The translations under genes and the position numbers were made by a program. This document shows positions 1 to 64,000 of a DNA stretch of 64,000 nt, in pieces. Origin of the DNA: Streptomyces sp. WZ.A104 (GTDB lineage: Bacteria; Actinomycetota; Actinomycetes; Streptomycetales; Streptomycetaceae); contig NZ_NWVL01000014.1 in the NCBI RefSeq assembly GCF_002382885.1, forward strand, positions 1 through 64,000, written 5' to 3'. Position 1 is the stretch's first letter, and the number at the start of each line of letters is the position of its first letter. The notes under the pieces are model-generated. The model was given only the letters and a program-made list of their open reading frames with translations, did not search any database and was not told the DNA's origin.

Positions 1-353
1 AGGCGGCGGGTGTCGACGAGGACGACGGCGCCGATGGCGCCGCGGACCAGGTCGTCCCACATGAACCAGAAACGGTCCTGACCGGGCGTGCCGAACAGGT
101 ACAGGATCAGGTCCTGGTCGAGCGTGATGCGGCCGAAGTCCATGGCGACGGTCGTCGTCGTCTTGTCCCCGGTGTGGGTCAGATCGTCGATGCCCGCGGA
201 CGCGGACGTCATGACGGCTTCGGTGCGCAGCGGGTTGATCTCCGAGACGGCACCGACGAACGTGGTCTTGCCCACGCCGAAGCCGCCCGCCACCACGATC
301 TTCGCCGAGGTGGTGGCGCGGCCCGTACCGCCGCTAGAGCTTGCGAAGTCCAC
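1..353 (-). CDS. cvnD: Conservon GTP-binding protein CvnD (3' end outside window)
   Basis: Ras/MglA-like small GTPase, last gene of the cvnABCD conservon. The visible N-terminal ~117 residues start at GTG 353 and contain a P-loop (GGFGVGKTT, about residues 22-30) and a G3-like FGTPGQDRF motif. The start overlaps the end of cvnC by 20 bases, so the two are probably translationally coupled. Conservon GTPases are thought to act with the upstream sensor kinase, roadblock protein and DUF742 protein in a membrane-associated complex resembling eukaryotic GPCR signalling. The C-terminus lies left of base 1. The family call is secure; the specific conservon number (cvn1) rests on synteny with gltX and ndgR. 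Confidence 0.9.
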   Translation of the reverse strand, partial: MDFASSSGGTGRATTSAKIVVAGGFGVGKTTFVGAVSEINPLRTEAVMTSASAGIDDLTHTGDKTTTTVAMDFGRITLDQDLILYLFGTPGQDRFWFMWDDLVRGAIGAVVLVDTRR

Positions 354-741
354 TGAGCACCCTTTCGAGCAGTGTCACATCCGGCGCGCCGCCGGTCTCT
401 CCGTTGCCCGGCTGGTGAATGGCCACCATGCCGGCTTCCGCCAGGTCCGCCACCAGGATCCGGGCGACGCCGAGCGGCATCGACAGCAGCGCCGACACCT
501 CCGCCACCGACTTGACCTCACGGCAGAGGTGGCAGATCCGCTGGTGCTCGGGGAGCAGGGTCCCCAGGTGCGCCGGGTCTGCCGTCGTGCTGACCAGCGC
601 CTCTATCGCGAGCTGGTAGCGCGGCCGGGTGCGGCCGCCGGTCATGGCATAGGGGCGAACCAGCGGCTGGTCGCCTTCCCCGTCGTACGACGCGTGGTGC
701 AGTGCGCCGTACGGATCGGGTGAGGCGGGTGGCGGGGTCAT
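334..741 (-). CDS. cvnC: Conservon DUF742 protein CvnC
   Basis: DUF742 family protein of 135 aa, third gene of the conservon. The start is ATG 741, with a clean GGAGG just upstream; an in-frame extension to 786 exists but lacks that support. The sequence has the typical VRPYAMTGGRT segment near the N-terminus and a winged-helix-like LPEHQRICHLC...SVAEVSALL...GVARILVADLAEAG core. This type of protein is thought to bridge the roadblock protein and the GTPase. It overlaps cvnD by 20 bases and is separated from cvnB by about 135 bases, which hold no gene. Confidence 0.93.
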   Translation of the reverse strand: MTPPPASPDPYGALHHASYDGEGDQPLVRPYAMTGGRTRPRYQLAIEALVSTTADPAHLGTLLPEHQRICHLCREVKSVAEVSALLSMPLGVARILVADLAEAGMVAIHQPGNGETGGAPDVTLLERVLSGLRKL

Positions 742-876
742 GAATCCTCCGGGCGTGACAGCAGGTTCTCGGCTTGCCGTCTGCAAGGGGCCGGTGGGGG
801 GACTGAAGCGGCCCGTCGGGTGAGGGTTGTGGGCATTACCTGGGGGGATCGTGTCGTGAATCCGCTGGAAGGCTGC

Positions 877-1299
877 CTAGTGGAGCAGACTGCCTTGGAG
901 CTCGGCGCGGAGGTCGGGCGTGAGGACGGTGCCCGCACGGTCGACAAGGAGGGCCATTTCGTACCCGACCAGACCGATGTCGGCGTCCGGGTGGGCGAGA
1001 ACGGCCAGTGAGGAACCGTCGGAGATGGACATGAGGAAGAGGAATCCCCGCTCCATCTCCACAACTGTCTGACTCACGGCGCCGCCCTCGAAGATCCGGG
1101 ACGCGCCGGCGGTCAGCGACGTCAGCCCGGACGCCACGGCGGCGAGCTGGTCGGCGCGATCGCGCGGGAATCCTTCGGACATCGCCAGCAGCAGGCCATC
1201 GGCGGAGACCACCACCGTGTGGGACACCCCTGGGGTGTTGTCCACGAAGTTGGTGATCAGCCAGTTCAGATTCTGTGCGGCCTGACTCATCGGGCTCAA
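877..1299 (-). CDS. cvnB: Conservon roadblock/LC7 protein CvnB
   Basis: Roadblock/LC7-domain protein (about 140 aa), second gene of the conservon and a probable partner or regulator of the GTPase CvnD. The whole protein is one roadblock fold, with the conserved VSADGLLLAMSEG strand-turn and DQLAAVASGLTSL helix. Two starts are possible. TTG 1299 directly abuts the cvnA stop codon and has AGGAG six bases upstream. ATG 1290 gives the usual MSQAAQNLNW start but sits 15 bases from that AGGAG. In either case cvnB is translated from the cvnA message. Confidence 0.93.
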   Translation of the reverse strand: MSPMSQAAQNLNWLITNFVDNTPGVSHTVVVSADGLLLAMSEGFPRDRADQLAAVASGLTSLTAGASRIFEGGAVSQTVVEMERGFLFLMSISDGSSLAVLAHPDADIGLVGYEMALLVDRAGTVLTPDLRAELQGSLLH

Positions 1300-4200
1300 C
1301 TAACGCTCCTGCTGGTGAGTGGGGCCGAGATGGATGCTGCCGGTCGACGGGCCGTTGTTGGCCTGCCGACCCTGCTGGATGCCCCGGCGGAGATTGGTGA
1401 GACGACCGCGTACGTCATCGGGCGCACGCGAGACCTGTGGTCCGGACTGGTGATTCTGCTGCTGAGCCGTCCCCGGAACCAAATTGGCGCGGGGAACCCG
1501 GCGGGGCAGCCCGGATGTGGTGACCCCGCCGGCGGCGGGCTTCTTGACCCGCTCGGCCTGTCGTACGAGTTCGTCGTTGGGCGAAGCGCGCCAGGAGCTG
1601 GTGACCGGGGCGTCGTCCGCACCGCGCTGAGGCAGCGGCGGAACGGGTGCGCCGGTGGGCTCCGGAGTCACGGGCGCCTGCGGCTCGGCGGACTGCTGGC
1701 CGCCCTGTCCCGGACCGTGGAACCAGTTGGTCTCCAGGGTGTCGTACAGCGGCGTACGGCCGTCCCCGGGACCGGCGGGCGGCAGGGCCTCCGGCTGCTG
1801 GGGCTGGACCGGCAGCGCGGGACGGCGCGGCGTCTCGCCCGCCGGACGCGGCGCACCGAAGTCGTCGCCGTCCAGGCCGCGCTGACGCGGCGCGGGCGGC
1901 TGCTGACCCTGGTCGTACGCGCCCGGGTTCTGCTGGTCCTGGTTCTGCTGGAGCGGGACGCCGAAGTCGGGCCGCGCGAACTGCGCGGTGCTCGCCGGGT
2001 CCTGGCCCTGCGGGCTCTGCTGCGGGTACGGACGGCCCTGCGGCGCCGAGAAGTCGGGCCGGGCGAACTCGGAGGTCGCGCCGGGGCCCTGGTGGTCGTC
2101 CAGCGGCTGCCGCTGGTTCGGCTGGTCGCCCTGGGCACCGAACCCCTGGTCCTGACCGGGTTCCGCCGGCCGGGCGAACTGCCCCGTCGCGTCGTGCTCG
2201 TCGTGACCGCGCGGAGCGTCGGCTCCCCAGCTGGTGGTCGCCGGGCGCTGCGGCTGCGGGTTGCCCCCGGGCAGCTCGGCACGCGGACCGCCGGGCGGCG
2301 GCAGCTGACGGCCGGGGCCGCCGGGCTGCTGGAATCCGCCCGGCTCCTGGCGGGGCTGCTGAGCCTGCTGGTTCTGGGGCGCGCCCGGGCCCTGCTGGTT
2401 CTGCTGGGCCTGCTGGTTCTGCGGCGCGAACTGGTTCGTACGGCCGTTCTGGCCGGGGGTGGCCGGAGCGCCGTGACCGAACAGGTTCGGCTGGCCCGCG
2501 TCGTTACGGCCCTGGGCGTCACCCTGGCCACCCTGAGGACCGCTGTGGGCACCGCCCTGGCCGCCTCGGGCGCCGAGCCGGGCGCTGTTGCCGAAGGCGC
2601 CGGAGAGGCCGCCGCCCTGGCGCTGCGGTTCCTGGCCCGGGGCTGGGAAGTCCTGGCCGCGGCCGCCGTTGTTCGGCTGTCCACCGTTCTGCGGGCCCTG
2701 CGCCCGGCCCGGTCCGCTGTCACGGGCGGGCAGAGCCGCCCGCGGACCCGAGCCCGCGCCGACCTGGCCGCGCTGCGCGCCCGGCCCGGAGCCGAGGCCC
2801 TTGGACCCCGGTCCGCCGGGGCCGCCGCCGAGGCCCGGACGCTGTCCGTTGCCCGCGCCGTTGCCCGTGAGCAGGCCGCCGGGGGCGCCGCCGGGCTGCT
2901 GGCCGGAGCCCTGCTTGGACGGCGGCTGCTTGCCGCCGTGCGCGACGTCGACAGGCAGCATGACGAGTGCCGTCGTACCGCCGGAGTCGGAGGGGCGCAG
3001 CTGGATCCGGATGCCGTGACGCAGCGACAGCCGGCCGACCACGAACAGACCCATGCGGCGGGAGACCGAGACGTCCACGGTCGGCGGCTGCGCGAGCCGC
3101 TCGTTGATCGCGGCGAGGTCCTCGGGGGAGAGGCCGATGCCGGTGTCGTGGATCTCGACGAGCACGCGGCCGTCGGGCAGCGCGTGACCGGTGACCCGGA
3201 CCTTCGTCTGCGGCGAGGAGAACGACGTGGCGTTCTCCAGCAGCTCGGCGAGCAGGTGCACGAGGTCGTTGACGACGCGTCCGGCGACCTCGGTGGCGGG
3301 CACCGCGGACAGCTCGATGCGCTCGTACTGCTCCACCTCGGAGGCGGCGGCGCGGAGCACGTCGACCAGCGGGACGGGGCGGGTCCACCGGCGGCCCGGC
3401 TCCTCGCCCGCGAGGACGAGGAGGTTCTCGCCGTTACGGCGCATACGGGTCGCGAGGTGGTCGAGCTTGAAGAGGGAGGAGAGCTGGTCCGGGTCGGCCT
3501 CGCGGGACTCCAGTTCGGAGATGAGCGAGAGCTGACGCTGGATGAGGCCCTGGGAGCGGCGCGAGAGGTTGGTGAACATCGCGTTGACGTTGCCCCGCAG
3601 AAGGGCCTGCTCGGCGGCGAGGCGGACGGCCTCGCGGTGCACGTCGTCGAAGGCCGCGGCCACCTGGCCGATCTCGTCCCGGGAGTGCACGCCGACGGAC
3701 TCGACGGAGGTGTCGACGTCCTGCGGGTCGGTCTCGGAGAGCTGCTTGACGAGCTCGGGCAGCCGGTCCTGGGCGACCCGGGTGGCGGTGTCCTGGAGGC
3801 GGCGCAGCGAACGGATCATGGAGCGGGCCACCACGAAGGCACCGACGAGCGAGACACCGAGCACGATGAGGATGACCGCACCGTTGATGATCGCGTCGCG
3901 CTGGGAGGCCTGCCGCAGCTCACGGGCCTTGGCCTCCATGTCGCTGAGGAGGGTGGCCTCGATGTTCTCCATGACGTTGATCTTGATGGTGCTCTGGTCG
4001 TACCAGTCGAGGTACGACCGGACCAGCTTGCCCTCGATGTCGTTCGTGGTGTTGAGGACGCGCTTGGCGTACATGTTCCCGGCGTTGATCTCCGGGTTCC
4101 CGTTGTCCAGGGACCTCATGAGCTCTTCGGCGCTCTCGCCGGTCGTGCCGTAGATCGTCTTGAACGAGCGTATCGCCCGGCCTTCTTTTTCGAGCGCGTT

Positions 4201-5082
4201 CTTTCCGAACTGCCGGTCGTTCGGGTTGAGGTGCGGGTCCTTGACCTGGCCGCCCGGGAGCGCCGCGGCGATGATCGCGCGCTGCACCGAGGCGTATTCC
4301 TTGGCGGAGGAGAACGCCGCCAGGGCCCGGGTCCGCTTGATCATGTCCGGGTTGCTGGTCGCCTGGGCCATGTCCTGCGAGAGGCTCAGCAGCGAGGTGA
4401 TCAGCTGGCTGTACTGGTCGATGGTGTTGAGGCTCGGTGTGTCCTCTTCGTACGCCGTCTTGCGGATCGTACGGATGGTGCCGAGCTGGGAGGCGATCGA
4501 CGAGATGCTCGCGTGGATGCTCTCCAGCGCCTCGTCGCCCTCGGAGTCACCGATCGAGTCGGTCTCGTTCAGGAAGGCGTCCGTGGCCCGGTCGGTCTTG
4601 TCCCGGGGGCCGGTGACCTTGTAGTCGGTCGGCTTGGACTTGTTGGACAGCGGACCGGCCGACTGGTCGCGCTCGACCTGGAGCGCCTGGGCGAGCGTGG
4701 TCGCCTGCTTGGTCATCTTCGTCAGCAGCTGCATGTGCTCCAGCTGCTGCATGTCGTTCATCGACTCCTGGATCCGCAGACCGCCGAGGCTGGTCGCGGC
4801 GACCACCGGGAGGGCGAGGAGCGAGACCAGTCGCGTACTGATGCGCCAGTTACGGAGCGCTATTCGCGAGCCCGTGTCGACCGGGCCGCGGGAGGAGGCG
4901 GACGTGTTCGGCTCCGCACCGCCGCCCGTCGTGGAGCCCGGGCGCTGCGCGCTGTCGCTGTTGTCGCCGGCACCGGCCGGCCCGGGGTTCTGGGCGTGCT
5001 GGGGCGAGGAACCGCGGTCGGTCCCGCCGCGCGGCTCCTGTTCCGCCGGAGCGCTGCCATCCCTCTTGAAACGTCCCTGCAC
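1300..5082 (-). CDS. cvnA: Conservon sensor histidine kinase CvnA (NIT-HAMP-HATPase)
   Basis: Nitrate/nitrite-sensor-like kinase of 1260 aa, first gene of the conservon. GTG 5082 was chosen because it gives the usual start of this family (QGRFKRDG) and has AGAGG 11 bases upstream; the frame stays open to 5304. Order: disordered 70-aa cytoplasmic head, TM1 about 84-103, extracytoplasmic NIT-type helical sensor about 105-390, TM2 about 395-419, HAMP, a kinase region with LLENATSF (N box, about 610) and DTGIGL (G box, about 645), then a 500-residue Gln/Pro/Gly-rich tail. No canonical H-box histidine is evident before the ATPase domain, as usual for conservon kinases. Likely a membrane signal input for CvnBCD. 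Confidence 0.93.
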   Translation of the reverse strand: MQGRFKRDGSAPAEQEPRGGTDRGSSPQHAQNPGPAGAGDNSDSAQRPGSTTGGGAEPNTSASSRGPVDTGSRIALRNWRISTRLVSLLALPVVAATSLGGLRIQESMNDMQQLEHMQLLTKMTKQATTLAQALQVERDQSAGPLSNKSKPTDYKVTGPRDKTDRATDAFLNETDSIGDSEGDEALESIHASISSIASQLGTIRTIRKTAYEEDTPSLNTIDQYSQLITSLLSLSQDMAQATSNPDMIKRTRALAAFSSAKEYASVQRAIIAAALPGGQVKDPHLNPNDRQFGKNALEKEGRAIRSFKTIYGTTGESAEELMRSLDNGNPEINAGNMYAKRVLNTTNDIEGKLVRSYLDWYDQSTIKINVMENIEATLLSDMEAKARELRQASQRDAIINGAVILIVLGVSLVGAFVVARSMIRSLRRLQDTATRVAQDRLPELVKQLSETDPQDVDTSVESVGVHSRDEIGQVAAAFDDVHREAVRLAAEQALLRGNVNAMFTNLSRRSQGLIQRQLSLISELESREADPDQLSSLFKLDHLATRMRRNGENLLVLAGEEPGRRWTRPVPLVDVLRAAASEVEQYERIELSAVPATEVAGRVVNDLVHLLAELLENATSFSSPQTKVRVTGHALPDGRVLVEIHDTGIGLSPEDLAAINERLAQPPTVDVSVSRRMGLFVVGRLSLRHGIRIQLRPSDSGGTTALVMLPVDVAHGGKQPPSKQGSGQQPGGAPGGLLTGNGAGNGQRPGLGGGPGGPGSKGLGSGPGAQRGQVGAGSGPRAALPARDSGPGRAQGPQNGGQPNNGGRGQDFPAPGQEPQRQGGGLSGAFGNSARLGARGGQGGAHSGPQGGQGDAQGRNDAGQPNLFGHGAPATPGQNGRTNQFAPQNQQAQQNQQGPGAPQNQQAQQPRQEPGGFQQPGGPGRQLPPPGGPRAELPGGNPQPQRPATTSWGADAPRGHDEHDATGQFARPAEPGQDQGFGAQGDQPNQRQPLDDHQGPGATSEFARPDFSAPQGRPYPQQSPQGQDPASTAQFARPDFGVPLQQNQDQQNPGAYDQGQQPPAPRQRGLDGDDFGAPRPAGETPRRPALPVQPQQPEALPPAGPGDGRTPLYDTLETNWFHGPGQGGQQSAEPQAPVTPEPTGAPVPPLPQRGADDAPVTSSWRASPNDELVRQAERVKKPAAGGVTTSGLPRRVPRANLVPGTAQQQNHQSGPQVSRAPDDVRGRLTNLRRGIQQGRQANNGPSTGSIHLGPTHQQER

Positions 5083-5663
5083 TAGCGTCGCAACCTCTGG
5101 ACCAGGCGTTCCACCCGCGTAAACGGACAGAACGGTGTCGGCGTCGTGGGGCGCTGGACGCGCCCCCTTGATGGTCGTTGAGTGACCGGCGAACTCCCCC
5201 TCCCGCCGCCACTCGGCGCTGCGTTGCGCCCTGCGCGCCGGCACTTGAAACCCGCGGCGGTGCGTGGAATTCCAGCACAGTGCCGGATCTCCAACAAGGC
5301 CCATGTACCGGGCTGTGACCTGGGTGACACGTTGTGATGAGTGAGTAACAAGGAGTGGAGAGGGATCGTGGGTAAAGCGGACTATTGGGGACGAGTCCCT
5401 TAGGGGTGGGGGGTGTCCCAGTCGCGATGATCAGGAGCGGAATGGTGGATTCAGTGATGCAATGTCCGTTTCCTGCGCCGTGGCCAGCTGTCCGGAATGG
5501 GTTAATTGTCGATTAGTTCGTGAGCAAACTCACATGATGATCGTCGCCTCATCCCGGCTTCGGCGGGGAACCGGATGTTTAGCCTGACGCTTTACAGGGA
5601 TGGCGAATCCGACAAGCCGGCGCCGCCGATGCGGCGCCCGTACGAACAGGGTCCTGACGGCAG
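5083..5663. other. Gene-free 5' region between cvnA and the peptide ORF
   Basis: No convincing gene is seen in these 580 bases. G+C is locally lower than in the flanking genes around 5330-5540. A short inverted repeat GTGAG-CAAA-CTCAC lies at 5520-5533 and could be an operator or a promoter-proximal element for either the leftward conservon or the rightward small ORF. The far-left part may be the untranslated leader of cvnA. Confidence 0.5.
5520..5533. promoter_or_regulatory. Inverted repeat GTGAG-N4-CTCAC
   Basis: Two perfect 5-base arms separated by CAAA, in an A/T-richer stretch 144 bases upstream of the 60-aa ORF and about 440 bases upstream of cvnA. The form resembles a short operator half-site pair. 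The binding protein is unknown. Confidence 0.3.
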
Positions 5664-5846
5664 ATGAAGACGACGACGATGTTCCGCAACATTGCCAACC
5701 CCCGGCGCACCACGCTGGCGCACCTCAAGGACGCCCAAGCGCTGCAGACGCCCCTCCAGCCGGAGCACGCCGCCGACCTGCCCGCCGTGACGGCCAACCC
5801 GCGTCGCACCATCCTCATGGACGCCCCGGTAACGGTCGCCCGGTAG
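5664..5846 (+). CDS. Small conserved-looking peptide with duplicated ANPRRT motif
   Basis: Predicted 60-aa cytosolic peptide of unknown function. The motif ANPRRTTL near residue 11 recurs as ANPRRTIL near residue 45, with a polar, Ala/Gln-rich linker between. There is no signal peptide, membrane segment or cysteine. ATG 5664 has only a weak AGGG upstream, and ATG 5679 (MFRN) is an alternative. Third positions are mostly G/C, as in real genes here. It sits alone between the leftward conservon and the FAH gene, in the place where S. coelicolor also carries a small gene (recalled). Function is not assigned. Confidence 0.55.
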   Translation: MKTTTMFRNIANPRRTTLAHLKDAQALQTPLQPEHAADLPAVTANPRRTILMDAPVTVAR

Positions 5847-6103
5847 CGGCCCCGCGAAGGGCGAGGCTGTGCCCCTCATCGGCGCCAGCGCCTCGCCCGG
5901 CCCGGATCGCCCCGTCACGCCGTCCAGCACGCACGCTCGCGGCGTCGGCCGAACGCCCTGGTAGCTCCGCTACGAGAGCCTTCGGCCGCCTTGCGATCGC
6001 ACGCACTGGACGACGCTCCTTTTGGGGCGATCCGCGCCGGGCGAGGCGCTAGCCTGGAGCGTCAGTCTTCAGTCAGCCAGCAAGTGAGGGGCGACAGCAT
6101 CCC

Positions 6104-6889
6104 GTGCGCATCGCCAGGTTCTCCATCGACGGCAATGTCGCCTTCGGCGCCGTCGAGGGACAGGGCACCGTGGAATCCGGTGACCTCGTCCTCGACATCA
6201 TCAAGGGCATTCCGTACGCCGACTTCGAGCTCTCGGGCACCAAGGTCCCGCTGAACAAGGTCCGTCTGCTGCCCCCCGTGCTCCCCAACAAGGTCGTGGC
6301 CATCGGCCGCAACTACGCGGAGCACGCCGCCGAGCTCGGCCACGAGGTCCCCGAGGCGCCGATCACCTTCTTCAAGCCCACCACCTCGGTGATCGGCTCC
6401 GGCGACGCGATCGAGTACCCCTCCTTCTCCAGCGAGCTGCACCACGAGGCCGAGCTGGCCGTGGTCATCGGGCGTATGTGCCGCGAGGTCCCCCGCGAGC
6501 GCGTCAAGGACGTCGTCTTCGGCTACACCTGCGCCAACGACGTCACCGCCCGCGACGTGCAGAAGCGCGAGAAGCAGTGGGCCCGCGCGAAGGGCTTCGA
6601 CACCTCCTGCCCGCTGGGCCCCTGGGTGGAGACCGACGCGGACCCCCACGACCTCACCATCCAGGCGACGGTCAACGGCGAGCAGCGACAGCTCGGCCGC
6701 ACGAGCGACATGGTCCGCTCCGTCGAGGACCTGATCGTCCACATCACGGAGGCCATGACACTCCTCCCGGGCGACGTGATCCTCACCGGGACCCCCGCAG
6801 GGGTCGGCCCCCTGCACGTCGGCGACGAGGTCGCCGTCACCATCGAAGGCATCGGCACTCTCACCAACAAGGTGATCAAGCGTGGCTAA
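6104..6889 (+). CDS. Fumarylacetoacetate hydrolase family protein
   Basis: FAH-superfamily enzyme of 261 aa, about the usual length of the FAHD1/acylpyruvase-type members. Family features are the [13 protein letters not shown] segment, the metal-binding acidic pair in [23 protein letters not shown], and the [16 protein letters not shown] loop. Such enzymes hydrolyse or decarboxylate beta-diketo acids or oxaloacetate; the substrate cannot be read from sequence. GTG 6104 lies about 12 bases after GAGGGG. The gene overlaps the start of gltX by 8 bases, indicating one transcript. This FAH-gltX pairing is common in Streptomyces. Confidence 0.92.
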
Positions 6890-8357
6890 CGCACCAGTCC
6901 GTGTACGTTTCTGTCCCTCCCCGACCGGCAACCCCCACGTGGGCCTGGTCCGCACGGCGCTGTTCAACTGGGCCTTCGCCCGGCACCACCAGGGCACCCT
7001 GGTCTTCCGGATCGAGGACACCGACGCGGCGCGCGACTCCGAGGAGTCCTACCAGCAGCTGCTCGACTCGATGCGCTGGCTGGGCCTGGACTGGGACGAG
7101 GGCCCCGAGATCGGCGGCCCGCACGCCCCCTACCGCCAGTCGCAGCGGATGGACCTGTACAAGGACGTCGCCGAGAAGCTGCTCGCCGCCGGGTACGCCT
7201 ACGCCTGCTACTGCACCACCGAGGAGCTGGACACCCGCCGCGACGCCGCCCGCGCCGCGGGCAAGCCGTCCGGTTACGACGGCCACTGCCGCGACCTCAC
7301 CGCCGAGCAGACCGCCGCGTACGAGGCCGAGGGCCGCAGCTCGATCGTCCGCTTCCGGATGCCCGACGAGGCCATCACCTTCACCGACCTGGTCCGCGGC
7401 GAGATCACCGTCCAGCCGGAGAACGTCCCGGACTACGGCATCGTCCGCGCCAACGGGGCCCCGCTCTACACGCTGGTCAACCCGGTCGACGACGCGCTGA
7501 TGGAGATCACCCACGTCCTGCGCGGCGAGGACCTGCTCTCCTCCACCCCGCGCCAGATCGCCCTGTACCGGGCGCTCATCGAGCTGGGCATCGCCAAGGA
7601 CACCCCCGCCTTCGGCCACCTGCCGTACGTCATGGGCGAGGGCAACAAGAAGCTCTCCAAGCGTGACCCGCAGGCCTCCCTCAACCTGTACCGCGAGCGC
7701 GGCTTCCTCCCCGAGGGCCTGCTGAACTACCTCTCGCTGCTCGGCTGGTCGATCGCAGAGGACCGCGACATCTTCTCGGTGGACGAGCTGATCGCCGCGT
7801 TCGACATCAAGGACGTCAACGCCAACCCGGCCCGCTTCGACCTCAAGAAGTGCGAGCACATCAACGCCGAGCACATCCGCATGCTGGATGTGAAGACCTT
7901 CACCGAGGCCTGCGGCCCCTGGCTGAAGGCCCCCTTCGCGCCCTGGGCCCCGGAGGCCTTCGACGCGGAGAAGTGGACGCGGATCGCCCCCTACGCCCAG
8001 ACCCGGGTCACGGTGCTCTCCGACATCACCGACAACGTCGACTTCCTCTTCCTGGACGAGCCGGTCGACGACGAGGCCTCCTGGGCCAAGGCGATGAAGG
8101 GCGACCCGGCCGCGCTCCTGACCACGGCCCGCGCCAACCTGGAGGCGGCCGACTGGGGTGACCCGGAGTCGCTGAAGAACGCCGTCCTCACCGCCGGTGA
8201 GGCCCACGGCCTCAAGCTCGGCAAGGCCCAGGCCCCGGTCCGCGTCGCCGTCACCGGCCGCACCGTCGGCCTGCCGCTCTTCGAGTCCCTGGAGATCCTG
8301 GGCCGCGAGAAGAGCCTGGCCCGGGTGGACGCCGCCCTGGCCAAGCTGGCCGCGTAA
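6882..8357 (+). CDS. gltX: Glutamyl-tRNA synthetase
   Basis: Class I aminoacyl-tRNA synthetase of 491 aa that attaches glutamate to tRNA. The HIGH-type motif is in [10 protein letters not shown] (residues 12-21) and the KMSKS-type motif is KKLSKRD (about 256-262). The C-terminal half is the anticodon-binding helical bundle. Actinobacteria generally lack GlnRS, so this enzyme is expected to be non-discriminating and also make Glu-tRNA(Gln), which GatCAB then amidates (family knowledge). The GTG start at 6882 lies inside the FAH gene. A strong hairpin follows the stop codon. Genes for both of its tRNA substrates lie about 900 bases downstream. Confidence 0.97.
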
Positions 8358-8371
8358 AGCGACAGGACAGC

Positions 8372-8411
8372 CCGGGAAGGGCCGCAGCCGACCGGCTGCG
8401 GCCCTTCCCGG
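8372..8411 (+). terminator. gltX terminator hairpin
   Basis: A perfect inverted repeat of 19 bases per arm with a 2-base centre, 14 bases after the gltX stop codon. No U-tract follows, which is normal for Streptomyces terminators. Confidence 0.85.
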
Positions 8412-8454
8412 CTTTCCGCTCCGAGGCGGCCGCCGGGCGGCTACCGTGGCGTAC

Positions 8455-9174
8455 ATGCCGATCCGAGCCGTGCTCTGGGACATCGACGACACGATCTTCG
8501 ACTACACGGGTGCCGACCACGCCGGCATGCGGCTCCACCTGGAGAGCACGGGACGGCCCGAGGCGTACGCGTCGGTCGACGAGGCCCTCGCCGCCTGGAG
8601 GGCGATCACCGCCGTGCACTGGGCGCGCGTCGCCGCCGGGGAGACGGACTTCACCGGCCAGCGCCGGGACCGGGTGCGGGACTTCCTCTCGCGGCCCATG
8701 ACGGACGCCGAGGCCGACGCCTGGTTCGCCGGCCACCGGGTCCACTACGAGGCCGCCTGGGAGCTCTTCCCGGACGTGCTGCCGGCCCTGGACCGGCTGG
8801 CCCCCGACTACCGCCACGCGATCCTCTCCAACTCCAGCGCCCACCACCAGCACCGCAAGCTCACCGCGCTGGGTGTCCGCGACCGGTTCGAGGCGATGGT
8901 CTGCGCCGTGGAGCTCGGCATCTCCAAGCCCGAGCCCGGAGCCTTCCACGCGGCCTGCGAGGCACTCGGGCTGGAGCCCCACGAGGTGGCGTACGTGGGG
9001 GACGAGCCGGACATCGACGCGAGCGGGGCCGTGGCCGCCGGACTGACCGGCATCTGGCTCGACCGGCGGGGCCGGGGCGGAAGGCCGGATCTCCTGACGA
9101 TCACCGGACTCGACCGGCTGCCCGGGCTGCTGGCAGGCAATACCCGTTTTGGAGCGCCGGACACCTTCGGGTAA
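8455..9174 (+). CDS. HAD superfamily hydrolase
   Basis: Haloacid dehalogenase-like phosphatase of 239 aa. Motif I is DIDDTIFD at residues 8-15, so the first Asp is the nucleophile; motif II is ILSNSS; motif IV is VGDEPDIDASGA. A helical cap domain (about 20-100) lies between motifs I and II. ATG 8455 was chosen because it puts motif I at the usual distance from the N-terminus; upstream open frame runs into the gltX terminator. Substrate is unknown. The gene ends just where a tRNA-operon promoter begins. Confidence 0.9.
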   Translation: MPIRAVLWDIDDTIFDYTGADHAGMRLHLESTGRPEAYASVDEALAAWRAITAVHWARVAAGETDFTGQRRDRVRDFLSRPMTDAEADAWFAGHRVHYEAAWELFPDVLPALDRLAPDYRHAILSNSSAHHQHRKLTALGVRDRFEAMVCAVELGISKPEPGAFHAACEALGLEPHEVAYVGDEPDIDASGAVAAGLTGIWLDRRGRGGRPDLLTITGLDRLPGLLAGNTRFGAPDTFG

Positions 9175-9177
9175 TGT
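9149..9177 (+). promoter_or_regulatory. Candidate promoter of the tRNA cluster (TTGGAG-N17-TAATGT)
   Basis: The -35 hexamer TTGGAG (9149-9154) and -10 hexamer TAATGT (9172-9177) are separated by exactly 17 bases, fitting the principal sigma factor HrdB. It overlaps the stop codon of the HAD gene and would start transcription about 80 bases before the first tRNA. Confidence 0.6.
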
Positions 9178-9262
9178 TCTTTCTGCGCCGCCCGAGCGGG
9201 ACGGAAGATCCGACCGGGAAGCGCAGACAGAAGTGAAGCCCCCGCCAGGGGTTGCATTTCAG

Positions 9263-9334
9263 TGGGCTATGGTGTAATTGGCAACACTACGGTTTCTGGT
9301 ACCGTCATTCTAGGTTCGAGTCCTGGTAGCCCAG
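9263..9334 (+). tRNA. tRNA-Gln (CTG)
   Basis: 72-base cloverleaf: acceptor TGGGCTA/TAGCCCA, anticodon stem ACGGT/ACCGT, loop TTCTGGT with anticodon CTG (9296-9298), T loop GGTTCGAGTCC. CCA is not encoded. Identical to the copy at 9592-9663. Confidence 0.95.
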
Positions 9335-9373
9335 CGCAACACCAAGCAGTAACCAGCAGTACGAGCAAGACAA

Positions 9374-9446
9374 GCCCCCGTTGTGTAGCGGCCTAGCACG
9401 CTGCCCTCTCACGGCAGTAGCGCCGGTTCGAATCCGGTCGGGGGTA
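9374..9446 (+). tRNA. tRNA-Glu (CTC)
   Basis: 73-base cloverleaf: acceptor GCCCCCG/CGGGGGT with a terminal G-U pair, anticodon stem CTGCC/GGCAG, anticodon CTC (9408-9410), T loop GGTTCGAATCC. CCA is not encoded. One of three identical copies. Confidence 0.95.
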
Positions 9447-9506
9447 CAGATCCTTCCCGCGGGAACGTCCGGGTCGCACCCACGTTCTCGATGCAGGATC
9501 GCTAGG

Positions 9507-9579
9507 GCCCCCGTTGTGTAGCGGCCTAGCACGCTGCCCTCTCACGGCAGTAGCGCCGGTTCGAATCCGGTCGGGGGTA
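9507..9579 (+). tRNA. tRNA-Glu (CTC), second copy
   Basis: Identical in sequence to the tRNA-Glu at 9374-9446, including anticodon CTC and discriminator A. Part of the Gln-Glu-Glu-Gln-Glu cluster. Confidence 0.95.
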
Positions 9580-9591
9580 CTTGTCCCACCA

Positions 9592-9663
9592 TGGGCTATG
9601 GTGTAATTGGCAACACTACGGTTTCTGGTACCGTCATTCTAGGTTCGAGTCCTGGTAGCCCAG
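9592..9663 (+). tRNA. tRNA-Gln (CTG), second copy
   Basis: Identical to the tRNA-Gln at 9263-9334. Only 12 bases separate it from the preceding tRNA-Glu, so the cluster is processed from one precursor. Confidence 0.95.
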
Positions 9664-9683
9664 CGCAAGTCAGCAGTAACCAC

Positions 9684-9756
9684 GCCCCCGTTGTGTAGCG
9701 GCCTAGCACGCTGCCCTCTCACGGCAGTAGCGCCGGTTCGAATCCGGTCGGGGGTA
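9684..9756 (+). tRNA. tRNA-Glu (CTC), third copy
   Basis: Identical to the two upstream tRNA-Glu genes. Last member of the cluster, followed 15 bases later by a terminator hairpin. Confidence 0.95.
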
Positions 9757-9770
9757 CAACAGAGCGGTAC

Positions 9771-9804
9771 GGAAAGGCCCTTCACCTCGGTGGAGGGCCT
9801 TTCC
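9771..9804 (+). terminator. tRNA cluster terminator
   Basis: Arms of 16 bases (GGAAAGGCCCTTCACC and its complement with one G-U pair) around a 2-base centre, ending the five-tRNA transcript. It lies 20 bases from the convergent MerR gene and may serve both strands. Confidence 0.8.
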
Positions 9805-9823
9805 GCTGCCGTCTTCGTCCATG

Positions 9824-10465
9824 TCACAGACCGTACCGGCGGGCCGACTCCTCACTCTGCGCCAGCCGTCGCAGCGACATCAGCAGCGGCTCGTAGAGCA
9901 CCGCCGACGCGACGGCCTTCTCGACCTGCTCGGCCTCCGAGCCGTACGTCTCCATCTCGTCCAGATCGTGCACGGCGGCCTGCTCCATGATCCGGGCCTG
10001 CCGGGTCAAGTAGCCGATGTCACAGGGGTATCCGAGCCGGACCAGCGTGGCCACCGAGGCGACCAGCGACCGGTGGACGGGGGAGAGGTCACCGAGCTCC
10101 AGCGCGGTCGACCATCCCAACTCCGCGAGCAGCGACGCCACATGGCTGCGCGCGACGGCGGTCTCCGGGGCGTCCTCGTCCGGCGCGGGCCCGTGCGGCA
10201 GGGCCCACAGCGCCGCTCCCAGGCGGATCGTGCGGCCGAGCGACTCGTCGTCCACGTGCGCGAGCACCTCGCGGGCCGTCGCCACCGGCAGCCGTCCGAC
10301 CTGGATCAGTGCCCGCACCAGCCGCAGCCGCCGCAGATGCGCCTCGTCGTACTCCGCCTGCGTCGCACTGACCCGCTGTCCGGCGGGCAGCAGCCCCTCG
10401 CGCAGGTAGTACTTGATCGTCGCCGTCGAGACGCCGCTCTGCTCGCTGAGTTCCGAGAGTCGCAT
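9824..10465 (-). CDS. MerR family transcriptional regulator
   Basis: 213-aa regulator. The N-terminal winged helix starts [13 protein letters not shown] and includes [13 protein letters not shown], the classic MerR recognition region; the C-terminal ~130 residues are a helical effector domain without metal-binding cysteine pairs. ATG 10465 has GGAAGG upstream; longer frames do not begin with the MerR fold. It is divergent from the DUF4188 gene at 10554, and the 88 bases between them contain an inverted repeat and a direct repeat that fit a MerR operator. It probably controls itself and that gene; the inducer is unknown. Confidence 0.9.
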
Positions 10466-10501
10466 TCCGTGTGCCTTCCCTTGCGCCACGCCTTGGGCAG
10501 T

Positions 10502-10535
10502 GCCACTATCCCACCATTGGATAGCGCCACTCTCC
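10502..10535. promoter_or_regulatory. Candidate MerR operator between divergent genes
   Basis: CTATCC (10506-10511) and GGATAG (10519-10524) form a 6-base inverted repeat with a 7-base spacer. GCCACTATCC (10502-10511) recurs as GCCACTCTCC (10526-10535) in direct orientation, 24 bases on. The cluster lies midway between the MerR and DUF4188 starts. Confidence 0.5.
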
Positions 10536-10553
10536 AACGAAACGGGGTACGAC

Positions 10554-11126
10554 ATGTTCGCGAAACCGATACCGGGCCGGACGACGGCGGCGGCCGAGGG
10601 CGATGTCGTCGTCCTGCTCATCGGGATGCGCATCAACCACTTCTGGGGCGTGCACCACTGGCTGCCGGTCTTCGCCGCGATGCCCCGCATGCTGCGGGAG
10701 TTGACCAGGAGCAAGGACCGGGGACTGCTCGGCTACACGCTGCTCACCGGCTCGCCCCGGACGTACTACGTCGTCCAGTACTGGGAGTCGAAGGAGAAGC
10801 TGTACGCGTACGCGGCCGCTCCCGACATGTTCCACCGCAAGGCCTGGGCGATGATCAACCGCAAGGAGAGGAAGTCCCGTCAGCACGTGGGGCTGTGGCA
10901 CGAGAGCTACATCGTGCCCGAGGGCGGCTACGAGTCCATCTACGCCGATATGCCGGCGTACGGGCTGGCCGCGGCCACCGGCGTGCTGCCGATCACGGCC
11001 CGGGGCCGCAGGGCGGCGGACCGGCTCGCCCATCGGTCGGCCGCGCAGGAGTCCGGGTCGGAGCCCGGGAAGGGGAAAGCGGCTGCCACGGCGCTGGGGC
11101 GGCCTTCCGGAAAAGGGGAGGAGTAG
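10554..11126 (+). CDS. DUF4188 domain-containing protein
   Basis: 190-aa protein of the DUF4188 family, related to dimeric alpha/beta-barrel monooxygenase-like or phenylacetaldoxime-dehydratase-like proteins. Conserved segments are [19 protein letters not shown], a [11 protein letters not shown] strand and [12 protein letters not shown]. The last ~45 residues are polar and low in complexity. ATG 10554 follows ACGGGG by 7 bases. Transcribed divergently from a MerR gene that probably regulates it. The enzymatic role is not established. Confidence 0.82.
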
Positions 11127-11209
11127 CGGGTCACATCCCCGCGGTGCGGAGGTGGGCGGCGCGTCGGCCCGTGCGGGGGCGGCGCGTCGTGCTCCGTATG
11201 AAGGGGATG

Positions 11210-11926
11210 TCAGCCGCTGCGGCGCAGGGCCTCGCTCAGCCGCGCTGCCGAGTCGATGACCGCCTGGGCGTGCATCCGGCCCGGGTGACGGGTCAGCCGC
11301 TCGATCGGTCCGGAGACCGAGACTGCGGCGACCACCCGGTTCGAGGGGCCGCGCACCGGCGCCGAGACCGAGGCGACGCCCGGTTCCCGCTCGCCGATCG
11401 ACTGGGCCCAGCCCCGCCGCCGCACGCCGGAGAGCGCCGTCGCCGTGAACCTGGCGCCCTGGAGGCCCCGGTGCAGGCGCTCCGGCTCCTCCCAGGCCAT
11501 CAGGATCTGGGCGGAGGAGCCCGCCTTCATCGTGAGCGTGGAGCCGACCGGCACCGTGTCCCGGAGCCCGGACAGCCGTTCCGCCGCTGCCACGCAGATG
11601 CGCATGTCGCCCTGCCGGCGGTAGAGCTGTGCGCTCTCACCGGTGATGTCGCGCAGGTGGGTGAGCACCGGTCCGGCCGTGGCCAGCAGGCGGTCCTCGC
11701 CCGCCGCGGCCGCCAGTTCCGACAGCCGGGGGCCGAGAATGAACCGGCCCTGCATATCCCTCGCCACCATCCGGTGGTGTTCCAGTGCCACGGCCAGTCG
11801 ATGGGCCGTGGGCCGTGCGAGCCCTGTCGCCGCGACCAGCCCGGCGAGGGTGGCCGGACCGGACTCCAGGGCGCTCAATACCAGAGCTGCCTTGTCGAGA
11901 ACGCCGACGCCGCTAGAGTTGTCCAT
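11210..11926 (-). CDS. ndgR: IclR family regulator NdgR
   Basis: IclR-type regulator of 238 aa. A winged helix-turn-helix (about residues 5-65, [18 protein letters not shown]) is followed by an IclR effector domain with [18 protein letters not shown] and VSAPVRG. ATG 11926 has GGGAG nine bases upstream. It sits divergent to leuCD, the placement and length of NdgR of S. coelicolor and AreB of S. clavuligerus, which control leucine biosynthesis, nitrogen-dependent growth and antibiotic production (established for the orthologues). The 174-base intergenic region contains palindromes that could bind it. Confidence 0.93.
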
Positions 11927-11956
11927 ACGACGATACTCCCGTCTCACTCTGTGAAA

Positions 11957-11988
11957 CGCAAGTTCAATTTTCCGCGGAAGTTGCGAAC
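11957..11988. promoter_or_regulatory. Candidate NdgR operator region
   Basis: The ndgR-leuC gap holds a perfect 10-base palindrome TTCCGCGGAA (11970-11979), flanked by GTTC (11962) and GAAC (11985), and also CGCAA (11957) with TTGCG (11981). The arms are not exactly concentric. This is the only strong dyad in the gap, so it is the best candidate for IclR-type binding controlling both directions. Confidence 0.4.
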
Positions 11989-12100
11989 CTTTGGGGGCGG
12001 CCGCACAACGGCTCGTAGCCACCGCCCCGCTCGGGGGTGCGGACGGAGGCGCACCGAATCTCTAGTTGGGCCGGCGAAGACGCCGGCCGGAGGGAAAGCG

Positions 12101-13528
12101 ATGGGTAGGACACTCGCGGAGAAGGTCTGGGACGACCATGTTGTCCGGCGCGCGGAGGGCGAGCCCGACCTTCTCTTCATCGATCTGCACCTGCTCCACG
12201 AGGTGACCAGCCCGCAGGCCTTCGACGGGCTGCGCCAGGCCGGACGTCCGGTACGGCGCCTCGACCTCACCATCGCCACCGAGGACCACAACACCCCGAC
12301 CCTCGACATCGACAAGCCGATCGCCGACCCGGTCTCGCGCGCCCAGCTGGAGACCCTGCGCAAGAACTGCGCGGACTTCGGCGTGCGGCTGCACCCGCTG
12401 GGCGACGTCGAGCAGGGCGTCGTGCACGTGGTCGGCCCGCAGCTGGGGCTGACCCAGCCCGGCACCACCGTGGTCTGCGGCGACTCCCACACCTCCACGC
12501 ACGGCGCTTTCGGCGCGCTGGCGTTCGGCATCGGCACCAGCCAGGTGGAGCACGTCCTGGCCACCCAGACGCTGCCGCTGGCCCGCCCGAAGACCATGGC
12601 CATCACGGTCGAGGGCGAACTGCCCGACGAGGTCACCGCGAAGGACCTGATCCTGGCGATCATCGCCCGGATCGGCACCGGCGGCGGCCAGGGCTACATC
12701 CTCGAATACCGCGGCTCCGCCATCGAGAAGCTCTCGATGGAGGCCCGGATGACCATCTGCAACATGTCGATCGAGGCCGGCGCCCGCGCGGGCATGATCG
12801 CCCCCGACGCCACCACCTTCGACTACCTGAAGGGCCGCGACCACGCCCCCGAGGGCGAGGACTGGGACGCCGCCGTCGCGTACTGGAAGACCCTGCGCTC
12901 CGACGACGACGCGGTGTTCGACGCCGAGGTCGTCATCGACGCCACGGAACTGGCCCCGTTCGTCACCTGGGGCACCAACCCCGGCCAGGGCGCGCCCCTG
13001 TCGGCCAGCGTCCCCGACCCGGCTTCGTACGAGGACGCCTCGGAGCGCAACGCCGCCGAAAAGGCCCTGGAGTACATGGGGTTGACCGCGGGGCAGCCGC
13101 TGCGCGAGATCAACGTGGACACCGTCTTCGTAGGTTCGTGCACCAACGGCCGCATCGAGGACCTGCGCAACGCCGCCTCGGTCCTTCAGGGCCGCAAAGT
13201 CGCGAACGGCGTACGGATGCTGGTCGTCCCGGGCTCGGTCCGGGTCGCGCTCCAGGCCGTCTCCGAGGGCCTGGACAAGGTCTTCACCGAGGCGGGCGCC
13301 GAATGGCGGCACGCGGGTTGCTCGATGTGCCTCGGTATGAACCCCGACCAGCTGGCCCCCGGCGAGCGCTCCGCCTCCACCTCGAACCGCAACTTCGAGG
13401 GCAGGCAGGGCAAGGGCGGCCGCACCCACCTGGTCTCGCCCCAGGTCGCCGCCGCCACCGCGGTGCTGGGCCATCTGGCCTCGCCCGCCGACCTGTCCGA
13501 CACCCGTACCCCCGCCGGAGTCCGATAG
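12101..13528 (+). CDS. leuC: 3-isopropylmalate dehydratase large subunit
   Basis: Aconitase-family enzyme of 475 aa; with LeuD it isomerises 2-isopropylmalate to 3-isopropylmalate in leucine synthesis. The [4Fe-4S] ligands are the Cys of VGSCTNGR and the two Cys of CSMCLGMN; the substrate segment [20 protein letters not shown] is intact. ATG 12101 is preceded by GGAGGGAAA; the much longer upstream frame crosses ndgR and its promoter region and is not coding. leuD follows after two bases. Probably regulated by NdgR. Confidence 0.98.
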
Positions 13529-13530
13529 CC

Positions 13531-14124
13531 ATGGAAGCCTTCACCACTCACACCGGCCGGGCCGTTCCGCTGCGCCGCAGCAACGTCGACACCGACCAGA
13601 TCATCCCCGCCCACTGGCTGAAGAAGGTCACCCGCGACGGGTTCGAGGACGGGCTCTTCGAAGCCTGGCGCAAGGACGAGAACTTCGTCCTCAACCGCCC
13701 CGAGCGCCAGGGCGCCTCGGTGCTGGTGGCCGGTCCCGACTTCGGTACGGGGTCCTCCCGCGAACACGCGGTCTGGGCCCTGCAGAACTTCGGCTTCAAG
13801 GCCGTCGTCTCCTCCCGCTTCGCCGACATCTTCCGGGGCAACTCCCTGAAGAACGGGCTGCTGACCGTGGTCCTGGAGCAGAAGGTCGTCGACGCCCTCT
13901 GGGAGCTGACCGAGGCCGACCCCAGTGCCGAGGTCACCGTCGACCTTGAGGCCCGACAGGTCCGCGCGGAGGGCATCACCGCCGACTTCGAACTCGACGA
14001 GAACGCCCGCTGGCGGCTGCTCAACGGCCTCGACGACATCAGCCTCACCCTTCAGAACGAAGCGGACATCGCGGCGTACGAGGCGGCCCGACCCGCCTTC
14101 AAACCGCGTACCATTGCCGCCTGA
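13531..14124 (+). CDS. leuD: 3-isopropylmalate dehydratase small subunit
   Basis: 197-aa swivelling-domain subunit that pairs with LeuC. It has the N-terminal [16 protein letters not shown] signature and the substrate-binding [17 protein letters not shown] loop. It starts at ATG 13531, two bases after the leuC stop codon, so the two are translationally coupled. A strong hairpin 15 bases after its stop ends the operon. Confidence 0.98.
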
Positions 14125-14138
14125 GCAGCGCTTTTCCA

Positions 14139-14176
14139 CGACTGCGCCCCCTGCCTCCCGGCAGGGGGCGCAGTCG
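14139..14176 (+). terminator. leuCD terminator
   Basis: Perfect 17-base arms with loop TCCC, followed by CTTGTT. Ends the leuCD operon. Confidence 0.88.
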
Positions 14177-14228
14177 CTTGTTGAGACCCCGTCGGGCGAC
14201 AACTCGCCCCAGATGGCACAATCGGTGC

Positions 14229-14456
14229 ATGGAACGCGACAGCCAACTCAAGCTCTATGGCCAAGTCGCCGACCGATTGAAGGAAGCGCACGCGAAGGTG
14301 CGTGCACTGCAAGTCCCGGAGAGCGTACGGATGGCGCTGACCCGGAAGCTGCTGGTCGTCACGGCCGCGGCGAAGCACGATCTCCCGGACGCGGCAAGGC
14401 GTCTGGACCGGATGATGAAGGACCTCGATGAGGGCCGATTCCCCGAAGGTGACTGA
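14229..14456 (+). CDS. Small conserved hypothetical protein
   Basis: 75-aa charged, helical protein of unknown function (MERDSQLKLYGQVADRLKEA...). ATG 14229 gives the shortest sensible reading; no strong ribosome binding site precedes it. There is no signal or membrane segment. It lies between leuD and hupS, where S. coelicolor has a small gene of the same kind (recalled). Its predicted amphipathic helices and basic centre would allow oligomerisation or nucleic acid contact, but neither can be shown from sequence. Confidence 0.75.
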   Translation: MERDSQLKLYGQVADRLKEAHAKVRALQVPESVRMALTRKLLVVTAAAKHDLPDAARRLDRMMKDLDEGRFPEGD

Positions 14457-14518
14457 CACGTGGAACTGCGCATCGGTCGACTTCGTTGCGGCACTAGGGT
14501 GATTAGCCCGTTTCGTGT

Positions 14519-14547
14519 TTGATTTGCGGTATATATCTGCCTAACGT
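14519..14547 (+). promoter_or_regulatory. Candidate hupS promoter (TTGATT-N17-TAACGT)
   Basis: TTGATT at 14519-14524 and TAACGT at 14542-14547 with a 17-base spacer, in a distinctly A/T-rich stretch. It lies about 50 bases upstream of the hupS start. Confidence 0.6.
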
Positions 14548-14598
14548 GCGAAAAAGCTTGAACACTTTCGTTCTGGCAATGTCTCCGAAGGGGAAGAC

Positions 14599-15267
14599 GT
14601 GAACAAGGCGCAGCTCGTAGAAGCGATTGCCGACAAGGTCGGCGGCCGTCAGCAGGCCGCAGACGCCGTCGACGCGGTACTCGACGCGATCGTCCGTGCC
14701 GTTGTCGCCGGGGACCGTGTCTCGGTCACCGGCTTCGGCTCGTTCGAGAAGGTCGACCGCCCCGCCCGGTACGCCCGCAACCCGCAGACGGGTGAGCGCG
14801 TCCGGGTCAAGAAGACCTCGGTGCCCCGCTTCCGCGCGGGCCAGGGGTTCAAGGACCTGGTGAGCGGCTCCAAGAAGCTCCCCAAGAACGACGTGGCCGT
14901 CAAGAAGGCCCCCAAGGGCAGCCTCTCGGGCGGATCTTCCGCCGCCCGTACGACGGTGAAGGCCGCCGCCGCCAAGAAGTCGGCCGCCAAGAAGGCCACG
15001 GCGAAGAAGACGACCGCCAAGAAGGCGACCCCGGCGAAGAAGACCACCGCCGCCGCCAAGAAGGCCACCGCGAAGAAGACCACGGCCAAGAAGACCACCG
15101 CGGCCGCGAAGAAGGCGACCCCGGCGAAGAAGGCCGCGACGACCGCCAAGAAGGCCTCTCCCAGCAAGACCGCGCCCGCCAAGAAGACCACGGCGAAGAA
15201 GGCGCCCGCGAAGAAGACCACGGCGCGCAAGACCACGGCCAAGAAGGCCACTGCACGCAAGAAGTGA
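14599..15267 (+). CDS. hupS: Nucleoid protein HupS (HU fused to histone H1-like tail)
   Basis: 222-aa HU-family DNA-binding protein. Residues 1-90 are a complete HU fold (MNKAQLVEAIADKVGG; RYARNPQTGERVRV arm). Residues about 100-222 form a lysine/alanine-rich tail built of AAKK/TAKK-type repeats resembling eukaryotic histone H1. The S. coelicolor orthologue is developmentally regulated and compacts spore nucleoids (established). GTG 14599 follows GAAGGGGA. It is monocistronic, with its own promoter and a terminator at 15300. The tail is encoded by near-repetitive DNA (about 14960-15260), prone to length change. Confidence 0.95.
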   Translation: MNKAQLVEAIADKVGGRQQAADAVDAVLDAIVRAVVAGDRVSVTGFGSFEKVDRPARYARNPQTGERVRVKKTSVPRFRAGQGFKDLVSGSKKLPKNDVAVKKAPKGSLSGGSSAARTTVKAAAAKKSAAKKATAKKTTAKKATPAKKTTAAAKKATAKKTTAKKTTAAAKKATPAKKAATTAKKASPSKTAPAKKTTAKKAPAKKTTARKTTAKKATARKK

Positions 15268-15299
15268 GACCGGGCACCCGCTCGCTCCTCACACGCGCC

Positions 15300-15330
15300 G
15301 GGCCGGGCTCCCCCTGGGGGAGCCCGGCCC
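15300..15330 (+). terminator. hupS terminator
   Basis: Inverted repeat of 15 bases per arm (GGGCCGGGCTCCCCC and complement) around a single T, 33 bases after the hupS stop. Confidence 0.85.
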
Positions 15331-15362
15331 GCGGGCTGTCCGGGCCCCGTCCGGGGCGGCCC

Positions 15363-15566
15363 TCAGAACGTCTGCAGCGTCACCAGCGTGATCCGCAGGT
15401 CCGGGCCCGTCCCCTCGCCCTCGATCCGCACCCGCTGCCCCGGACGCAGCAGCAGCAGGCCGCCCGCGTCGAAGGCCGGGGCGTCGAAGTCCACCGGCGT
15501 GCCGTCGTCCAGCAGCACACTGCCGGTCCGGGTCTCGGGGTCGTACGTGTACGAGGTCGCCTGCAT
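15363..15566 (-). CDS. Small beta-barrel-like conserved protein
   Basis: 67-aa protein beginning MQATSYTYDPETRTGSVLLD. The alternation of hydrophobic strands with DDGTPVDFDAPAF and RPGQRVRIEGEG suggests a small OB or cold-shock-like barrel; it is not a member I can name. ATG 15566 lies 10 bases after the cofC stop, with AGG upstream; GTG 15587 would overlap cofC. It appears to be the second gene of a leftward cofC transcript. No function is assigned. Confidence 0.7.
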   Translation of the reverse strand: MQATSYTYDPETRTGSVLLDDGTPVDFDAPAFDAGGLLLLRPGQRVRIEGEGTGPDLRITLVTLQTF

Positions 15567-15576
15567 GGGCGGCAGC

Positions 15577-16260
15577 CTATCGGTCACGGGCCGGCGTGAG
15601 CGCGGCCATCAGGCGCGCGGTGTGCGGCCCCGCCCCCAGGGCCAGGGCAACCCGCAGATCCTCGCCCGTATCCACGTCCCTGCGCACCGAGTCGAGACCG
15701 GGCAGCGCAATTTCCACCGCCCCCGACGCCAGGTGCCGGGCGCCGGACGGGCCGCCGAAAGCCGGACGGAATTCCGCACCCCGGGTGGCGGACAGAAATG
15801 TTGTCCCGATTCCTGCGGCATCCCGAAGAAATGCGCGCGGAAAAGCGGAGGCGAAATCGAGCACCCGCGCCAATTCGTCGCCGCGCAACGCGGGCAGATC
15901 CGCGTTCAGCGCGGCCACCGGCGCGGTCGGCCGCGGCCCCCGCACGAAGCGGGCGCCGTGCACCAGCGCCGCGTTGAGCCCGGCGCCCGGAGCGTCCGCC
16001 ACGATCCGCGCCCCGAGCGACGAGAGCGCCGCCGCGGCCGCCGGATCGTCCGTGACGACCACCACATCCCGCACCCGGTCACAGGCCAGCGCCGTGGCCA
16101 CCGTGTCCTGGGCGAACGCCAGCGCCAACCGGGGCCGCGCCTCCTCGCCCGCCGCCCGCCCCAAGCGGCTCTTGGCCCGTGCGAGCGGCTTCAGCGGAAC
16201 GACCAGGGACCAGGACCCCGCCGGATCGGTGTTCGTGACGATCTCCCCCTCCGTACGCAT
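15577..16260 (-). CDS. cofC: Phospholactate/PEP guanylyltransferase of F420 synthesis
   Basis: CofC/FbiD family nucleotidyltransferase of 227 aa. It activates 2-phospho-L-lactate or, in actinobacteria, phosphoenolpyruvate with GTP for coenzyme F420 assembly. Family motifs: VVPLKPLARAKSRLG at the N-terminus, VVTDDPAAA, and LNADLPALRGDEL, whose Asp residues bind the metal. ATG 16260 has GGGGG six bases upstream; in-frame starts further up lack support. The protein lacks membrane segments. It is divergent from plsC. Confidence 0.88.
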   Translation of the reverse strand: MRTEGEIVTNTDPAGSWSLVVPLKPLARAKSRLGRAAGEEARPRLALAFAQDTVATALACDRVRDVVVVTDDPAAAAALSSLGARIVADAPGAGLNAALVHGARFVRGPRPTAPVAALNADLPALRGDELARVLDFASAFPRAFLRDAAGIGTTFLSATRGAEFRPAFGGPSGARHLASGAVEIALPGLDSVRRDVDTGEDLRVALALGAGPHTARLMAALTPARDR

Positions 16261-16411
16261 CAGGACCCCCATTCTCGCCTGCCGGTACGACAACCCGGAG
16301 GGTCGGTCCCGAAGGTGAGGCGTACGGTGTTCTCGACAGAGCAGGGGCCTGGGGCGAGACTTGACCGTCGGTAGCCAGGCAGCAGGTCAGGTCAGAGAGA
16401 AAGGTGTCCTC

Positions 16412-17164
16412 GTGCCGCGCCGCAGAATCGGCTTCTGGTACCGCCTGGCGGCGGTTATCGCCAAGCCGCCATTGGTGGTTCTGTTCAAGCGCGACTGGCG
16501 GGGGATGGAACACATTCCAGCCGACGGCGGCTTCATCACCGCCGTCAATCACAACTCCTATCTGGACCCGCTCTCCTACGGCCACTTCCAGTACAACACC
16601 GGGCGGGTGCCGCGGCTCCTGGCGAAGGCCGGCCTCTTCCGCACCCCGTTCGTCGGGATGATGCTCCGCGGCACCGGCCAGATCCCTGTCTACCGCGAGA
16701 CCACCAACGCCCTGGACGCCTTCCGGGCCGCCGTGGAGGCCATCGAGCGAGGTGAGTGCGTCGCCTTCTACCCCGAGGGCACCCTCACGCGGGACCCCGA
16801 CATGTGGCCGATGGCGGGCAAGACCGGGGCGGCCCGGGTCGCCCTGATGACCCAGGCGCCCGTCATCCCCGTCGCCCAGTGGGGCGCCAACCTCGCGATG
16901 CCGCCCTACGCCAAGGAGAACAAGTTCCGGCTGTTCCCCCGCAAGACGCTCCAGGTGCAGGCCGGACCGCCCGTCGACCTCAGCCGCTTCTACGGTCTGG
17001 AGCCGACGCCCGAGGTGCTGCGCCAGGCGACCGAGGTCATCATGGCCGCGATCACCCGCCAGCTGGAGGACCTGCGCGGCGAGAAGGCCCCCGCCGAGCT
17101 CTACGATCACCGCAAAGCCCGTGCTGAACAACGGCGCAAGGCCCAGGGAAAGGGATCCACGTGA
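16412..17164 (+). CDS. plsC: 1-acyl-sn-glycerol-3-phosphate acyltransferase
   Basis: PlsC-family membrane-associated acyltransferase, 250 aa, making phosphatidic acid from lysophosphatidic acid. The catalytic HX4D is in NHNSYLDP (about residue 49) and the phosphate-binding motif is FYPEGTLT; a hydrophobic N-terminal segment is at about residues 6-24. GTG 16412 was chosen for the AAAGGTG eight bases upstream. Its stop codon overlaps the gpsA start by four bases. Since gpsA makes glycerol-3-phosphate, the pair links precursor supply to lipid synthesis. Confidence 0.92.
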   Translation: MPRRRIGFWYRLAAVIAKPPLVVLFKRDWRGMEHIPADGGFITAVNHNSYLDPLSYGHFQYNTGRVPRLLAKAGLFRTPFVGMMLRGTGQIPVYRETTNALDAFRAAVEAIERGECVAFYPEGTLTRDPDMWPMAGKTGAARVALMTQAPVIPVAQWGANLAMPPYAKENKFRLFPRKTLQVQAGPPVDLSRFYGLEPTPEVLRQATEVIMAAITRQLEDLRGEKAPAELYDHRKARAEQRRKAQGKGST

Positions 17165-18171
17165 CGCACCCCGTAAAAGCAGCCGTCTTCGGAACCGGCT
17201 CATGGGGTACGGCCTTCGCCGTGATCCTCGCCGACGCGGGCTGCGAGGTCACCCTCTGGGGCCGCCGCGCCGAGGTCGCCGAGGCCATCAACACCACCCG
17301 CACCAACCCGGACTACCTCCCGGGCATCACGCTCCCGGAGACGGTCCGCGCCACCACGGACCCCGCCGAGGCCCTGCGCGACGCCGAGTTCGCCTTCCTC
17401 GTCGTGCCCTCCCAGACGCTGCGCGCCAACCTCGCCGACTGGGCCCCGCACCTGGGCCCCGACACCGTCCTCGTCTCGCTCATGAAGGGCGTCGAGCTGG
17501 GCACCGCCAAGCTGATGAGCGAGGTGATCGCGGACGTCACCAAGGTCTCCGCGGACCGCATCGCCGTCGTGTCGGGACCCAACCTCGCCAAGGAGATCGC
17601 CGAGCGCCGCCCGGCCGCCGCCGTCGTCGCGTGCGCCGACGAATCCGTCGCCCAGCGCCTCCAGACCGCCTGCCACACCCCGTACTTCCGGCCGTACACC
17701 AACACCGACGTCGTCGGCTGCGAGCTCGGCGGCGCCGTCAAGAACGTCATCGGGCTCGCCGTCGGCATCGCGGACGGCATGGGCCTCGGCGACAACACCA
17801 AGGGCTCCCTCATCACCCGGGGCCTCGCCGAGACCACCCGCCTGGGCGTGGCCATGGGAGCCGACCCGCTGACCTTCTCCGGACTCGCGGGCCTGGGCGA
17901 CCTGGTGGCCACCTGCTCCTCGCCGCTCTCGCGCAACCACACCTTCGGCACCAACCTCGGCCGGGGCATGACGCTCCAGGAGACGATCGCCGTCACCAAG
18001 CAGACCGCCGAGGGCGTCAAGTCCTGCGAATCGGTCCTCGACCTGGCCCGCCGGCACGGGGTCGACATGCCCATCACCGAGACCGTCGTCTCGATCGTCC
18101 ACGAGGGCAAGTCGCCGGTCGTCGCCGTCAAGGAGCTGATGTCGCGGAGCGCCAAGGCCGAGCGACGCTGA
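17161..18171 (+). CDS. gpsA: Glycerol-3-phosphate dehydrogenase [NAD(P)+]
   Basis: 336-aa cytosolic dehydrogenase that reduces dihydroxyacetone phosphate to glycerol-3-phosphate for phospholipids. The Rossmann motif is FGTGSWGTAFA (about residues 10-20); other family segments are SLMKGVELGT, VSGPNLAKEIA and the catalytic Lys in GGAVKNVIGLAVGIADG. GTG 17161 overlaps the plsC stop codon by four bases (GTGA). ddl follows after 34 bases and may be on the same transcript. Confidence 0.97.
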   Translation: MTHPVKAAVFGTGSWGTAFAVILADAGCEVTLWGRRAEVAEAINTTRTNPDYLPGITLPETVRATTDPAEALRDAEFAFLVVPSQTLRANLADWAPHLGPDTVLVSLMKGVELGTAKLMSEVIADVTKVSADRIAVVSGPNLAKEIAERRPAAAVVACADESVAQRLQTACHTPYFRPYTNTDVVGCELGGAVKNVIGLAVGIADGMGLGDNTKGSLITRGLAETTRLGVAMGADPLTFSGLAGLGDLVATCSSPLSRNHTFGTNLGRGMTLQETIAVTKQTAEGVKSCESVLDLARRHGVDMPITETVVSIVHEGKSPVVAVKELMSRSAKAERR

Positions 18172-18205
18172 CGTCTCCTTTACCAGCAGGTACGCTCATC
18201 GCGAT

Positions 18206-19381
18206 ATGAGCAGCGAGAACCTCCCCCAGAGCCCTGAGCGCGCCGAGAGCCCTGAGCAGCAGCGCCGCAAGCCCCGCGTGGCTGTCGTGTTCGGCGGCCG
18301 CAGCTCCGAACACGGCATCTCGGTCGTCACGGCCGGCGCCGTCATGAAGGCCATCGACCGGACCAAGTACGACGTCCTGCCGATCGGCATCACGACGGAC
18401 GGCCGCTGGGCGCTCACCGCGGACGAGCCCGAACGCATGGCCATCACCGACCGCAAGGTGCCCGACGTGGCCCAGCTCGCCGAGTCCACCGACGGCACCG
18501 TCGTGCTCTCCGTGGACCCCGGCAGCCGCGAGGTGCTCTACAGCGAACCCGGCTCCGTGCCCAAGGCGCTCGGCGAGGTCGACGTCGTCTTCCCCGTGCT
18601 CCACGGCCCGTACGGGGAGGACGGCACCCTTCAGGGCCTGCTCGAACTCTCCGGTGTGCCCTACGTCGGCGCGGGCGTCCTCGCCTCCGCCGTCGGCCAG
18701 GACAAGGAGTACATGAAGCGCGTCTTCCTCTCCTTCGGGCTGCCGGTCGGACCGTACGAGGTCGTCCGCCCCCGCGAGTGGGACCGCGATCCGGGTGCCG
18801 TCCGCAAGCGGATCGTGGAGTTCGCCGGTGAGCACGGCTGGCCGCTGTTCATCAAGCCCGCGCGCGGCGGTTCGTCCATGGGCATCACCAAGGTCGACGA
18901 CCTCTCCGGCCTCGACGAGGCGATCGAGGAGGCCCGCCGCCACGACCCCAAGTTCCTCGTCGAGTCGCTGCTGCGCGGCCGCGAGATCGAGTGCGGAGTG
19001 CTGGAGTTCGAGGACGGGCCGCGCGCCAGCGTGCCCGCCGAGATCCCCCCGGTCACCGCGCACGACTTCTACGACTTCGAGGCCAAGTACATCGACTCGG
19101 CCGCCGGTCTGGTGCCCGCACCGCTCACCGAGGAGCAGACCGCCGAGGTGCAGCGGCTCGCCGTCGCCGCCTTCGACGCCACCTCCTGCGAGGGCCTGGT
19201 GCGCGCCGACTTCTTCCTCACCGAGGACGGCACCTTCGTCATCAACGAGATCAACACCCTGCCGGGCTTCACCCCGATCTCGATGTACCCCCGCATGTGG
19301 CAGGAGAGCGGCGTCAGCTACCGGGAACTGGTCGACCGGCTGATCCAGGCCGCGCTGACCCGCTCCACGGGACTGCGCTGA
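18206..19381 (+). CDS. ddl: D-alanine-D-alanine ligase
   Basis: ATP-grasp enzyme of 391 aa that joins two D-alanines for peptidoglycan precursors. The N-terminal GGRSSEHGISVVTAG, the ATP-grasp KPARGGSSMGITKV loop and the C-terminal metal-binding FVINEINTLPGFT are intact. The length is at the long end of the family owing to an N-terminal polar extension of about 25 residues. It is the normal D-Ala-D-Ala type by context (core locus, no vanH/vanX neighbours). Confidence 0.96.
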   Translation: MSSENLPQSPERAESPEQQRRKPRVAVVFGGRSSEHGISVVTAGAVMKAIDRTKYDVLPIGITTDGRWALTADEPERMAITDRKVPDVAQLAESTDGTVVLSVDPGSREVLYSEPGSVPKALGEVDVVFPVLHGPYGEDGTLQGLLELSGVPYVGAGVLASAVGQDKEYMKRVFLSFGLPVGPYEVVRPREWDRDPGAVRKRIVEFAGEHGWPLFIKPARGGSSMGITKVDDLSGLDEAIEEARRHDPKFLVESLLRGREIECGVLEFEDGPRASVPAEIPPVTAHDFYDFEAKYIDSAAGLVPAPLTEEQTAEVQRLAVAAFDATSCEGLVRADFFLTEDGTFVINEINTLPGFTPISMYPRMWQESGVSYRELVDRLIQAALTRSTGLR

Positions 19382-19402
19382 GCGACCGCCGGGAACCGTG
19401 CG

Positions 19403-19894
19403 TCAGAGCCGGTCCGGGATCGTCCTTTCGACCGGACCGGCGAACGCGCTGAGCGGGGTGATGTCGTTGGCGTACTCCGGGGAGAACGTGACCTCGACAT
19501 ACGCCTTGCGGTACGTGGTGGTGAACCGGGGCCCGGAATCCTCGGGCTGCTCCAGCATCCAGTTCACCCCGTCCGCCTCGACCGCCTCGGCCTGGGGGTC
19601 GTCCATCTTCGCGGGCCGAGGCACGCCGCAGCGCAGTACGATCGCCCCGTCCCCCCAGCCGGCGGTCAGCTCGGATTCCGGGGAGGGGTCGTTGCGTTCC
19701 CGGTCGAGGACGGTCTCCGGCAGCTCTCCGTCCAGGGCCTTGCAGTACGCGGCGGCCTCCGAAGACGGCGTGGGAACCGTGATCGAGGGCTGCGCGTCGC
19801 TGAAGGAACAGCCCGCCGCGGCCAGTGCGAGCACGGCGGCGGACGGACCGAGGGTGGATATCGAGCGGGGGGACCGGCGGGCGGATGACGTCAC
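19403..19894 (-). CDS. DUF3515 family lipoprotein
   Basis: 163-aa predicted exported lipoprotein. A basic N-terminus and a hydrophobic stretch lead to the lipobox LAAAGC with the modified Cys near residue 29, followed by a ~130-residue extracytoplasmic domain with two further cysteines. This matches the actinobacterial DUF3515 family of unknown function, often beside ddl and thiL. GTG 19894 is the likely start. It converges on ddl, with only 21 bases between the two stop codons. Confidence 0.85.
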   Translation of the reverse strand: MTSSARRSPRSISTLGPSAAVLALAAAGCSFSDAQPSITVPTPSSEAAAYCKALDGELPETVLDRERNDPSPESELTAGWGDGAIVLRCGVPRPAKMDDPQAEAVEADGVNWMLEQPEDSGPRFTTTYRKAYVEVTFSPEYANDITPLSAFAGPVERTIPDRL

Positions 19895-19914
19895 CGGCCC
19901 AGCCTAGACGGGGG

Positions 19915-20148
19915 TCAGAGGTGGACGACCGGGCAGGTCAGGGTTCGTGTGATGCCGTCCACCTGCTGCACCTTGGCGACCACCATGCGGCCGAGTGCAT
20001 CGACCGTCTCGGCCTGAGCCCGCACGATCACGTCGTACGGACCGGTGACGTCCTCTGCCTGGATGACTCCCGGAATACTGGAAATGGTCTCGGCGACGAT
20101 CGACGCCTTGCCCACCTCGGTCTGGATGAGGATGTACGCCTGTACCAC
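19915..20148 (-). CDS. Lrp/AsnC ligand-binding (RAM) domain protein
   Basis: 77-aa protein consisting only of the RAM/ACT-like effector domain of Lrp/AsnC regulators, with no DNA-binding helix-turn-helix. It starts VVQAYILIQTEVGKA and has the central GPYDVIVRAQAE strand. GTG 20148 has GGAGG four bases upstream, which settles the start. Stand-alone RAM proteins bind amino acids or form mixed oligomers with full Lrp proteins (family knowledge); the ligand is unknown. It is co-directional with the DUF3515 lipoprotein gene and divergent from thiL. Confidence 0.92.
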   Translation of the reverse strand: MVQAYILIQTEVGKASIVAETISSIPGVIQAEDVTGPYDVIVRAQAETVDALGRMVVAKVQQVDGITRTLTCPVVHL

Positions 20149-20367
20149 GGAACCTCCAGGGCGGCCACGAGGATCATGTGGGGGAAAGGGACGCCACGTT
20201 ATCGCGTTGCCGAGCGCGACGGGGAGACCTACGGGCCGGATGACGTCCACAGCGTGGCGCACAGGACACAGAAGTTGACGTATCTCTTGACGGTACAGAC
20301 AGCAGTGACGGCTCGCGACCGGGGGCCCGGACGGGTGTCCGGGGCGATAAAGGAGAGGTGAGACTCG

Positions 20368-21339
20368 GTGAAGGGAACCGTGGGCGAGTTGGGGGAGTTC
20401 GGGCTCATCAGAGAGCTCACGTCCCGGCTCACCACCACCCCGGCGGTGCGGCTGGGGCCCGGCGACGACGCCGCGGTCGTGGCAGCTCCCGACCGCAGGG
20501 TCGTGGCCAGTACGGACATCCTGCTGGAAGGGCGGCACTTCCGCCGTGACTGGTCGACGGCGTACGACGTCGGCCGCAAGGCGGCCGCCCAGAACCTCGC
20601 CGACATCGCGGCGATGGGAGCCGTGCCCACCGCGCTGCTCCTCGGCCTGGTCGTCCCGGCCGACCTGCCCGTCACCTGGGCCGCCGAGCTGATGGACGGC
20701 CTTCGCGACGAGTGCCAGGTGGCCGGGGCGGCCGTCGTCGGCGGCGATGTGGTCGGCGGTGACACGATCACCGTCGCCATCACCGCGCTCGGTGACCTGC
20801 GCAACCACGAACCGGTCACCCGGGCCGGCGCCTGCCCCGGGGACGTCGTCGCGGTCACCGGCTGGCTCGGCTGGTCCGCCGCCGGGTACGCCGTGCTCTC
20901 CCGAGGCTTCCGCTCGCCCCGCGCCTTCGTCGAGGCCCACCGCCGCCCCGAACCGCCGTACCACGCGGGCCCGGCGGCCGCCGGGCTCGGCGCCACCGCG
21001 ATGACCGACGTCAGCGACGGGCTGGTAGCGGACCTCGGGCACATCGCGGAGGCCAGCAAGGTCCGGATCGATCTGCGCTCCGGCCTCATCGACATCCCCT
21101 CACAGATGTCCGACATCGGCCAGGCCGTCGGCGTCGACCCGCTCCAGTGGGTGCTGACCGGGGGAGAGGACCACGCGATCGTGGCGACCTTCCCGCCCGA
21201 CGTGAAACTCCCCGCCCGCTGGAAGGTGATCGGGGAGGTCCTCAACCCCTCCGCCCTGCCCCAGGTCACCGTCGACGGCGCCCCCTGGACCAGCAAGGGC
21301 GGCTGGGACCACTTCGGCTCCATCGAGGACACCCACTAG
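20368..21339 (+). CDS. thiL: Thiamine-monophosphate kinase
   Basis: 323-aa enzyme that phosphorylates thiamine monophosphate to the coenzyme thiamine pyrophosphate. It belongs to the AIRS/PurM-like superfamily; the N-terminal GPGDDAAVV and [11 protein letters not shown], then [11 protein letters not shown], and [17 protein letters not shown] are all family signatures. GTG 20368 follows AGGAGA by about 12 bases. thiD follows after 38 bases on the same strand. No TPP riboswitch is visible upstream. Confidence 0.95.
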
Positions 21340-21377
21340 CCGATCGCGGGTCGGGGGCTCCCGCTAGATTGCTGGGT

Positions 21378-22187
21378 ATGCCCATACGTACCGCTGTACC
21401 GCCCCGCGTGCTCACCGTCGCCGGATCCGACTCCGGCGGCGGTGCGGGCATCCAGGCCGACCTGAAGACCATGCTGGCCCTCGGCGTGCACGGCATGAGT
21501 GTGCTCACCGCCGTCACCGCACAGAACTCCCTCGGCGTCCAGGGCGCGTGGGAGCTTCCGGTGGACGCCGTACGCGCCCAGTACCGCAGCGTCGTCGACG
21601 ACATCGGCGTCCAGGCCGTGAAGACCGGGATGCTCGCCTCGGCCGTCCTCGTCGAGACCGTCGCCGAACTCCTCGCCACCACCGACGCCCCCGTCGTCGT
21701 GGACCCCGTCGGCGTCTCCAAGCACGGGGACGCGCTGCTCGCCGCCGAAGCCCTCGACTCCGTACGGCGGAAGCTGCTGCCCCTCGCCACCGTCGCCACC
21801 CCCAACCTCGACGAGGTGGCCCAGCTCACCGGGGTGCAGGTCACCGACGAGAGCGGAATGAGCCGGGCCGCCGAGGAGATCCTCGGCTTCGGGCCGCGCT
21901 GGGTGGTCATCAAGGGCGGCCATCTGCCCGGCGAGGCGGTGGACCTGCTCACCGACGGAAGCGCGGAACACTGGCTGCGCGCCCCCCGGCACGACAACCG
22001 CCACACCCACGGCACCGGCTGCACCCTGGCCTCAGCCATCGCCTCCGGGCTCGCACTCGGTCAGGACGTGCCCACGGCCGTACGGGGCGCGAAGACGTAC
22101 GTCACCGGCGCGATCGAGGCCGGATTCCCGCTGGGCGGCGGCATCGGCCCGGTCGACCACGGCTGGCTGACCCGCCCGGCATCCTGA
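21378..22187 (+). CDS. thiD: Hydroxymethylpyrimidine/phosphomethylpyrimidine kinase
   Basis: 269-aa ribokinase-fold kinase of thiamine synthesis that phosphorylates HMP and HMP-P. N-terminal [16 protein letters not shown] binds substrate; the C-terminal [16 protein letters not shown] is the anion hole with the catalytic Cys/Asp region. ATG 21378 gives the standard family start but has a weak ribosome site. It probably shares a transcript with thiL and is ended by the bidirectional terminator at 22217. Confidence 0.95.
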
Positions 22188-22216
22188 CCCACCCCGACAA
22201 GCCGCCTGAGCACAGC

Positions 22217-22250
22217 AAAAAGCCGGTCCACCGAGGTGGACCGGCTTTTT
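22217..22250. terminator. Bidirectional terminator between thiD and rpmB
   Basis: Perfect 16-base arms (AAAAAGCCGGTCCACC and complement) with a 2-base centre. The A5/T5 ends give a U-tract on either strand, so it can stop both convergent transcripts. Confidence 0.9.
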
Positions 22251-22283
22251 GGGCAACCGGAAGGCTGCGCTACGACGGGAACG

Positions 22284-22469
22284 TCAGCGCGCGACCTTGC
22301 CGGCCTTGATGCACGAGGTGCAGACGTTGAGCCGCTTCGGCGTCCGACCGACCACGGCACGCACGCGCTGGATGTTGGGGTTCCAGCGACGGGACGTACG
22401 GCGGTGCGAGTGCGAAATGTTGTTGCCGAAGCTCGGCCCCTTGCCGCAAACGTCGCAGTTGGCAGCCAC
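22284..22469 (-). CDS. rpmB: 50S ribosomal protein L28 (zinc-binding form)
   Basis: 61-aa L28. It keeps four cysteines in two CxxC pairs (CDVC at 5-8, CTSC at 50-53), so it is the C+ zinc-containing form; Streptomyces usually carry a zinc-free paralogue elsewhere, expressed in zinc starvation. The strand is opposite to thiD and the DhaL gene. The sequence [15 protein letters not shown] is diagnostic for L28. Confidence 0.97.
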
Positions 22470-22725
22470 GGGTCACTCCAAAGACTTCAGATGCACTTAC
22501 AGTGAAATCCGGCGCGCCGGAATCAGTTGACTGAAGTGGCGGTACCGGAGGAATGGCCCGACTCTCATCGGGCAACCGGAGCAGCATACAACGCCTGCTT
22601 CGGAGATACGAAACTACCACGGGTTCGCCCGCCCCCGCCCCGCCCCCTGTCCCTGCCGGTGCCCAGGCAGGCGGGCTAACCTGCGGTTCAGCCCGTAGCC
22701 ACGGCCGCTTCAAGGAGGACCATCG

Positions 22726-24429
22726 GTGCCGCAGCTCCCCGACGACCTGGATGCCGTCGCGGTGCGCACCTGGTGCTCGCTGGCCCTGGAGGCCCTGGGC
22801 CGGGAGCGCGCGGAGATCGACGCGATCAACGTCTATCCCGTCGCCGACGGTGACACCGGCACCAACCTCTACCTGACCGTCGAGTCCGCCGCCGCCGCCG
22901 TCGAAGCGGTGTTCGCCGCCCACGAGACCGGCACCACCGTGCCCGCCACCGCCGACGCCGTACGCGCCATGGCGCACGGCGCCCTGATCGGCGCCCGCGG
23001 GAACTCCGGCACGATCCTGGCCCAGCTGCTGCGCGGCATGGCCGGGGTGCTCGCGGAGGGCGGCGACCCGGACCGGCTGCGCCTCGCCCTGGTCCGGGCC
23101 GATGCCGCTGCCCGCCAGGCCGTCGCCCACCCGGTGGAGGGCACCGTGCTCACCGTCGCCTCGGCGGCCGCCGAGGCGGCCCAGGGCGCGGAGCCGGAGC
23201 TGTGCGCCGTGGTGAACGCCGCCTACGAGGGGGCGCGCGAGGCGCTCGCGAAGACCCCCGGCCAGCTCGCCGTGCTCGGCCGGGCCGGGGTCGTGGACGC
23301 CGGAGGGCGGGGGCTGGTCGCGGTCCTGGGCGCCCTGGTGGAGGCGGTGACCGGGCAGGCTCCCGTAAGGGGACCTCGCACCGGAGCCGGCCGGGCGGCC
23401 GCTCCCGTGGACGGCGGGTCGGTCGTGGGGCTCCCGGTGGGGGGCGTTCCGGTGGCTTCCGGAGCCGGCCATGTGCCCGACAGCGCCGAGGACTGCCCGC
23501 AGGACGGTGGGGGCGGGCCCGCGTTCGAGGTGATCTACCTCCTGGAGGCCCGAGACGAGCAGGTGGCCCGGCTGCGCACTCGGCTCGACGCGCTCGGCGA
23601 CTCCCTGGTCGTGGTGGGCGGCGACGGGCTCTGGCACGTCCACGTCCATGTCGACGACGCCGGGGCCGCCGTCGAGGCGGGCGTCGAGGCCGGGCGGCCC
23701 TACCGGATCCGGATCACCCACTTCGCCACCGAGAGCGGCCACGACGCGCGCACCCCGACCGAGCCCGCCCAGCGCGCCGTCGTCGTCGTGGTCCCCGGCG
23801 ACGGACTGGCCGGACTCTGCACCGAGGCCGGCGCCACCACCGTGATCGCCCGCCCCGGCGAACCGCCCGCCAGCGGCGAACTGGTCGACGCCATCCGCCG
23901 GGCCCACGCCCGTGAGGTGGTGCTGCTGCCCAACGACGCGGCCCTGCGCCACACCGCGGCCGCCGCCGCCGAGCAGGCCAGGACCGAGGGGGTCCGGGTC
24001 GCCCTCGTCCCCACCCGGGCCGCCGTCCAGGGCCTGGCCGCCCTCGCCGTCCACGAGCCGGACCGGGGCTTCGACGAGGACGTGGTCGCCATGACCTCGG
24101 CCGCGGGCGCCACCCGCTACGCCGAACTGGCCGTCGCCGAGCGCCAGTCGTGGACCATGGCGGGCGTCTGCCAGGCCGGGGACATCCTCGGGCTGATCGA
24201 CGGGGACGTGGCAGTGATCGGCGCCGACGTCCCGGCCACCGCCCGCACCGTGCTCGACCGGATGCTGGCGGCGGGCGGCGAGCTGGTCACCCTCGTCCTC
24301 GGCGAGGACGTCCCGGACGCGCTCGCCGACGCGCTGGCGGAGCACGTACGCGAGGGTCATCTCGCCGTGGACACGGTCGTCTACCGGGGCGGCCACCAGC
24401 GGGCGCCGCTCCTGATCGGCGTCGAGTAG
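22726..24429 (+). CDS. DhaL/FakA-like DAK2 domain protein
   Basis: 567-aa protein with an N-terminal DhaL-type kinase domain (about 5-200; NVYPVADGDTGTN holds the metal-binding Asp residues) and a C-terminal FakA-type region. Family members are ATP-dependent fatty acid kinases that phosphorylate acyl chains held by FakB/DegV proteins (established in Firmicutes); that activity is inferred here. A Gly/Pro-rich linker at about 210-260 is unusually long. GTG 22726 follows AAGGAGG. The position just before recG is conserved in actinobacteria. Confidence 0.88.
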   Translation: MPQLPDDLDAVAVRTWCSLALEALGRERAEIDAINVYPVADGDTGTNLYLTVESAAAAVEAVFAAHETGTTVPATADAVRAMAHGALIGARGNSGTILAQLLRGMAGVLAEGGDPDRLRLALVRADAAARQAVAHPVEGTVLTVASAAAEAAQGAEPELCAVVNAAYEGAREALAKTPGQLAVLGRAGVVDAGGRGLVAVLGALVEAVTGQAPVRGPRTGAGRAAAPVDGGSVVGLPVGGVPVASGAGHVPDSAEDCPQDGGGGPAFEVIYLLEARDEQVARLRTRLDALGDSLVVVGGDGLWHVHVHVDDAGAAVEAGVEAGRPYRIRITHFATESGHDARTPTEPAQRAVVVVVPGDGLAGLCTEAGATTVIARPGEPPASGELVDAIRRAHAREVVLLPNDAALRHTAAAAAEQARTEGVRVALVPTRAAVQGLAALAVHEPDRGFDEDVVAMTSAAGATRYAELAVAERQSWTMAGVCQAGDILGLIDGDVAVIGADVPATARTVLDRMLAAGGELVTLVLGEDVPDALADALAEHVREGHLAVDTVVYRGGHQRAPLLIGVE

Positions 24430-24486
24430 TCCCGTATCCGCTTCGCGGCCGCGCCCGGCGGACAGCTGTCAGTGCCGTGGTGTGCA

Positions 24487-26709
24487 ATGGATCGCGTGTC
24501 CTCGTTCGATGAACCCCTCAAGAAGCTGCTCGGCGGAGCCACCGCGAAGGTGATGGCCGAACACCTCGACCTGCACACGGTCGGTGATCTGCTGCACCAC
24601 TACCCGCGGCGGTACGAGGAGCGCGGCAAGCTGACCGCGCTGGCCGACCTCCCGCTGGACGAGCACGTCACGGTCGTCGCCCAGGTCGCCGACGCCCGCA
24701 TCCTGATGTTCAACAACGGCCGGGGCAAACGCCTGGAAGTCACCCTGACCGACGGCAGCGGCCGCCTCCAGCTGGTCTTCTTCGGCCACGGCGTCCACAA
24801 GCCGCACAAGGAGCTGCTCCCGGGCCGCCAGGCGATGTTCGCGGGCAAGGTCTCCGTCTTCAACCGCAAGATGCAGCTGGCCCACCCCACGTACCAGCTG
24901 CTCGACGCCTCCGACGCCGACGAGGCGACCGAGGCCGTGGACGCCTTCGCCGGTCGGCTGCTGCCGATCTACCCCGCCTGCAAGCAGCTCGACTCCTGGC
25001 GGATCGCCAAGGCCGTGGACGCCGTGCTGCCCAGCGCGCGCGACGCCGTGGACCCGCTGCCCGACTCCCTGCGCGAGGGCCGTGGCTTCACCCCGCTGCC
25101 CGAGGCTCTGCTGAAGGTGCACCGCCCGCAGACCAAGGCGGACATCGAGGACGCCAGGGCCCGCCTCAAATGGGACGAGGCGTTCGTCCTCCAGGTCGCG
25201 CTGGCCCGCCGCCGCTACGCCGACACCCAACTCCCCGCCGTCGCCCGCCGCCCCGTCGCGGACGGCCTGCTCGACGCCTTCGACGCCAAGCTGCCCTTCA
25301 CCCTCACCGAGGGCCAGCAGAAGGTCAGCAAGGAGATCTTCGACGACCTGGCCACCGAACACCCGATGCACCGGCTCCTCCAGGGCGAGGTGGGAAGCGG
25401 GAAGACGATGGTGGCCCTGCGCGCCATGCTCACCGTCGTCGACGCGGGCGGCCAGGCCGCGATGCTCGCCCCCACCGAGGTCCTGGCACAGCAGCACCAC
25501 CGCTCGATCACCGAGATGATGGGCGAGCTGGCCGAGGGGGGAATGCTGGGCGGCTCGGACCGGGGGACCAAGGTCGTCCTGCTCACCGGCTCCATGGGCA
25601 TGGCCGCCCGCCGGCAGGCCCTGCTCGACCTGGTCTCCGGCGAGGCCGGGATCGTCATCGGCACCCACGCCCTGATCGAGGACAAGGTCCAGTTCCACGA
25701 CCTGGGACTGGTGGTGGTGGACGAACAGCACCGCTTCGGCGTCGAACAGCGGGACGCCCTGCGCTCCAAGGGAAAGCAGCCGCCCCACCTCCTCGTCATG
25801 ACCGCCACCCCCATCCCCCGTACGGTCGCGATGACGGTCTTCGGCGATCTGGAGACCTCCGTCCTTGACCAGCTCCCGGCCGGACGCTCCCCGATCGCCA
25901 GCCATGTCGTCCCCGCCAAGGACAAGCCCCACTTCCTCAGCCGCGCCTGGGAACGCGTCCGCGAGGAGGTGGGACACGGCCACCAGGCGTACGTGGTCTG
26001 CCCCCGCATCGGCGACGAAGCCGAGGAGGCGGAGGGGAAGGGCGTGAAGAAGGCGAAGGCCAAGAAGGCGGCGCCCGAGGCGGACGGGGAAAAGCGGCCG
26101 CCGCTCGCCGTCCTGGAGATCGCCGAGCAGCTGCGCACGGGCGCGCTGGCCGGGCTGAGCGTCGAGGTGCTGCACGGGAGGATGCCGCCCGACGAGAAGG
26201 ACGACGTCATGCGCCGGTTCGCCGCCGGTGCCGTGGACGTCCTGGTCGCCACCACGGTCATCGAGGTCGGGGTCAACGTCCCCAACGCCACCGCCATGGT
26301 GATCATGGATGCCGACCGCTTCGGCGTCTCCCAGCTCCACCAGCTCCGCGGCCGCGTCGGCCGTGGCTCGGCGCCCGGGCTCTGTCTGCTGGTCAGCGAG
26401 GCCCACGAGGCGAGCCCCGCCCGCGCCCGCCTCTCGGCCGTCGCCGCCACCCTCGACGGCTTCGAGCTCTCCCGCATCGACCTGGAGCAGCGCCGCGAGG
26501 GCGATGTGCTGGGCCAGGCCCAGTCCGGGGTGCGCTCCTCGCTGCGGATGCTCACCGTCATCGACGACGAGGAGGTCATCGCCGCCGCTCGCGAGGAGGC
26601 CGTCGCGATCGTCGCCGCCGACCCGGAGCTGGAGCGGCTGCCGGAGCTGCGCACCGCCCTGGCCGCCCTCCTGGACAAGGACCGCGAGGAGTATCTCGAC
26701 AAGGGGTGA
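24487..26709 (+). CDS. recG: ATP-dependent DNA helicase RecG
   Basis: 740-aa helicase that reverses stalled replication forks and processes branched DNA. Order: N-terminal wedge/OB domain, Walker A GEVGSGKT (about 300-307), DEQHRFG Walker B, TATPIPRT (motif III), and the C-terminal LRGRVGRG (motif VI). A lysine/alanine/glutamate-rich insert of about 30 residues (GVKKAKAKKAAPEAD) lies between motifs III and IV, as in other Streptomyces RecG. ATG 24487 is preferred; GTG 24496 is also possible, as neither has a strong ribosome site. Confidence 0.96.
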   Translation: MDRVSSFDEPLKKLLGGATAKVMAEHLDLHTVGDLLHHYPRRYEERGKLTALADLPLDEHVTVVAQVADARILMFNNGRGKRLEVTLTDGSGRLQLVFFGHGVHKPHKELLPGRQAMFAGKVSVFNRKMQLAHPTYQLLDASDADEATEAVDAFAGRLLPIYPACKQLDSWRIAKAVDAVLPSARDAVDPLPDSLREGRGFTPLPEALLKVHRPQTKADIEDARARLKWDEAFVLQVALARRRYADTQLPAVARRPVADGLLDAFDAKLPFTLTEGQQKVSKEIFDDLATEHPMHRLLQGEVGSGKTMVALRAMLTVVDAGGQAAMLAPTEVLAQQHHRSITEMMGELAEGGMLGGSDRGTKVVLLTGSMGMAARRQALLDLVSGEAGIVIGTHALIEDKVQFHDLGLVVVDEQHRFGVEQRDALRSKGKQPPHLLVMTATPIPRTVAMTVFGDLETSVLDQLPAGRSPIASHVVPAKDKPHFLSRAWERVREEVGHGHQAYVVCPRIGDEAEEAEGKGVKKAKAKKAAPEADGEKRPPLAVLEIAEQLRTGALAGLSVEVLHGRMPPDEKDDVMRRFAAGAVDVLVATTVIEVGVNVPNATAMVIMDADRFGVSQLHQLRGRVGRGSAPGLCLLVSEAHEASPARARLSAVAATLDGFELSRIDLEQRREGDVLGQAQSGVRSSLRMLTVIDDEEVIAAAREEAVAIVAADPELERLPELRTALAALLDKDREEYLDKG

Positions 26710-26835
26710 GAGCGCGGGGGATGTCCTGCCGACCGGGCCGGTGCGGGCCGCACGCCATATCGTGGACGCACGGCACGCGCCCACCGCGCGCCGCCGGCCC
26801 CCGCACCCGCCCACGACCCCGAGGATCCGACACCC

Positions 26836-27420
26836 ATGACCCGCGTGATCGCCGGCTCGGCCGGCGGACGCCGCCTGGCCGTCCCGCCCGGCACCGGCAC
26901 CCGCCCCACATCCGACCGTGCGCGCGAGGGCCTGTTCTCCACCTGGCAGGCGCTGCTCGGCACCCTGGAGGGGACCAGGGTCGCCGATCTGTACGCCGGA
27001 TCCGGCGCCGTCGGCCTCGAAGCGCTCTCCCGGGGAGCGGTCCACGCCCTCCTCGTCGAGGCCGACCAGAAGGCGGTCCGCACCGTCCGCGACAACGTCC
27101 GCACGCTCGGCCTGCCCGGAGCCGAGGTGCGTACCGGCAAAGCCGAACAGATCGTGACAGGACCGGCGCCCGCCGACCCGTACGACATCGTCTTCCTGGA
27201 CCCGCCGTACGCCGTCACCGATGACGATCTTCGCGAGATCCTGCTCACACTCCGTGCTCAGGGGTGGCTCACCGGCGATGCGCTCGTCACCGTGGAACGC
27301 AGCACCCGGGGCGGAGAATTCGGCTGGCCCGCCGGATTCGAGCCACTGCGGGCCCGTCGCTACGGCGAGGGAACGCTTTGGTACGGTCGCGCCGCCGCTA
27401 CGTGCGAAGACGCACGATGA
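26836..27420 (+). CDS. rsmD: 16S rRNA (guanine(966)-N(2))-methyltransferase
   Basis: 194-aa SAM-dependent methyltransferase of the RsmD family. The SAM-binding loop is [14 protein letters not shown] and the catalytic N-methylase motif is DPPY (about residues 121-125). The [13 protein letters not shown] segment is typical of RsmD. It overlaps or abuts coaD, the usual rsmD-coaD pairing. About 125 bases separate it from recG, with no other gene in them. Confidence 0.94.
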
Positions 27421-27446
27421 CCGGACCGGAGAGCGAGGGAATCACT

Positions 27447-27926
27447 GTGCGCCGCGCCGTCTGTCCGGGGTCTTTCGACCCCATCACCAACGGACATCTC
27501 GACATCATTGGCCGAGCCTCGAAGCTGTACGACGTGGTGCACGTCGCGGTGATGATCAACCAGTCCAAGAAGGGGCTGTTCACCGTGGACGAGCGGATCG
27601 AGCTGATCCGCGAGGTCACCGCCGACTTCGGCAACGTCGAGGTGGAGTCCTTCCACGGCCTGCTGGTCGACTTCTGCAAGCAGCGGGAGATCCCGGCGAT
27701 CGTGAAGGGCCTGCGGGCCGTCAGCGACTTCGACTACGAGCTCCAGATGGCCCAGATGAACAACGGCCTCTCGGGCGTCGAAACCCTCTTCGTGCCGACC
27801 AACCCGACGTACAGCTTCCTGTCGTCCTCGCTGGTCAAGGAGGTCGCGACCTGGGGCGGTGACGTCTCCCACCTGCTGCCGCCCACGGTCCACGAAGCGC
27901 TCATGGAGCGCCTGGGCGAACAGTGA
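27447..27926 (+). CDS. coaD: Phosphopantetheine adenylyltransferase
   Basis: 159-aa hexameric enzyme of coenzyme A synthesis that transfers AMP to 4'-phosphopantetheine. The nucleotidyltransferase motif is [14 protein letters not shown] (T/HxGH type), with the C-terminal [12 protein letters not shown] signature. GTG 27447 gives the family's usual length and has GAGGGA six bases upstream. ATG 27417 is in frame, overlaps rsmD by four bases and would add ten residues. The two genes are clearly co-transcribed. Confidence 0.95.
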
Positions 27927-28042
27927 ATCGCTGACGGCCCGTCACGAGGTGTCGGACGGCGGCCGACTGGCCTTACAGTCGTCCCGTCCGTCTCCAACAG
28001 AACAGCGGCTCCAGCGGAGCGGCAGAGAGTGGCGAGCACACG

Positions 28043-29152
28043 GTGGACGTGCAGAAGAAGCTCGACGAGATCGTCGAAGCGGTCGGAAACGCCCGCTCCA
28101 TGCCCATGTCGGCCTCGTGCGTGGTCAACCGCGCCGAGCTGCTCGCCATGCTCGAAGAGGTGCGTGAGGCGCTGCCCGGCTCCCTCGCCCAGGCGCAGGA
28201 GCTGATCGGCGGCCACGAACAGTTCGCCGAGCAGGCCCGGCAGGAGGCCGAGCGGATCATCGAGTCCGCCCATGCCCAGCGGGCCTCCCTGATCTCCGAC
28301 ACCGAGATCGCCCGCCAGTCGCAGAGCGAGGCCGACCGGATCCTGTCCGAGGCCCGCCGCGAGGCCGAGGAGGTGCGTGCCGAGGCCGACGACTACGTCG
28401 ACAGCAAGCTCGCCAACTTCGAGGTCGTCCTCACCAAGACCATCGGCTCCGTGGACCGCGGCCGCGAGAAGCTGCTCGGCCGCGGCCAGGGCCTGGACGA
28501 GCAGGGCTACCAGGACCCCGACTTCGCCGAGGCCCCCGAGCGCAGCGCCGACCCGGAGACCCTGCGACAGCGGGCCGACGCGTACGTCGACGCCAAGTTC
28601 GGCGCCTTCGAAGCCGTCCTGGCCAAGACCCTGGAGGCGGTCGGCAGGGGCCGGCAGAAGCTGCACGGCCGGGTCGCCACCGACGACCTCGGCGCGCACA
28701 TCGCCGCCCAGGACGCCGCGGCCGGCCAGGGCCACACGAGCGACGCCGACTATCTGGCCGGCCTGGCCGAGCTCGCCACCCCGCAACCGCAGCAGGCCCC
28801 CCAGGGGCAGCCGCACTACCAGGGGCAGCCGCCGCAGCCCGAGCCGACCTATGCGCAGGCGGCGTACGGCTACCAGGAGCAGCCTCTCCAGCAAGGCGGC
28901 GAGGGTGTCCAGGACCCGTACGGCTACCAGCAGCAACCCGACCCGTACGCGGCCTACCGGCAGACCGGCTACGACCCGAACGCGTACCCGCCCCCGCCCC
29001 AGGCCCAGCCGGACTACGGCTGGCCCCAGCAGGCTCAGCAGCCCCCGCAGGCGCCCGGCCAGCAGGGCGGCGGGGCGCTGGACGAGACGAGCCTCTTCGA
29101 CACCAGCATGATCGACCTGGAGCAGCTGCGCCGGTACGAAGAGGGCCGCTGA
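28043..29152 (+). CDS. DivIVA-like coiled-coil protein, probable SepIVA orthologue
   Basis: 369-aa cytoplasmic protein. The N-terminal ~240 residues are predicted continuous helix/coiled coil with repeated Glu/Ala/Arg heptads (QARQEAERIIESAHAQ; ARREAEEVRAEADDYVDSKLANFE). The block DDYVDSKLANFEVVLTKT recurs as ADAYVDAKFGAFEAVLAKT 60 residues on. The last ~120 residues are Gln/Pro/Tyr-rich and end in SMIDLEQLRRYEEGR. In mycobacteria the gene before DUF177-rpmF/rnc is sepIVA, a DivIVA-domain septation factor; synteny and form suggest the same here, with a Streptomyces-specific tail. GTG 28043 is the assigned start. Confidence 0.8.
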   Translation: MDVQKKLDEIVEAVGNARSMPMSASCVVNRAELLAMLEEVREALPGSLAQAQELIGGHEQFAEQARQEAERIIESAHAQRASLISDTEIARQSQSEADRILSEARREAEEVRAEADDYVDSKLANFEVVLTKTIGSVDRGREKLLGRGQGLDEQGYQDPDFAEAPERSADPETLRQRADAYVDAKFGAFEAVLAKTLEAVGRGRQKLHGRVATDDLGAHIAAQDAAAGQGHTSDADYLAGLAELATPQPQQAPQGQPHYQGQPPQPEPTYAQAAYGYQEQPLQQGGEGVQDPYGYQQQPDPYAAYRQTGYDPNAYPPPPQAQPDYGWPQQAQQPPQAPGQQGGGALDETSLFDTSMIDLEQLRRYEEGR

Positions 29153-29313
29153 TCCGGGACGGGCTGGTCCGATTGGGTGCTGAGCGGTCCGTCCAGTATC
29201 CTGAATCCTCGGTCGCGCGTAGGTCCGCGATCCAGGCTGCCCGTTTCGACTCCGGACCGGGTCGGCCCTCCCCTCTGTCGTGCGACCCCCATGATTCGAA
29301 AGCAGGAAAAGCC

Positions 29314-29958
29314 CTGAACGGCCACCTCGACCACCGCAACCCTCTCGTGTTCGATACGCACGAGCTGGGTCGGCGTCCCGGTGCCCTGAAGCGGCTGACC
29401 CGCTCGGTGGACGCACCCGGTTCACCGGTTCTCGGTATCGACGGCGTCATCGGTGTGCCGGAAGGCGCACCCGTGGAGCTGGACCTCCGACTCGAATCGG
29501 TCATGGAAGGGGTGCTTGTCACAGGCACCGCCCGTGCAACCGCCGAGGGGGAGTGCGTAAGGTGTCTGGAGCCGCTGACCGTCGAGGTCGACGCGGATTT
29601 CCAGGAGATGTTCTCGTACCCTGACGCCGATGACCGGGGCCGCAGCACTGCGGACCCGGCCGACGACGCCGAGGACGACGAGGACAGGTTCTTCCTTGAG
29701 GACGGCTTGTTCGACCTCGAGTCAGTGCTGCGTGACGCGGTAGTGCTCGCACTGCCCATGCAGCCGGTGTGCAAGGAGACCTGCGCCGGTCTGTGTTCCG
29801 AATGCGGAATCAGGCTGGACGAGAACCCGGGCCACCACCACGATGCCGTCGACATTCGTTGGGCGGCACTGCAAGGACTCGCCGAGACCGTTCAGGACGG
29901 CGAGAAGGACAACATGGGCGGCGCCGAACCGGGCGTCGACGAGAAGCAGGAGAAGTAG
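29314..29958 (+). CDS. DUF177 (YceD) family protein
   Basis: 214-aa YceD/DUF177 protein, a metal-cluster-type protein associated with large-subunit ribosomal RNA processing in other bacteria. It has ECVRCLEP and the [13 protein letters not shown] cysteine set, which probably bind zinc. Homologues begin [20 protein letters not shown]; no ATG/GTG precedes that block in frame with a good ribosome site, and CTG 29314 sits after AGGAAAAG, so a CTG start is proposed (TTG 29173 and GTG 29347 are alternatives). It lies three bases before rpmF. Confidence 0.88.
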
Positions 29959-29960
29959 CC

Positions 29961-30134
29961 GTGGCTGTTCCGAAGCGGAAGATGTCGCGCAGCAACACGC
30001 GCCACCGCCGGTCGCAGTGGAAGGCTGCGGTCCCCACCCTGGTTTCGTGCGAGCGTTGCCAGGAGCCCAAGCTCCAGCACATTGCGTGCCCGAGCTGCGG
30101 CACCTACAACAAGCGCCAGGTCCTCGAGGTCTGA
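29961..30134 (+). CDS. rpmF: 50S ribosomal protein L32
   Basis: 57-aa L32 with N-terminal [19 protein letters not shown] and two CxxC pairs (CERC, CPSC) for zinc. GTG 29961 is two bases after the DUF177 stop codon, with AGGAGAAG upstream. The DUF177-rpmF-rnc order is the widely conserved one. Confidence 0.97.
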
Positions 30135-30153
30135 GCGGCTGGTGAGAGGCCCG

Positions 30154-30978
30154 ATGTCTGAGTTGTCCAACGCCAAGAAGCAGGCAGACAACGTCAACAC
30201 AGCCTCGTCCCACACGCTTCTGGAAGGGCGGCTCGGGTATCACCTCGAGTCCGCCCTTCTGGTGCGTGCGCTGACCCACCGTTCGTACGCATACGAGAAC
30301 GGCGGTCTGCCCACCAACGAGCGGCTCGAATTCCTCGGGGATTCGGTGCTCGGCCTGGTGGTCACGGACACGCTGTACCGCACCCACCCCGACCTGCCCG
30401 AAGGCCAGCTGGCCAAGTTGCGGGCCGCGGTGGTCAATTCGCGTGCGCTTGCGGAAGTGGGCCGCGGCCTCGAACTCGGCTCCTTCATCCGGCTCGGCCG
30501 CGGTGAAGAGGGCACGGGTGGCCGGGACAAGGCTTCCATCCTCGCCGACACACTGGAAGCAGTGATCGGCGCGGTCTATCTCGACCAGGGCCTCAGCGCG
30601 GCCTCGGAGCTGGTCCACCGGCTCTTCGACCCGCTGATCGACAGGTCCTCGAACCTCGGCGCCGGCCTGGACTGGAAGACCAGCCTCCAGGAGCTCACCG
30701 CGAGCGAGAGCCTCGGAGTCCCCGAGTACCTCGTCACGGAGACCGGCCCGGACCACGAGAAGACCTTCACTGCTGCTGCTCGCGTCGGTGGTGTCTCGTA
30801 CGGCACCGGCACCGGCCGTAGCAAGAAGGAAGCGGAGCAGCAGGCGGCTGAGTCCGCCTGGCGCGAGATCAGCGCCGCCGCTGAGGCACGGCAGGCCGCG
30901 GAGAAGTCCGCGGCCGACGGAGGGGCCGCCGACACCCCTGCCGAACCGTCGCCGAGCACGGACGCCGCTCCTGCCTGA
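30154..30978 (+). CDS. rnc: Ribonuclease III
   Basis: 274-aa double-strand-specific RNase; in S. coelicolor the same gene is absB, needed for antibiotic synthesis (established). The signature [15 protein letters not shown] (about residues 56-70) contains catalytic acids and [13 protein letters not shown] the partner set; a dsRNA-binding domain spans about 170-245, followed by an Ala/Glu-rich tail. ATG 30154 is preferred after GAGAGG; GTG 30142 is in frame. A terminator follows at 30990. Confidence 0.96.
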
Positions 30979-30989
30979 AGCGGAACGAG

Positions 30990-31022
30990 AACCCCTCGGT
31001 GCCCTGCGCACCGGGGGGTTTT
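30990..31022 (+). terminator. rnc terminator
   Basis: Stem of 13 bases (AACCCCTCGGTGC with one G-U pair), loop CCTGC, followed by TTTCCC. Ends the DUF177-rpmF-rnc transcript. Confidence 0.85.
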
Positions 31023-31105
31023 CCCTGTCCTGGGTTCCCCGTCCGGGACGCGGTCTGCGCAAGGCCGCTCCCGTACTACCGTCGTCGTGTCTGGAGTAGT
31101 GCATC

Positions 31106-31966
31106 GTGCCCGAGCTGCCCGAGGTAGAAGTCGTCCGCCGGGGCCTTGAGCGCTGGGTCAGCGGCCGCACCGTCACCGAGGTCGAGGTCCTGCACCCGCG
31201 ATCGGTCCGCCGGCACCTCGCGGGCGGCGTCGACTTCGCCGCCCGGCTGCGCGGGGCCCGCTTCGGTACGGCGATGCGCCGGGGCAAGTACCTCTGGGTG
31301 CCCATCGAGGAGGCCGGTGCCTCGCTGCTGGGCCACCTCGGGATGAGCGGGCAGCTGCTGGTGCAGCCCACGGACGCGCCCGACGAGAAGCATCTCCGGA
31401 TCCGGATGCGGTTCGACGACACCCTCGGCACCGAACTGCGCTTCGTCGACCAGCGCACCTTCGGCGGGCTCTCGCTCCACGCCACCACCCCCGACGGACT
31501 GCCCGACACCATCGCGCACATCGCCCGGGACCCGCTCGACCCGCTCTTCGACGACGCGGCCTTCCACAAGGCGCTGCGCCTGCGCCGTACGACCGTCAAG
31601 CGCGCGCTGCTCGACCAGTCACTCGTCAGCGGTGTCGGCAACATCTACGCGGACGAGGCGCTCTGGCGCGCCAGGCTGCACTACGACCGGCCGACCGCGA
31701 CCCTGACCCGCCCGAAGTCGGCCGAGCTGCTCGGCCACGCCCGGGACGTCATGAACGCGGCGCTCGCCCAGGGCGGCACCAGCTTCGACAGCCTGTACGT
31801 GAACGTGAACGGCGAGTCCGGCTACTTCGACCGGTCGCTCGACGCGTACGGCCGGGAGGGCGAGCCCTGCCACCGCTGCGGCACGCCGATGCGCCGCCGC
31901 GCCTGGATGAACCGGTCCAGCTACTACTGCCCGCGCTGTCAGCGGCCGCCGCGCGCCTCGTCGTAA
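31106..31966 (+). CDS. mutM: Formamidopyrimidine-DNA glycosylase
   Basis: 286-aa Fpg/MutM base-excision repair glycosylase/AP lyase for 8-oxoguanine. The mature N-terminus PELPEVE carries the catalytic Pro and Glu; [18 protein letters not shown] is the helix-two-turn-helix; the C-terminal zinc finger is CHRCGTPM...YYCPRCQ. GTG 31106 supplies the initiator Met that is removed. The last 28 bases overlap the end of the convergent HxlR gene. Confidence 0.96.
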
Positions 31967-32325
31967 CGGGCCCGGGCGCTCAGCACCTCGTCCATCCGGT
32001 CCTCGACGACGCGGATGAGGGCGAGCAGCTGTCCGGCGACCTCGCGGCCGAGCGGGGTCAGTTCGTAGTCCACACGGGGCGGGCTGACCGGCTGGGCCTC
32101 CCGCAGGACGAGACCGTCGCGCTCCAGCGCGTGCAGTGTCTGGGCGAGCATCTTCTCGCTCACCCCGTCCACCCGGCGGCGCAGCTCGTTGAACCGGAAG
32201 CCGCCCTCGTACAGCGCGCCGAGCGTCAGGGCGCCCCAGCGGCCGGTGACGTCCTCCAGCGTGGAGCGCGAAGGGCACTGCCGGGAGAAGACATCGAAGG
32301 CGAGGCTGTCCGTATCGCTGGCCAT
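31939..32325 (-). CDS. HxlR family transcriptional regulator
   Basis: 128-aa winged-helix protein of the HxlR/DUF24 type. [22 protein letters not shown] with an N-terminal Cys, the recognition helix [21 protein letters not shown], and the wing [14 protein letters not shown] are characteristic. Such regulators often sense redox or aldehyde stress through the N-terminal Cys. It overlaps mutM tail-to-tail by 28 bases. The regulated gene is not evident here; the nearest rightward neighbour (32354) is on the same strand and upstream. Confidence 0.92.
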
Positions 32326-32353
32326 ATCACCAGCTTACGGGGGTGCCTGTGGG

Positions 32354-33319
32354 TCAGAAGCCGAAGTTCTGGGTCCACCAGGGGCCGCCGGAGCCCTCGT
32401 GCACACCGATGCCGATGGTCTTGTAGTCGCAGTTGAGAATGTTCGCGCGGTGGCCGTCGCTGTTCATCCAGGCATCCATCACGGCCTTCGCGTCCGTCTG
32501 GCCGCGGGCGATGTTCTCCGCTGCGAGCCCCTGCACGCCGGCCTGCGCGGCGCGGTCCCAGGGGGTGTCGCCGTCGGGGTCGGTGTGGTCGAAGAAGCCG
32601 CGCGCCGCCATGTCCTCGCTGAAGTTCTGGGCGAGTGAGGTCAACGGGGCGCTGGTGGCCAGCGGGGAGCAGCCGACCTTCGCGCGCTCCTGGTTCACCA
32701 GGGCCAGCACCTCGGAGCGGGCGGAGGCGTCGGTGGGCGAGGGGGAGGGCTGCCGGCTCGGCGGCGGGGCGGCGGAGGTCTTCGGGGGCGCCGGGGCCCT
32801 GCTCGCTGGGGGAGCGCTCTTCTTCGGGGCCGTGGTGGGCGCCTTCGTCTTCTCGGACGGGGCGGCGGACGGCTTCTCGGAGGGGGCCTTGGACGGCGAC
32901 GCCGACTTCGAGGGCGTCTTCGACGGGCTCGTGGAGGGCGAGGCGGAAGCGCTCTTGGACGGCGTCTTCGGGGTCCTGACGGAGGGGGCCTCCGGGCGCT
33001 CGCTGCCCCGGCTGGTGGGGGCGGCGGACCGGTCGGCGGGCGCGGTGGAGCTGCCGCCCTGCGTCAGCAGGTCCGGTACGCCGGTGCGCACCTGGTCGGC
33101 GGCAGTGACCTCGCCGGAGGTGGTGGTGCCGCCGCCGGGCAGCAGACCCGAAGCGACGGCGACGGCGCCGGCGGCCACGGCGGCCGAGGCGCCGAGGAGG
33201 CCGGTGCGCACCGGGACGGAGGACCTCTTCCGGCGGCGCGCGCCCTTGTGCCGGGAAGCGTCCCGGGCCACGGGTTCTTCAGCGGCGGGGCCTGCGGCGG
33301 ATCGTCGGTGGCGTCCCAT
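32354..33319 (-). CDS. Exported CAP/SCP domain protein
   Basis: 321-aa membrane-anchored or secreted protein. Basic cytoplasmic head, hydrophobic segment at about 39-60, then a ~110-residue Pro/Ser/Thr/Lys linker of TPSKSAS-type repeats that probably crosses the cell wall, then a C-terminal CAP domain (about 200-321; LVNQERAKVGCSPL, FFDHTDPDGDTPW, DGHRANILNCDYKTIGIG). His and Glu residues of the CAP cavity are conserved. Bacterial CAP proteins are of uncertain function, some wall-associated. ATG 33319 follows AAGG. Confidence 0.9.
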   Translation of the reverse strand: MGRHRRSAAGPAAEEPVARDASRHKGARRRKRSSVPVRTGLLGASAAVAAGAVAVASGLLPGGGTTTSGEVTAADQVRTGVPDLLTQGGSSTAPADRSAAPTSRGSERPEAPSVRTPKTPSKSASASPSTSPSKTPSKSASPSKAPSEKPSAAPSEKTKAPTTAPKKSAPPASRAPAPPKTSAAPPPSRQPSPSPTDASARSEVLALVNQERAKVGCSPLATSAPLTSLAQNFSEDMAARGFFDHTDPDGDTPWDRAAQAGVQGLAAENIARGQTDAKAVMDAWMNSDGHRANILNCDYKTIGIGVHEGSGGPWWTQNFGF

Positions 33320-33518
33320 GCGCTGTGCCTTCCTGATGCTCCGGACGTCCCTGCGACGCCGTTCGACTGCTCTGGTGATCGAATGCCGGATGATCGACTA
33401 TTCGTCGACGTCCATCCGATACTCACCCGATCGAGTGAGGCTATTGCGACCGGACTGTAGCCCATGGGTGAAAGGGGGCGGCGTGCTTCGAGAGCAATTG
33501 GCCGGTTAGCGTTCGGGC

Positions 33519-33800
33519 ATGGACAAAGATGCGCGCCTCGTCGTCTGGGTACGCGGCCGGGTACAGCAAGTAGGGTTCCGCTGGTTCACCAGGGCAAATG
33601 CTTTGGAGATCGGCGGCCTCGTGGGCTTCGCCCTCAATCTCGACGACGGCAGGGTGCAGATCGTGGCCGAGGGGCCACGTGAGAATTGCCACCGTCTGCT
33701 GGACTGGCTGCGCTCCGACGACACACCCGGGCGCGTGGACGGCGTCACTGAGATCTGGGACACGCCGCGCGGCGGATACGACGGGTTCGCCATCCGCTGA
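33519..33800 (+). CDS. acyP: Acylphosphatase
   Basis: 93-aa ferredoxin-like enzyme that hydrolyses acyl phosphates. The catalytic Arg is in [10 protein letters not shown] (about residue 21) and the catalytic Asn in [12 protein letters not shown] (about residue 39). The length is typical. The acyP gene beside smc is conserved in actinobacteria. Confidence 0.95.
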
Positions 33801-34238
33801 TCCCGTCGCCGGGGGCCGGTCGATCCGCTTGGTGAACGGGGCGCGCCGAACGGTCACCCGCGGTGCCCACCCGGACCCCCGCACCCGAAATGACCTGCGA
33901 AGGGACCCGGCGGCGACCGATGGTTGCCAGATATCGAATGTCGTGCAAGGCTGCGGCATTGACGAAGATCTGCACGCCCCTCGGGGTCCCGCAGGAGAGT
34001 CGCGCCGCATGATCGTCCGGCCGCGCGCCCCCGGGACACCCGAGTACACAGGGCGTGATCGTGTTGACCGTCAAACTTTTTGGTGAGACGCTGAAAACCC
34101 CGCGCACCTGAGCTGTTCGGTAGAGCTGACAATCAGCAGAACCGCAGTAGTGACAGAGCCCTGCCGAGCACCGCGGGTGCGATCCCCTGACGACCCACAC
34201 CGCATCGGTCGGTCACTCATTGTGGAGGACCATCCATC
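33801..34238. other. Gene-free region between acyP and the coiled-coil ORF
   Basis: About 440 bases without a supported gene; open frames here have no codon bias. It contains the perfect palindrome TTGAC-C-GTCAA at 34064-34074 followed by CTTTTTGG, and a GGAGG ribosome site at the right end. It is most likely the promoter and leader of the 70-aa protein. Confidence 0.5.
34064..34074. promoter_or_regulatory. Palindrome TTGAC-C-GTCAA
   Basis: An 11-base perfect palindrome about 165 bases upstream of the 70-aa ORF. It may be an operator, or its left half may serve as a -35 element, but no good -10 hexamer follows at 16-18 bases. Confidence 0.3.
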
Positions 34239-34451
34239 ATGGCAAAGGCGCTTCTCGGTTACGTCGGCGGTTCCGACCCGCGACTCCTCGCCGAGATGCG
34301 ACGGCTCCAGCAGCGCGTCCAGGACCTGGAATCCGAGCTCACCCGGATCCAGGGCGAGAACGACGCGCTGAACGCCGCCGCCCAGCACCAGGAGTCACTG
34401 CTCGACAGCATCGACATCGACGTACCCCAGGGCGAGCCGGCGCTGACCTGA
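34239..34451 (+). CDS. Small coiled-coil conserved protein upstream of smc
   Basis: 70-aa protein, mostly one helix with heptad spacing (EMRRLQQRVQDLESELTRIQ), giving a short coiled coil. ATG 34239 has GGAGG upstream. No signal or membrane segment. It is separated from smc by a terminator, so it is expressed independently. A similarly placed small gene is present in S. coelicolor (recalled). Function unknown; a role as a partner of SMC or a cell-division protein would be speculation. Confidence 0.85.
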   Translation: MAKALLGYVGGSDPRLLAEMRRLQQRVQDLESELTRIQGENDALNAAAQHQESLLDSIDIDVPQGEPALT

Positions 34452-34571
34452 CCGCGGTGGCCCTCACGGGGGCCGGTCGGGTCGGCAACGGCTCAGTAGC
34501 CTCTGAACACCTCTGATTCGTCCTGCGTCACGGTAGAGCGATGTGCCGCGCAGGACCGTAGCAAGATTCAC

Positions 34572-34597
34572 AGGGACGCTTCGGCGTCCCTTTTTCT
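34572..34597 (+). terminator. Intrinsic terminator with UUCG loop and U-tract
   Basis: Stem AGGGACGC/GCGTCCCT closed by a TTCG tetraloop (34580-34583) and followed by TTTTTCTTT. This is a textbook intrinsic terminator, uncommon in form for Streptomyces. Ends the coiled-coil ORF transcript before smc. Confidence 0.92.
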
Positions 34598-34711
34598 TTG
34601 CCGGATCCCCTCCGCCCGACCCCGCCCCGGGCGTACCGGCCTTCGCTTACCGTCTGATGTGCCCTGCACCTTCATCAGTGAAACCGAGAGGGAAAGGTAG
34701 AGTCCGGCGGC

Positions 34712-37700
34712 GTGCACCTCAAGGCCCTGACCCTGCGTGGTTTCAAATCGTTCGCGTCCGCCACCACCCTGCGGTTCGAACCGGGGATCACCTGCGTCGT
34801 CGGTCCCAATGGATCGGGAAAGTCCAATGTGGTGGACGCGCTCTCCTGGGTCATGGGGGAACAGGGAGCCAAATCCCTGCGCGGCGGCAAGATGGAAGAC
34901 GTGATCTTCGCCGGGACCACCGGGCGGCCCCCGCTCGGCCGCGCCGAGGTATCGCTGACCATCGACAATTCCGACGGCGCATTGCCCATCGAGTACGCCG
35001 AAGTGACGATCACTCGGATCATGTTCCGCAATGGCGGCAGCGAATACCAGATCAACGGCGACACCTGCCGACTGCTGGACATCCAGGAACTCCTCTCCGA
35101 CTCCGGCATCGGCCGCGAGATGCACGTCATCGTCGGTCAGGGCCAGTTGGACTCCGTCCTGCACGCCGACCCGATGGGCCGCCGGGCCTTCATCGAGGAG
35201 GCCGCGGGCGTCCTCAAGCACCGCAAGCGGAAAGAGAAGGCACTGCGGAAGCTGGACGCGATGGGCGCCAACCTGGCCCGCGTCCAGGACCTCACCGACG
35301 AACTGCGCCGCCAGCTCAAGCCGCTCGGCCGCCAGGCCGCCGTCGCCCGCCGCGCCGCCGTCATCCAGGCCGACCTGCGCGACGCCCGGCTCCGGCTCCT
35401 CGCGGACGACCTGGTGACCCTGCGGGACGCGCTGCGCGACGAGATCGCCGACGAGGCCGAGCTGAAGAAGCGGAAGGACGCGGCGGAGGCCGAACTGAAA
35501 GCGGCGCTCGACCGCGAGGCGGAGCTGGAGGGCGAAGTGCGCCGGCTCGCCCCCCGGCTCCAGCGCGCCCAGCAGACCTGGTACGAGCTCTCGCAGCTGG
35601 CCGAGCGGGTACGCGGCACGATCTCGCTGGCCGACGCCCGGGTCCGCAGCGCCACCCAGGCCCCCACCGAGGAACGCCGGGGCCGTGACCCCGAGGACCT
35701 GGAGCGCGAGGCCGCCCGCATCCGCGAGCAGGAGGCGGAGCTGACGGCGGCCCTGGAGGCGGCCGAACACGCGCTGGAGGACACCGTCGGCCACCGCGCC
35801 GACCTGGAACGCGAACTGGCCGCCGAGGAGCGCCGCCTCAAGGACGCGGCCCGCGCCATCGCCGACCGCCGCGAGGGGCTCGCCCGGTTGAACGGCCAGG
35901 TCAACGCGGCCCGCAGCCGGGCCGGTTCGGCGCAGGCGGAGATCGACCGCCTGGCCGCATCCCGAGACGAGGCCATGGAACGGGCACGAGCCGCCCAGCA
36001 GGAGTACGAACAGCTCAAGGCCGAGGTCGACGGCCTGGACGCGGACGACGAGGAGCTCGCCGCCCGCCACGAGGCCGCCAAGAAGGCCCTGGCCGAGGCC
36101 CAGTCCGCCCACAGCGCCGCCCGCGAGGACGCCACCGCCGCCGAGCGCCGGCGGGCGGCGGTCGCGGCCCGGCACGAGGCACTGGCCCTGGGCCTGCGCC
36201 GCAAGGACGGTACGGGGGCGCTGCTCGGGGCCCGGGACCGGCTGACCGGCCTCCTCGGCCCGGCCGCCGAACTGCTGACCGTCTCGCCCGGCTACGAGAT
36301 CCCGGTCGCCGCAGCCCTCGGCGCGGCGGCGGACGCGGTGGCGGTCACGGGCCCGGCCACGGCCGCCGAGGCGATCAGGCTCCTGCGCGAACGGGACGCG
36401 GGGCGCGCGGCGATGCTCCTGGGGGACGGGGACGGGGACGGGGACGGGGACGGGGACGGGGACGGGGGCGTCGCGGAAGCCGGGGCCGGGCACGTACCGG
36501 GGCAGTCCGGTCCCCCGGGCGCCGAGCCCTCGCACGTACCCGGTGCCGCCCACCGGGCCCCGCTGCCCGCGCAGAGCGGTGCGCCGGGTTGCGGGGGAGG
36601 CCGTACGGAGACCGGGGGCAGCGCTCCAAGCCGTACCGGAAGCGTCGCCGCCCCCACCGCCCCCGCCGTCGCCGACCTGGTCTCCGGCCCCGTCGCCCTG
36701 GTGAACGCCGTGCGCCGCCTCGCACGGGACACCGTCGTCGTCGCCACCCTGGAGGACGCCGAAGCTCTTGTCGCCGCGCACCCCGGGCTGACCGCGGTGA
36801 CCGGTGAAGGGGACGTGCTCTCCGCCCACTTCGCGCACGGTGGTTCCGCCGGGGCGCCCAGCCTCCTGGAGGTGCAGGCCTCCGTGGACGAGGCCGCCGC
36901 CGAGCTGGCCGACCTCGCCGTGCGCTGCGAGGAACTGGCCGAGGCTCAGCGGCTGGCGGGGGAGCGGCGCAAGGAGTCGGCCGCGCTCGTCGAGGAGCTG
37001 GGGGAGCGCCGCCGGACGGCCGAGCGGGAGAAGTCCGGGGTCGCCCAGCAGCTCGGGCGGCTCGCCGGGCAGGCCCGGGGCGCGGCGGGCGAGGCCGAGC
37101 GGATGACCGCGTCCGCGGCCCGCGCCCAGGAGGCCCTGGAGCGGGCGACCGAGGAGGCCGAGGAGCTGGCCGAACGGCTGCTGGCCGCCGAGGAGGCCCC
37201 GGTGGAGGAGGAGCCCGACACCTCCGTACGGGACCGGCTCGCCGCCGACGGGGCCAACGCCCGCCAGACCGAGATGGAGGCCCGGCTCCAGGCCCGTACG
37301 CACGAGGAGCGGGTCAAGGCGCTGGCCGGGCGCGCCGACTCGCTGGACCGGGCCGCCCGCGCCGAGCGGGAGGCCCGCGCCCGCGCCGAGCAGCGCCGGG
37401 CACGCCTGAGGCACGAGGCGGCCGTGGCCTCCGCCGTGGCCTCGGGCGCCCGTCAGCTGCTGGCCCACGTCGAGGTGTCCCTCGTAAGGGCCGACCAGGA
37501 ACGCACGTCGGCCGAGGCGGCGAAGGGCGAGCGGGAGCGCGAGCTGGCCGCCGAGCGCGACCGGGGCCGGGGGCTGAAGGGCGAGCTGGACAAGCTCACC
37601 GACTCGGTCCACCGGGGCGAGGTGCTGGGCGCGGAGAAGCGGCTGCGCATCGAGCAGTTGGAGATGAAGGCCCTGGAGGAGCTGGGCGTCGAACCGGCGG

Positions 37701-38458
37701 GGCTGGTCACCGAGTACGGCCCGGACCAGCCCGTGCCGCCGTCGCCCGCGGCCGAGGGCGAGGAGCTGCCGGAGGACCCGGAGCACCCGCGCAACCTGCC
37801 GAAGCCGTATCTCCGGGTCGAGCAGGAGAAGCGGCTGCGGGCGGCCGAACGGGCGTACCAGCGACTCGGGAAGGTGAATCCGCTCGCCCTGGAGGAGTTC
37901 TCGGCACTGGAGGAACGGCACAAGTTCCTCTCCGAGCAGCTCGAAGACCTGAAGAAGACCCGGGCCGATCTGCTCCAGGTGATCAAGGAGGTCGACGAGC
38001 GGGTGGAGCAGGTGTTCACCGAGGCGTACCGGGACACGGCCCGTGAGTTCGAGGGGGTCTTCGCCAGGCTCTTCCCCGGCGGTGAGGGGCGGCTCGTCCT
38101 GACCGACCCGGACAACATGCTGGCCACCGGTGTGGACGTCGAGGCGCGCCCGCCGGGCAAGAAGGTGAAGCGGCTCTCGCTGCTGTCCGGCGGTGAGCGG
38201 TCCCTGACGGCCGTGGCGCTGCTGGTCTCGATCTTCAAGGCCCGGCCCAGCCCGTTCTATGTGATGGACGAGGTCGAGGCGGCGCTCGACGACACCAACC
38301 TCCAGCGGCTGATCCGGATCATGGAGGAGCTCCAGGAGAGTTCCCAGCTGATCGTGATCACGCACCAGAAGCGGACGATGGAGGTCGCCGACGCGCTCTA
38401 CGGCGTGTCCATGCAGGGCGACGGGGTCTCGAAGGTCATCAGCCAGCGGCTGCGCTGA
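34712..38458 (+). CDS. smc: Chromosome segregation protein SMC
   Basis: 1248-aa SMC ATPase, core of the condensin complex with ScpA/ScpB. Walker A GPNGSGKSN (about 32-40); long coiled coils; hinge about 500-720; C-terminal signature LSGGERSLTAVAL (about 1158) and Walker B YVMDEVEAALDDTN. The hinge is split after RDAGRAAMLL by a low-complexity insert of about 80 residues (about 569-652) starting with seven Gly-Asp repeats, resuming at VADLVSGPVALVNAVRR. This makes the protein longer than the ~1190 aa usual in the genus. GTG 34712 starts immediately before the conserved HLKALTLRGFKSFA. Confidence 0.97.
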   Translation: MHLKALTLRGFKSFASATTLRFEPGITCVVGPNGSGKSNVVDALSWVMGEQGAKSLRGGKMEDVIFAGTTGRPPLGRAEVSLTIDNSDGALPIEYAEVTITRIMFRNGGSEYQINGDTCRLLDIQELLSDSGIGREMHVIVGQGQLDSVLHADPMGRRAFIEEAAGVLKHRKRKEKALRKLDAMGANLARVQDLTDELRRQLKPLGRQAAVARRAAVIQADLRDARLRLLADDLVTLRDALRDEIADEAELKKRKDAAEAELKAALDREAELEGEVRRLAPRLQRAQQTWYELSQLAERVRGTISLADARVRSATQAPTEERRGRDPEDLEREAARIREQEAELTAALEAAEHALEDTVGHRADLERELAAEERRLKDAARAIADRREGLARLNGQVNAARSRAGSAQAEIDRLAASRDEAMERARAAQQEYEQLKAEVDGLDADDEELAARHEAAKKALAEAQSAHSAAREDATAAERRRAAVAARHEALALGLRRKDGTGALLGARDRLTGLLGPAAELLTVSPGYEIPVAAALGAAADAVAVTGPATAAEAIRLLRERDAGRAAMLLGDGDGDGDGDGDGDGGVAEAGAGHVPGQSGPPGAEPSHVPGAAHRAPLPAQSGAPGCGGGRTETGGSAPSRTGSVAAPTAPAVADLVSGPVALVNAVRRLARDTVVVATLEDAEALVAAHPGLTAVTGEGDVLSAHFAHGGSAGAPSLLEVQASVDEAAAELADLAVRCEELAEAQRLAGERRKESAALVEELGERRRTAEREKSGVAQQLGRLAGQARGAAGEAERMTASAARAQEALERATEEAEELAERLLAAEEAPVEEEPDTSVRDRLAADGANARQTEMEARLQARTHEERVKALAGRADSLDRAARAEREARARAEQRRARLRHEAAVASAVASGARQLLAHVEVSLVRADQERTSAEAAKGERERELAAERDRGRGLKGELDKLTDSVHRGEVLGAEKRLRIEQLEMKALEELGVEPAGLVTEYGPDQPVPPSPAAEGEELPEDPEHPRNLPKPYLRVEQEKRLRAAERAYQRLGKVNPLALEEFSALEERHKFLSEQLEDLKKTRADLLQVIKEVDERVEQVFTEAYRDTAREFEGVFARLFPGGEGRLVLTDPDNMLATGVDVEARPPGKKVKRLSLLSGGERSLTAVALLVSIFKARPSPFYVMDEVEAALDDTNLQRLIRIMEELQESSQLIVITHQKRTMEVADALYGVSMQGDGVSKVISQRLR
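36422..36463 (+). repeat. Seven-unit GGGGAC hexanucleotide repeat in smc hinge
   Basis: Seven perfect tandem copies of GGGGAC in frame within smc, coding (Gly-Asp)7. It can change length by slippage in steps of two residues without breaking the frame. Confidence 0.9.
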
Positions 38459-38530
38459 CTCCCAACCGAATCATCAGAGGTCCAACGCACGTTTTGTGCA
38501 CTCCTGGGTACACGGGACCAGACCCGCTGT

Positions 38531-38558
38531 TTGACTTCGCTTCTTGAACGCATAACCT
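38531..38558 (+). promoter_or_regulatory. Candidate glcP promoter (TTGACT-N16-TAACCT)
   Basis: TTGACT at 38531-38536 and TAACCT at 38553-38558, 16 bases apart, about 105 bases upstream of the glcP start and after the smc stop. A fair match to the principal sigma factor consensus. Confidence 0.5.
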
Positions 38559-38662
38559 CTCCAAAGTTGATTTCGCCTTCAAGTGGTGGCGGGCCGGATG
38601 TTGTGCCCCACTGGGAAGGCTCACCCCCACGTCTGACTTGCGGCCAGGCATCAGGAGTTCAC

Positions 38663-40081
38663 GTGACCAGCACAGCGAACGGACCGGCGTCCGGAGCCCG
38701 AGCGGCCCATCCGGACCACCTCGGCCATGTCATCTTCATCACCGCGGCCGCGGCGATGGGCGGCTTCCTCTTCGGCTACGACAGCTCCGTCATCAATGGG
38801 GCGGTCGAGGCGGTCCGTGACCGGTACGACGTCGGCTCCGGGACGCTCGCCCAGGTCATCGCGATCGCGCTGATCGGCTGTGCGATCGGCGCCGCGACCG
38901 CCGGACGGATCGCGGACCGGATCGGGCGCATCCGCTGCATGCAGATCGCCTCGGTGCTCTTCACGGCCAGCGCGATCGGCTCCGCCCTGCCGTTCACGCT
39001 CTGGGACCTGGCGATGTGGCGTATCATCGGTGGCTTCGCCATCGGCATGGCCTCCGTCATCGGCCCGGCCTACATCGCGGAGGTCTCCCCGCCCGCCTAC
39101 CGGGGCCGCCTCGGCTCCTTCCAGCAGGCCGCGATCGTCATCGGCATCGCCGTCTCCCAGCTGGTCAACTACACCATCCTCCAGGTCGCCGACGGCGACC
39201 AGCGCGGCGACATCCTGGGCCTGGAAGCCTGGCAGTGGATGCTCGGCGTAGAGGTGATCCCGGCCATCCTGTACGGGCTGCTCTCGTTCGCCATCCCCGA
39301 GTCCCCGCGCTTCCTCATCTCGGTCGGCAAGAAGGCCGAAGCGCGCAAGATCCTCGAAGACGTCGAGGGCAAGAGCATCGACCTCGACGCCCGGGTGGCC
39401 GAGATCGAGACGGCCATGCACAGCGAGCACAAGCCGGTCTTCAAGGACCTGCTCGGCAATCGCTTCTTCTTCCTGCCCATCGTCTGGGTCGGCATCGGCC
39501 TCTCGATGTTCCAGCAGTTCGTCGGCATCAACGTGGCCTTCTACTACTCGGCGACGCTGTGGCAGTCCGTCGGCATCGACCCCACCGACTCGTTCTTCTA
39601 CTCGTTCACCACCTCGATCATCAACATCATCGGAACGGTGATCGCGATGGTGCTCGTGGACCGGGTGGGCCGCAGGCCGCTCGCCCTCGTCGGCTCCATC
39701 GGTATGGCGATCGCGCTCGCCGTCGAGGCGTGGGCCTTCTCCGCCGACCTGGTCGACGGCAAGCTGCCCACCACGGAGGGAGCTGTCGCCCTGATCGCCG
39801 CCCACACGTTCGTGCTCTTCTTCGCCATGTCGTGGGGTGTCGTCGTCTGGGTCTTCCTGGGCGAGATGTTCCCGAACCGCCTGCGCGCCGCGGCCCTCGG
39901 CGTGGCCGTCTTCGCGCAGTGGATCGCCAACTGGGCGATCACCGCGAGCTTCCCGAGCCTGGCCGACTGGAACCTGTCGGGCACGTACATCATCTACACC
40001 TGCTTCGCCGTGCTCTCGATCCCCTTCGTGCTCAAGTTCGTGAAGGAGACCAAGGGCAAGGCGCTGGAGGAGATGGGTTGA
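38663..40081 (+). CDS. glcP: Glucose permease GlcP (MFS sugar porter)
   Basis: 472-aa major facilitator sugar-proton symporter with 12 predicted membrane helices. Sugar porter signatures: GGFLFGYDSSVINGA in TM1, GRIADRIGRIRC after TM2, PESPRFLISVGK before the central loop, FQQFVGINVAFYYS in TM7, and PESPR/VKETKGKALEE at the C-terminus. By sequence and its place directly after smc it matches GlcP, the main glucose carrier of S. coelicolor (established there). GTG 38663 follows AGGAG by 7 bases; the upstream open frame contains the promoter. Confidence 0.93.
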   Translation: MTSTANGPASGARAAHPDHLGHVIFITAAAAMGGFLFGYDSSVINGAVEAVRDRYDVGSGTLAQVIAIALIGCAIGAATAGRIADRIGRIRCMQIASVLFTASAIGSALPFTLWDLAMWRIIGGFAIGMASVIGPAYIAEVSPPAYRGRLGSFQQAAIVIGIAVSQLVNYTILQVADGDQRGDILGLEAWQWMLGVEVIPAILYGLLSFAIPESPRFLISVGKKAEARKILEDVEGKSIDLDARVAEIETAMHSEHKPVFKDLLGNRFFFLPIVWVGIGLSMFQQFVGINVAFYYSATLWQSVGIDPTDSFFYSFTTSIINIIGTVIAMVLVDRVGRRPLALVGSIGMAIALAVEAWAFSADLVDGKLPTTEGAVALIAAHTFVLFFAMSWGVVVWVFLGEMFPNRLRAAALGVAVFAQWIANWAITASFPSLADWNLSGTYIIYTCFAVLSIPFVLKFVKETKGKALEEMG

Positions 40082-40111
40082 ATCCCCGCTGCCCGTCTCC
40101 TCACCACCGCG

Positions 40112-40138
40112 CTGCCCCGGCTCACCGAGCCGGGGCAG
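40112..40138. terminator. glcP terminator overlapping the convergent gene end
   Basis: Perfect 12-base arms (CTGCCCCGGCTC and complement) with loop ACC, 30 bases after the glcP stop. It includes the stop codon of the convergent LLM oxidoreductase gene and may act on both strands. Confidence 0.8.
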
Positions 40139-41099
40139 TCGGCGTTCCCACCGAATCGCAGAACAGCCGCAGACTCCGCCACCCCTCCTCCACCGGCATC
40201 CCGCCGCACAGCGGATGCAGCACCAGACTGTCCGCCTCCAGGGCCTTCAGCTCGTCCGGCGTCACCATCCGGTACACCCCCTCCTCGCGCAGCTCCGCCA
40301 CGGTGGTCGCCGCCGAGCGCACCGCCGAGCGGATGTCCTTGGACTGCCAGGAGGCGTACGTCCGCGCCTCGTGCAGCAGATGCTCCCCGTGCAGCGCCCA
40401 CGTCCGCTCCGGGTCCTGCGACACGTGCAGCAGCGGCGTACGCTCCGCGGGCATCATGCAGAAGCCCTCCGTCCCGTGCTCGGCGCACTGCTCCCGGTAG
40501 TACGCCTCCAGCTCCGGCAGATGCGCGCTCGGGAACAGCGGCAGCCCCAGCCGGGCCGCCCGCCGCGCCGCCGCCCGCGAACTGCCGCCGACCAGCAGCA
40601 TCGGGTGCGGCCGCGTGTACGGGCGCGGGGTGACGCGTACCGTACGGCTCCGGTACGCGAACGGCTCCCCGGTCCACGCCGCCAGGAGCGTCTCCAGCAG
40701 CTCGTCCTGGAGCCTGCCGCGCCGCCCCCACTCGACGCCGGCCCGCTCGTACTCCTCGGGGCGGTAGCCGATCCCCGCCACCGTCACCAGCCGCCCGGCG
40801 CTCAGCAGGTCCAGCACCGCGATGTCCTCCGCCAGGCGCAGCGGATCGTGCAGCGGCCCGATGATCGCCGAGACCGTCACCGCGATCCGGCGGGTGGCGC
40901 CGAAGACCGCCCCGGCGAACGTGAACGGGGACGGCAGCCAGGAGTTCGCCGCCCCGTGGTGCTCCTCGGTCTGGACCGTGTCGATCCCGTGCTCGTCCGC
41001 GTACGCCGCCATCTCCAGGGCGGCGCGGTAGCGGGCCGAGTGCGATACGGGGGTGGCGTCGGGATCGACGAGATTGAACCGGATCACCGTGAAGGCCAT
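40122..41099 (-). CDS. LLM class flavin-dependent oxidoreductase
   Basis: 325-aa bacterial luciferase-like TIM-barrel enzyme, expected to use FMN or F420. Characteristic segments: TEEHHGAANSWLPSPF near residue 45, GPLHDPLRLAEDIAVLDLLSAGR, GIGYRPEEYERAGV and the MLLVGGSSRAAARRAARLG phosphate-binding region. The substrate is unknown. ATG 41099 follows AAGGGAC. A TGACG-TAG-CGTCA operator-like palindrome lies 40-52 bases upstream, so a TetR-type repressor encoded elsewhere may control it. Confidence 0.9.
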   Translation of the reverse strand: MAFTVIRFNLVDPDATPVSHSARYRAALEMAAYADEHGIDTVQTEEHHGAANSWLPSPFTFAGAVFGATRRIAVTVSAIIGPLHDPLRLAEDIAVLDLLSAGRLVTVAGIGYRPEEYERAGVEWGRRGRLQDELLETLLAAWTGEPFAYRSRTVRVTPRPYTRPHPMLLVGGSSRAAARRAARLGLPLFPSAHLPELEAYYREQCAEHGTEGFCMMPAERTPLLHVSQDPERTWALHGEHLLHEARTYASWQSKDIRSAVRSAATTVAELREEGVYRMVTPDELKALEADSLVLHPLCGGMPVEEGWRSLRLFCDSVGTPTAPAR

Positions 41100-41138
41100 G
41101 GGCGTCCCTTTCGCCGGGCGGGCAGGGCGCACCATAAT

Positions 41139-41151
41139 TGACGTAGCGTCA
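41139..41151. promoter_or_regulatory. Operator-like palindrome TGACG-TAG-CGTCA
   Basis: Perfect 5-base arms with a 3-base centre, upstream of the LLM gene. On the minus strand it falls between a possible -35 TACACT and -10 TATGGT spaced 17 bases. The TGACGxxxCGTCA form is typical of TetR-family operators in actinomycetes. Confidence 0.5.
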
Positions 41152-41366
41152 GAAGTGTAGGCCGGGGCGCGTCGGCTTCCCCGTCCGCCTGTGCTGGACG
41201 CCCCCGGCGGCTGACGGTGACCTCTTCGAATTCCCCGCGTAGCGCCCGCTGATGCCTCACGCTCGGTGAGCCACACCTGAGTCTCCGCGGCGCTCCCCCG
41301 GCAGGAGGAGGGAGATCGTTCCCGTGGCTGACGGCGGGCCGATGCCGTCGATGCGACGTTGAGGAC

Positions 41367-42389
41367 ATGACCGCTGATGTACCGATGGTGAAGACGTCCT
41401 GGCGCGCGTGGTGGCAGCAGTGGCCACGCTGGGCGGGCCGGATGGCGGTGTTCTGGGCGGTGGCGTACGCCGGCTTCGGCCTGGTCTGCGCGCTGAACGA
41501 GACCCCGGTGTTTCCCGCCGGGGACACTCTGGGGCCCTCCGCGCCGGGCTGGGCGGTCACGGTGGTGGGGGTGCTGGCGGCGCTGACCTGCGCGGCGGTG
41601 TCCCGGTACGGGATGCGGCCCGCGCTGCGGGTGCTGCTGTGGACGGTGTGCGGGGTGGCCGGGCTCGCCGCGTTCAGCCTGCTGATGGACGTGATCACGC
41701 TGATGTTCGGCCAGGGCGTGGACAATTGGGCCTCGGCCGCGCACCGCGCCCTGTCGGCGGCCGGGGCGCTCCTGCTCGCAGCGACCGCCCGCTCCGATCG
41801 ACGCCTGCCCGTCGTGACCTCCGTCCGGGCGCCTTCTGCGGCGTCCCGGCCGGTCCAGTTCGCCGCCTGGGCCGGCACGGTGGCCTTCCTCCCGTATGCG
41901 GTGATGAAGCTGACCTGGGCCTTCGGCGGAACCTTCGCCGGGATGTCCGGTGCCGAGATGCGCGCGATCTCCGAACGCAACGGAGCCTCGGGGATCTGGC
42001 TCACCCTGGAGTCCTGGGGCCTGGACGCCACCGTGCTCCTGGCCGCGCTCGGCGTCTTCCTGCTGTGGGGCCTGGTCCGTCCCTGGGGTCAGGTGTTCCC
42101 GCGCTGGACGCCGTACCTGCGCGGACGTCGCGTGCCGCGCTGGCTCCCACTGGCTCCCGCCCTGATCGGCGCAGCCACCCTCGCCCCTTACGGGGTGCTC
42201 GGCCTCAGCTACGTGGCTCTGGCCACGACGGGCGTGGTCACGATACGGCCCGGCGATTTCCACTCGTCGGGCGACGCGCACCTCGTCGGCTGGATCGGGA
42301 TGGCCGCATTCGCCGTATACGGACTCGCGCTGACGGTGGCCGCCCGCTCGTACTGGTTCCGGACCCGCCGTGTACCCGCCGCACATTGA
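41367..42389 (+). CDS. Polytopic membrane protein of unknown function
   Basis: 340-aa integral membrane protein with about seven or eight predicted helices (examples: about 25-43, 62-80, 90-112, 130-142, 165-185, 215-235, 263-285, 305-325). No enzymatic motif is recognised. There is a Trp-rich cytoplasmic N-terminus. ATG 41367 or ATG 41385 (MVKTSW) could start it; no strong ribosome site marks either. The gene lies alone between the divergent LLM gene and ftsY and is probably lineage-variable. It does not resemble a transporter family I can name. Confidence 0.75.
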   Translation: MTADVPMVKTSWRAWWQQWPRWAGRMAVFWAVAYAGFGLVCALNETPVFPAGDTLGPSAPGWAVTVVGVLAALTCAAVSRYGMRPALRVLLWTVCGVAGLAAFSLLMDVITLMFGQGVDNWASAAHRALSAAGALLLAATARSDRRLPVVTSVRAPSAASRPVQFAAWAGTVAFLPYAVMKLTWAFGGTFAGMSGAEMRAISERNGASGIWLTLESWGLDATVLLAALGVFLLWGLVRPWGQVFPRWTPYLRGRRVPRWLPLAPALIGAATLAPYGVLGLSYVALATTGVVTIRPGDFHSSGDAHLVGWIGMAAFAVYGLALTVAARSYWFRTRRVPAAH

Positions 42390-42570
42390 CGCTGGGGGAC
42401 CGGCTGCGGCCCTGCGCTGACGGGTGCAAGCACCCTCGGCTCCACAGACGGGCGGCCCGGAGACGGCATGCCGGACGGACTCGGGTGGCCCGTGATCGCT
42501 CGTACGCGCATCGTCACGGGTTCGCACCTTCTGCGATTCCCCGCTTCTCGTGGCCGATACTGGACCCGTT

Positions 42571-43782
42571 ATGGAAATCCTGATCCTTGCTGTAGTCATC
42601 GCCCTGGTCGCGGTCGGCCTGATCAGCGGGCTCGTGGTCAGCAGCCGCAAGAAGAAGCAGCTGCCGCCCCCTCCGCCGAGCACGCCGACCATCACCCCTC
42701 CCGCCGAGCCCCACGTCGGCGAGGAGGCCGAGACGCCGCGCGACGAAGCGCGGCGCACCATCGACGAGGTCGGCCTCCCGGAGGCCGCCGCGCCCGTCGA
42801 GGAAGCCCCGGTCACCGAGGAGCCCGAGGCCCCCGCGCCGCCCGCGCTGGAGATCCCCGAGCCCACCGAGGGCCGGCTCGTCCGGCTGCGGGCCCGGCTC
42901 GCGCGTTCGCAGAACTCGCTGGGCAAGGGGCTCCTCGCCCTGCTGTCCCGGGACAACCTCGACGAGGACACCTGGGAGGAGGTCGAGGACACCCTCCTCA
43001 CCGCCGACGTCGGCGTCGCCCCCACCCAGGAACTGGTCGAGCGGCTCCGCGAGCGCGTCCGGGTGCTCGGCACCCGTACCCCCGAGGATCTGCGTGCCCT
43101 GCTCCGCGAAGAACTGATCACCCTGCTCGGCCCGGACTTCGACCGCGAGGTCAAGACCGAGGGCGGCGCCGAGACCCCCGGCGTCGTCATGGTCGTCGGC
43201 GTCAACGGCACCGGCAAGACCACCACCACCGGCAAGCTCGCCCGGGTGCTCGTCGCCGACGGCCGCAGCGTGGTGCTCGGTGCGGCCGACACCTTCCGCG
43301 CCGCCGCCGCCGATCAGCTCCAGACCTGGGGCGAGCGCGTCGGAGCCCGTACGGTCCGCGGGCCCGAGGGCGGCGACCCGGCGTCGATCGCCTACGACGC
43401 GGTGAAGGAAGGTATCGCCGAGGGCGCCGACGTCGTCCTCATCGACACCGCGGGTCGGCTGCACACCAAGACCGGTCTCATGGACGAGCTGGGCAAGGTC
43501 AAGCGCGTCGTGGAGAAGCACGGCCCGCTGGACGAGGTCCTGCTCGTCCTGGACGCCACCACCGGACAGAACGGCCTCGTTCAGGCCCGGGTCTTCGCGG
43601 AGGTCGTGGACATCACCGGCATCGTCCTGACCAAGCTCGACGGCACCGCCAAGGGCGGCATCGTCATCGCGGTCCAGCGCGAGCTGGGCGTACCGGTGAA
43701 GCTCATCGGGCTCGGCGAGGGCGCGGACGACCTGGCCCCGTTCGAGGCCGGCGCCTTCGTGGACGCGTTGATCGGCGACTGA
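42571..43782 (+). CDS. ftsY: Signal recognition particle receptor FtsY
   Basis: 403-aa SRP receptor GTPase that docks SRP-ribosome complexes at the membrane. An N-terminal membrane helix (about 2-24, MEILILAVVIALVAVGLI), an acidic/Pro-rich linker to about residue 100, then the N domain and G domain: P-loop GVNGTGKTTTTGKLA (about 210), DTFRAAAADQL, DTAGRLHTK, TKLDGTAKGG. ATG 42571 gives the family start; a GTG at 42550 is in frame. It partners with Ffh (51137). Confidence 0.97.
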   Translation: MEILILAVVIALVAVGLISGLVVSSRKKKQLPPPPPSTPTITPPAEPHVGEEAETPRDEARRTIDEVGLPEAAAPVEEAPVTEEPEAPAPPALEIPEPTEGRLVRLRARLARSQNSLGKGLLALLSRDNLDEDTWEEVEDTLLTADVGVAPTQELVERLRERVRVLGTRTPEDLRALLREELITLLGPDFDREVKTEGGAETPGVVMVVGVNGTGKTTTTGKLARVLVADGRSVVLGAADTFRAAAADQLQTWGERVGARTVRGPEGGDPASIAYDAVKEGIAEGADVVLIDTAGRLHTKTGLMDELGKVKRVVEKHGPLDEVLLVLDATTGQNGLVQARVFAEVVDITGIVLTKLDGTAKGGIVIAVQRELGVPVKLIGLGEGADDLAPFEAGAFVDALIGD

Positions 43783-43806
43783 CGCGCGGTCGTGAACCGC
43801 TCCGTA

Positions 43807-43854
43807 CGGCGGACGGGCGGCGGCTCCCACGGGGAGCCTGCCGCCCGTCCGCCG
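43807..43854. terminator. Terminator between ftsY and the prim-pol gene
   Basis: About 22-base arms with a single bulged base around a 3-base loop, followed by GTTTCC. It separates the two convergent genes and probably acts in both directions. Confidence 0.85.
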
Positions 43855-43866
43855 TTTCCGCATCCT

Positions 43867-44514
43867 CTACGAGCGGTGGCAGACGTACGCCAGCGTCCCC
43901 AGCAGCAGCCGTGCCTGCGGGGGAGCGGCCGCCGTGTCCAGCACCGGGGGGCGCAGCCAGCGGACCGGGCCGAGGCCGCCGAGGTCGGAGGGCGGGGCGG
44001 TGATGTGGGCGCCCGGCCCCAGGGCGCGCAGATCGAGGTCCGCGTCGTCCCAGCCCATCCGGTAGAGCAGCGCGGGCAGTTCCGCGGCGGCCCCGGGGGC
44101 GACGAAGAACTGCGCCCGGCGCGTCGGCGTCACCGCGACCGGGCCCAGCGGCAGCCCCATCCGCTCCATCCGTACCAGCGCCCGCCGCCCGGCCTGCTCC
44201 GCGACCTCCAGTACGTCGAAGGAGCGGCCCACCGGCAGCAGCATCGCCGCGCCCGGCGTCTCGGCCCAGGCGTCCGCGGCGCGCTCCAGTCCGGTGCCCG
44301 CCGGGACCTCCCGGGCGAAGCCCAGCGGGTGGGCGCCGGGCGCCGGGCAGGCCGGATCGCCGCACGAGCAGGCACCGGCCTCGGCCCGCGCCCCGGGGGC
44401 CACGGCCCAGCCCCACAGCCCTGTGTACTCGGCCACCGCCGTGCCCTCGGTGCCGCGGCCGCGCCGCCGCGCACCGGATCGCATCTCCCGGATGCCGCCG
44501 ATCGTGAAGCCCAT
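43867..44514 (-). CDS. Stand-alone prim-pol domain protein
   Basis: 215-aa protein related to the N-terminal domain of bifunctional DNA primase/polymerases (AEP superfamily). GLWGWAVAPGARA, a cysteine pair in CSCGDPACPAPGAHPLGF, and the C-terminal GAHITAPPSDL are typical of that domain in actinomycetes. The catalytic acids and His of AEP enzymes are not obvious: the usual DxD is weak in DLRALGPG, so activity is doubtful. No helicase domain is attached. ATG 44514 is the start. Conserved beside ftsY in Streptomyces (recalled). Confidence 0.78.
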   Translation of the reverse strand: MGFTIGGIREMRSGARRRGRGTEGTAVAEYTGLWGWAVAPGARAEAGACSCGDPACPAPGAHPLGFAREVPAGTGLERAADAWAETPGAAMLLPVGRSFDVLEVAEQAGRRALVRMERMGLPLGPVAVTPTRRAQFFVAPGAAAELPALLYRMGWDDADLDLRALGPGAHITAPPSDLGGLGPVRWLRPPVLDTAAAPPQARLLLGTLAYVCHRS

Positions 44515-44945
44515 ACCCCCTCCAACGGGTCCGAGTCATCGGTGGTTACGACCCGCGGTGCTCGGGTAGCCCTCCGTCGCTGCAACTCGATCGAGTGGCG
44601 TGCGCGGTGGTGCGCAAGGGAGTGCGGCACCGCGTGCGCGCCCCGCGAGTGCTTCCGTCCGCTCGCTCTCGGTCGTGGTCGCTCAAGTCAAGCGCGCCCG
44701 GCGGCAGTCGGGTTCATTCGAAGGGGTGGCGAATGGTGGCGTTTCCGCGATCCCCCTCGCGAGAGGGGTGATCGTAGGATTACCGTCGGTACACGAACCC
44801 TGGGAGTATGTGCACCCACGGGTATGCCGCGGGCAACCCGATTTACTGTTCGATGTCGTTGGGAACTCCCGCACGGACAGCACTGATGCACGGCATTCTG
44901 ATAATGGTTCGCGCGATGAGGTTTCGGCGGGATGGGGGCGTTCCA
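44515..44945. other. Promoter region between the prim-pol gene and nsdA
   Basis: About 430 bases without a supported gene, between divergent genes. It is less G+C-rich around 44700-44900 and carries a long imperfect hairpin at 44748-44774. In-frame starts for nsdA at 44904 and 44916 lie inside it. Confidence 0.5.
44748..44774. promoter_or_regulatory. Imperfect hairpin upstream of nsdA
   Basis: CCCCTC (44753-44758) and GAGGGG (44763-44768) around GCGA, extended by CGAT/ATCG at the outer ends after a small internal bulge. It is about 170 bases upstream of the nsdA start and may be an operator or a leader structure. Confidence 0.4.
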
Positions 44946-46421
44946 GTGAGTGGCAGCGGCGCAGGCGACACGGAGGCCGGCAAGCGCCCCAACGGGCAGT
45001 TGAGTTCATGGTTCGTGCGCAGCGGCTGGTCCAAGGGCGAGCTGGCGCGACAGGTGAACCGGCGGGCGCGCCAGATGGGCGCCCACCACATCAGCACCGA
45101 CACCTCCCGGGTGCGGCGCTGGCTCGACGGGGAGCAGCCGCGGGAGCCGATTCCGCGCATCCTGTCCGAACTGTTCTCCGAGCGCTTCGGCGCCGTCGTC
45201 GCGGTCGAGGAGCTCGGGCTGCGCACCGCGCACCAGTCACCCTCGGTGTCCGGCGTCGACCTGCCCTGGGCCGGCCCCCAGACCGTCGCCCTGCTCAGTG
45301 AGTTCTCCCGCAGCGACCTGATGCTCGCCCGCCGCGGCTTCCTCGGCAGCTCGCTCGCGCTGGCCGCGGGCCCCGCGCTCATCGAGCCCATGCAGCGCTG
45401 GCTGGTGCCCGTCCCCGCCCCGGGCCCGGGTGAACCGGAATCCCCGGCCGCCGCCCGCCGCCCCTCCCGGCTCTCCCCGCCCGAGCTGGACCTGCTGGAA
45501 TCGACCACCGCGATGTTCCGGCAGTGGGACGCCCAGTGCGGCGGCGGACTGCGCCGCAAGGCCGTCGTCGGGCAGCTCCACGAGGTCACCGACCTCCTCC
45601 AGGAGCCCCAGCCCGGCCCCACCGCCCAGCGGCTCTTCCGCTGCGCCGCCGAACTGGCCGAGCTCGCGGGCTGGATGAGCTACGACGTGGGCCTCCAGCC
45701 CACCGCCCAGAAGTACTTCGTGCTCGCCCTGCACGCCGCCAAGGAGGCCGGGGACAAGCCGCTCGGCAGCTACATCCTGTCCAGCATGAGCCGCCAGATG
45801 ATCCACCTGGGCCGCCCCGACGACGCCCTGGAGCTGATCCACCTCGCGCAGTACGGCAGCCGCGACTGCGCCACCTCCCGTACGCAGGCCATGCTGTATG
45901 CGATGGAGGCCCGCGCCTACGCCAACATGGGCCAGCCCAGCAAGTGCAAGAGGGCCGTCCGGATGGCCGAGGACACCTTCCTGGACGCCGGTCTCGACGG
46001 CGAGCCCGAGCCCGACTGGATCCGCTTCTTCTCCGAGGCCGAGCTCAACGGGGAGAACGCCCACTCCTACCGTGACCTGGCCTATGTCGCGGGCCGCAGC
46101 CCCACCTACGCCTCCCTCGCCGAGCCCGTCATGGAGAAGGCCGTCGAGCTGTTCGGCGAGGACGACGAGCACCAGCGCTCCTACGCGCTCAACCTCATCG
46201 GCATGGCCACCGTCCATCTGCTCCAGCGCGAGCCCGAGGAGTCCACCGTGCTCGCCACCCGCGCCCTGAAGATCGCCAAGAAGGTCCGCTCCGAACGGGT
46301 CAACACCCGTCTGCGCAAGACCGTCGACACCGCTGCCAGGGACTTCGGCGATGTCGCCGACGTCGCCCGGCTCACCGAGCTGCTCCACGAACAGTTGCCG
46401 GAGACCGCCGAAGCGGTCTGA
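44946..46421 (+). CDS. nsdA: Developmental and antibiotic regulator NsdA
   Basis: 491-aa protein with an N-terminal XRE-like DNA-binding part (GELARQVNRRARQMGAHHISTDTSRVRRWLDGEQPREPIPRI) and a C-terminal TPR-like helical region (about 200-480). Its sequence and place between ftsY and amtB match NsdA of S. coelicolor, whose loss increases sporulation and antibiotic production (established). It also resembles the BldD-independent regulators of the same TPR family. GTG 44946 follows GGGGGCG; ATG 44916 would give 501 aa and may be the true start. Confidence 0.9.
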   Translation: MSGSGAGDTEAGKRPNGQLSSWFVRSGWSKGELARQVNRRARQMGAHHISTDTSRVRRWLDGEQPREPIPRILSELFSERFGAVVAVEELGLRTAHQSPSVSGVDLPWAGPQTVALLSEFSRSDLMLARRGFLGSSLALAAGPALIEPMQRWLVPVPAPGPGEPESPAAARRPSRLSPPELDLLESTTAMFRQWDAQCGGGLRRKAVVGQLHEVTDLLQEPQPGPTAQRLFRCAAELAELAGWMSYDVGLQPTAQKYFVLALHAAKEAGDKPLGSYILSSMSRQMIHLGRPDDALELIHLAQYGSRDCATSRTQAMLYAMEARAYANMGQPSKCKRAVRMAEDTFLDAGLDGEPEPDWIRFFSEAELNGENAHSYRDLAYVAGRSPTYASLAEPVMEKAVELFGEDDEHQRSYALNLIGMATVHLLQREPEESTVLATRALKIAKKVRSERVNTRLRKTVDTAARDFGDVADVARLTELLHEQLPETAEAV

Positions 46422-48526
<2,105 letters not shown>

Positions 48527-48555
48527 CCGACGGCCCGCAAACGGAAGGCAGCCGG

Positions 48556-51015
48556 GTGACGAGTACCGAAGTGACCACCGAAACCGAAGGCTCGGGACCC
48601 AGCGGCTACGCGGCGGCCCGGCTGCGCCTCCTCCAGCAGGAGGCGCAGTCCGGGCCGCCGCGCCGTGCGGCCCTCGCCCGCCTCACCGACGACTGGCTCA
48701 CCGGCCTGTTCACCGCGGCCGCCGAACGCGCCGGAGTCCGGGGCGCCGCGCTCGTCGCCGTGGGCGGCTACGGCCGCGGCGAGCTCTCCCCGCGCAGCGA
48801 CCTCGACCTGCTCCTCCTGCACGACGGCAGCGCCGACGCGGCGGCCGTCGCCGCCCTCGCGGACTCCGTCTGGTACCCGGTCTGGGACCTGGGCCTGGCC
48901 CTCGACCACTCCGTACGCACCCCCGGCGAGGCCAGGAAGACGGCCGGAGAGGACCTCAAGGTCCAGCTCGGCCTGCTGGACGCCCGCCCGGTCGCGGGCG
49001 ACCTCGGCCTCGTCGCCTCCCTGCGCACCGCGATCCTCGCCGACTGGCGCAACCAGGCCCCCAAGCGCCTCCCCGCCCTCCACGAGCTCTGCCAGGAACG
49101 CGCGGAGCGGGCGGGCGAGCTCCAGTTCCTCCTGGAGCCCGACCTCAAGGAGGCCCGCGGCGGCCTCCGCGACGCCACCGCCCTGCGCGCGGTCGCCGCG
49201 TCCTGGCTCGCCGACGCCCCCCGCGAAGGGCTCGACCAGGCCCGCCGGACCCTCCTGGACGCCCGCGACGCCCTCCACCTCACCACCGGGCGCGCCACCG
49301 ACCGCCTCGCCCTCCAGGAACAGGACCAGGTCGCCGAGGCACTCGGCCTGCTCGACGCCGACACCCTGCTGCGCCAGGTCTACGAGGCCGCGCGGACGGT
49401 CTCGTACGCCACCGACGTCACCTGGCGCGAGGTCAACCGGGTCCTGCGCGCCCGCTCGGTCCGTCCCAAGCTCCGTGCCATGCTCAGCGGAGGCCTCGGC
49501 TCCAAGGCCGTCCCCGAGCGTGCCCCGCTGGCCGACGGCGTCGTCGAGGCCGACGGCGAGGTGGTCCTCGCCCGTGCCGCCCGCCCCGACCGCGACCCGG
49601 TCCTCGCCCTGCGCGCCGCGGCGGCGGCCGCCGAGGCCGGTCTGCCGCTCTCCCGCCATCTCGTACGCCACCTGGCGACCACCGCCCAGCCGCTGCCGGT
49701 GCCCTGGCCCGCCGAGGCCCGCGAAGAGCTCGTCACTCTGCTCGGCGCGGGGGAGGCCACCGTCGCCGTCTGGGAGGCGCTCGAAGCGGAAGGGATCATC
49801 ACCCGGCTGCTGCCCGACTGGGAACGCGTCCACTGCCGTCCCCAGCGCAACCCCGTGCACACCTGGACCGTCGACCGGCACCTGGTGGAGACCGCCGTCC
49901 GCGCCGCCTCCCTCACCCGCCGGGTCCACCGCCCCGACCTCCTGCTGGTCGCCGCCCTCCTCCACGACATCGGCAAGGGCTGGCCCGGGGACCACTCGGT
50001 GGCCGGGGAGGTCATCGCCCGCGACATGGCCACCCGCATCGGCTTCGACAAGCACGACGTGGGCGTCATCGCCACCCTCGTACGCCACCATCTGCTGCTC
50101 GTCGAGACCGCCACCCGGCGCGACCTCGACGACCCCGCCACCGTGCAGTCCGTCGCCGCCGCCGTCTCCGACGCCTCCACCCTGGAGCTGCTGCACGCCC
50201 TCACCGAGGCCGACGCGCTCGCCACCGGGCCCGCCGCCTGGTCCACCTGGCGTGCCTCCCTCGTCACCGGCCTCGTCGAACGCGTCGCGGCCGTCCTGGC
50301 GGGGGAGTTCCCCGGAGAGCCGGACGAACCCGCGCCCAGCGCCGAGCACGAACGCCTCGCCGTCGAAGCCCTGCGCACCGGCGAACCCGTCCTCGCCCTG
50401 CACACCCAGCCCGAGGAGCCCGCCGGGGACGGCGAGGTGGAACCGGTCGGCGTAGAGCTCCTCATCGCCCTGCCCGACCGCCCCGGAGTGCTGCCCGCCG
50501 CAGCCGGAGTCCTCGCCCTGCACCGGCTCACCGTGCGCGCCGCCGACCTGCGGGCGGTGGAGCTCCCCAACGAGCTGGGTGAATCGGCGGACCTGCTGCT
50601 GCTCAGCTGGCGGGTCGCGGCCGAGTACGGGTCCCTCCCGCAGGCCGCCCGGCTCCGCGCCGACCTCGTACGAGCCCTGGACGGCTCCCTGGACATCCGG
50701 GCCCGGATCGCGGAGCGGGAGGCCGCCTACCCGCGCAGGCGTGGTGTGAAAGCCCCACCGCCCCGGGTGACCGTCGCCGCCGCGGGCTCCCGCCGTGCCA
50801 CCGTCATCGAGGTCCGCGCCCAGGACGCCCCGGGGCTGCTGCACCGGATCGGCAACGCCCTGGAGGGAAGCGCGGTACAGGTGCGCAGCGCGCATGTCTC
50901 CACCCTCGGCGCCAACGCCGTGGACGCCTTCTACGTCACCGGCACCGACGGCGAACCACTGCCTCCGGTCCGGGCCGCCGAGGTGGCCCGGGAGGTCGAG
51001 AAGGCCCTCGGCTGA
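48556..51015 (+). CDS. glnD: PII nucleotidyltransferase GlnD
   Basis: 819-aa bifunctional enzyme; adenylylates GlnK in Streptomyces rather than uridylylating it (established for orthologues). N-terminal nucleotidyltransferase GGYGRGELSPRSDLDLL (about 70-86); GlnD-specific helical region; HD phosphohydrolase motif LLHDIGKG (about 468); two C-terminal ACT domains (about 630-700 and 748-815) that sense glutamine. GTG 48556 follows GGAAGG by eight bases; the upstream open frame is an overlap with amtB and glnK. Third gene of the nitrogen operon. Confidence 0.95.
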   Translation: MTSTEVTTETEGSGPSGYAAARLRLLQQEAQSGPPRRAALARLTDDWLTGLFTAAAERAGVRGAALVAVGGYGRGELSPRSDLDLLLLHDGSADAAAVAALADSVWYPVWDLGLALDHSVRTPGEARKTAGEDLKVQLGLLDARPVAGDLGLVASLRTAILADWRNQAPKRLPALHELCQERAERAGELQFLLEPDLKEARGGLRDATALRAVAASWLADAPREGLDQARRTLLDARDALHLTTGRATDRLALQEQDQVAEALGLLDADTLLRQVYEAARTVSYATDVTWREVNRVLRARSVRPKLRAMLSGGLGSKAVPERAPLADGVVEADGEVVLARAARPDRDPVLALRAAAAAAEAGLPLSRHLVRHLATTAQPLPVPWPAEAREELVTLLGAGEATVAVWEALEAEGIITRLLPDWERVHCRPQRNPVHTWTVDRHLVETAVRAASLTRRVHRPDLLLVAALLHDIGKGWPGDHSVAGEVIARDMATRIGFDKHDVGVIATLVRHHLLLVETATRRDLDDPATVQSVAAAVSDASTLELLHALTEADALATGPAAWSTWRASLVTGLVERVAAVLAGEFPGEPDEPAPSAEHERLAVEALRTGEPVLALHTQPEEPAGDGEVEPVGVELLIALPDRPGVLPAAAGVLALHRLTVRAADLRAVELPNELGESADLLLLSWRVAAEYGSLPQAARLRADLVRALDGSLDIRARIAEREAAYPRRRGVKAPPPRVTVAAAGSRRATVIEVRAQDAPGLLHRIGNALEGSAVQVRSAHVSTLGANAVDAFYVTGTDGEPLPPVRAAEVAREVEKALG

Positions 51016-51136
51016 CCCGCCCGGCCCCCGCTGTCCGCCTTCGTATCCGGGCGAGGGCTTGGTGTTCTCCGGGGGACGGATACCCTGGAGGGCGATTGAC
51101 CTGCCCCGCCCCCGACCCTGAGGACCGACGAGCGCC

Positions 51137-52684
51137 GTGTTCGATACTCTCTCCGACCGCCTTAGCGCGACTTTCAAGAACCTCAGGGGCAAGGGTCGCT
51201 TGTCCGAGGCCGACATCGACGCCACGGCACGCGAGATCCGTATCGCCCTGCTGGAAGCCGATGTCGCCCTGCCCGTGGTGCGGGCCTTCATCGGCAAGGT
51301 GAAGGAGCGGGCGCGCGGCGCCGAGGTCTCCCAGGCGCTGAACCCCGCCCAGCAGGTCGTCAAGATCGTCAACGAGGAGCTCGTCGCCATCCTCGGCGGT
51401 GAGACCCGGCGGCTGCGGTTCGCCAAGACCGCGCCCACCGTGATCATGCTCGCTGGTCTCCAGGGTGCCGGTAAGACGACGCTGGCCGGAAAGCTCGGCC
51501 TCTGGCTCAAGGGCCAGGGCCACTCCCCGCTGCTCGTCGCCTGTGACCTCCAGCGCCCCAACGCCGTCAACCAGCTGAGCGTCGTCGCCGAGCGCGCCGG
51601 GGTCGCGGTCTACGCCCCCGAGCCGGGCAACGGTGTCGGCGACCCGGTCCAGGTCGCCAAGGACTCCATCGAGTTCGCCCGGGCCAAGGTCCACGACATC
51701 GTGATCGTCGACACCGCCGGCCGTCTCGGTATCGACCAGGAGCTGATGCAGCAGGCCGCGGACATCCGCGACGCCGTCAGCCCCGACGAGATCCTCTTCG
51801 TCGTCGACGCGATGATCGGTCAGGACGCGGTCAACACCGCGGAGGCCTTCCGCGATGGTGTCGGCTTCGACGGCGTGGTGCTCTCCAAGCTCGACGGCGA
51901 CGCCCGCGGTGGTGCGGCCCTGTCGATCGCCCACGTCACGGGCAAGCAGGTCATGTTCGCGTCGAACGGCGAGAAGTTGGAGGACTTCGACGCGTTCCAC
52001 CCGGACCGGATGGCCTCCCGCATCCTCGACATGGGTGACCTGCTCACCCTGATCGAGCAGGCCGAGAAGACGTTCAGCCAGGAAGAGGCCGCCAAAATGG
52101 CCTCCAAGCTGTCGTCGAGCAAGGGCAAGGACTTCACGCTCGACGACTTCCTGGCCCAGATGGAGCAGGTCCGCAAGATGGGCTCCATCTCCAAGCTCCT
52201 CGGGATGCTGCCCGGCATGGGGCAGATCAAGGACCAGATCAACAACATCGACGAGCGCGACATCGACCGCACCGCCGCGATCATCAAGTCGATGACCCCC
52301 AAGGAGCGCGCCGAGCCGACGATCATCAACGGCTCGCGCCGGGCCCGTATCGCCAAGGGTTCGGGTGTCGAGGTCTCCGCGGTCAAGAGCCTGGTGGAGC
52401 GCTTCTTCGAGGCCCGCAAGATGATGTCGAAGATGGCCCAGGGCGGCGGCATGCCCGGGATGCCGGGGATGCCCGGCATGGGCGGCGGCCCCGGCCGTCA
52501 GAAGAAGCAGGTCAAGCAGGCCAAGGGCAAGCGCAAGAGCGGCAACCCGATGAAGCGCAAGGCCGAGGAGGCCGCCGCCGCGGAGCGCCGCGAGCAGGCG
52601 GCCGCCCAGGGCGGCGCGTTCGGCCTGCCCGCCCAGGACAGCAAGAACTTCGAGCTGCCGGACGAGTTCAAGAAGTTCATGTAG
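51137..52684 (+). CDS. ffh: Signal recognition particle protein Ffh
   Basis: 515-aa SRP54 GTPase that binds signal sequences and the SRP RNA. N domain (1-85), P-loop GLQGAGKTT (about 108), DLQRPNAVNQL, DTAGRLGID, SKLDGDARGGAAL, then the methionine-rich M domain with the GMPGMPGMPGM run (about 440) and a lysine-rich tail. GTG 51137 starts it. A strong terminator follows. FtsY (42571) is its receptor. Confidence 0.97.
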   Translation: MFDTLSDRLSATFKNLRGKGRLSEADIDATAREIRIALLEADVALPVVRAFIGKVKERARGAEVSQALNPAQQVVKIVNEELVAILGGETRRLRFAKTAPTVIMLAGLQGAGKTTLAGKLGLWLKGQGHSPLLVACDLQRPNAVNQLSVVAERAGVAVYAPEPGNGVGDPVQVAKDSIEFARAKVHDIVIVDTAGRLGIDQELMQQAADIRDAVSPDEILFVVDAMIGQDAVNTAEAFRDGVGFDGVVLSKLDGDARGGAALSIAHVTGKQVMFASNGEKLEDFDAFHPDRMASRILDMGDLLTLIEQAEKTFSQEEAAKMASKLSSSKGKDFTLDDFLAQMEQVRKMGSISKLLGMLPGMGQIKDQINNIDERDIDRTAAIIKSMTPKERAEPTIINGSRRARIAKGSGVEVSAVKSLVERFFEARKMMSKMAQGGGMPGMPGMPGMGGGPGRQKKQVKQAKGKRKSGNPMKRKAEEAAAAERREQAAAQGGAFGLPAQDSKNFELPDEFKKFM

Positions 52685-52701
52685 GACAAGGCACGGCATG
52701 T

Positions 52702-52735
52702 GTAAGGGGCGCCCTTGAGAGAGGGCGCCCCTTAC
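52702..52735 (+). terminator. ffh terminator
   Basis: Perfect 14-base arms (GTAAGGGGCGCCCT and complement) with loop TGAGAG, 18 bases after the ffh stop. Confidence 0.9.
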
Positions 52736-52771
52736 GTATGTCCTGAAGCCCCATGCCCCGAAGGGGCCCGC

Positions 52772-53656
52772 TCAGGTCACGCAGACCAGGTAGCGGAACA
52801 CGTTCGGCATCCACACCGTGCCGTCCGGTCGCCGGTACGGATGCAGGGCCTCCGCGACCTCCTTCTCCACCTGTGAGCGGTCCGTGGCCCGTACGGCGGC
52901 GTCGAAGAGACCGGTCGACAGCAGCCCGCGCACCGCGCTGCCCACGTCCGCGTAGCCGAACGGACAGGACACCCGCCCCGAACCGTCCGGTTTCAGCCCG
53001 GCCCGGGACGCCACCTCCTCCAGCTCGTCCCGCAGGGTGGGCCGCCAGCCGCCCGATGCCGTACGCGGCGGGCGCGCGGACTCCGCCAGCCGGGCGGCCA
53101 CCCGCAGCACCGCCGCCGTGGCACACCGCTCCGGCGGACCCCAGCCCGTCAGCACCACCGTCGCCCCCCGCGCGGCCAGCGGCACGGCCGACTCCAGCGC
53201 GGGCACCAGCCCCTCGGAGTCGCCCGCGGCACAGCCGATCGGCTCGAAGACCGTGATCAGGTCGTACGTAGCCCCGTCCGCACCGGATGCCGCGGCTCCA
53301 CCGTCCTCCAGCAGCCGGGCCCGGCTGCGCGCCGGTTGCGCGGAGTGCGCGGGCGCGTCGTCCCAGTCCGCGCCGGGCAGCAGCCGGGCGCGGGCCAGGG
53401 CCAGGCGCTCCCGGTCGGAGTCCACACCCGTGACGTGCGCCCCCCGGGCCGCGGCGATGAGCATCGCGAGGCCGGAGCCGCAGCCGAGCGACAGCATCCG
53501 GGTGGCTGCCCCGACTTCCAGCCGGTCGTACACCGCCTCGTACAGCGGTGCCAGCATGCGCTCCTGGATCTCGGCCCAGTCACGTGCGCGGGTACCGGCG
53601 TCCGCCGGCGCGGACGGATCCGCGTCCCGGTGGTGCCGGACGAGCGTTGGTGTCAT
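52772..53656 (-). CDS. SAM-dependent methyltransferase
   Basis: 294-aa class I methyltransferase. The glycine-rich motif I is MLSLGCGSGLAMLIAAARGA with the acidic motif II VTGVDSDRE; YDLITVFEPIGCAAG is motif IV. The C-terminal ~90 residues are a separate cap. Substrate unknown. ATG 53656 is chosen because it starts just before the conserved region; the ribosome site is weak and the frame is open further upstream to 53926. It lies convergent to ffh. Confidence 0.82.
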   Translation of the reverse strand: MTPTLVRHHRDADPSAPADAGTRARDWAEIQERMLAPLYEAVYDRLEVGAATRMLSLGCGSGLAMLIAAARGAHVTGVDSDRERLALARARLLPGADWDDAPAHSAQPARSRARLLEDGGAAASGADGATYDLITVFEPIGCAAGDSEGLVPALESAVPLAARGATVVLTGWGPPERCATAAVLRVAARLAESARPPRTASGGWRPTLRDELEEVASRAGLKPDGSGRVSCPFGYADVGSAVRGLLSTGLFDAAVRATDRSQVEKEVAEALHPYRRPDGTVWMPNVFRYLVCVT

Positions 53657-54110
53657 GGAAAGCGCCCCAATCCGCCAAGAGGTCGGTCGTGCCCGAATGG
53701 ACGGCCCCCGCGTGCGTATGTCCGCACCCCCCGTATGCCAGAGAACTGCGCATCCGCCGTTCCGTCCAGGGGTTGTGGAGCAATGTCTTCGTGCTCCGGT
53801 CGTGCGCCCCGCCCCCGCGTCCGCTCTCCGAACAGTCTGACCCGACACCCCGCCCCGGGCACGTCGAGCCGCGCGGAAGGTAGTCTCACGGGGCGGATCC
53901 GTAAGGGCCGACGTGCGCCGGCACACCGCACAACCGCTGCGCCGGGCGTACGGACGCTACGCACCACCTTGGTGCGAGCTGTGCGTCTTCTCCGCAGTTC
54001 TGCGCACGCGCCCTCGTCCGGACGCATCAAGGGCAACTGACTGGTACGTGCAAATTATTTGGGATGCCCCGGAATAGGAACACCGGAGCACTCGGGCTCG
54101 TTATCACGAC
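53657..54110. other. Gene-free region between the methyltransferase and HExxH genes
   Basis: About 450 bases between two divergent starts. Several frames stay open but none has a ribosome site, a plausible protein composition or a recognisable domain. The stretch 54040-54100 is A/T-rich (CAAATTATTTGGG) and is the likely promoter area of the rightward gene. Confidence 0.5.
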
Positions 54111-54704
54111 GTGAGCACGACACCACCTGTACTTGCCGCAGAGCTGGCACAGGCGTGGGCCGACATTCAGCGGCACCACCCCGAGCTGCCCGATCTTGCC
54201 GCGCCCGAGTCCCTGATCGGAGAGTCCTCGTCCGCCTGTGGCGCCGAGCTCTCCTTCGAACGACTGCTCCACGAGGCAGTCCACGGCATCGCCGCCGCGA
54301 GAGGAGTCCGTGACACCTCCCGCGCCGGCCGCTACCACAACAGACGCTTCCTCGCGATCGCCGAGGAGCTGGGCCTCGACCATGCCGAGGAACCCCACCC
54401 CAGCAGCGGATTCTCGCTGGTCACGCTGAATCCGGAAGCCAAGCGCCGGTATCGTCCGACCACCGAACGGCTGCAGCGCGCCCTCAAGGCGCACACGGTT
54501 GCCACTGCCGCCGACACCAAGCGCTCCTTCCGCGGACCTGCCGCCCGGCACGGTTCCTCCGGGGGCGGTGTGCGGGTCAAGGCCGTCTGCGACTGCGGAC
54601 GCAACGTCCGGGTCGTCCCGTCGGTCCTGGCGCAGGCGCCGATCGTCTGCGGTGGCTGCGGAAAGCCGTTCCGGATCCCGGAAGCGGCGGTCGCGGTGGG
54701 GTGA
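54111..54704 (+). CDS. SprT-like HExxH protein with C-terminal zinc ribbon
   Basis: 197-aa protein. LLHEAVHGIA (about residues 44-53) carries an HExxH zinc-protease signature, followed by GRYHNRRFLAIAEELGL, whose His could be a third ligand, as in actinobacterial SprT-like proteins found in phages and plasmids. The C-terminus has a four-Cys ribbon (CDCGRNV...CGGCGKPF). Activity is not proven by sequence. GTG 54111 has no clear ribosome site. It lies upstream of, and co-directional with, the rpsP operon. Confidence 0.72.
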   Translation: MSTTPPVLAAELAQAWADIQRHHPELPDLAAPESLIGESSSACGAELSFERLLHEAVHGIAAARGVRDTSRAGRYHNRRFLAIAEELGLDHAEEPHPSSGFSLVTLNPEAKRRYRPTTERLQRALKAHTVATAADTKRSFRGPAARHGSSGGGVRVKAVCDCGRNVRVVPSVLAQAPIVCGGCGKPFRIPEAAVAVG

Positions 54705-54861
54705 GCCTTCGTGGTGTGGCACAATGGCTAGCTGTACTCGACAGTCGCATAGGACCCCTCTCTCCTCCGGCTGACGCGTCCATCGGGCACCCGAGTACCG
54801 CAACCCCACGTGGCATCTTCGTTGTGCCCAACCACGTCATAGACCAGGAGACACCACTTCC

Positions 54862-55302
54862 GTGGCAGTCAAGATCAAGCTGAAGCGTCTGGGCAAGATC
54901 CGTTCGCCTCACTACCGCATCGTCGTCGCCGACTCCCGTACCCGCCGTGACGGCCGGGCCATCGAGGAGATCGGCCTGTACCACCCGGTGCAGAACCCCT
55001 CGCGCATCGAGGTCAACTCGGAGCGCGCGCAGTACTGGCTGTCCGTCGGCGCCCAGCCGACCGAGCCGGTCCTCGCGATCCTGAAGCTCACCGGTGACTG
55101 GCAGGCCCACAAGGGTCTCCCGGCCCCCGCGCCGCTGCTTCAGCCGGAGCCCAAGGCTGACAAGCGCGCACTGTTCGAGGCGCTGTCCGCGGACGGCGAC
55201 GAGGCCAAGGGTGAGGCCATCACCCCCAAGGCCAAGAAGTCCGACAAGAAGGCGGACGAGGCGGCTGACGCCGCTGCGTCCACCGAGTCCACCGAGGCCT
55301 GA
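54862..55302 (+). CDS. rpsP: 30S ribosomal protein S16
   Basis: 146-aa S16. The core (1-85; [29 protein letters not shown]) is standard; the C-terminal ~60 residues are a Lys/Ala/Asp/Glu-rich tail usual in Streptomyces. GTG 54862 starts it. khpA follows after two bases in the conserved rpsP-khpA-rimM-trmD order. Confidence 0.97.
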
Positions 55303-55304
55303 GC

Positions 55305-55544
55305 ATGCTCGAGGAGGCTCTCGAGCACCTCGTGAAGGGCATCGTCGACAACCCCGACGACGTGCAGGTGGCCTCGCGCACCCTGCGCCGCGGGCGCGTG
55401 CTGGAGGTTCGGGTCCACCCCGAGGACCTCGGCAAGGTGATCGGCCGCAACGGCCGCACCGCTCGCGCCCTGCGTACGGTCGTGGGTGCCATCGGCGGCC
55501 GTGGGATCCGCGTCGACCTCGTCGATGTGGACCAGGTTCGCTGA
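55305..55544 (+). CDS. khpA: KH domain RNA-binding protein KhpA
   Basis: 79-aa single KH domain protein; [18 protein letters not shown] is the GxxG loop that grips RNA. In other bacteria it pairs with KhpB/Jag to regulate cell division and sRNA (established for orthologues). Starts ATG 55305 two bases after the rpsP stop. A hairpin follows its stop, partly uncoupling it from rimM. Confidence 0.95.
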
Positions 55545-55563
55545 GAGAAGTTGAACACCGGCC

Positions 55564-55599
55564 AGGGCCGGGGAGGGCCTTCGGGCCGTCCCCGGCCTT
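55564..55599 (+). terminator. Terminator or attenuator hairpin after khpA
   Basis: Stem of about 15 pairs with one mismatch, closed by a TTCG tetraloop and followed by TTT. It may reduce read-through from rpsP-khpA into rimM-trmD. Confidence 0.8.
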
Positions 55600-55654
55600 T
55601 GTCGTCGGCCACCCGGGGCGCCCAGGCGTCCGTCCCCACCAATCGGAGAACAGC

Positions 55655-56242
55655 GTGCAGTTGGTAGTCGCGCGGATCGGCCGCGCCCACGGCATCAAGG
55701 GCGAGGTCACCGTCGAGGTACGAACGGACGAGCCGGAACTGCGGCTCGGGCCCGGTGCCGTCCTGGCCACCGAACCGGCGGCGACGGGCCCGCTGACGGT
55801 CGAGTCCGGCCGGGTCCACAGCGGCAGGCTGCTGCTGCGCTTCGAGGGCGTGCGCGACCGCACCGCCGCCGAGGCCCTGCGCAACACCCTGCTGATCGCC
55901 GAGGTGGACCCGGAAGAACTTCCCGAGGACGAGGACGAGTTCTACGACCACCAGCTGATCGACCTCGACGTGGTGCTCGCCGACGGCACCGAGATCGGCC
56001 GGATCACCGAGATCTCCCACCTGCCCTCGCAGGACCTCTTCATCGTGGAGCGCCCCGACGGCAGCGAGGTGATGATCCCCTTCGTGGAGGAGATCGTCGC
56101 CGGGATCGACCTGGAGGAGCAGCGCGCGGTCATCACCCCGCCGCCCGGCCTGATCGACGCGAGCGAGGCCGTGGTGGCCTCCTCCCGTGACGAGGAGGAG
56201 GCCCCCGGGGACGCGGGCGAGGCGCCGAAGGGCGACGCCTGA
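55655..56242 (+). CDS. rimM: Ribosome maturation factor RimM
   Basis: 195-aa 30S assembly factor that binds S19. The N-terminal barrel has [19 protein letters not shown]; the C-terminal PRC barrel has [14 protein letters not shown] and [11 protein letters not shown]. An acidic, Ala-rich C-terminal tail is added. GTG 55655 follows CGGAGAA. The stop codon overlaps the trmD ATG by one base. Confidence 0.95.
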
Positions 56243-57063
56243 TGCGGCTCGACGTCGTCACGATCTTCCCGGAGTACCTGGACCCGCTGAACGTCTCCCT
56301 CGTCGGCAAGGCCCGCGCCCGTGGCGTACTGGACGTCCACGTGCACGACCTGCGGGAGTGGACGTACGACCGGCACAACACGGTCGACGACACCCCCTAC
56401 GGCGGCGGCCCCGGCATGGTCATGAAGACCGAGCCCTGGGGCGAGGCGCTGGACCAGACACTCGCCGACGGCTACGAGTCCGGGGCGCACTCCCCGGTGC
56501 TCGTCGTGCCCACGCCCAGCGGCCGCCCGTTCACGCAGGAGCTGGCCGTCGAGCTCTCCGCGCAGCCCTGGCTGGTCTTCACCCCGGCCCGCTACGAGGG
56601 CATCGACCGCCGCGTGATCGACGAGTACGCCTCCCGGCTGAGGGTCGTCGAGGTCTCCATCGGGGACTACGTGCTGGCGGGCGGGGAAGCGGCCGTCCTG
56701 GTGATCACGGAGGCCGTCGCCCGGCTGCTGCCCGGCGTCCTCGGCAACGCCGAGTCCCACCGGGACGACTCCTTCGCCCCGGGCGCGATGGCGAACCTGC
56801 TGGAGGGCCCCGTCTACACCAAGCCGCCCGAGTGGCGCGGCCGGTCCATCCCGGACGTCCTGCTCAGCGGCCACCACGGGAAGATCGCGCGCTGGCGCCG
56901 TGACCAGGCCTTCGCCCGCACCGCACTGAACCGGCCGGACCTGATCGAGCGGTGCGAGGCGAGCGCCTTCGACAAGAAGGACCGCGAGATCCTGTCCATC
57001 CTGGGCTTCGCGCCGGAGCCCGGCGGCCGATTTTGGCGCAGGCCCTCCGCCGTGGAAGAATAG
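56242..57063 (+). CDS. trmD: tRNA (guanine(37)-N(1))-methyltransferase
   Basis: 273-aa SPOUT methyltransferase that protects reading frame at m1G37. DTPYGGGPGMVM, RYEGIDRRVIDEYASRL and SIGDYVLAGGEAAVLV form the trefoil-knot SAM site; the flexible catalytic region contains HRDDSF. ATG 56242 is coupled to the rimM stop codon. rplS follows after about 130 bases. Confidence 0.96.
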   Translation: MRLDVVTIFPEYLDPLNVSLVGKARARGVLDVHVHDLREWTYDRHNTVDDTPYGGGPGMVMKTEPWGEALDQTLADGYESGAHSPVLVVPTPSGRPFTQELAVELSAQPWLVFTPARYEGIDRRVIDEYASRLRVVEVSIGDYVLAGGEAAVLVITEAVARLLPGVLGNAESHRDDSFAPGAMANLLEGPVYTKPPEWRGRSIPDVLLSGHHGKIARWRRDQAFARTALNRPDLIERCEASAFDKKDREILSILGFAPEPGGRFWRRPSAVEE

Positions 57064-57194
57064 GCCGCTGCTGTCCGTCCGGTGTGCGCCCCTGCCACAG
57101 GGGGAAAGACGCCCGCCCGACGTGATCAGCACCCCGAACTCTTCAACGACCTTCCCGTCGATGACCTGTGGCATCGGCGAAGAAAGCAGAAACC

Positions 57195-57545
57195 ATGGCT
57201 TCCCTGCTCGATGGCGTCAACGCCGCCTCCCTCCGTACGGACGTCCCGGCGTTCCGCCCCGGTGACACCGTCAACGTCCACGTGCGCGTGATCGAGGGCA
57301 ACCGCTCCCGTATCCAGCAGTTCAAGGGTGTTGTCATCCGCCGCCAGGGCTCGGGCGTCAGCGAGACCTTCACGGTCCGCAAGGTCTCCTTCAGCGTCGG
57401 CGTCGAGCGCACCTTCCCGGTGCACAGCCCGATCTTCGAGAAGATCGAGCTCGTCACCCGCGGTGACGTCCGCCGCGCCAAGCTGTACTTCCTCCGTGAG
57501 CTCCGCGGCAAGGCCGCGAAGATCAAGGAGAAGCGCGACAACTGA
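57195..57545 (+). CDS. rplS: 50S ribosomal protein L19
   Basis: 116-aa L19 ([26 protein letters not shown]...). [16 protein letters not shown] and the C-terminal [19 protein letters not shown] are diagnostic. ATG 57195 is preferred because it gives the normal start; an in-frame GTG lies at 57168. The 131-base leader after trmD may hold its own promoter. The last gene of the translation block before the signal peptidases. Confidence 0.97.
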
Positions 57546-57590
57546 GCTGAGTCCCGCGTCCACAGGGCGGCCGGATAAGCTTCGGCCGCG

Positions 57591-58361
57591 ATGGACACGC
57601 AAGCACAGCACTCGAAGCGCGACCGCTCCCCGGAACCCGATGCGGGTCCTGGGGAGCGGTCGCGCTTCTCGCGTACCCGGGACCGTATCGTCGCCGTGGT
57701 CTCCTGGCGGCGGGTGCTCGCCGGGGCGGTCGCGGGCGCCCTCGCCCTGCTGTTGTGCAGCGCCTATGTGGTCCAGCCCTTCCTGATCCCCAGCGGCTCG
57801 ATGGAGCCCACGCTCCAGGTCGGTGACCGGGTCCTTGTCAACAAGCTGGCGTACCGTTTCGGCGCTGAGCCCCGGCGTGGCGACGTGGTGGTGTTCGACG
57901 GGACCGGCTCCTTCGTACGGGAAGACCTCGACGCGAACCCGGTGGCCGGGCTGCTGCACGGTGCGGCGGCGTCCCTGGGCCTCGCGGAGCCCGCCGACAC
58001 CGACTTCGTGAAGCGGGTGGTGGGCGTGGGCGGTGACCGTGTCGTCTGCTGCGACGCGCGGGGGAGGGTCCAGGTGAACGACGTCGCCGTGGACGAGCCG
58101 TATCTGTACCCCGGTGACACCGCGTCCCGGGCGCCGTTCGACATCGTCGTGCCCACGGGGACCCTGTGGATGATGGGCGACCACCGCAGCCGCTCCAGCG
58201 ACTCCCGGGACCACCTCGGATCGCCCGGCGGCGGGATGGTCCCCGTCGAGCGTGTCATCGGTCGGGTGGACTGGCTGGGCTGGCCGCCGGCCCGGATCGG
58301 CCCGCTGGAGGGGACCGGCGCCTTCGGGGGCGTACGGAAGCCCGGCGGGGCGCATGGGTAA
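57591..58361 (+). CDS. sipW: Type I signal peptidase SipW
   Basis: 256-aa membrane leader peptidase, first of four tandem paralogues. One N-terminal membrane helix (about 44-62), the Ser/Lys dyad at Ser70 (PSGSMEPTL) and Lys141 (DFVKRVVG), and the GDHR box near residue 190. No clear C-terminal anchor, unlike SipY and SipZ. A cysteine pair (VVCCDARG) follows the Lys region. Names follow the S. lividans/coelicolor order sipW-X-Y-Z (recalled). The stop codon overlaps the sipX start by eight bases. Confidence 0.93.
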   Translation: MDTQAQHSKRDRSPEPDAGPGERSRFSRTRDRIVAVVSWRRVLAGAVAGALALLLCSAYVVQPFLIPSGSMEPTLQVGDRVLVNKLAYRFGAEPRRGDVVVFDGTGSFVREDLDANPVAGLLHGAAASLGLAEPADTDFVKRVVGVGGDRVVCCDARGRVQVNDVAVDEPYLYPGDTASRAPFDIVVPTGTLWMMGDHRSRSSDSRDHLGSPGGGMVPVERVIGRVDWLGWPPARIGPLEGTGAFGGVRKPGGAHG

Positions 58362-59430
58362 CCGCGGGCGCCCGCGCGGCGCTCATGACCCCGACGCGTC
58401 CCTGCCGACCGGCAGCAGGCCCACCGGACCGCGCTCGCTGCCCAACCGGGCGGAGCGCCGCAGGCTCGCCAGGAAGGTCCGGCGCAAGCGCCGCAGGTCC
58501 GCGGTGAAGGAGATACCCGTCCTCGTCGTCGTGGCGCTGCTCATCGCGCTCGTCCTGAAGACCTTCCTGGTCCAGGCGTTCGTCATCCCGTCCGGATCGA
58601 TGGAGCAGACCATCCGGATCGGCGACCGGGTGCTGGTGGACAAACTGACCCCGTGGTTCGGGTCGAAGCCGCAGCGCGGTGACGTCGTGGTGTTCAAGGA
58701 CCCCGGCGGCTGGCTCCAGCAGGAGAACCCCGGGCAGAAGAAGGACCCGCCGATCGGCGTCAAGCAGGTCACCGAGCTGCTGACCTTCATCGGGCTGCTG
58801 CCGTCCGACGACGAGCAGGACCTGATCAAGCGCGTCATCGCGGTCGGCGGCGACACCGTGAAGTGCTGCGGCGAGGACGGACGGGTCACCGTCAACGGAG
58901 TACCCCTGGCGGAGACGTATCTCCACCCCGACGACCGCCCGTCGGCCATCCAGTTCGAGGTGAAGGTCCCCCCGGGGCGGCTCTTCGTCATGGGCGACCA
59001 CCGGTCCGACTCCGCCGACTCCCGCTTCCACCTCGACGAGCCCGACCGGGGCACGGTCTCCGAGGAGGAGGTCGTGGGGCGGGCCGTCGTGATCGCCTGG
59101 CCCTTCGGGCACTGGAGCACGCTCGAACAACGCGACGCCTTCAGCGCGGTCCCGGACGCGCGCGGCTCCGGGGCGGCTGTGTCGGCCCCGTCGAATAGTG
59201 TGGCACCTCCGGATCGATACGGAATGGTCCGGCTCCCGACCCCTGCGGAACTCCCGCTCGTTATGGGAGTGGTGGGCCTGCACCGGATCGGGCGCGGGCA
59301 GTGGCACGTATTGAGGAGTGGATGTGGGGGATTTGGCGGTCGGCGCACGATCCGGACACGACGAACCCGAGGACCGGCCGGGGCACGACGAGTCCCCCGC
59401 GGCAGGAGGGGCGGACGGGGCGACGGGTGA
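58354..59430 (+). CDS. sipX: Type I signal peptidase SipX
   Basis: 358-aa signal peptidase. Basic cytoplasmic head, membrane helix about 56-75, catalytic Ser82 (PSGSMEQT) and Lys159 (DLIKRVIAVGGD), GDHRSDSADSR box. After about residue 285 it leaves the family pattern: a short hydrophobic LPLVMGVVGL, then an Arg/Gly-rich tail read in a different frame from sipY and overlapping it by about 107 bases. The tail looks like read-through rather than a domain. ATG 58354 overlaps sipW. Confidence 0.92.
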   Translation: MGNRGRPRGAHDPDASLPTGSRPTGPRSLPNRAERRRLARKVRRKRRRSAVKEIPVLVVVALLIALVLKTFLVQAFVIPSGSMEQTIRIGDRVLVDKLTPWFGSKPQRGDVVVFKDPGGWLQQENPGQKKDPPIGVKQVTELLTFIGLLPSDDEQDLIKRVIAVGGDTVKCCGEDGRVTVNGVPLAETYLHPDDRPSAIQFEVKVPPGRLFVMGDHRSDSADSRFHLDEPDRGTVSEEEVVGRAVVIAWPFGHWSTLEQRDAFSAVPDARGSGAAVSAPSNSVAPPDRYGMVRLPTPAELPLVMGVVGLHRIGRGQWHVLRSGCGGFGGRRTIRTRRTRGPAGARRVPRGRRGGRGDG

Positions 59431-60226
59431 GTCCGGCCCGGCGGACAGCGGCGGTGCCGCACCCAAGAAGCACCGTTCCTTCTGGGTCGAGCTGCCGCTG
59501 CTGGTCGGTATCGCCCTGGTTCTGGCGCTGCTGATCAAGACGTTCCTGGTCCAGGCGTTCTCGATCCCCTCGGACTCGATGCAGAACACCCTGCAGCGGG
59601 GCGACCGGGTGCTGGTCGACAAGCTGACCCCCTGGTTCGGCTCCGAGCCGGAGCGCGGCGAGGTCGTGGTTTTCCACGACCCGGGCGGCTGGCTGGAGGA
59701 CACCGAGACCCCGGACCCCAACGTGGCGCAGAAGTTCCTGAGCTTCATCGGCCTGATGCCGTCCGCCGAGGAGAAGGACCTGATCAAGCGGGTCATCGCG
59801 GTCGGCGGCGACACCGTGGAGTGCAAGGAGAACGGGCCGGTCACGGTCAACGGCAAGGCGCTCGACGAGAAGTCGTTCATCTTCCCGGGCAACACCCCGT
59901 GCAACGACAGGCCCTTCGGCCCGATCAAGGTGGAGGAGGGCCGGATCTTCGTCATGGGCGACCACCGGCAGAACTCCCTGGACTCCCGCTACCACCAAGA
60001 GCTCCCGGGCCAGGGCACCGTCTCCAACGACGAGGTCGTCGGCCGCGCCGTGGTCATCGCCTGGCCCCTGGGCCGCTGGGCGACCCTGCCCATCCCGGAC
60101 ACCTTCGACCAGCCCGGTCTGAACGCGGCCGCCGCGATGGCCCCGGCGGCACTGGGCGTAGCCGGAGCGGTGCCCCTCGTGTTGTGGCGGCGCAGGAGGC
60201 TGACCGGCGGGCGTACCGCCGGGTAG
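59324..60226 (+). CDS. sipY: Type I signal peptidase SipY
   Basis: 300-aa signal peptidase, the closest here to the major secretory SPase of S. lividans (recalled). Acidic ~50-residue head, membrane helix about 58-78, catalytic Ser85 (PSDSMQNTL, Asp in place of Gly before the Ser) and Lys155 (DLIKRVIAVGG), GDHRQNSLDSR box, and a C-terminal anchor AAMAPAALGVAGAVPLVLW. GTG 59324 has AGGAG five bases upstream; GTG 59318 is also in frame. It begins inside sipX. Confidence 0.93.
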   Translation: MGDLAVGARSGHDEPEDRPGHDESPAAGGADGATGESGPADSGGAAPKKHRSFWVELPLLVGIALVLALLIKTFLVQAFSIPSDSMQNTLQRGDRVLVDKLTPWFGSEPERGEVVVFHDPGGWLEDTETPDPNVAQKFLSFIGLMPSAEEKDLIKRVIAVGGDTVECKENGPVTVNGKALDEKSFIFPGNTPCNDRPFGPIKVEEGRIFVMGDHRQNSLDSRYHQELPGQGTVSNDEVVGRAVVIAWPLGRWATLPIPDTFDQPGLNAAAAMAPAALGVAGAVPLVLWRRRRLTGGRTAG

Positions 60227-60276
60227 GGTGCCGACTCGGATCAGCGATTGTCGATCTCCGACGGGGGAGCGCTGGG

Positions 60277-61032
60277 ATGAGCGGTACAGGACGCAACAAC
60301 GACGGCCGCGGCCGGGCCGGCACCATGGTGTCGGGCTTGGCGGTGGCCGTCGGCTGTGTGCTCTTCCTCGGCGGTTTCGTCTGGGCCGCGGTGGTCTACC
60401 AGCCCTATACGGTCCCGACCGCCTCGATGTCCCCCACGGTCAAGCCCGGCGACCGGGTGCTCGCCGAGCGGATAGAGGGCGCCGACGTCCGGCGCGGTGA
60501 CGTGGTGGTCTTCACCGACGAGGTCTGGGGGGCCGCCCCCATGGTGAAGCGCGTCGTCGGCGTCGGCGGCGACAAGGTGGTCTGCTGCGACAAGGAGGGG
60601 CGGCTCACCGTCAACGGCACCCCCGTCGACGAGCCCTATCTCAGCCGGGGCCCGGCCGCCCCGGGCAAGCAGGCGCCCGCCTCGCCCCAGGACTTCACCG
60701 CCGAGGTGCCCCGGGGCCAGATCTTTCTGCTGGGCGACGAGCGGGCCACCTCCCTGGATTCCCGGGTCCATCTGGAGGACGCGGGTCAGGGTTCGGTGCC
60801 GCTTAGCGCCGTACAGGCCCGGGTGGACGCCGTGGCCTGGCCGATGAACGGCATGATCGGCCGCCCCGCGTCCTTCGCGGCGCTGCCCGGCGGGGTCTCC
60901 GCCGAGGGCCCGCTGCAGCTCCAGCTGGGTGCGACCGCGGTCGGGGCCGCGCTGATCCTGGGCGGAGCGGTGTACGGGCCGGTGGCCGCCCGTCTCGCCC
61001 GCCGCAGCCCGCCCGCGGGAGGGGCCCGGTGA
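60277..61032 (+). CDS. sipZ: Type I signal peptidase SipZ
   Basis: 251-aa signal peptidase, the most divergent of the four. N-terminal membrane helix about 18-38, catalytic Ser50 (VPTASMSPTV) and Lys91 (MVKRVVGVGGD), cysteine pair VVCCDKEG, GDERATSLDSR box (Glu replaces His), and a C-terminal anchor LGATAVGAALILGGAVYG. ATG 60277 follows GGGGAG. Its stop overlaps the Nudix gene start by four bases. Confidence 0.93.
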   Translation: MSGTGRNNDGRGRAGTMVSGLAVAVGCVLFLGGFVWAAVVYQPYTVPTASMSPTVKPGDRVLAERIEGADVRRGDVVVFTDEVWGAAPMVKRVVGVGGDKVVCCDKEGRLTVNGTPVDEPYLSRGPAAPGKQAPASPQDFTAEVPRGQIFLLGDERATSLDSRVHLEDAGQGSVPLSAVQARVDAVAWPMNGMIGRPASFAALPGGVSAEGPLQLQLGATAVGAALILGGAVYGPVAARLARRSPPAGGAR

Positions 61033-61517
61033 CCTCCGAGGCCCGCAAGGTCGCCCGGGTGGTCCTCCTGGACCCCGACGACCGCGTACTGCTGCTCCAC
61101 GGGCACGAGCCGGACGACCCGGCCGACACCTGGTGGTTCACCCCGGGCGGCGGTCTGGAGGGCGACGAGACCCGGGAGCAGGCGGCCCGCCGCGAGCTGG
61201 CCGAGGAGACCGGTATCACGGACATCGAGCTGGGCCCGCTGATCTGGACCCGGACCTGCTCCTTCCCGTTCGCCGGACGGCGGTGGGACCAGGACGAGTG
61301 GTACTACCTGGCCCGTACGGTGCAGACCGCCACGGCCCCGCAGGGCTTCACGGACCTGGAGCTGCGCAGCGTCGCCGGTCTGAGGTGGTGGACCTCCGCC
61401 GAACTGCTCGCGACGCGTGAGACGGTGTACCCGACCAGACTCGCCGAGCTGCTGCTCACGCTCCTCGACGAGGGTCCTCCACATGATCCGTTGGTTCTGG
61501 CCCCCGAAATCGTCTAA
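61029..61517 (+). CDS. Nudix hydrolase
   Basis: 162-aa Nudix protein that hydrolyses a nucleoside diphosphate-linked substrate. The Nudix box GGLEGDETREQAARRELAEETGI (positions about 47-69 in the protein) is complete with its REUxEE acids. GTG 61029 overlaps the sipZ stop (GTGA), so it is translated from the sip transcript. The specific substrate is unknown. A MutT-like gene is conserved after sipZ in Streptomyces. Confidence 0.93.
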   Translation: MTSEARKVARVVLLDPDDRVLLLHGHEPDDPADTWWFTPGGGLEGDETREQAARRELAEETGITDIELGPLIWTRTCSFPFAGRRWDQDEWYYLARTVQTATAPQGFTDLELRSVAGLRWWTSAELLATRETVYPTRLAELLLTLLDEGPPHDPLVLAPEIV

Positions 61518-61581
61518 TCGTCCAGGGGCGTCCGAGGCTGACGCACAATGGGGGAACGCACGGCTGAAGGGGAAACATGCC

Positions 61582-61890
61582 ATGAGCGCCGAGGACCTCG
61601 AAAAGTACGAGACCGAGATGGAGCTGAAGCTCTACCGGGAGTACCGCGATGTCGTCGGTCTGTTCAAATATGTGATCGAGACCGAACGGCGCTTCTACCT
61701 CACCAACGACTACGAGATGCAGGTGCACTCCGTCCAGGGTGAGGTTTTCTTCGAGGTGTCCATGGCGGACGCCTGGGTCTGGGACATGTACCGGCCCGCG
61801 AGATTCGTCAAGCAGGTCCGCGTGCTGACCTTCAAGGACGTCAATATCGAAGAGCTCAACAAGAGCGATCTGGAACTTCCGGGAGGCTGA
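61582..61890 (+). CDS. DUF2469 family protein
   Basis: 102-aa actinobacterial DUF2469 protein ([26 protein letters not shown]...), one of the most conserved signature proteins of the phylum, with an unknown role. [14 protein letters not shown] and [20 protein letters not shown] are the family core. ATG 61582 follows AAGGGGA. It always lies between the signal peptidase and yraN/comM genes, as in Mycobacterium. Confidence 0.94.
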
Positions 61891-62054
61891 CCCCGCGCGG
61901 CCCGCAGCCAGGGGCCGCCGGTACGTGCGAGACGTGGGACGAAGGCCCGGTCACCCGTGTGGGTGACCGGGTTTTCCACATCCGCAGGGTTATCCACCAA
62001 GATCCACATTTTCTGGCGGGCCGGGTCAGAGTCGGTGCCGGAGGTGGTGCCGAT

Positions 62055-62414
62055 ATGAACGCACGGGGGGCACTCGGGCGGTACGGCGAGGATCTGGCGG
62101 CACGGCTGCTGACCGGAGCCGGGATGACCGTGGTGGAGCGCAACTGGCGCTGTCGCGCCGGAGAGATCGACATCGTGGCCAGGGACGGAGACGCTCTGGT
62201 CTTCTGCGAGGTGAAAACCCGCAGGTCGGAAGCCTTTGAACATCCCATGGCGGCGGTCGGCCCGGAGAAGGCGGACCGGCTGCGGCGGCTCGCCGAGATC
62301 TGGCTCGACCGGCACGGCGGGGCCCCGCCCGGCGGGGTGCGCATCGATCTGGTCGGGGTGATCGTGCCCCGGCGTGGCGCCCCGGTCACCGAGCACGCGC
62401 GGGGGGTCTCCTGA
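62055..62414 (+). CDS. YraN/UPF0102 family endonuclease-like protein
   Basis: 119-aa UPF0102 protein with a restriction-endonuclease-like fold ([29 protein letters not shown]; the E-x-D and E-V-K residues form the nuclease-type active site). Function unproven. ATG 62055 follows GGAGGTGG; upstream frame is in the DUF2469-yraN gap. Its stop codon overlaps the comM start by one base, the conserved yraN-comM pair. Confidence 0.93.
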
Positions 62415-63421
62415 TGGGCTTCGCACGAGCGTGTTCCGTGGCGCTGGTAGGCGTCGAGGGAGTGGTGGTGGAGGTCCAGGCCGACCTGGAGCCCGGGGTC
62501 GCGGCGTTCACCCTGGTAGGGCTGCCGGACAAGAGCCTGGTGGAGAGCCGGGACCGAGTGCGGGCCGCCGTGGTCAATTCCGGCGCCGAGTGGCCGCAGA
62601 AGAAGCTCACGGTCGGACTCTCCCCGGCCTCGGTCCCCAAGAGCGGCTCGGGCTTCGACCTCGCCGTCGCGTGTGCGGTGCTCGGCGCGGCGGAACGGAT
62701 CGACCCCGCCTCCATCGCCGATGTGGTGATGATCGGCGAGCTGGGCCTGGACGGCCGCGTGCGCCCCGTACGCGGTGTGCTCCCCGCCGTCCTCGCGGCA
62801 GCGGAGGCGGGTTACGAACAGGTCGTCGTCCCCGAGCAGACGGCCGGGGAGGCGGCGCTGGTGCCGGGGGTCTCGGTCCTCGGCGTCCGGAGCCTGCGCC
62901 AGCTCATCGCCGTCCTCTGCGACGAACCGGTGCCCGAGGAGCCCGTCGCCGACCAGGGACGCCCCGACGCCATGCTCGCCGGTCTCATGATCCCCGGCAC
63001 CGGCCTCGGTACGGGGCTCGCCCCGGCCGCCATGAGGGGCGAGGGGCACCGGCCGGACCTGGCGGATGTCGCGGGCCAGCCCCGCCCCCGTCAGGCCCTG
63101 GAGGTGGCGGCGGCCGGAGGACACCATCTGCTCTTCTCGGGACCGCCCGGTGCGGGCAAGACCATGCTGGCCGAACGGCTGTCGGCGGTCCTGCCGCCGC
63201 TGACCCGACAGGAATCCCTCGAAGTGACGGCGGTCCACTCCGTGGCGGGCATCCTCCCCCCGGGTGAACCGCTCGTCTCCCGGGCGCCCTACTGCGCCCC
63301 GCACCACTCGGCGACCATGCAGTCCCTGGTCGGCGGGGGCAACGGGATGCCGAGGCCCGGAGCGGTCTCGCTGGCCCACCGAGGGGTGCTGTTCCTCGAC
63401 GAAGCGCGGGAGAGAGTTTGA
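62414..63421 (+). pseudogene. comM: ComM-like Mg-chelatase AAA ATPase, truncated by an insertion
   Basis: N-terminal ~331 codons of a YifB/ComM family AAA+ protein (usually a little over 500 aa). ComM in other bacteria is a hexameric helicase that aids branch migration in transformation. The N-terminal S5-like domain, Walker A GPPGAGKTM (about 243) and Walker B VLFLDEA (about 331) are intact, then the expected PEF continuation is replaced by REVR-like residues and TGA at 63419. The missing C-terminal two-fifths cannot be found downstream in any frame. The protein is probably non-functional. Confidence 0.9.
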
Positions 63422-63536
63422 CGCCGAAGCGGACAGTACAGCATCGGCCGTTCAGTTCCGGCCCCCTTGACCAGCGCTGTCCGGCAGAGTGAAGGTCGTG
63501 CAACCAGGCGCAACGCGCTCGACAGGGAGGGACACC

Positions 63537-63770
63537 ATGGCCTTACGGTTCGTCGGTAAAGATCCCGAGTCCGGAGACCACGGATCACCCGCTGTGTGGG
63601 TGGACCAGGAGTCGAAGGATCTCGTGATCCAGGGGTGGACGGCAGATGAGCGGACCACGGGCGAGAGCTCGCGGGATGTGCCGATCCCCGGGCATGAGTC
63701 GGTGATCAGGGTTCCGAAGCGGATGATCCCGCTTCTCAGGGAGGCGCTCCGTGTCGCAGAGTCTGACTGA
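63537..63770 (+). CDS. Small accessory protein with TTA codon
   Basis: 77-aa protein (MALRFVGKDPESGDHGSPAVW...). GGAGGG lies eight bases upstream of ATG 63537. The third codon is TTA (63543-63545), so its translation should need the bldA tRNA. It has no signal, membrane or DNA-binding motif I recognise; the C-terminal IRVPKRMIPLLREALRVAE is a likely amphipathic helix. In Streptomyces such small proteins sit directly before DUF6879 genes in accessory clusters. It overlaps the next gene by 20 bases. Confidence 0.85.
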   Translation: MALRFVGKDPESGDHGSPAVWVDQESKDLVIQGWTADERTTGESSRDVPIPGHESVIRVPKRMIPLLREALRVAESD

Positions 63771-64000
63771 CTTCTCTGACCTCATCAGGTCGGTGCGGGA
63801 GTCAGCCGTGCATCTTGAGATGCGCGACACGTACGGCGTCGAGAACGAGATCGAAGGCTTCGCCGCATGGAAGCAAGGGCGTCGGCTTGACCCGGAGGAC
63901 CGGGGTTCGTGGTGGCGTCCTTGGCTCGACCTTGTTCAGGAGGTCACGGCCAAGGGCGTTGTCATCCGACGTGCCCGCATCGTCTCGGAGCCCGTCAGCG
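63751..64000 (+). CDS. DUF6879 family protein (3' end outside window)
   Basis: First 83 residues of a DUF6879 protein, read from GTG 63751: FSDLIRSVRESAVHLEMRDTYG, then WKQGRRLDPEDRGSW WRPWLDLV and GVVIRRARIVSEPVS are the family's conserved blocks. Function unknown; such genes are common in actinomycete accessory loci and often lie near XRE regulators. The start lies inside the 77-aa gene, so the two are translationally coupled. Codons ending in A or T (CTT, CGT, GTT) are more frequent than in the chromosome left of 63400. Confidence 0.82.
   Translation, partial: MSQSLTDFSDLIRSVRESAVHLEMRDTYGVENEIEGFAAWKQGRRLDPEDRGSWWRPWLDLVQEVTAKGVVIRRARIVSEPVS

Follow-up and report, generated by a model that had tools for sequence, protein, structure and literature searches.

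A hypervariable, predicted disordered linker in the hinge of Streptomyces Smc

The hinge of Smc in Streptomyces, the dimerisation domain of this bacterial condensin, carries a hypervariable linker between its two lobes that is predicted to be disordered. The linker is real and mostly explained: it varies from 16 to 350 aa across 121 distinct sequences, evolves far faster than the rest of Smc and is rich in repeats, and the predicted hinge core around it is intact. In the sequences compared, an insert at the hinge loop is a genus-wide habit, and in the window (the whole 64,000-nucleotide stretch of Streptomyces sp. WZ.A104 DNA that was analysed) only an array encoding Gly-Asp repeats is species-specific. 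The linker is probably a permissive disordered surface loop that grows by slippage and local duplication, with selection acting on nothing more than its reading frame, disorder and solubility. One thing resists a purely neutral reading, namely short words that recur in the inserts.

The hinge of Smc and its linker

The smc gene occupies 34712..38458 on the forward strand (1248 aa, GTG start, stop included) in the list of open reading frames. Its product scores 909 bits over the whole length of TIGR02168 (SMC_prok_B), where the cut-off for a bacterial Smc is 567, and the translation contains the Walker A (GPNGSGKSN), signature (LSGGE) and Walker B (DEVEAALDD) motifs. The organism's 8.1 Mb genome gives one match to the Smc hinge, so that smc is single copy. 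Antisense to nearly all of smc lies a 1265-aa open frame (34568-38365, reverse strand); long antisense open frames are commonplace in high-GC DNA and are no evidence of a gene.

Pfam SMC_hinge (PF06470) matches the protein in two stretches (E 1.4e-15), the best of which covers residues 512-571 and ends where the insert starts. The first hinge lobe, residues about 512-570, is encoded at 36245..36421 (+) and ends in GRAAMLL; phmmer aligns it to the known hinges 5h69, 3nwc, 4rsj and 1gxj. The second lobe starts with VADLVSG, is intact and lies at 36668..36898 (+), where phmmer finds a weak second domain. Extraction between the lobe anchors leaves a low-complexity linker of 82 aa, residues 571-652, at 36422..36667 (+). 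An earlier note, made from the letters of the window, had described an insert of about 80 residues between the hinge halves, in open frame at 36419-36672 and opening with (Gly-Asp)7 from GGGGAC repeats. All of this is borne out: the coordinates were correct to within one or two codons, smc runs through the insert without a stop or frameshift, and the opening repeat is (GGGGAC)7.7.

The note had also proposed predicting the structure of the hinge. With 60 aligned hinges as input, AlphaFold2 returns a confident core (pLDDT 93-97, with the first lobe above 90 and the second at 95-97) around an insert at 36-66. Foldseek matches the model to the SMC hinges 5h69, 1gxl and 6wg6 with E down to 5.6e-12, and these top matches, together with the two Pfam stretches, assign the domain to the two-lobe hinge fold. 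The core thus comes out intact and the insert is predicted to be disordered, low pLDDT being a sign of disorder and not proof; presumably the hinge still folds and dimerises around it. The possibility that longer inserts contain a folded domain was rejected, as the model of the 154-aa insert of S. coffeae is likewise of low confidence and gives it no support.

Known Smc hinges of the same family (Geobacillus 5h69, T. maritima 1gxl, P. furiosus 3nwc) share the two-lobe fold and have a lobe-joining loop at the equivalent place. The difference lies in what fills it: by phmmer alignment, the gap between the anchors is 16-29 residues in the known hinge chains versus 81-85 here, and the aligned chains have no comparable low-complexity segment.

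Variation of the loop across the genus

The hinge interval was cut from the Smc genes of relatives between the same lobe anchors, giving 121 distinct sequences, 120 from Streptomyces and one from Kitasatospora. A first, unselected set supplied 81 of them (80 Streptomyces and the Kitasatospora); a second set of 40 genomes, most of them chosen because their inserts are long, is left out of the frequencies. The top of the length range, 350 aa, comes from this second set. In the unselected set the loop spans 16-335 aa with a median of 36, and 37 of the 81 sequences (about 45%) have a loop of at least 40 aa. The loop is typically much shorter in the 66 Smc genes taken from other Actinobacteria, where its median length is 21 aa and all but two are below 40 aa, the exceptions being Nonomuraea deserti (73) and Arthrobacter sp. 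U41 (57). On a tree of the 121 sequences built without the inserts, the long or short state, cut at 40 aa, has changed at least 26 times; the tree of the first 80-odd sequences gives at least 15 changes.

The outgroup loops are mostly 19-25 aa long and commonly end in a WPxLPxGAR[WY]-like motif. The Smc of the window has neither that length nor the motif, and most Streptomyces loops are also without it; pieces of it survive in places, for example VPGARW in S. pini (L048) and LPAGHRY in S. albus (L095). The earlier note had taken the insert to be odd for the species and had suggested aligning Smc proteins at the hinge across the genus. The alignment shows no uniform length or sequence, and the suspected oddity survives in part: it holds for the Gly-Asp array but not for the expanded loop, which almost half of the unselected sequences share.

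The inserts change quickly even between close relatives. In 12 close pairs the Smc flanks have dN of 0.006-0.035 and dS of 0.12-0.38, whereas dN in the inserts is 0.09-0.50 and exceeds that of the flanks about 3-fold to about 35-fold; in most of these pairs the replacement-site rate of the insert is roughly 5-35 times that of the rest of Smc. The ratio dN/dS is about 0.14-1.08 (median about 0.4) in the inserts, whose alignments are short and gappy, versus 0.04-0.12 in the flanks. Length shifts on the same scale: S. albiflavescens (L033) and L112 (genome G040) are 98.8% identical in their Smc flanks, but the insert is 123 aa long in the first and 168 aa in the second, and the inserts of the close pair L002 and L012 measure 87 and 124 aa.

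Tandem repeats (TRF score at least 40) were found in 21 of the 37 long inserts of at least 40 aa, versus 7 of 37 stretches of equal length from the same smc genes and 8 of 37 codon-shuffled inserts. In 20 of those 21 the repeat period is divisible by three. Other hinge loops have short-unit runs of their own, (CACCGG)6 in BV286 and Gly-Ser runs in G095. By composition the inserts are rich in Gly (20%), Ala (22%) and Pro (15%) and poor in Lys (0.1%) and in the bulky hydrophobics FWYILM (3.8%), and over 3561 insert codons frame 1 has no stop while frames 2 and 3 have 11 and 50. Composition, repeats, fast evolution and the lack of a predicted fold all suggest that the insert is an intrinsically disordered low-complexity linker.

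Some observations were made in passing. In the single-contig Streptomyces genome G012, smc is interrupted within the hinge insert, and its N-terminal and C-terminal halves are found on opposite strands, separated by about 2.56 Mb (contig C1; L174 at about 6028-7782, +, and L173 at about 6104-7939, -). Each half abuts unrelated genes, an HtpX-like gene in the case of the C-terminal one. The split reflects a genuine inversion through smc or else an assembly error. Two further smc frames are broken: in L176 (G039) the frame changes a little ahead of the insert, between residues about 530 and 554, and in L175 (G010) there is no similarity between residues 404 and 592; both are possibly sequencing errors in GC-rich DNA. 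The window also encodes, at 14599-15267, an HU-like protein, HupS-like on reading, whose long Lys-rich tail carries AKK/TTAKK repeats (tandem array 14958-15264); it is the second case in this DNA of a nucleoid protein with a disordered tail made of repeats.

The Gly-Asp array and the recurring words

The microsatellite that opens the linker, at 36422..36467 (+), is 46 bp of GGGGAC units with 100% matches in TRF. In the 8.1 Mb genome, the one other site with a four-copy GGGGAC run (at most one mismatch) is an imperfect one on contig C158; with no run comparable to it, the array is beyond chance. The sister sequences L002, L012, L090, L281, L284 and L005 have no Gly-Asp run, so that the run is recent. 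It is best read as a recent, species-specific slippage product showing ordinary microsatellite behaviour, and slippage in two-residue steps within the species is plausible. It has been supposed that the array can change length in whole codons only, and with a 6-bp unit this is right.

Two further readings of the array have to be set against this one. It could act as a switch or tuning knob, with slippage or an mRNA G-quadruplex varying hinge properties or translation among siblings. The hexamer is perfect over its 7.7 copies and includes the only strong four-run G-quadruplex motifs in the window; a G4 scan and RNAfold with quadruplexes allowed indicate that the G-rich run could form two tandem quadruplexes in the mRNA, at a predicted folding energy of -97 kcal/mol with quadruplexes versus -41 without. 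A unit of this size, however, cannot shift the frame, and the sisters manage without the array. Runs of at least five copies occur only sporadically across the genus (in 10 of 101 Streptomyces genomes, and outside the smc matches in all nine other than this one), and G-quadruplex motifs on the coding strand cover no more of the inserts than of other smc DNA, 0.9% in both sets, all of which makes a switch very unlikely. The least credible reading is an artefact of sequencing or assembly. The genome is a draft of 188 contigs and GC-rich repeats are error-prone, but the array is in frame, a copy-number error in assembly is unlikely because the array is shorter than the usual sequencing read, and comparable inserts occur in independent Streptomyces assemblies, single-contig genomes included. 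As a separate observation, G-quadruplex motifs on the template strand cover 3.2% of the 37 inserts of at least 40 aa versus 0.1% of matched smc coding DNA.

The words that recur in the inserts are a different matter. The window has two copies of [VL]P[GA]Q, VPGQ (within HVPGQ) at 36494..36505 and LPAQ at 36563..36574, both on the forward strand. Across the inserts the pattern occurs 34 times in 4,606 aa, and it is absent from the 92,464 aa of remaining Smc. Low-complexity background was defined by applying the same filter to the inserts and to 800 kb of unrelated DNA from four Streptomyces genomes. After filtering there are 33 occurrences in 3,344 aa of inserts versus 7 in 20,062 aa of background segments, or 9.9 versus 0.35 per 1000 aa (28-fold); over all 121 inserts the enrichment is 15-fold. 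VPGQ is found in six tree groups where 0.17 are expected, a ratio that exceeds that of every word in 500 shuffles. The pattern falls mostly within one large clade, which includes S. anulatus, S. atroolivaceus and S. virginiae; VPG[TAP]R is characteristic of another clade and GAGN of a third, and [VLI]PG[TAP]R and GAGN are also far commoner in inserts than in other low-complexity segments. GAGN occurs in 18 of the 121 inserts, and a longer clade-specific segment resembling RGAGN[CG]A[TS]SH(D/N)EPADA is seen in many short and medium loops (L034, L039, L035, L126, L006, L010, L271 and others), in some of them duplicated.

Two other sources for these words were tried and set aside. A dispersed DNA repeat was rejected for VPGQ: GTWCCSGGGCAGG is only slightly above its reversed control in 31 genomes, and CACGTACCSGGNCAG is found once in the organism's own genome. 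Codon-pair bias explains only part of the GTA in the motif, which accounts for 52% of motif Val codons versus 19% in the V-P pairs of the flanks. The enrichment of motif Val and Gly codons for GTA and GGG is a hint of shared descent.

The linker might be a functional disordered tether whose repeated clade-specific words dock a partner at the hinge, for example a topoisomerase, a nucleoid protein or a sporulation factor. The enrichment over low-complexity background, the absence of the pattern elsewhere in Smc, its spread over six tree groups and the rejection of a dispersed repeat all speak for it. So does retention: the residues of [VL]P[GA]Q are kept at 0.48-1.00 versus 0.21-0.49 for their neighbours, about twice as well, although the alignment may favour the motif. 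Enrichment and better retention together suggest that part of the insert may be selected. Against this, the words are clade-specific, are missing in many species, short-loop ones among them, and are decaying in places (HVPGA in the window, VPEQ in S. anulatus); the motif was chosen after the data had been inspected, and common descent with local duplication, at which the codon enrichment hints, could explain the recurrence. More simply, the words could be what is left of the ancestral loop end after duplication, changing from LPxGAR to VPGAR and onward. Docking by a tether is thus an unlikely reading, if one worth keeping in mind, and doubt is slightly greater still over its fuller form, a fast-evolving disordered antenna whose clade-specific docking words ([VL]PGQ, VPG[TAP]R, GAGN) recruit a partner to the Streptomyces Smc hinge. 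Because the words were noticed before they were tested, and are decaying in places, they are treated as a lead.

A permissive loop and its meaning

The permissive-loop reading, which we favour, would work as follows. Streptomyces has mostly lost the conserved WPxLPxGAR[WY]-like end of the actinobacterial loop, which would leave the short loop that joins lobe I to lobe II free to vary in length and to be replaced by a disordered linker. We infer that replication slippage of GC-rich microsatellites, with local tandem duplication, lengthens and shortens it, the length itself being presumably neutral. Selection would retain the frame, the solubility and the disorder, seen in a sequence rich in Gly, Ala and Pro with almost no Lys or bulky hydrophobics, and little of the sequence itself. 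The cost of changing the linker may be reduced by the dispensability of Smc in S. coelicolor, where Smc is not required for viability and smc parB double mutants are viable (PMC4255302).

Engineered hinges also accept extra sequence in their loops. B. subtilis Smc is viable with 14-aa peptides inserted into its hinge loops, tolerates hinge swaps and even accepts a Rad50 zinc hook in place of its hinge (PMC5344682), and the hinge loops of cohesin accept FKBP12 and FRB, or SpyTag/SpyCatcher (PMC9467508). These are laboratory constructs, whereas the Streptomyces insert is natural, predicted to be disordered and variable in length, from 16 to 350 aa. Prokaryotic low-complexity regions (PMC6821194) and microsatellite-driven disordered linkers have in common with it a biased composition, repeats and fast change of length; the Streptomyces insert differs in lying inside the dimerisation domain of a condensin and in its clade-specific recurring words. 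The MukB hinge binds topoisomerase IV (PMC4255302), which would be a parallel, as a platform for partners, only if the motif reading is right; MukB belongs to a distinct SMC subfamily, and a partner for the Streptomyces words is hypothetical. The literature searched, which covered few subscription journals, yielded no earlier description of a hypervariable hinge linker.

The cohesin hinge is a proposed DNA gate, and a gate role for other SMC hinges is stated to be open (PMC9467508). A single genus offers a natural series of loops of 16-350 residues, predicted to be disordered, which constrains any model in which the loop between the lobes has to be tightly packed, and its variants can be used to test what a hinge must do. 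The scale of this variation across the genus, together with the recurring words, is the part that deserves follow-up. If the words are docking sites, a condensin would be gaining partners through a fast-evolving loop; if the antenna reading were true, the genus would have repeatedly rewired its condensin by slippage in a single loop.

Follow-up and report, generated by a model that had tools for sequence, protein, structure and literature searches.

Loci of the WhiJ-BldB type, which include Scr1/Scr2, combine an XRE-DUF5753 regulator with a DUF397 protein, often together with abaA or iosA. DUF5753 is the sensing half of WhiJ-like regulators (development and antibiotic production), and passages of PMC10294661 describe an operator of three direct repeats (10-base consensus, CGXXCTCAAC) that is bound by WhiJ9, itself a regulator of the XRE-DUF5753 type. 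The literature passages that deal with DUF5753 do not describe its fold, and the open-access articles searched include none linking WhiJ with phospholipase D and none naming DUF6879 (PF21806), a family to which Pfam assigns no function. Both families are common in Streptomyces, and neither has been explained.

The window analyzed here is a stretch of 64,000 nucleotides at the start of contig C46 (119,193 bp), which is part of an 8.1-Mb genome. An initial annotation of the window had singled out a gene for a 77-amino-acid protein that overlaps a DUF6879 gene by 20 bases at the edge of foreign DNA, and had suggested that this pair may form a functional unit, placed like the cargo or control genes of an element.

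A serine-integrase element within yifB

Compared with the intact yifB of related genomes, which is uninterrupted at that point, yifB is broken here in the Walker B region (LFLDEA), and its second half resumes beyond a 7.6-kb insert (Table 1). The two parts of this comM-like gene are split by an element that carries a large serine recombinase/integrase (PF00239/PF07508). The pair begins about 130 bp inside the element, the 77-aa gene being its first gene, and the 20-base overlap at the edge of the foreign DNA is borne out by the positions of the two genes. A PHROGs scan of eight proteins returned matches for the regulator described below and the integrase only, and a DUF397 gene (27.2 bits, cut-off 24) lies downstream in the same element. 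Two other genomes (loci L073 and L074) share 4.3 kb of the element, from the cassette to the resolvase, at approximately 91% identity, and yifB is absent from the 16-kb stretches fetched around them; since the shared segment occurs there without yifB nearby, the cassette end of the element appears to move independently of the element's integrase.

Table 1. Features of the locus on contig C46 (the window ends at position 64000)
Feature	Position	Strand	Basis or remark
yifB (comM-like), first part	62414-63421		Separated from the second part by the element
Left attachment core TCGACGAAGC	63396..63405	+	Inside yifB, at the break; intact yifB elsewhere and halves flanking the 7.6-kb insert
Left attachment arm GGAGAGAGTTTGACGCC	63409..63425	+	Sequence
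Promoter-like TTGACC - 17 bp - TGAAGG	63467..63495	+	Sequence, ahead of the cassette
Candidate operator GTGCAACCAGGCGCAAC	63498..63514	+	Direct repeat GTGCAAC CAG GCGCAAC, 10-bp period, just past the promoter-like pair
AG-rich ribosome site	63525-63531		Ahead of the 77-aa gene
77-aa protein (S77) gene	63537..63770	+	First gene of the cassette; ATG start, TTA as codon 3
DUF6879 gene (174 aa)	63751..64275	+	Runs past the window end; GTG start; predicted phospholipase-D fold without HKD motif
XRE-DUF5753 regulator gene	64294-65142		Third gene, beyond the window; begins 18 bp after the DUF6879 end
Second candidate operator copy	65147-65163		Beyond the window; after the regulator gene, ahead of the next small gene
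Stretch with the small CxxC protein gene	65147-65440		Beyond the window; preceded by the second operator copy
DUF397 gene	65932-66156		Same element
Serine recombinase/integrase gene	69306-70994		PF00239/PF07508
Right attachment arm GGTGTCAAACTCGCTCC	~71012		Inverted copy of the left arm GGAGAGAGTTTGACGCC
Right element end TCGATGAGGC	~71030		Sequence
yifB, second part	~71030 onwards

A three-gene cassette on mobile DNA

The unit at this locus is a cassette of three genes rather than a pair. The DUF6879 protein matches PF21806 with an E value of 1.4e-22 over the 83 residues visible in the window and of 3.3e-59 over its whole length (199.5 bits against a gathering cut-off of 23.9). No Pfam or NCBIfam family matched the 77-aa protein at E values up to 1, which leaves it without a Pfam family. 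The pairing is more than chance: of 101 genomes of the genus, 63 contain relatives of the 77-aa protein and 87 contain DUF6879, and at least 106 of 132 matches of the 77-aa protein have DUF6879 1 to 58 bp downstream. The product of the third gene is an XRE-DUF5753 regulator, scoring 114.2 bits against PF19054 and 51.2 bits against PF13560, both above the cut-offs, and matching NCBIfam NF058600 below its cut-off.

We compiled 273 cassettes, made non-redundant by removal of near-copies and picked by matches to the 77-aa protein or DUF6879, not to the regulator. The regulator lies directly downstream in 263 of them and upstream in 4, whereas a contig end truncates 2 and the last 4 have none. The order 77-aa gene, DUF6879, XRE gene was found in 57 of 62 instances of the 77-aa family (61 large loci), and most of 20 DUF6879 loci seemingly without the small gene proved, when read, to have a divergent form of it upstream. 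The full trio is present at 73 of the 80 best named-genome loci among 569 relatives, with 1 more cut by a contig end, and at 62 of 69 viral-contig loci, with 4 more so cut; in two loci (L125 and L127), DUF6879 is the only one of the three genes that is missing. In 35 of the 273 cassettes, the 77-aa protein and DUF6879 share one reading frame, and in 194 of the remaining 238 the two genes overlap, the stop of the first coming no more than 15 nt before the DUF6879 profile starts, or beyond that point. The initial annotation was therefore right that the two genes belong together, as they are linked in hundreds of loci and overlap or fuse, and the 77-aa gene is not an artefact of a longer gene; the proposed unit, on the other hand, has to be extended from the pair to the trio, since an XRE-DUF5753 regulator accompanies the pair in nearly all of the cassettes. 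In a tree of the regulators, those of the cassettes are separate from 31 DUF397-linked ones (split support 100/100), and 5 unlinked regulators are nested among the cassette regulators.

The 77-aa genes show two further peculiarities. Codon 3, a leucine codon, is the rare CTA or TTA in 134 of 182 genes, against 20 of 867 other leucine codons of the same genes; because TTA itself is not conserved at this codon, bldA dependence is not general. A subgroup (L135, L137, L139, and L149) carries the 77-aa domain twice in a single frame.

The suggestion that the pair is positioned as cargo or control genes of an element agrees with its occurrence on prophage contigs, in an isolated phage and on plasmids. 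Three scans of IMG/VR gave 158 loci (69, 76, and 13), certain contigs being counted more than once. Of the prophage contigs from the first scan, 56 were 25 kb or longer, and in 42 of these the cassette sits no more than 5 kb from an end, compared with 12.7 expected; the prophage ends in IMG/VR are software predictions. In the isolated phage Kromp, the trio corresponds to genes 31, 30, and 29 and sits between the holin/endolysin genes and the tyrosine integrase, away from the annotated immunity repressor, and DUF6879 was found on 93 plasmid records. The cassette is thus cargo common to actinomycete phages, plasmids, and integrated elements. It faces an endolysin-type gene in 35 of 273 cases, a spot that is a usual place for lysogenic-conversion genes. 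Amidase and small-protein clusters recur among its neighbors, in a clustering that was used for these clusters only; it was restricted to frames that show a G+C codon signature, and antisense noise is part of it. A family of small CxxC proteins is encoded downstream of the cassette in 26 of 273 cases and divergently upstream in 19; at the present locus, such a gene may be under the control of the cassette's regulator, because the second operator copy precedes it.

Predicted folds and the candidate operator

The AlphaFold2 model of a 246-aa protein in which the 77-aa protein and DUF6879 are naturally fused (pLDDT 94.0, pTM 0.82) predicts a phospholipase-D fold for the DUF6879 part (residues 64 to 245; best Foldseek E value, 4.3e-4). 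Against the PDB, in a comparison that spans these residues only and leaves the 77-aa part outside, the top match reached a Z score of 11.6 with an rmsd of 3.5 over 144 residues, and the 50 listed entries with the best Z scores are all phospholipase-D-fold proteins or polyphosphate kinases; the structural matches include FAM83B and TrmBL2 as well as nucleases and phospholipases. The same fold is predicted for the DUF5753 half of the regulator (pLDDT 95.7), with FAM83B, Nuc, and NucT as top Foldseek matches and Z scores of approximately 10 over residues 79 to 266. Profile comparison aligned residues 96 to 161 of DUF6879 with residues 203 to 261, in the C-terminal part, of the cassette regulators (probability 94.9%, E value 4.2e-8), while the DUF397-linked regulators matched weakly in the same register (8.2%, 0.0042) and the controls, reversed DUF6879 and an unrelated recombinase, gave at most 0.2% (at most 0.4% across all reversed and unrelated profiles); the match is thus strong only for the cassette's own regulator lineage. 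When the PDB was searched by sequence, no convincing match was obtained for the alignments of DUF6879 and of the 77-aa protein, for the regulator, or for the DUF397 protein. Because of the common predicted fold and the profile match, DUF6879 is best regarded as a DUF5753 relative without a DNA-binding domain.

With regard to the phospholipase-D superfamily, DUF6879 has the fold in the predicted model and lacks the HKD motif: H-x-K-x4-D is present in only 1 of 378 rows of the alignment, and the position equivalent to its lysine, set by hand via strand order, is Asp in 364, Glu in 3, and Lys in 0 of 367 rows. Because this motif is missing, an active nuclease was rejected as a reading of DUF6879. 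Five polar residues (E16, R67, E94, D113, and D118) are practically invariant, which suggests either a ligand pocket or an unusual chemistry.

A different comparison was made for the 77-aa protein. Its predicted layout of strands and a terminal helix resembles that of DUF397 as described in passages of PMC7159879, and both have a cysteine ahead of the second strand. Profile comparison gave a probability of at most 1.8%, so homology with DUF397 is not claimed, and none of 35 relatives of the 77-aa protein matched PF04149 (DUF397) at E values up to 10.

Upstream of the cassettes, CTTGAC words are enriched, with CTTGACG in 73 of 273 upstream regions, compared with 5 expected. Direct repeats at a spacing of 10 bp, as in the candidate operator, occur in 194 to 195 of 273 upstream regions, compared with 51 expected, whereas the remaining spacings between 8 and 24 bp occur in 33 to 66 (46 to 54 expected) and control stretches of the same loci contain the 10-bp repeat in 23 to 58 of 270 to 273 cases; by the criterion used, 78 of 273 upstream regions are without it. 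The pattern GYGCAAC-N3-GYGCAAC has two sites in the whole genome, both in the element, the pattern having been drawn from these two sites; a better test is provided by five other genomes, in which all 7 of 7 sites are at cassettes. For a second operator type, the analogous pattern gave mixed results: its sites were at cassettes in 3 of 3 cases in one genome (G011), 1 of 3 in a second (G068), and 0 of 2 in a third (G079), and two more genomes (G055 and G036) had none. Many cassettes, for example, that of L098, have a second 10-bp repeat near position -125 together with an enriched TAGCGT/CTAGCGT word, which suggests a divergent promoter under the same type of operator.

Proposed mechanism, alternatives, and known systems

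On balance, and with moderate confidence, we favor the view that the cassette is a mobile, self-contained regulatory unit of three genes, a local switch under autoregulation, with the pair serving the regulator as a partner that itself lacks DNA binding. From the position of the candidate operator and the precedent of WhiJ9, we infer that the XRE-DUF5753 protein binds the computed 10-bp-spaced direct repeats where its own operon begins and so represses that operon. The 77-aa protein and DUF6879 would work as one protein, whose most likely job, given the computed features of shared fold, profile match, fusion, and linkage in the trio, would be to associate with the regulator via the related domains; it would hold or release the regulator once a putative ligand fills the pocket formed by the five invariant residues. 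A bolder proposal, which we regard as unlikely, is that the 77-aa/DUF6879 protein is a ligand-gated anti-repressor that arose from a duplicated sensing half of the regulator, pairs with DUF5753, and lifts the regulator off the DNA, the signal being, for example, a nucleotide that is produced or set free when a phage attacks and is bound in a remodelled phospholipase-D pocket. If true, a one-component switch would have been split in two and spread by actinophages, sensing superinfection or the state of the host.

Several other functions can be considered. In a toxin-antitoxin system, the 77-aa/DUF6879 protein would be the toxin and the XRE protein both antitoxin and autorepressor, as would suit the mobile location, the tight linkage with overlap or fusion, the autoregulation-like candidate operator, and the nearly invariant polar residues of DUF6879; passages of PMC10364602 and PMC7159879 propose XRE-DUF397 pairs as such systems. 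We consider this doubtful, as DUF6879 has no nuclease motif and resembles the regulator's own domain, a likeness not required of a toxin, and as overexpression in S. coelicolor, according to passages of PMC10364602, showed clear toxicity for 0 of 14 DUF397 proteins, these being different proteins from those of the cassette. The IMG/VR loci (contigs partly repeated) and phage Kromp, the excess of cassettes near the ends of prophage contigs, and the frequent position facing an endolysin-type gene are also what would be expected of a prophage-encoded defence or superinfection-exclusion module that the XRE protein silences until an invading phage is sensed, a role to which we give a low probability. 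PADLOC (2023 library) had no match for the four proteins scanned, and no effector-like fold was identified.

It is very unlikely that the cassette feeds the WhiJ/BldB network of the host and alters development or antibiotic production, as host XRE-DUF5753 and DUF397 proteins do according to passages of PMC10294661 and PMC10364602, since the operator pattern occurs nowhere else in the genome, which argues for a local regulator, though cross-talk between the proteins themselves may occur. Control of the element's excision, raised as a possibility by the initial annotation and in keeping with the cassette adjoining the attachment site, can scarcely be credited: the whole-genome pattern search placed no copy of the candidate operator near the integrase gene, the only copies being at the cassette and before the next small gene; the cassette is also found on plasmids; and Kromp, in addition to the cassette, has an integrase and an annotated immunity repressor of its own.

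To conclude, the favored reading of the cassette as a local switch can be set against two groups of known systems. DUF6879 and DUF5753 share their predicted fold with the phospholipase-D superfamily, which comprises Nuc, NucT, Zucchini, and PLD3 as well as the noncatalytic FAM83B and TrmB/TrmBL2, but DUF6879 is without the HKD motif and has other invariant residues; by arrangement, the nearest is the regulator TrmB, whose sugar-binding domain has this fold. The shared phospholipase-D-like fold, the pocket without the usual catalytic residues, and the precise candidate operator turn two unexplained genes into testable parts, namely the DNA bound by the regulator, the hold of the partner on it, and the ligand that moves it. 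Since WhiJ-like regulators also sense through DUF5753, finding a ligand for one would guide work on the other. As in WhiJ-BldB loci, there is a regulator with an XRE helix-turn-helix and DUF5753, a small companion, and many paralogous copies per genome, and the 10-base unit of the candidate direct-repeat operator recalls that of WhiJ9 as given in passages of PMC10294661. Unlike those loci, the cassette has a regulator from a lineage of its own and a companion that profile comparison does not place in DUF397; a DUF5753 relative without helix-turn-helix (DUF6879) is added and often fused to the companion, and the whole is frequently phage-borne. By these comparisons, the cassette appears to work like WhiJ-type loci, but, because its 77-aa companion is not DUF397, it is not a member of the WhiJ-BldB or Scr1/Scr2 group.
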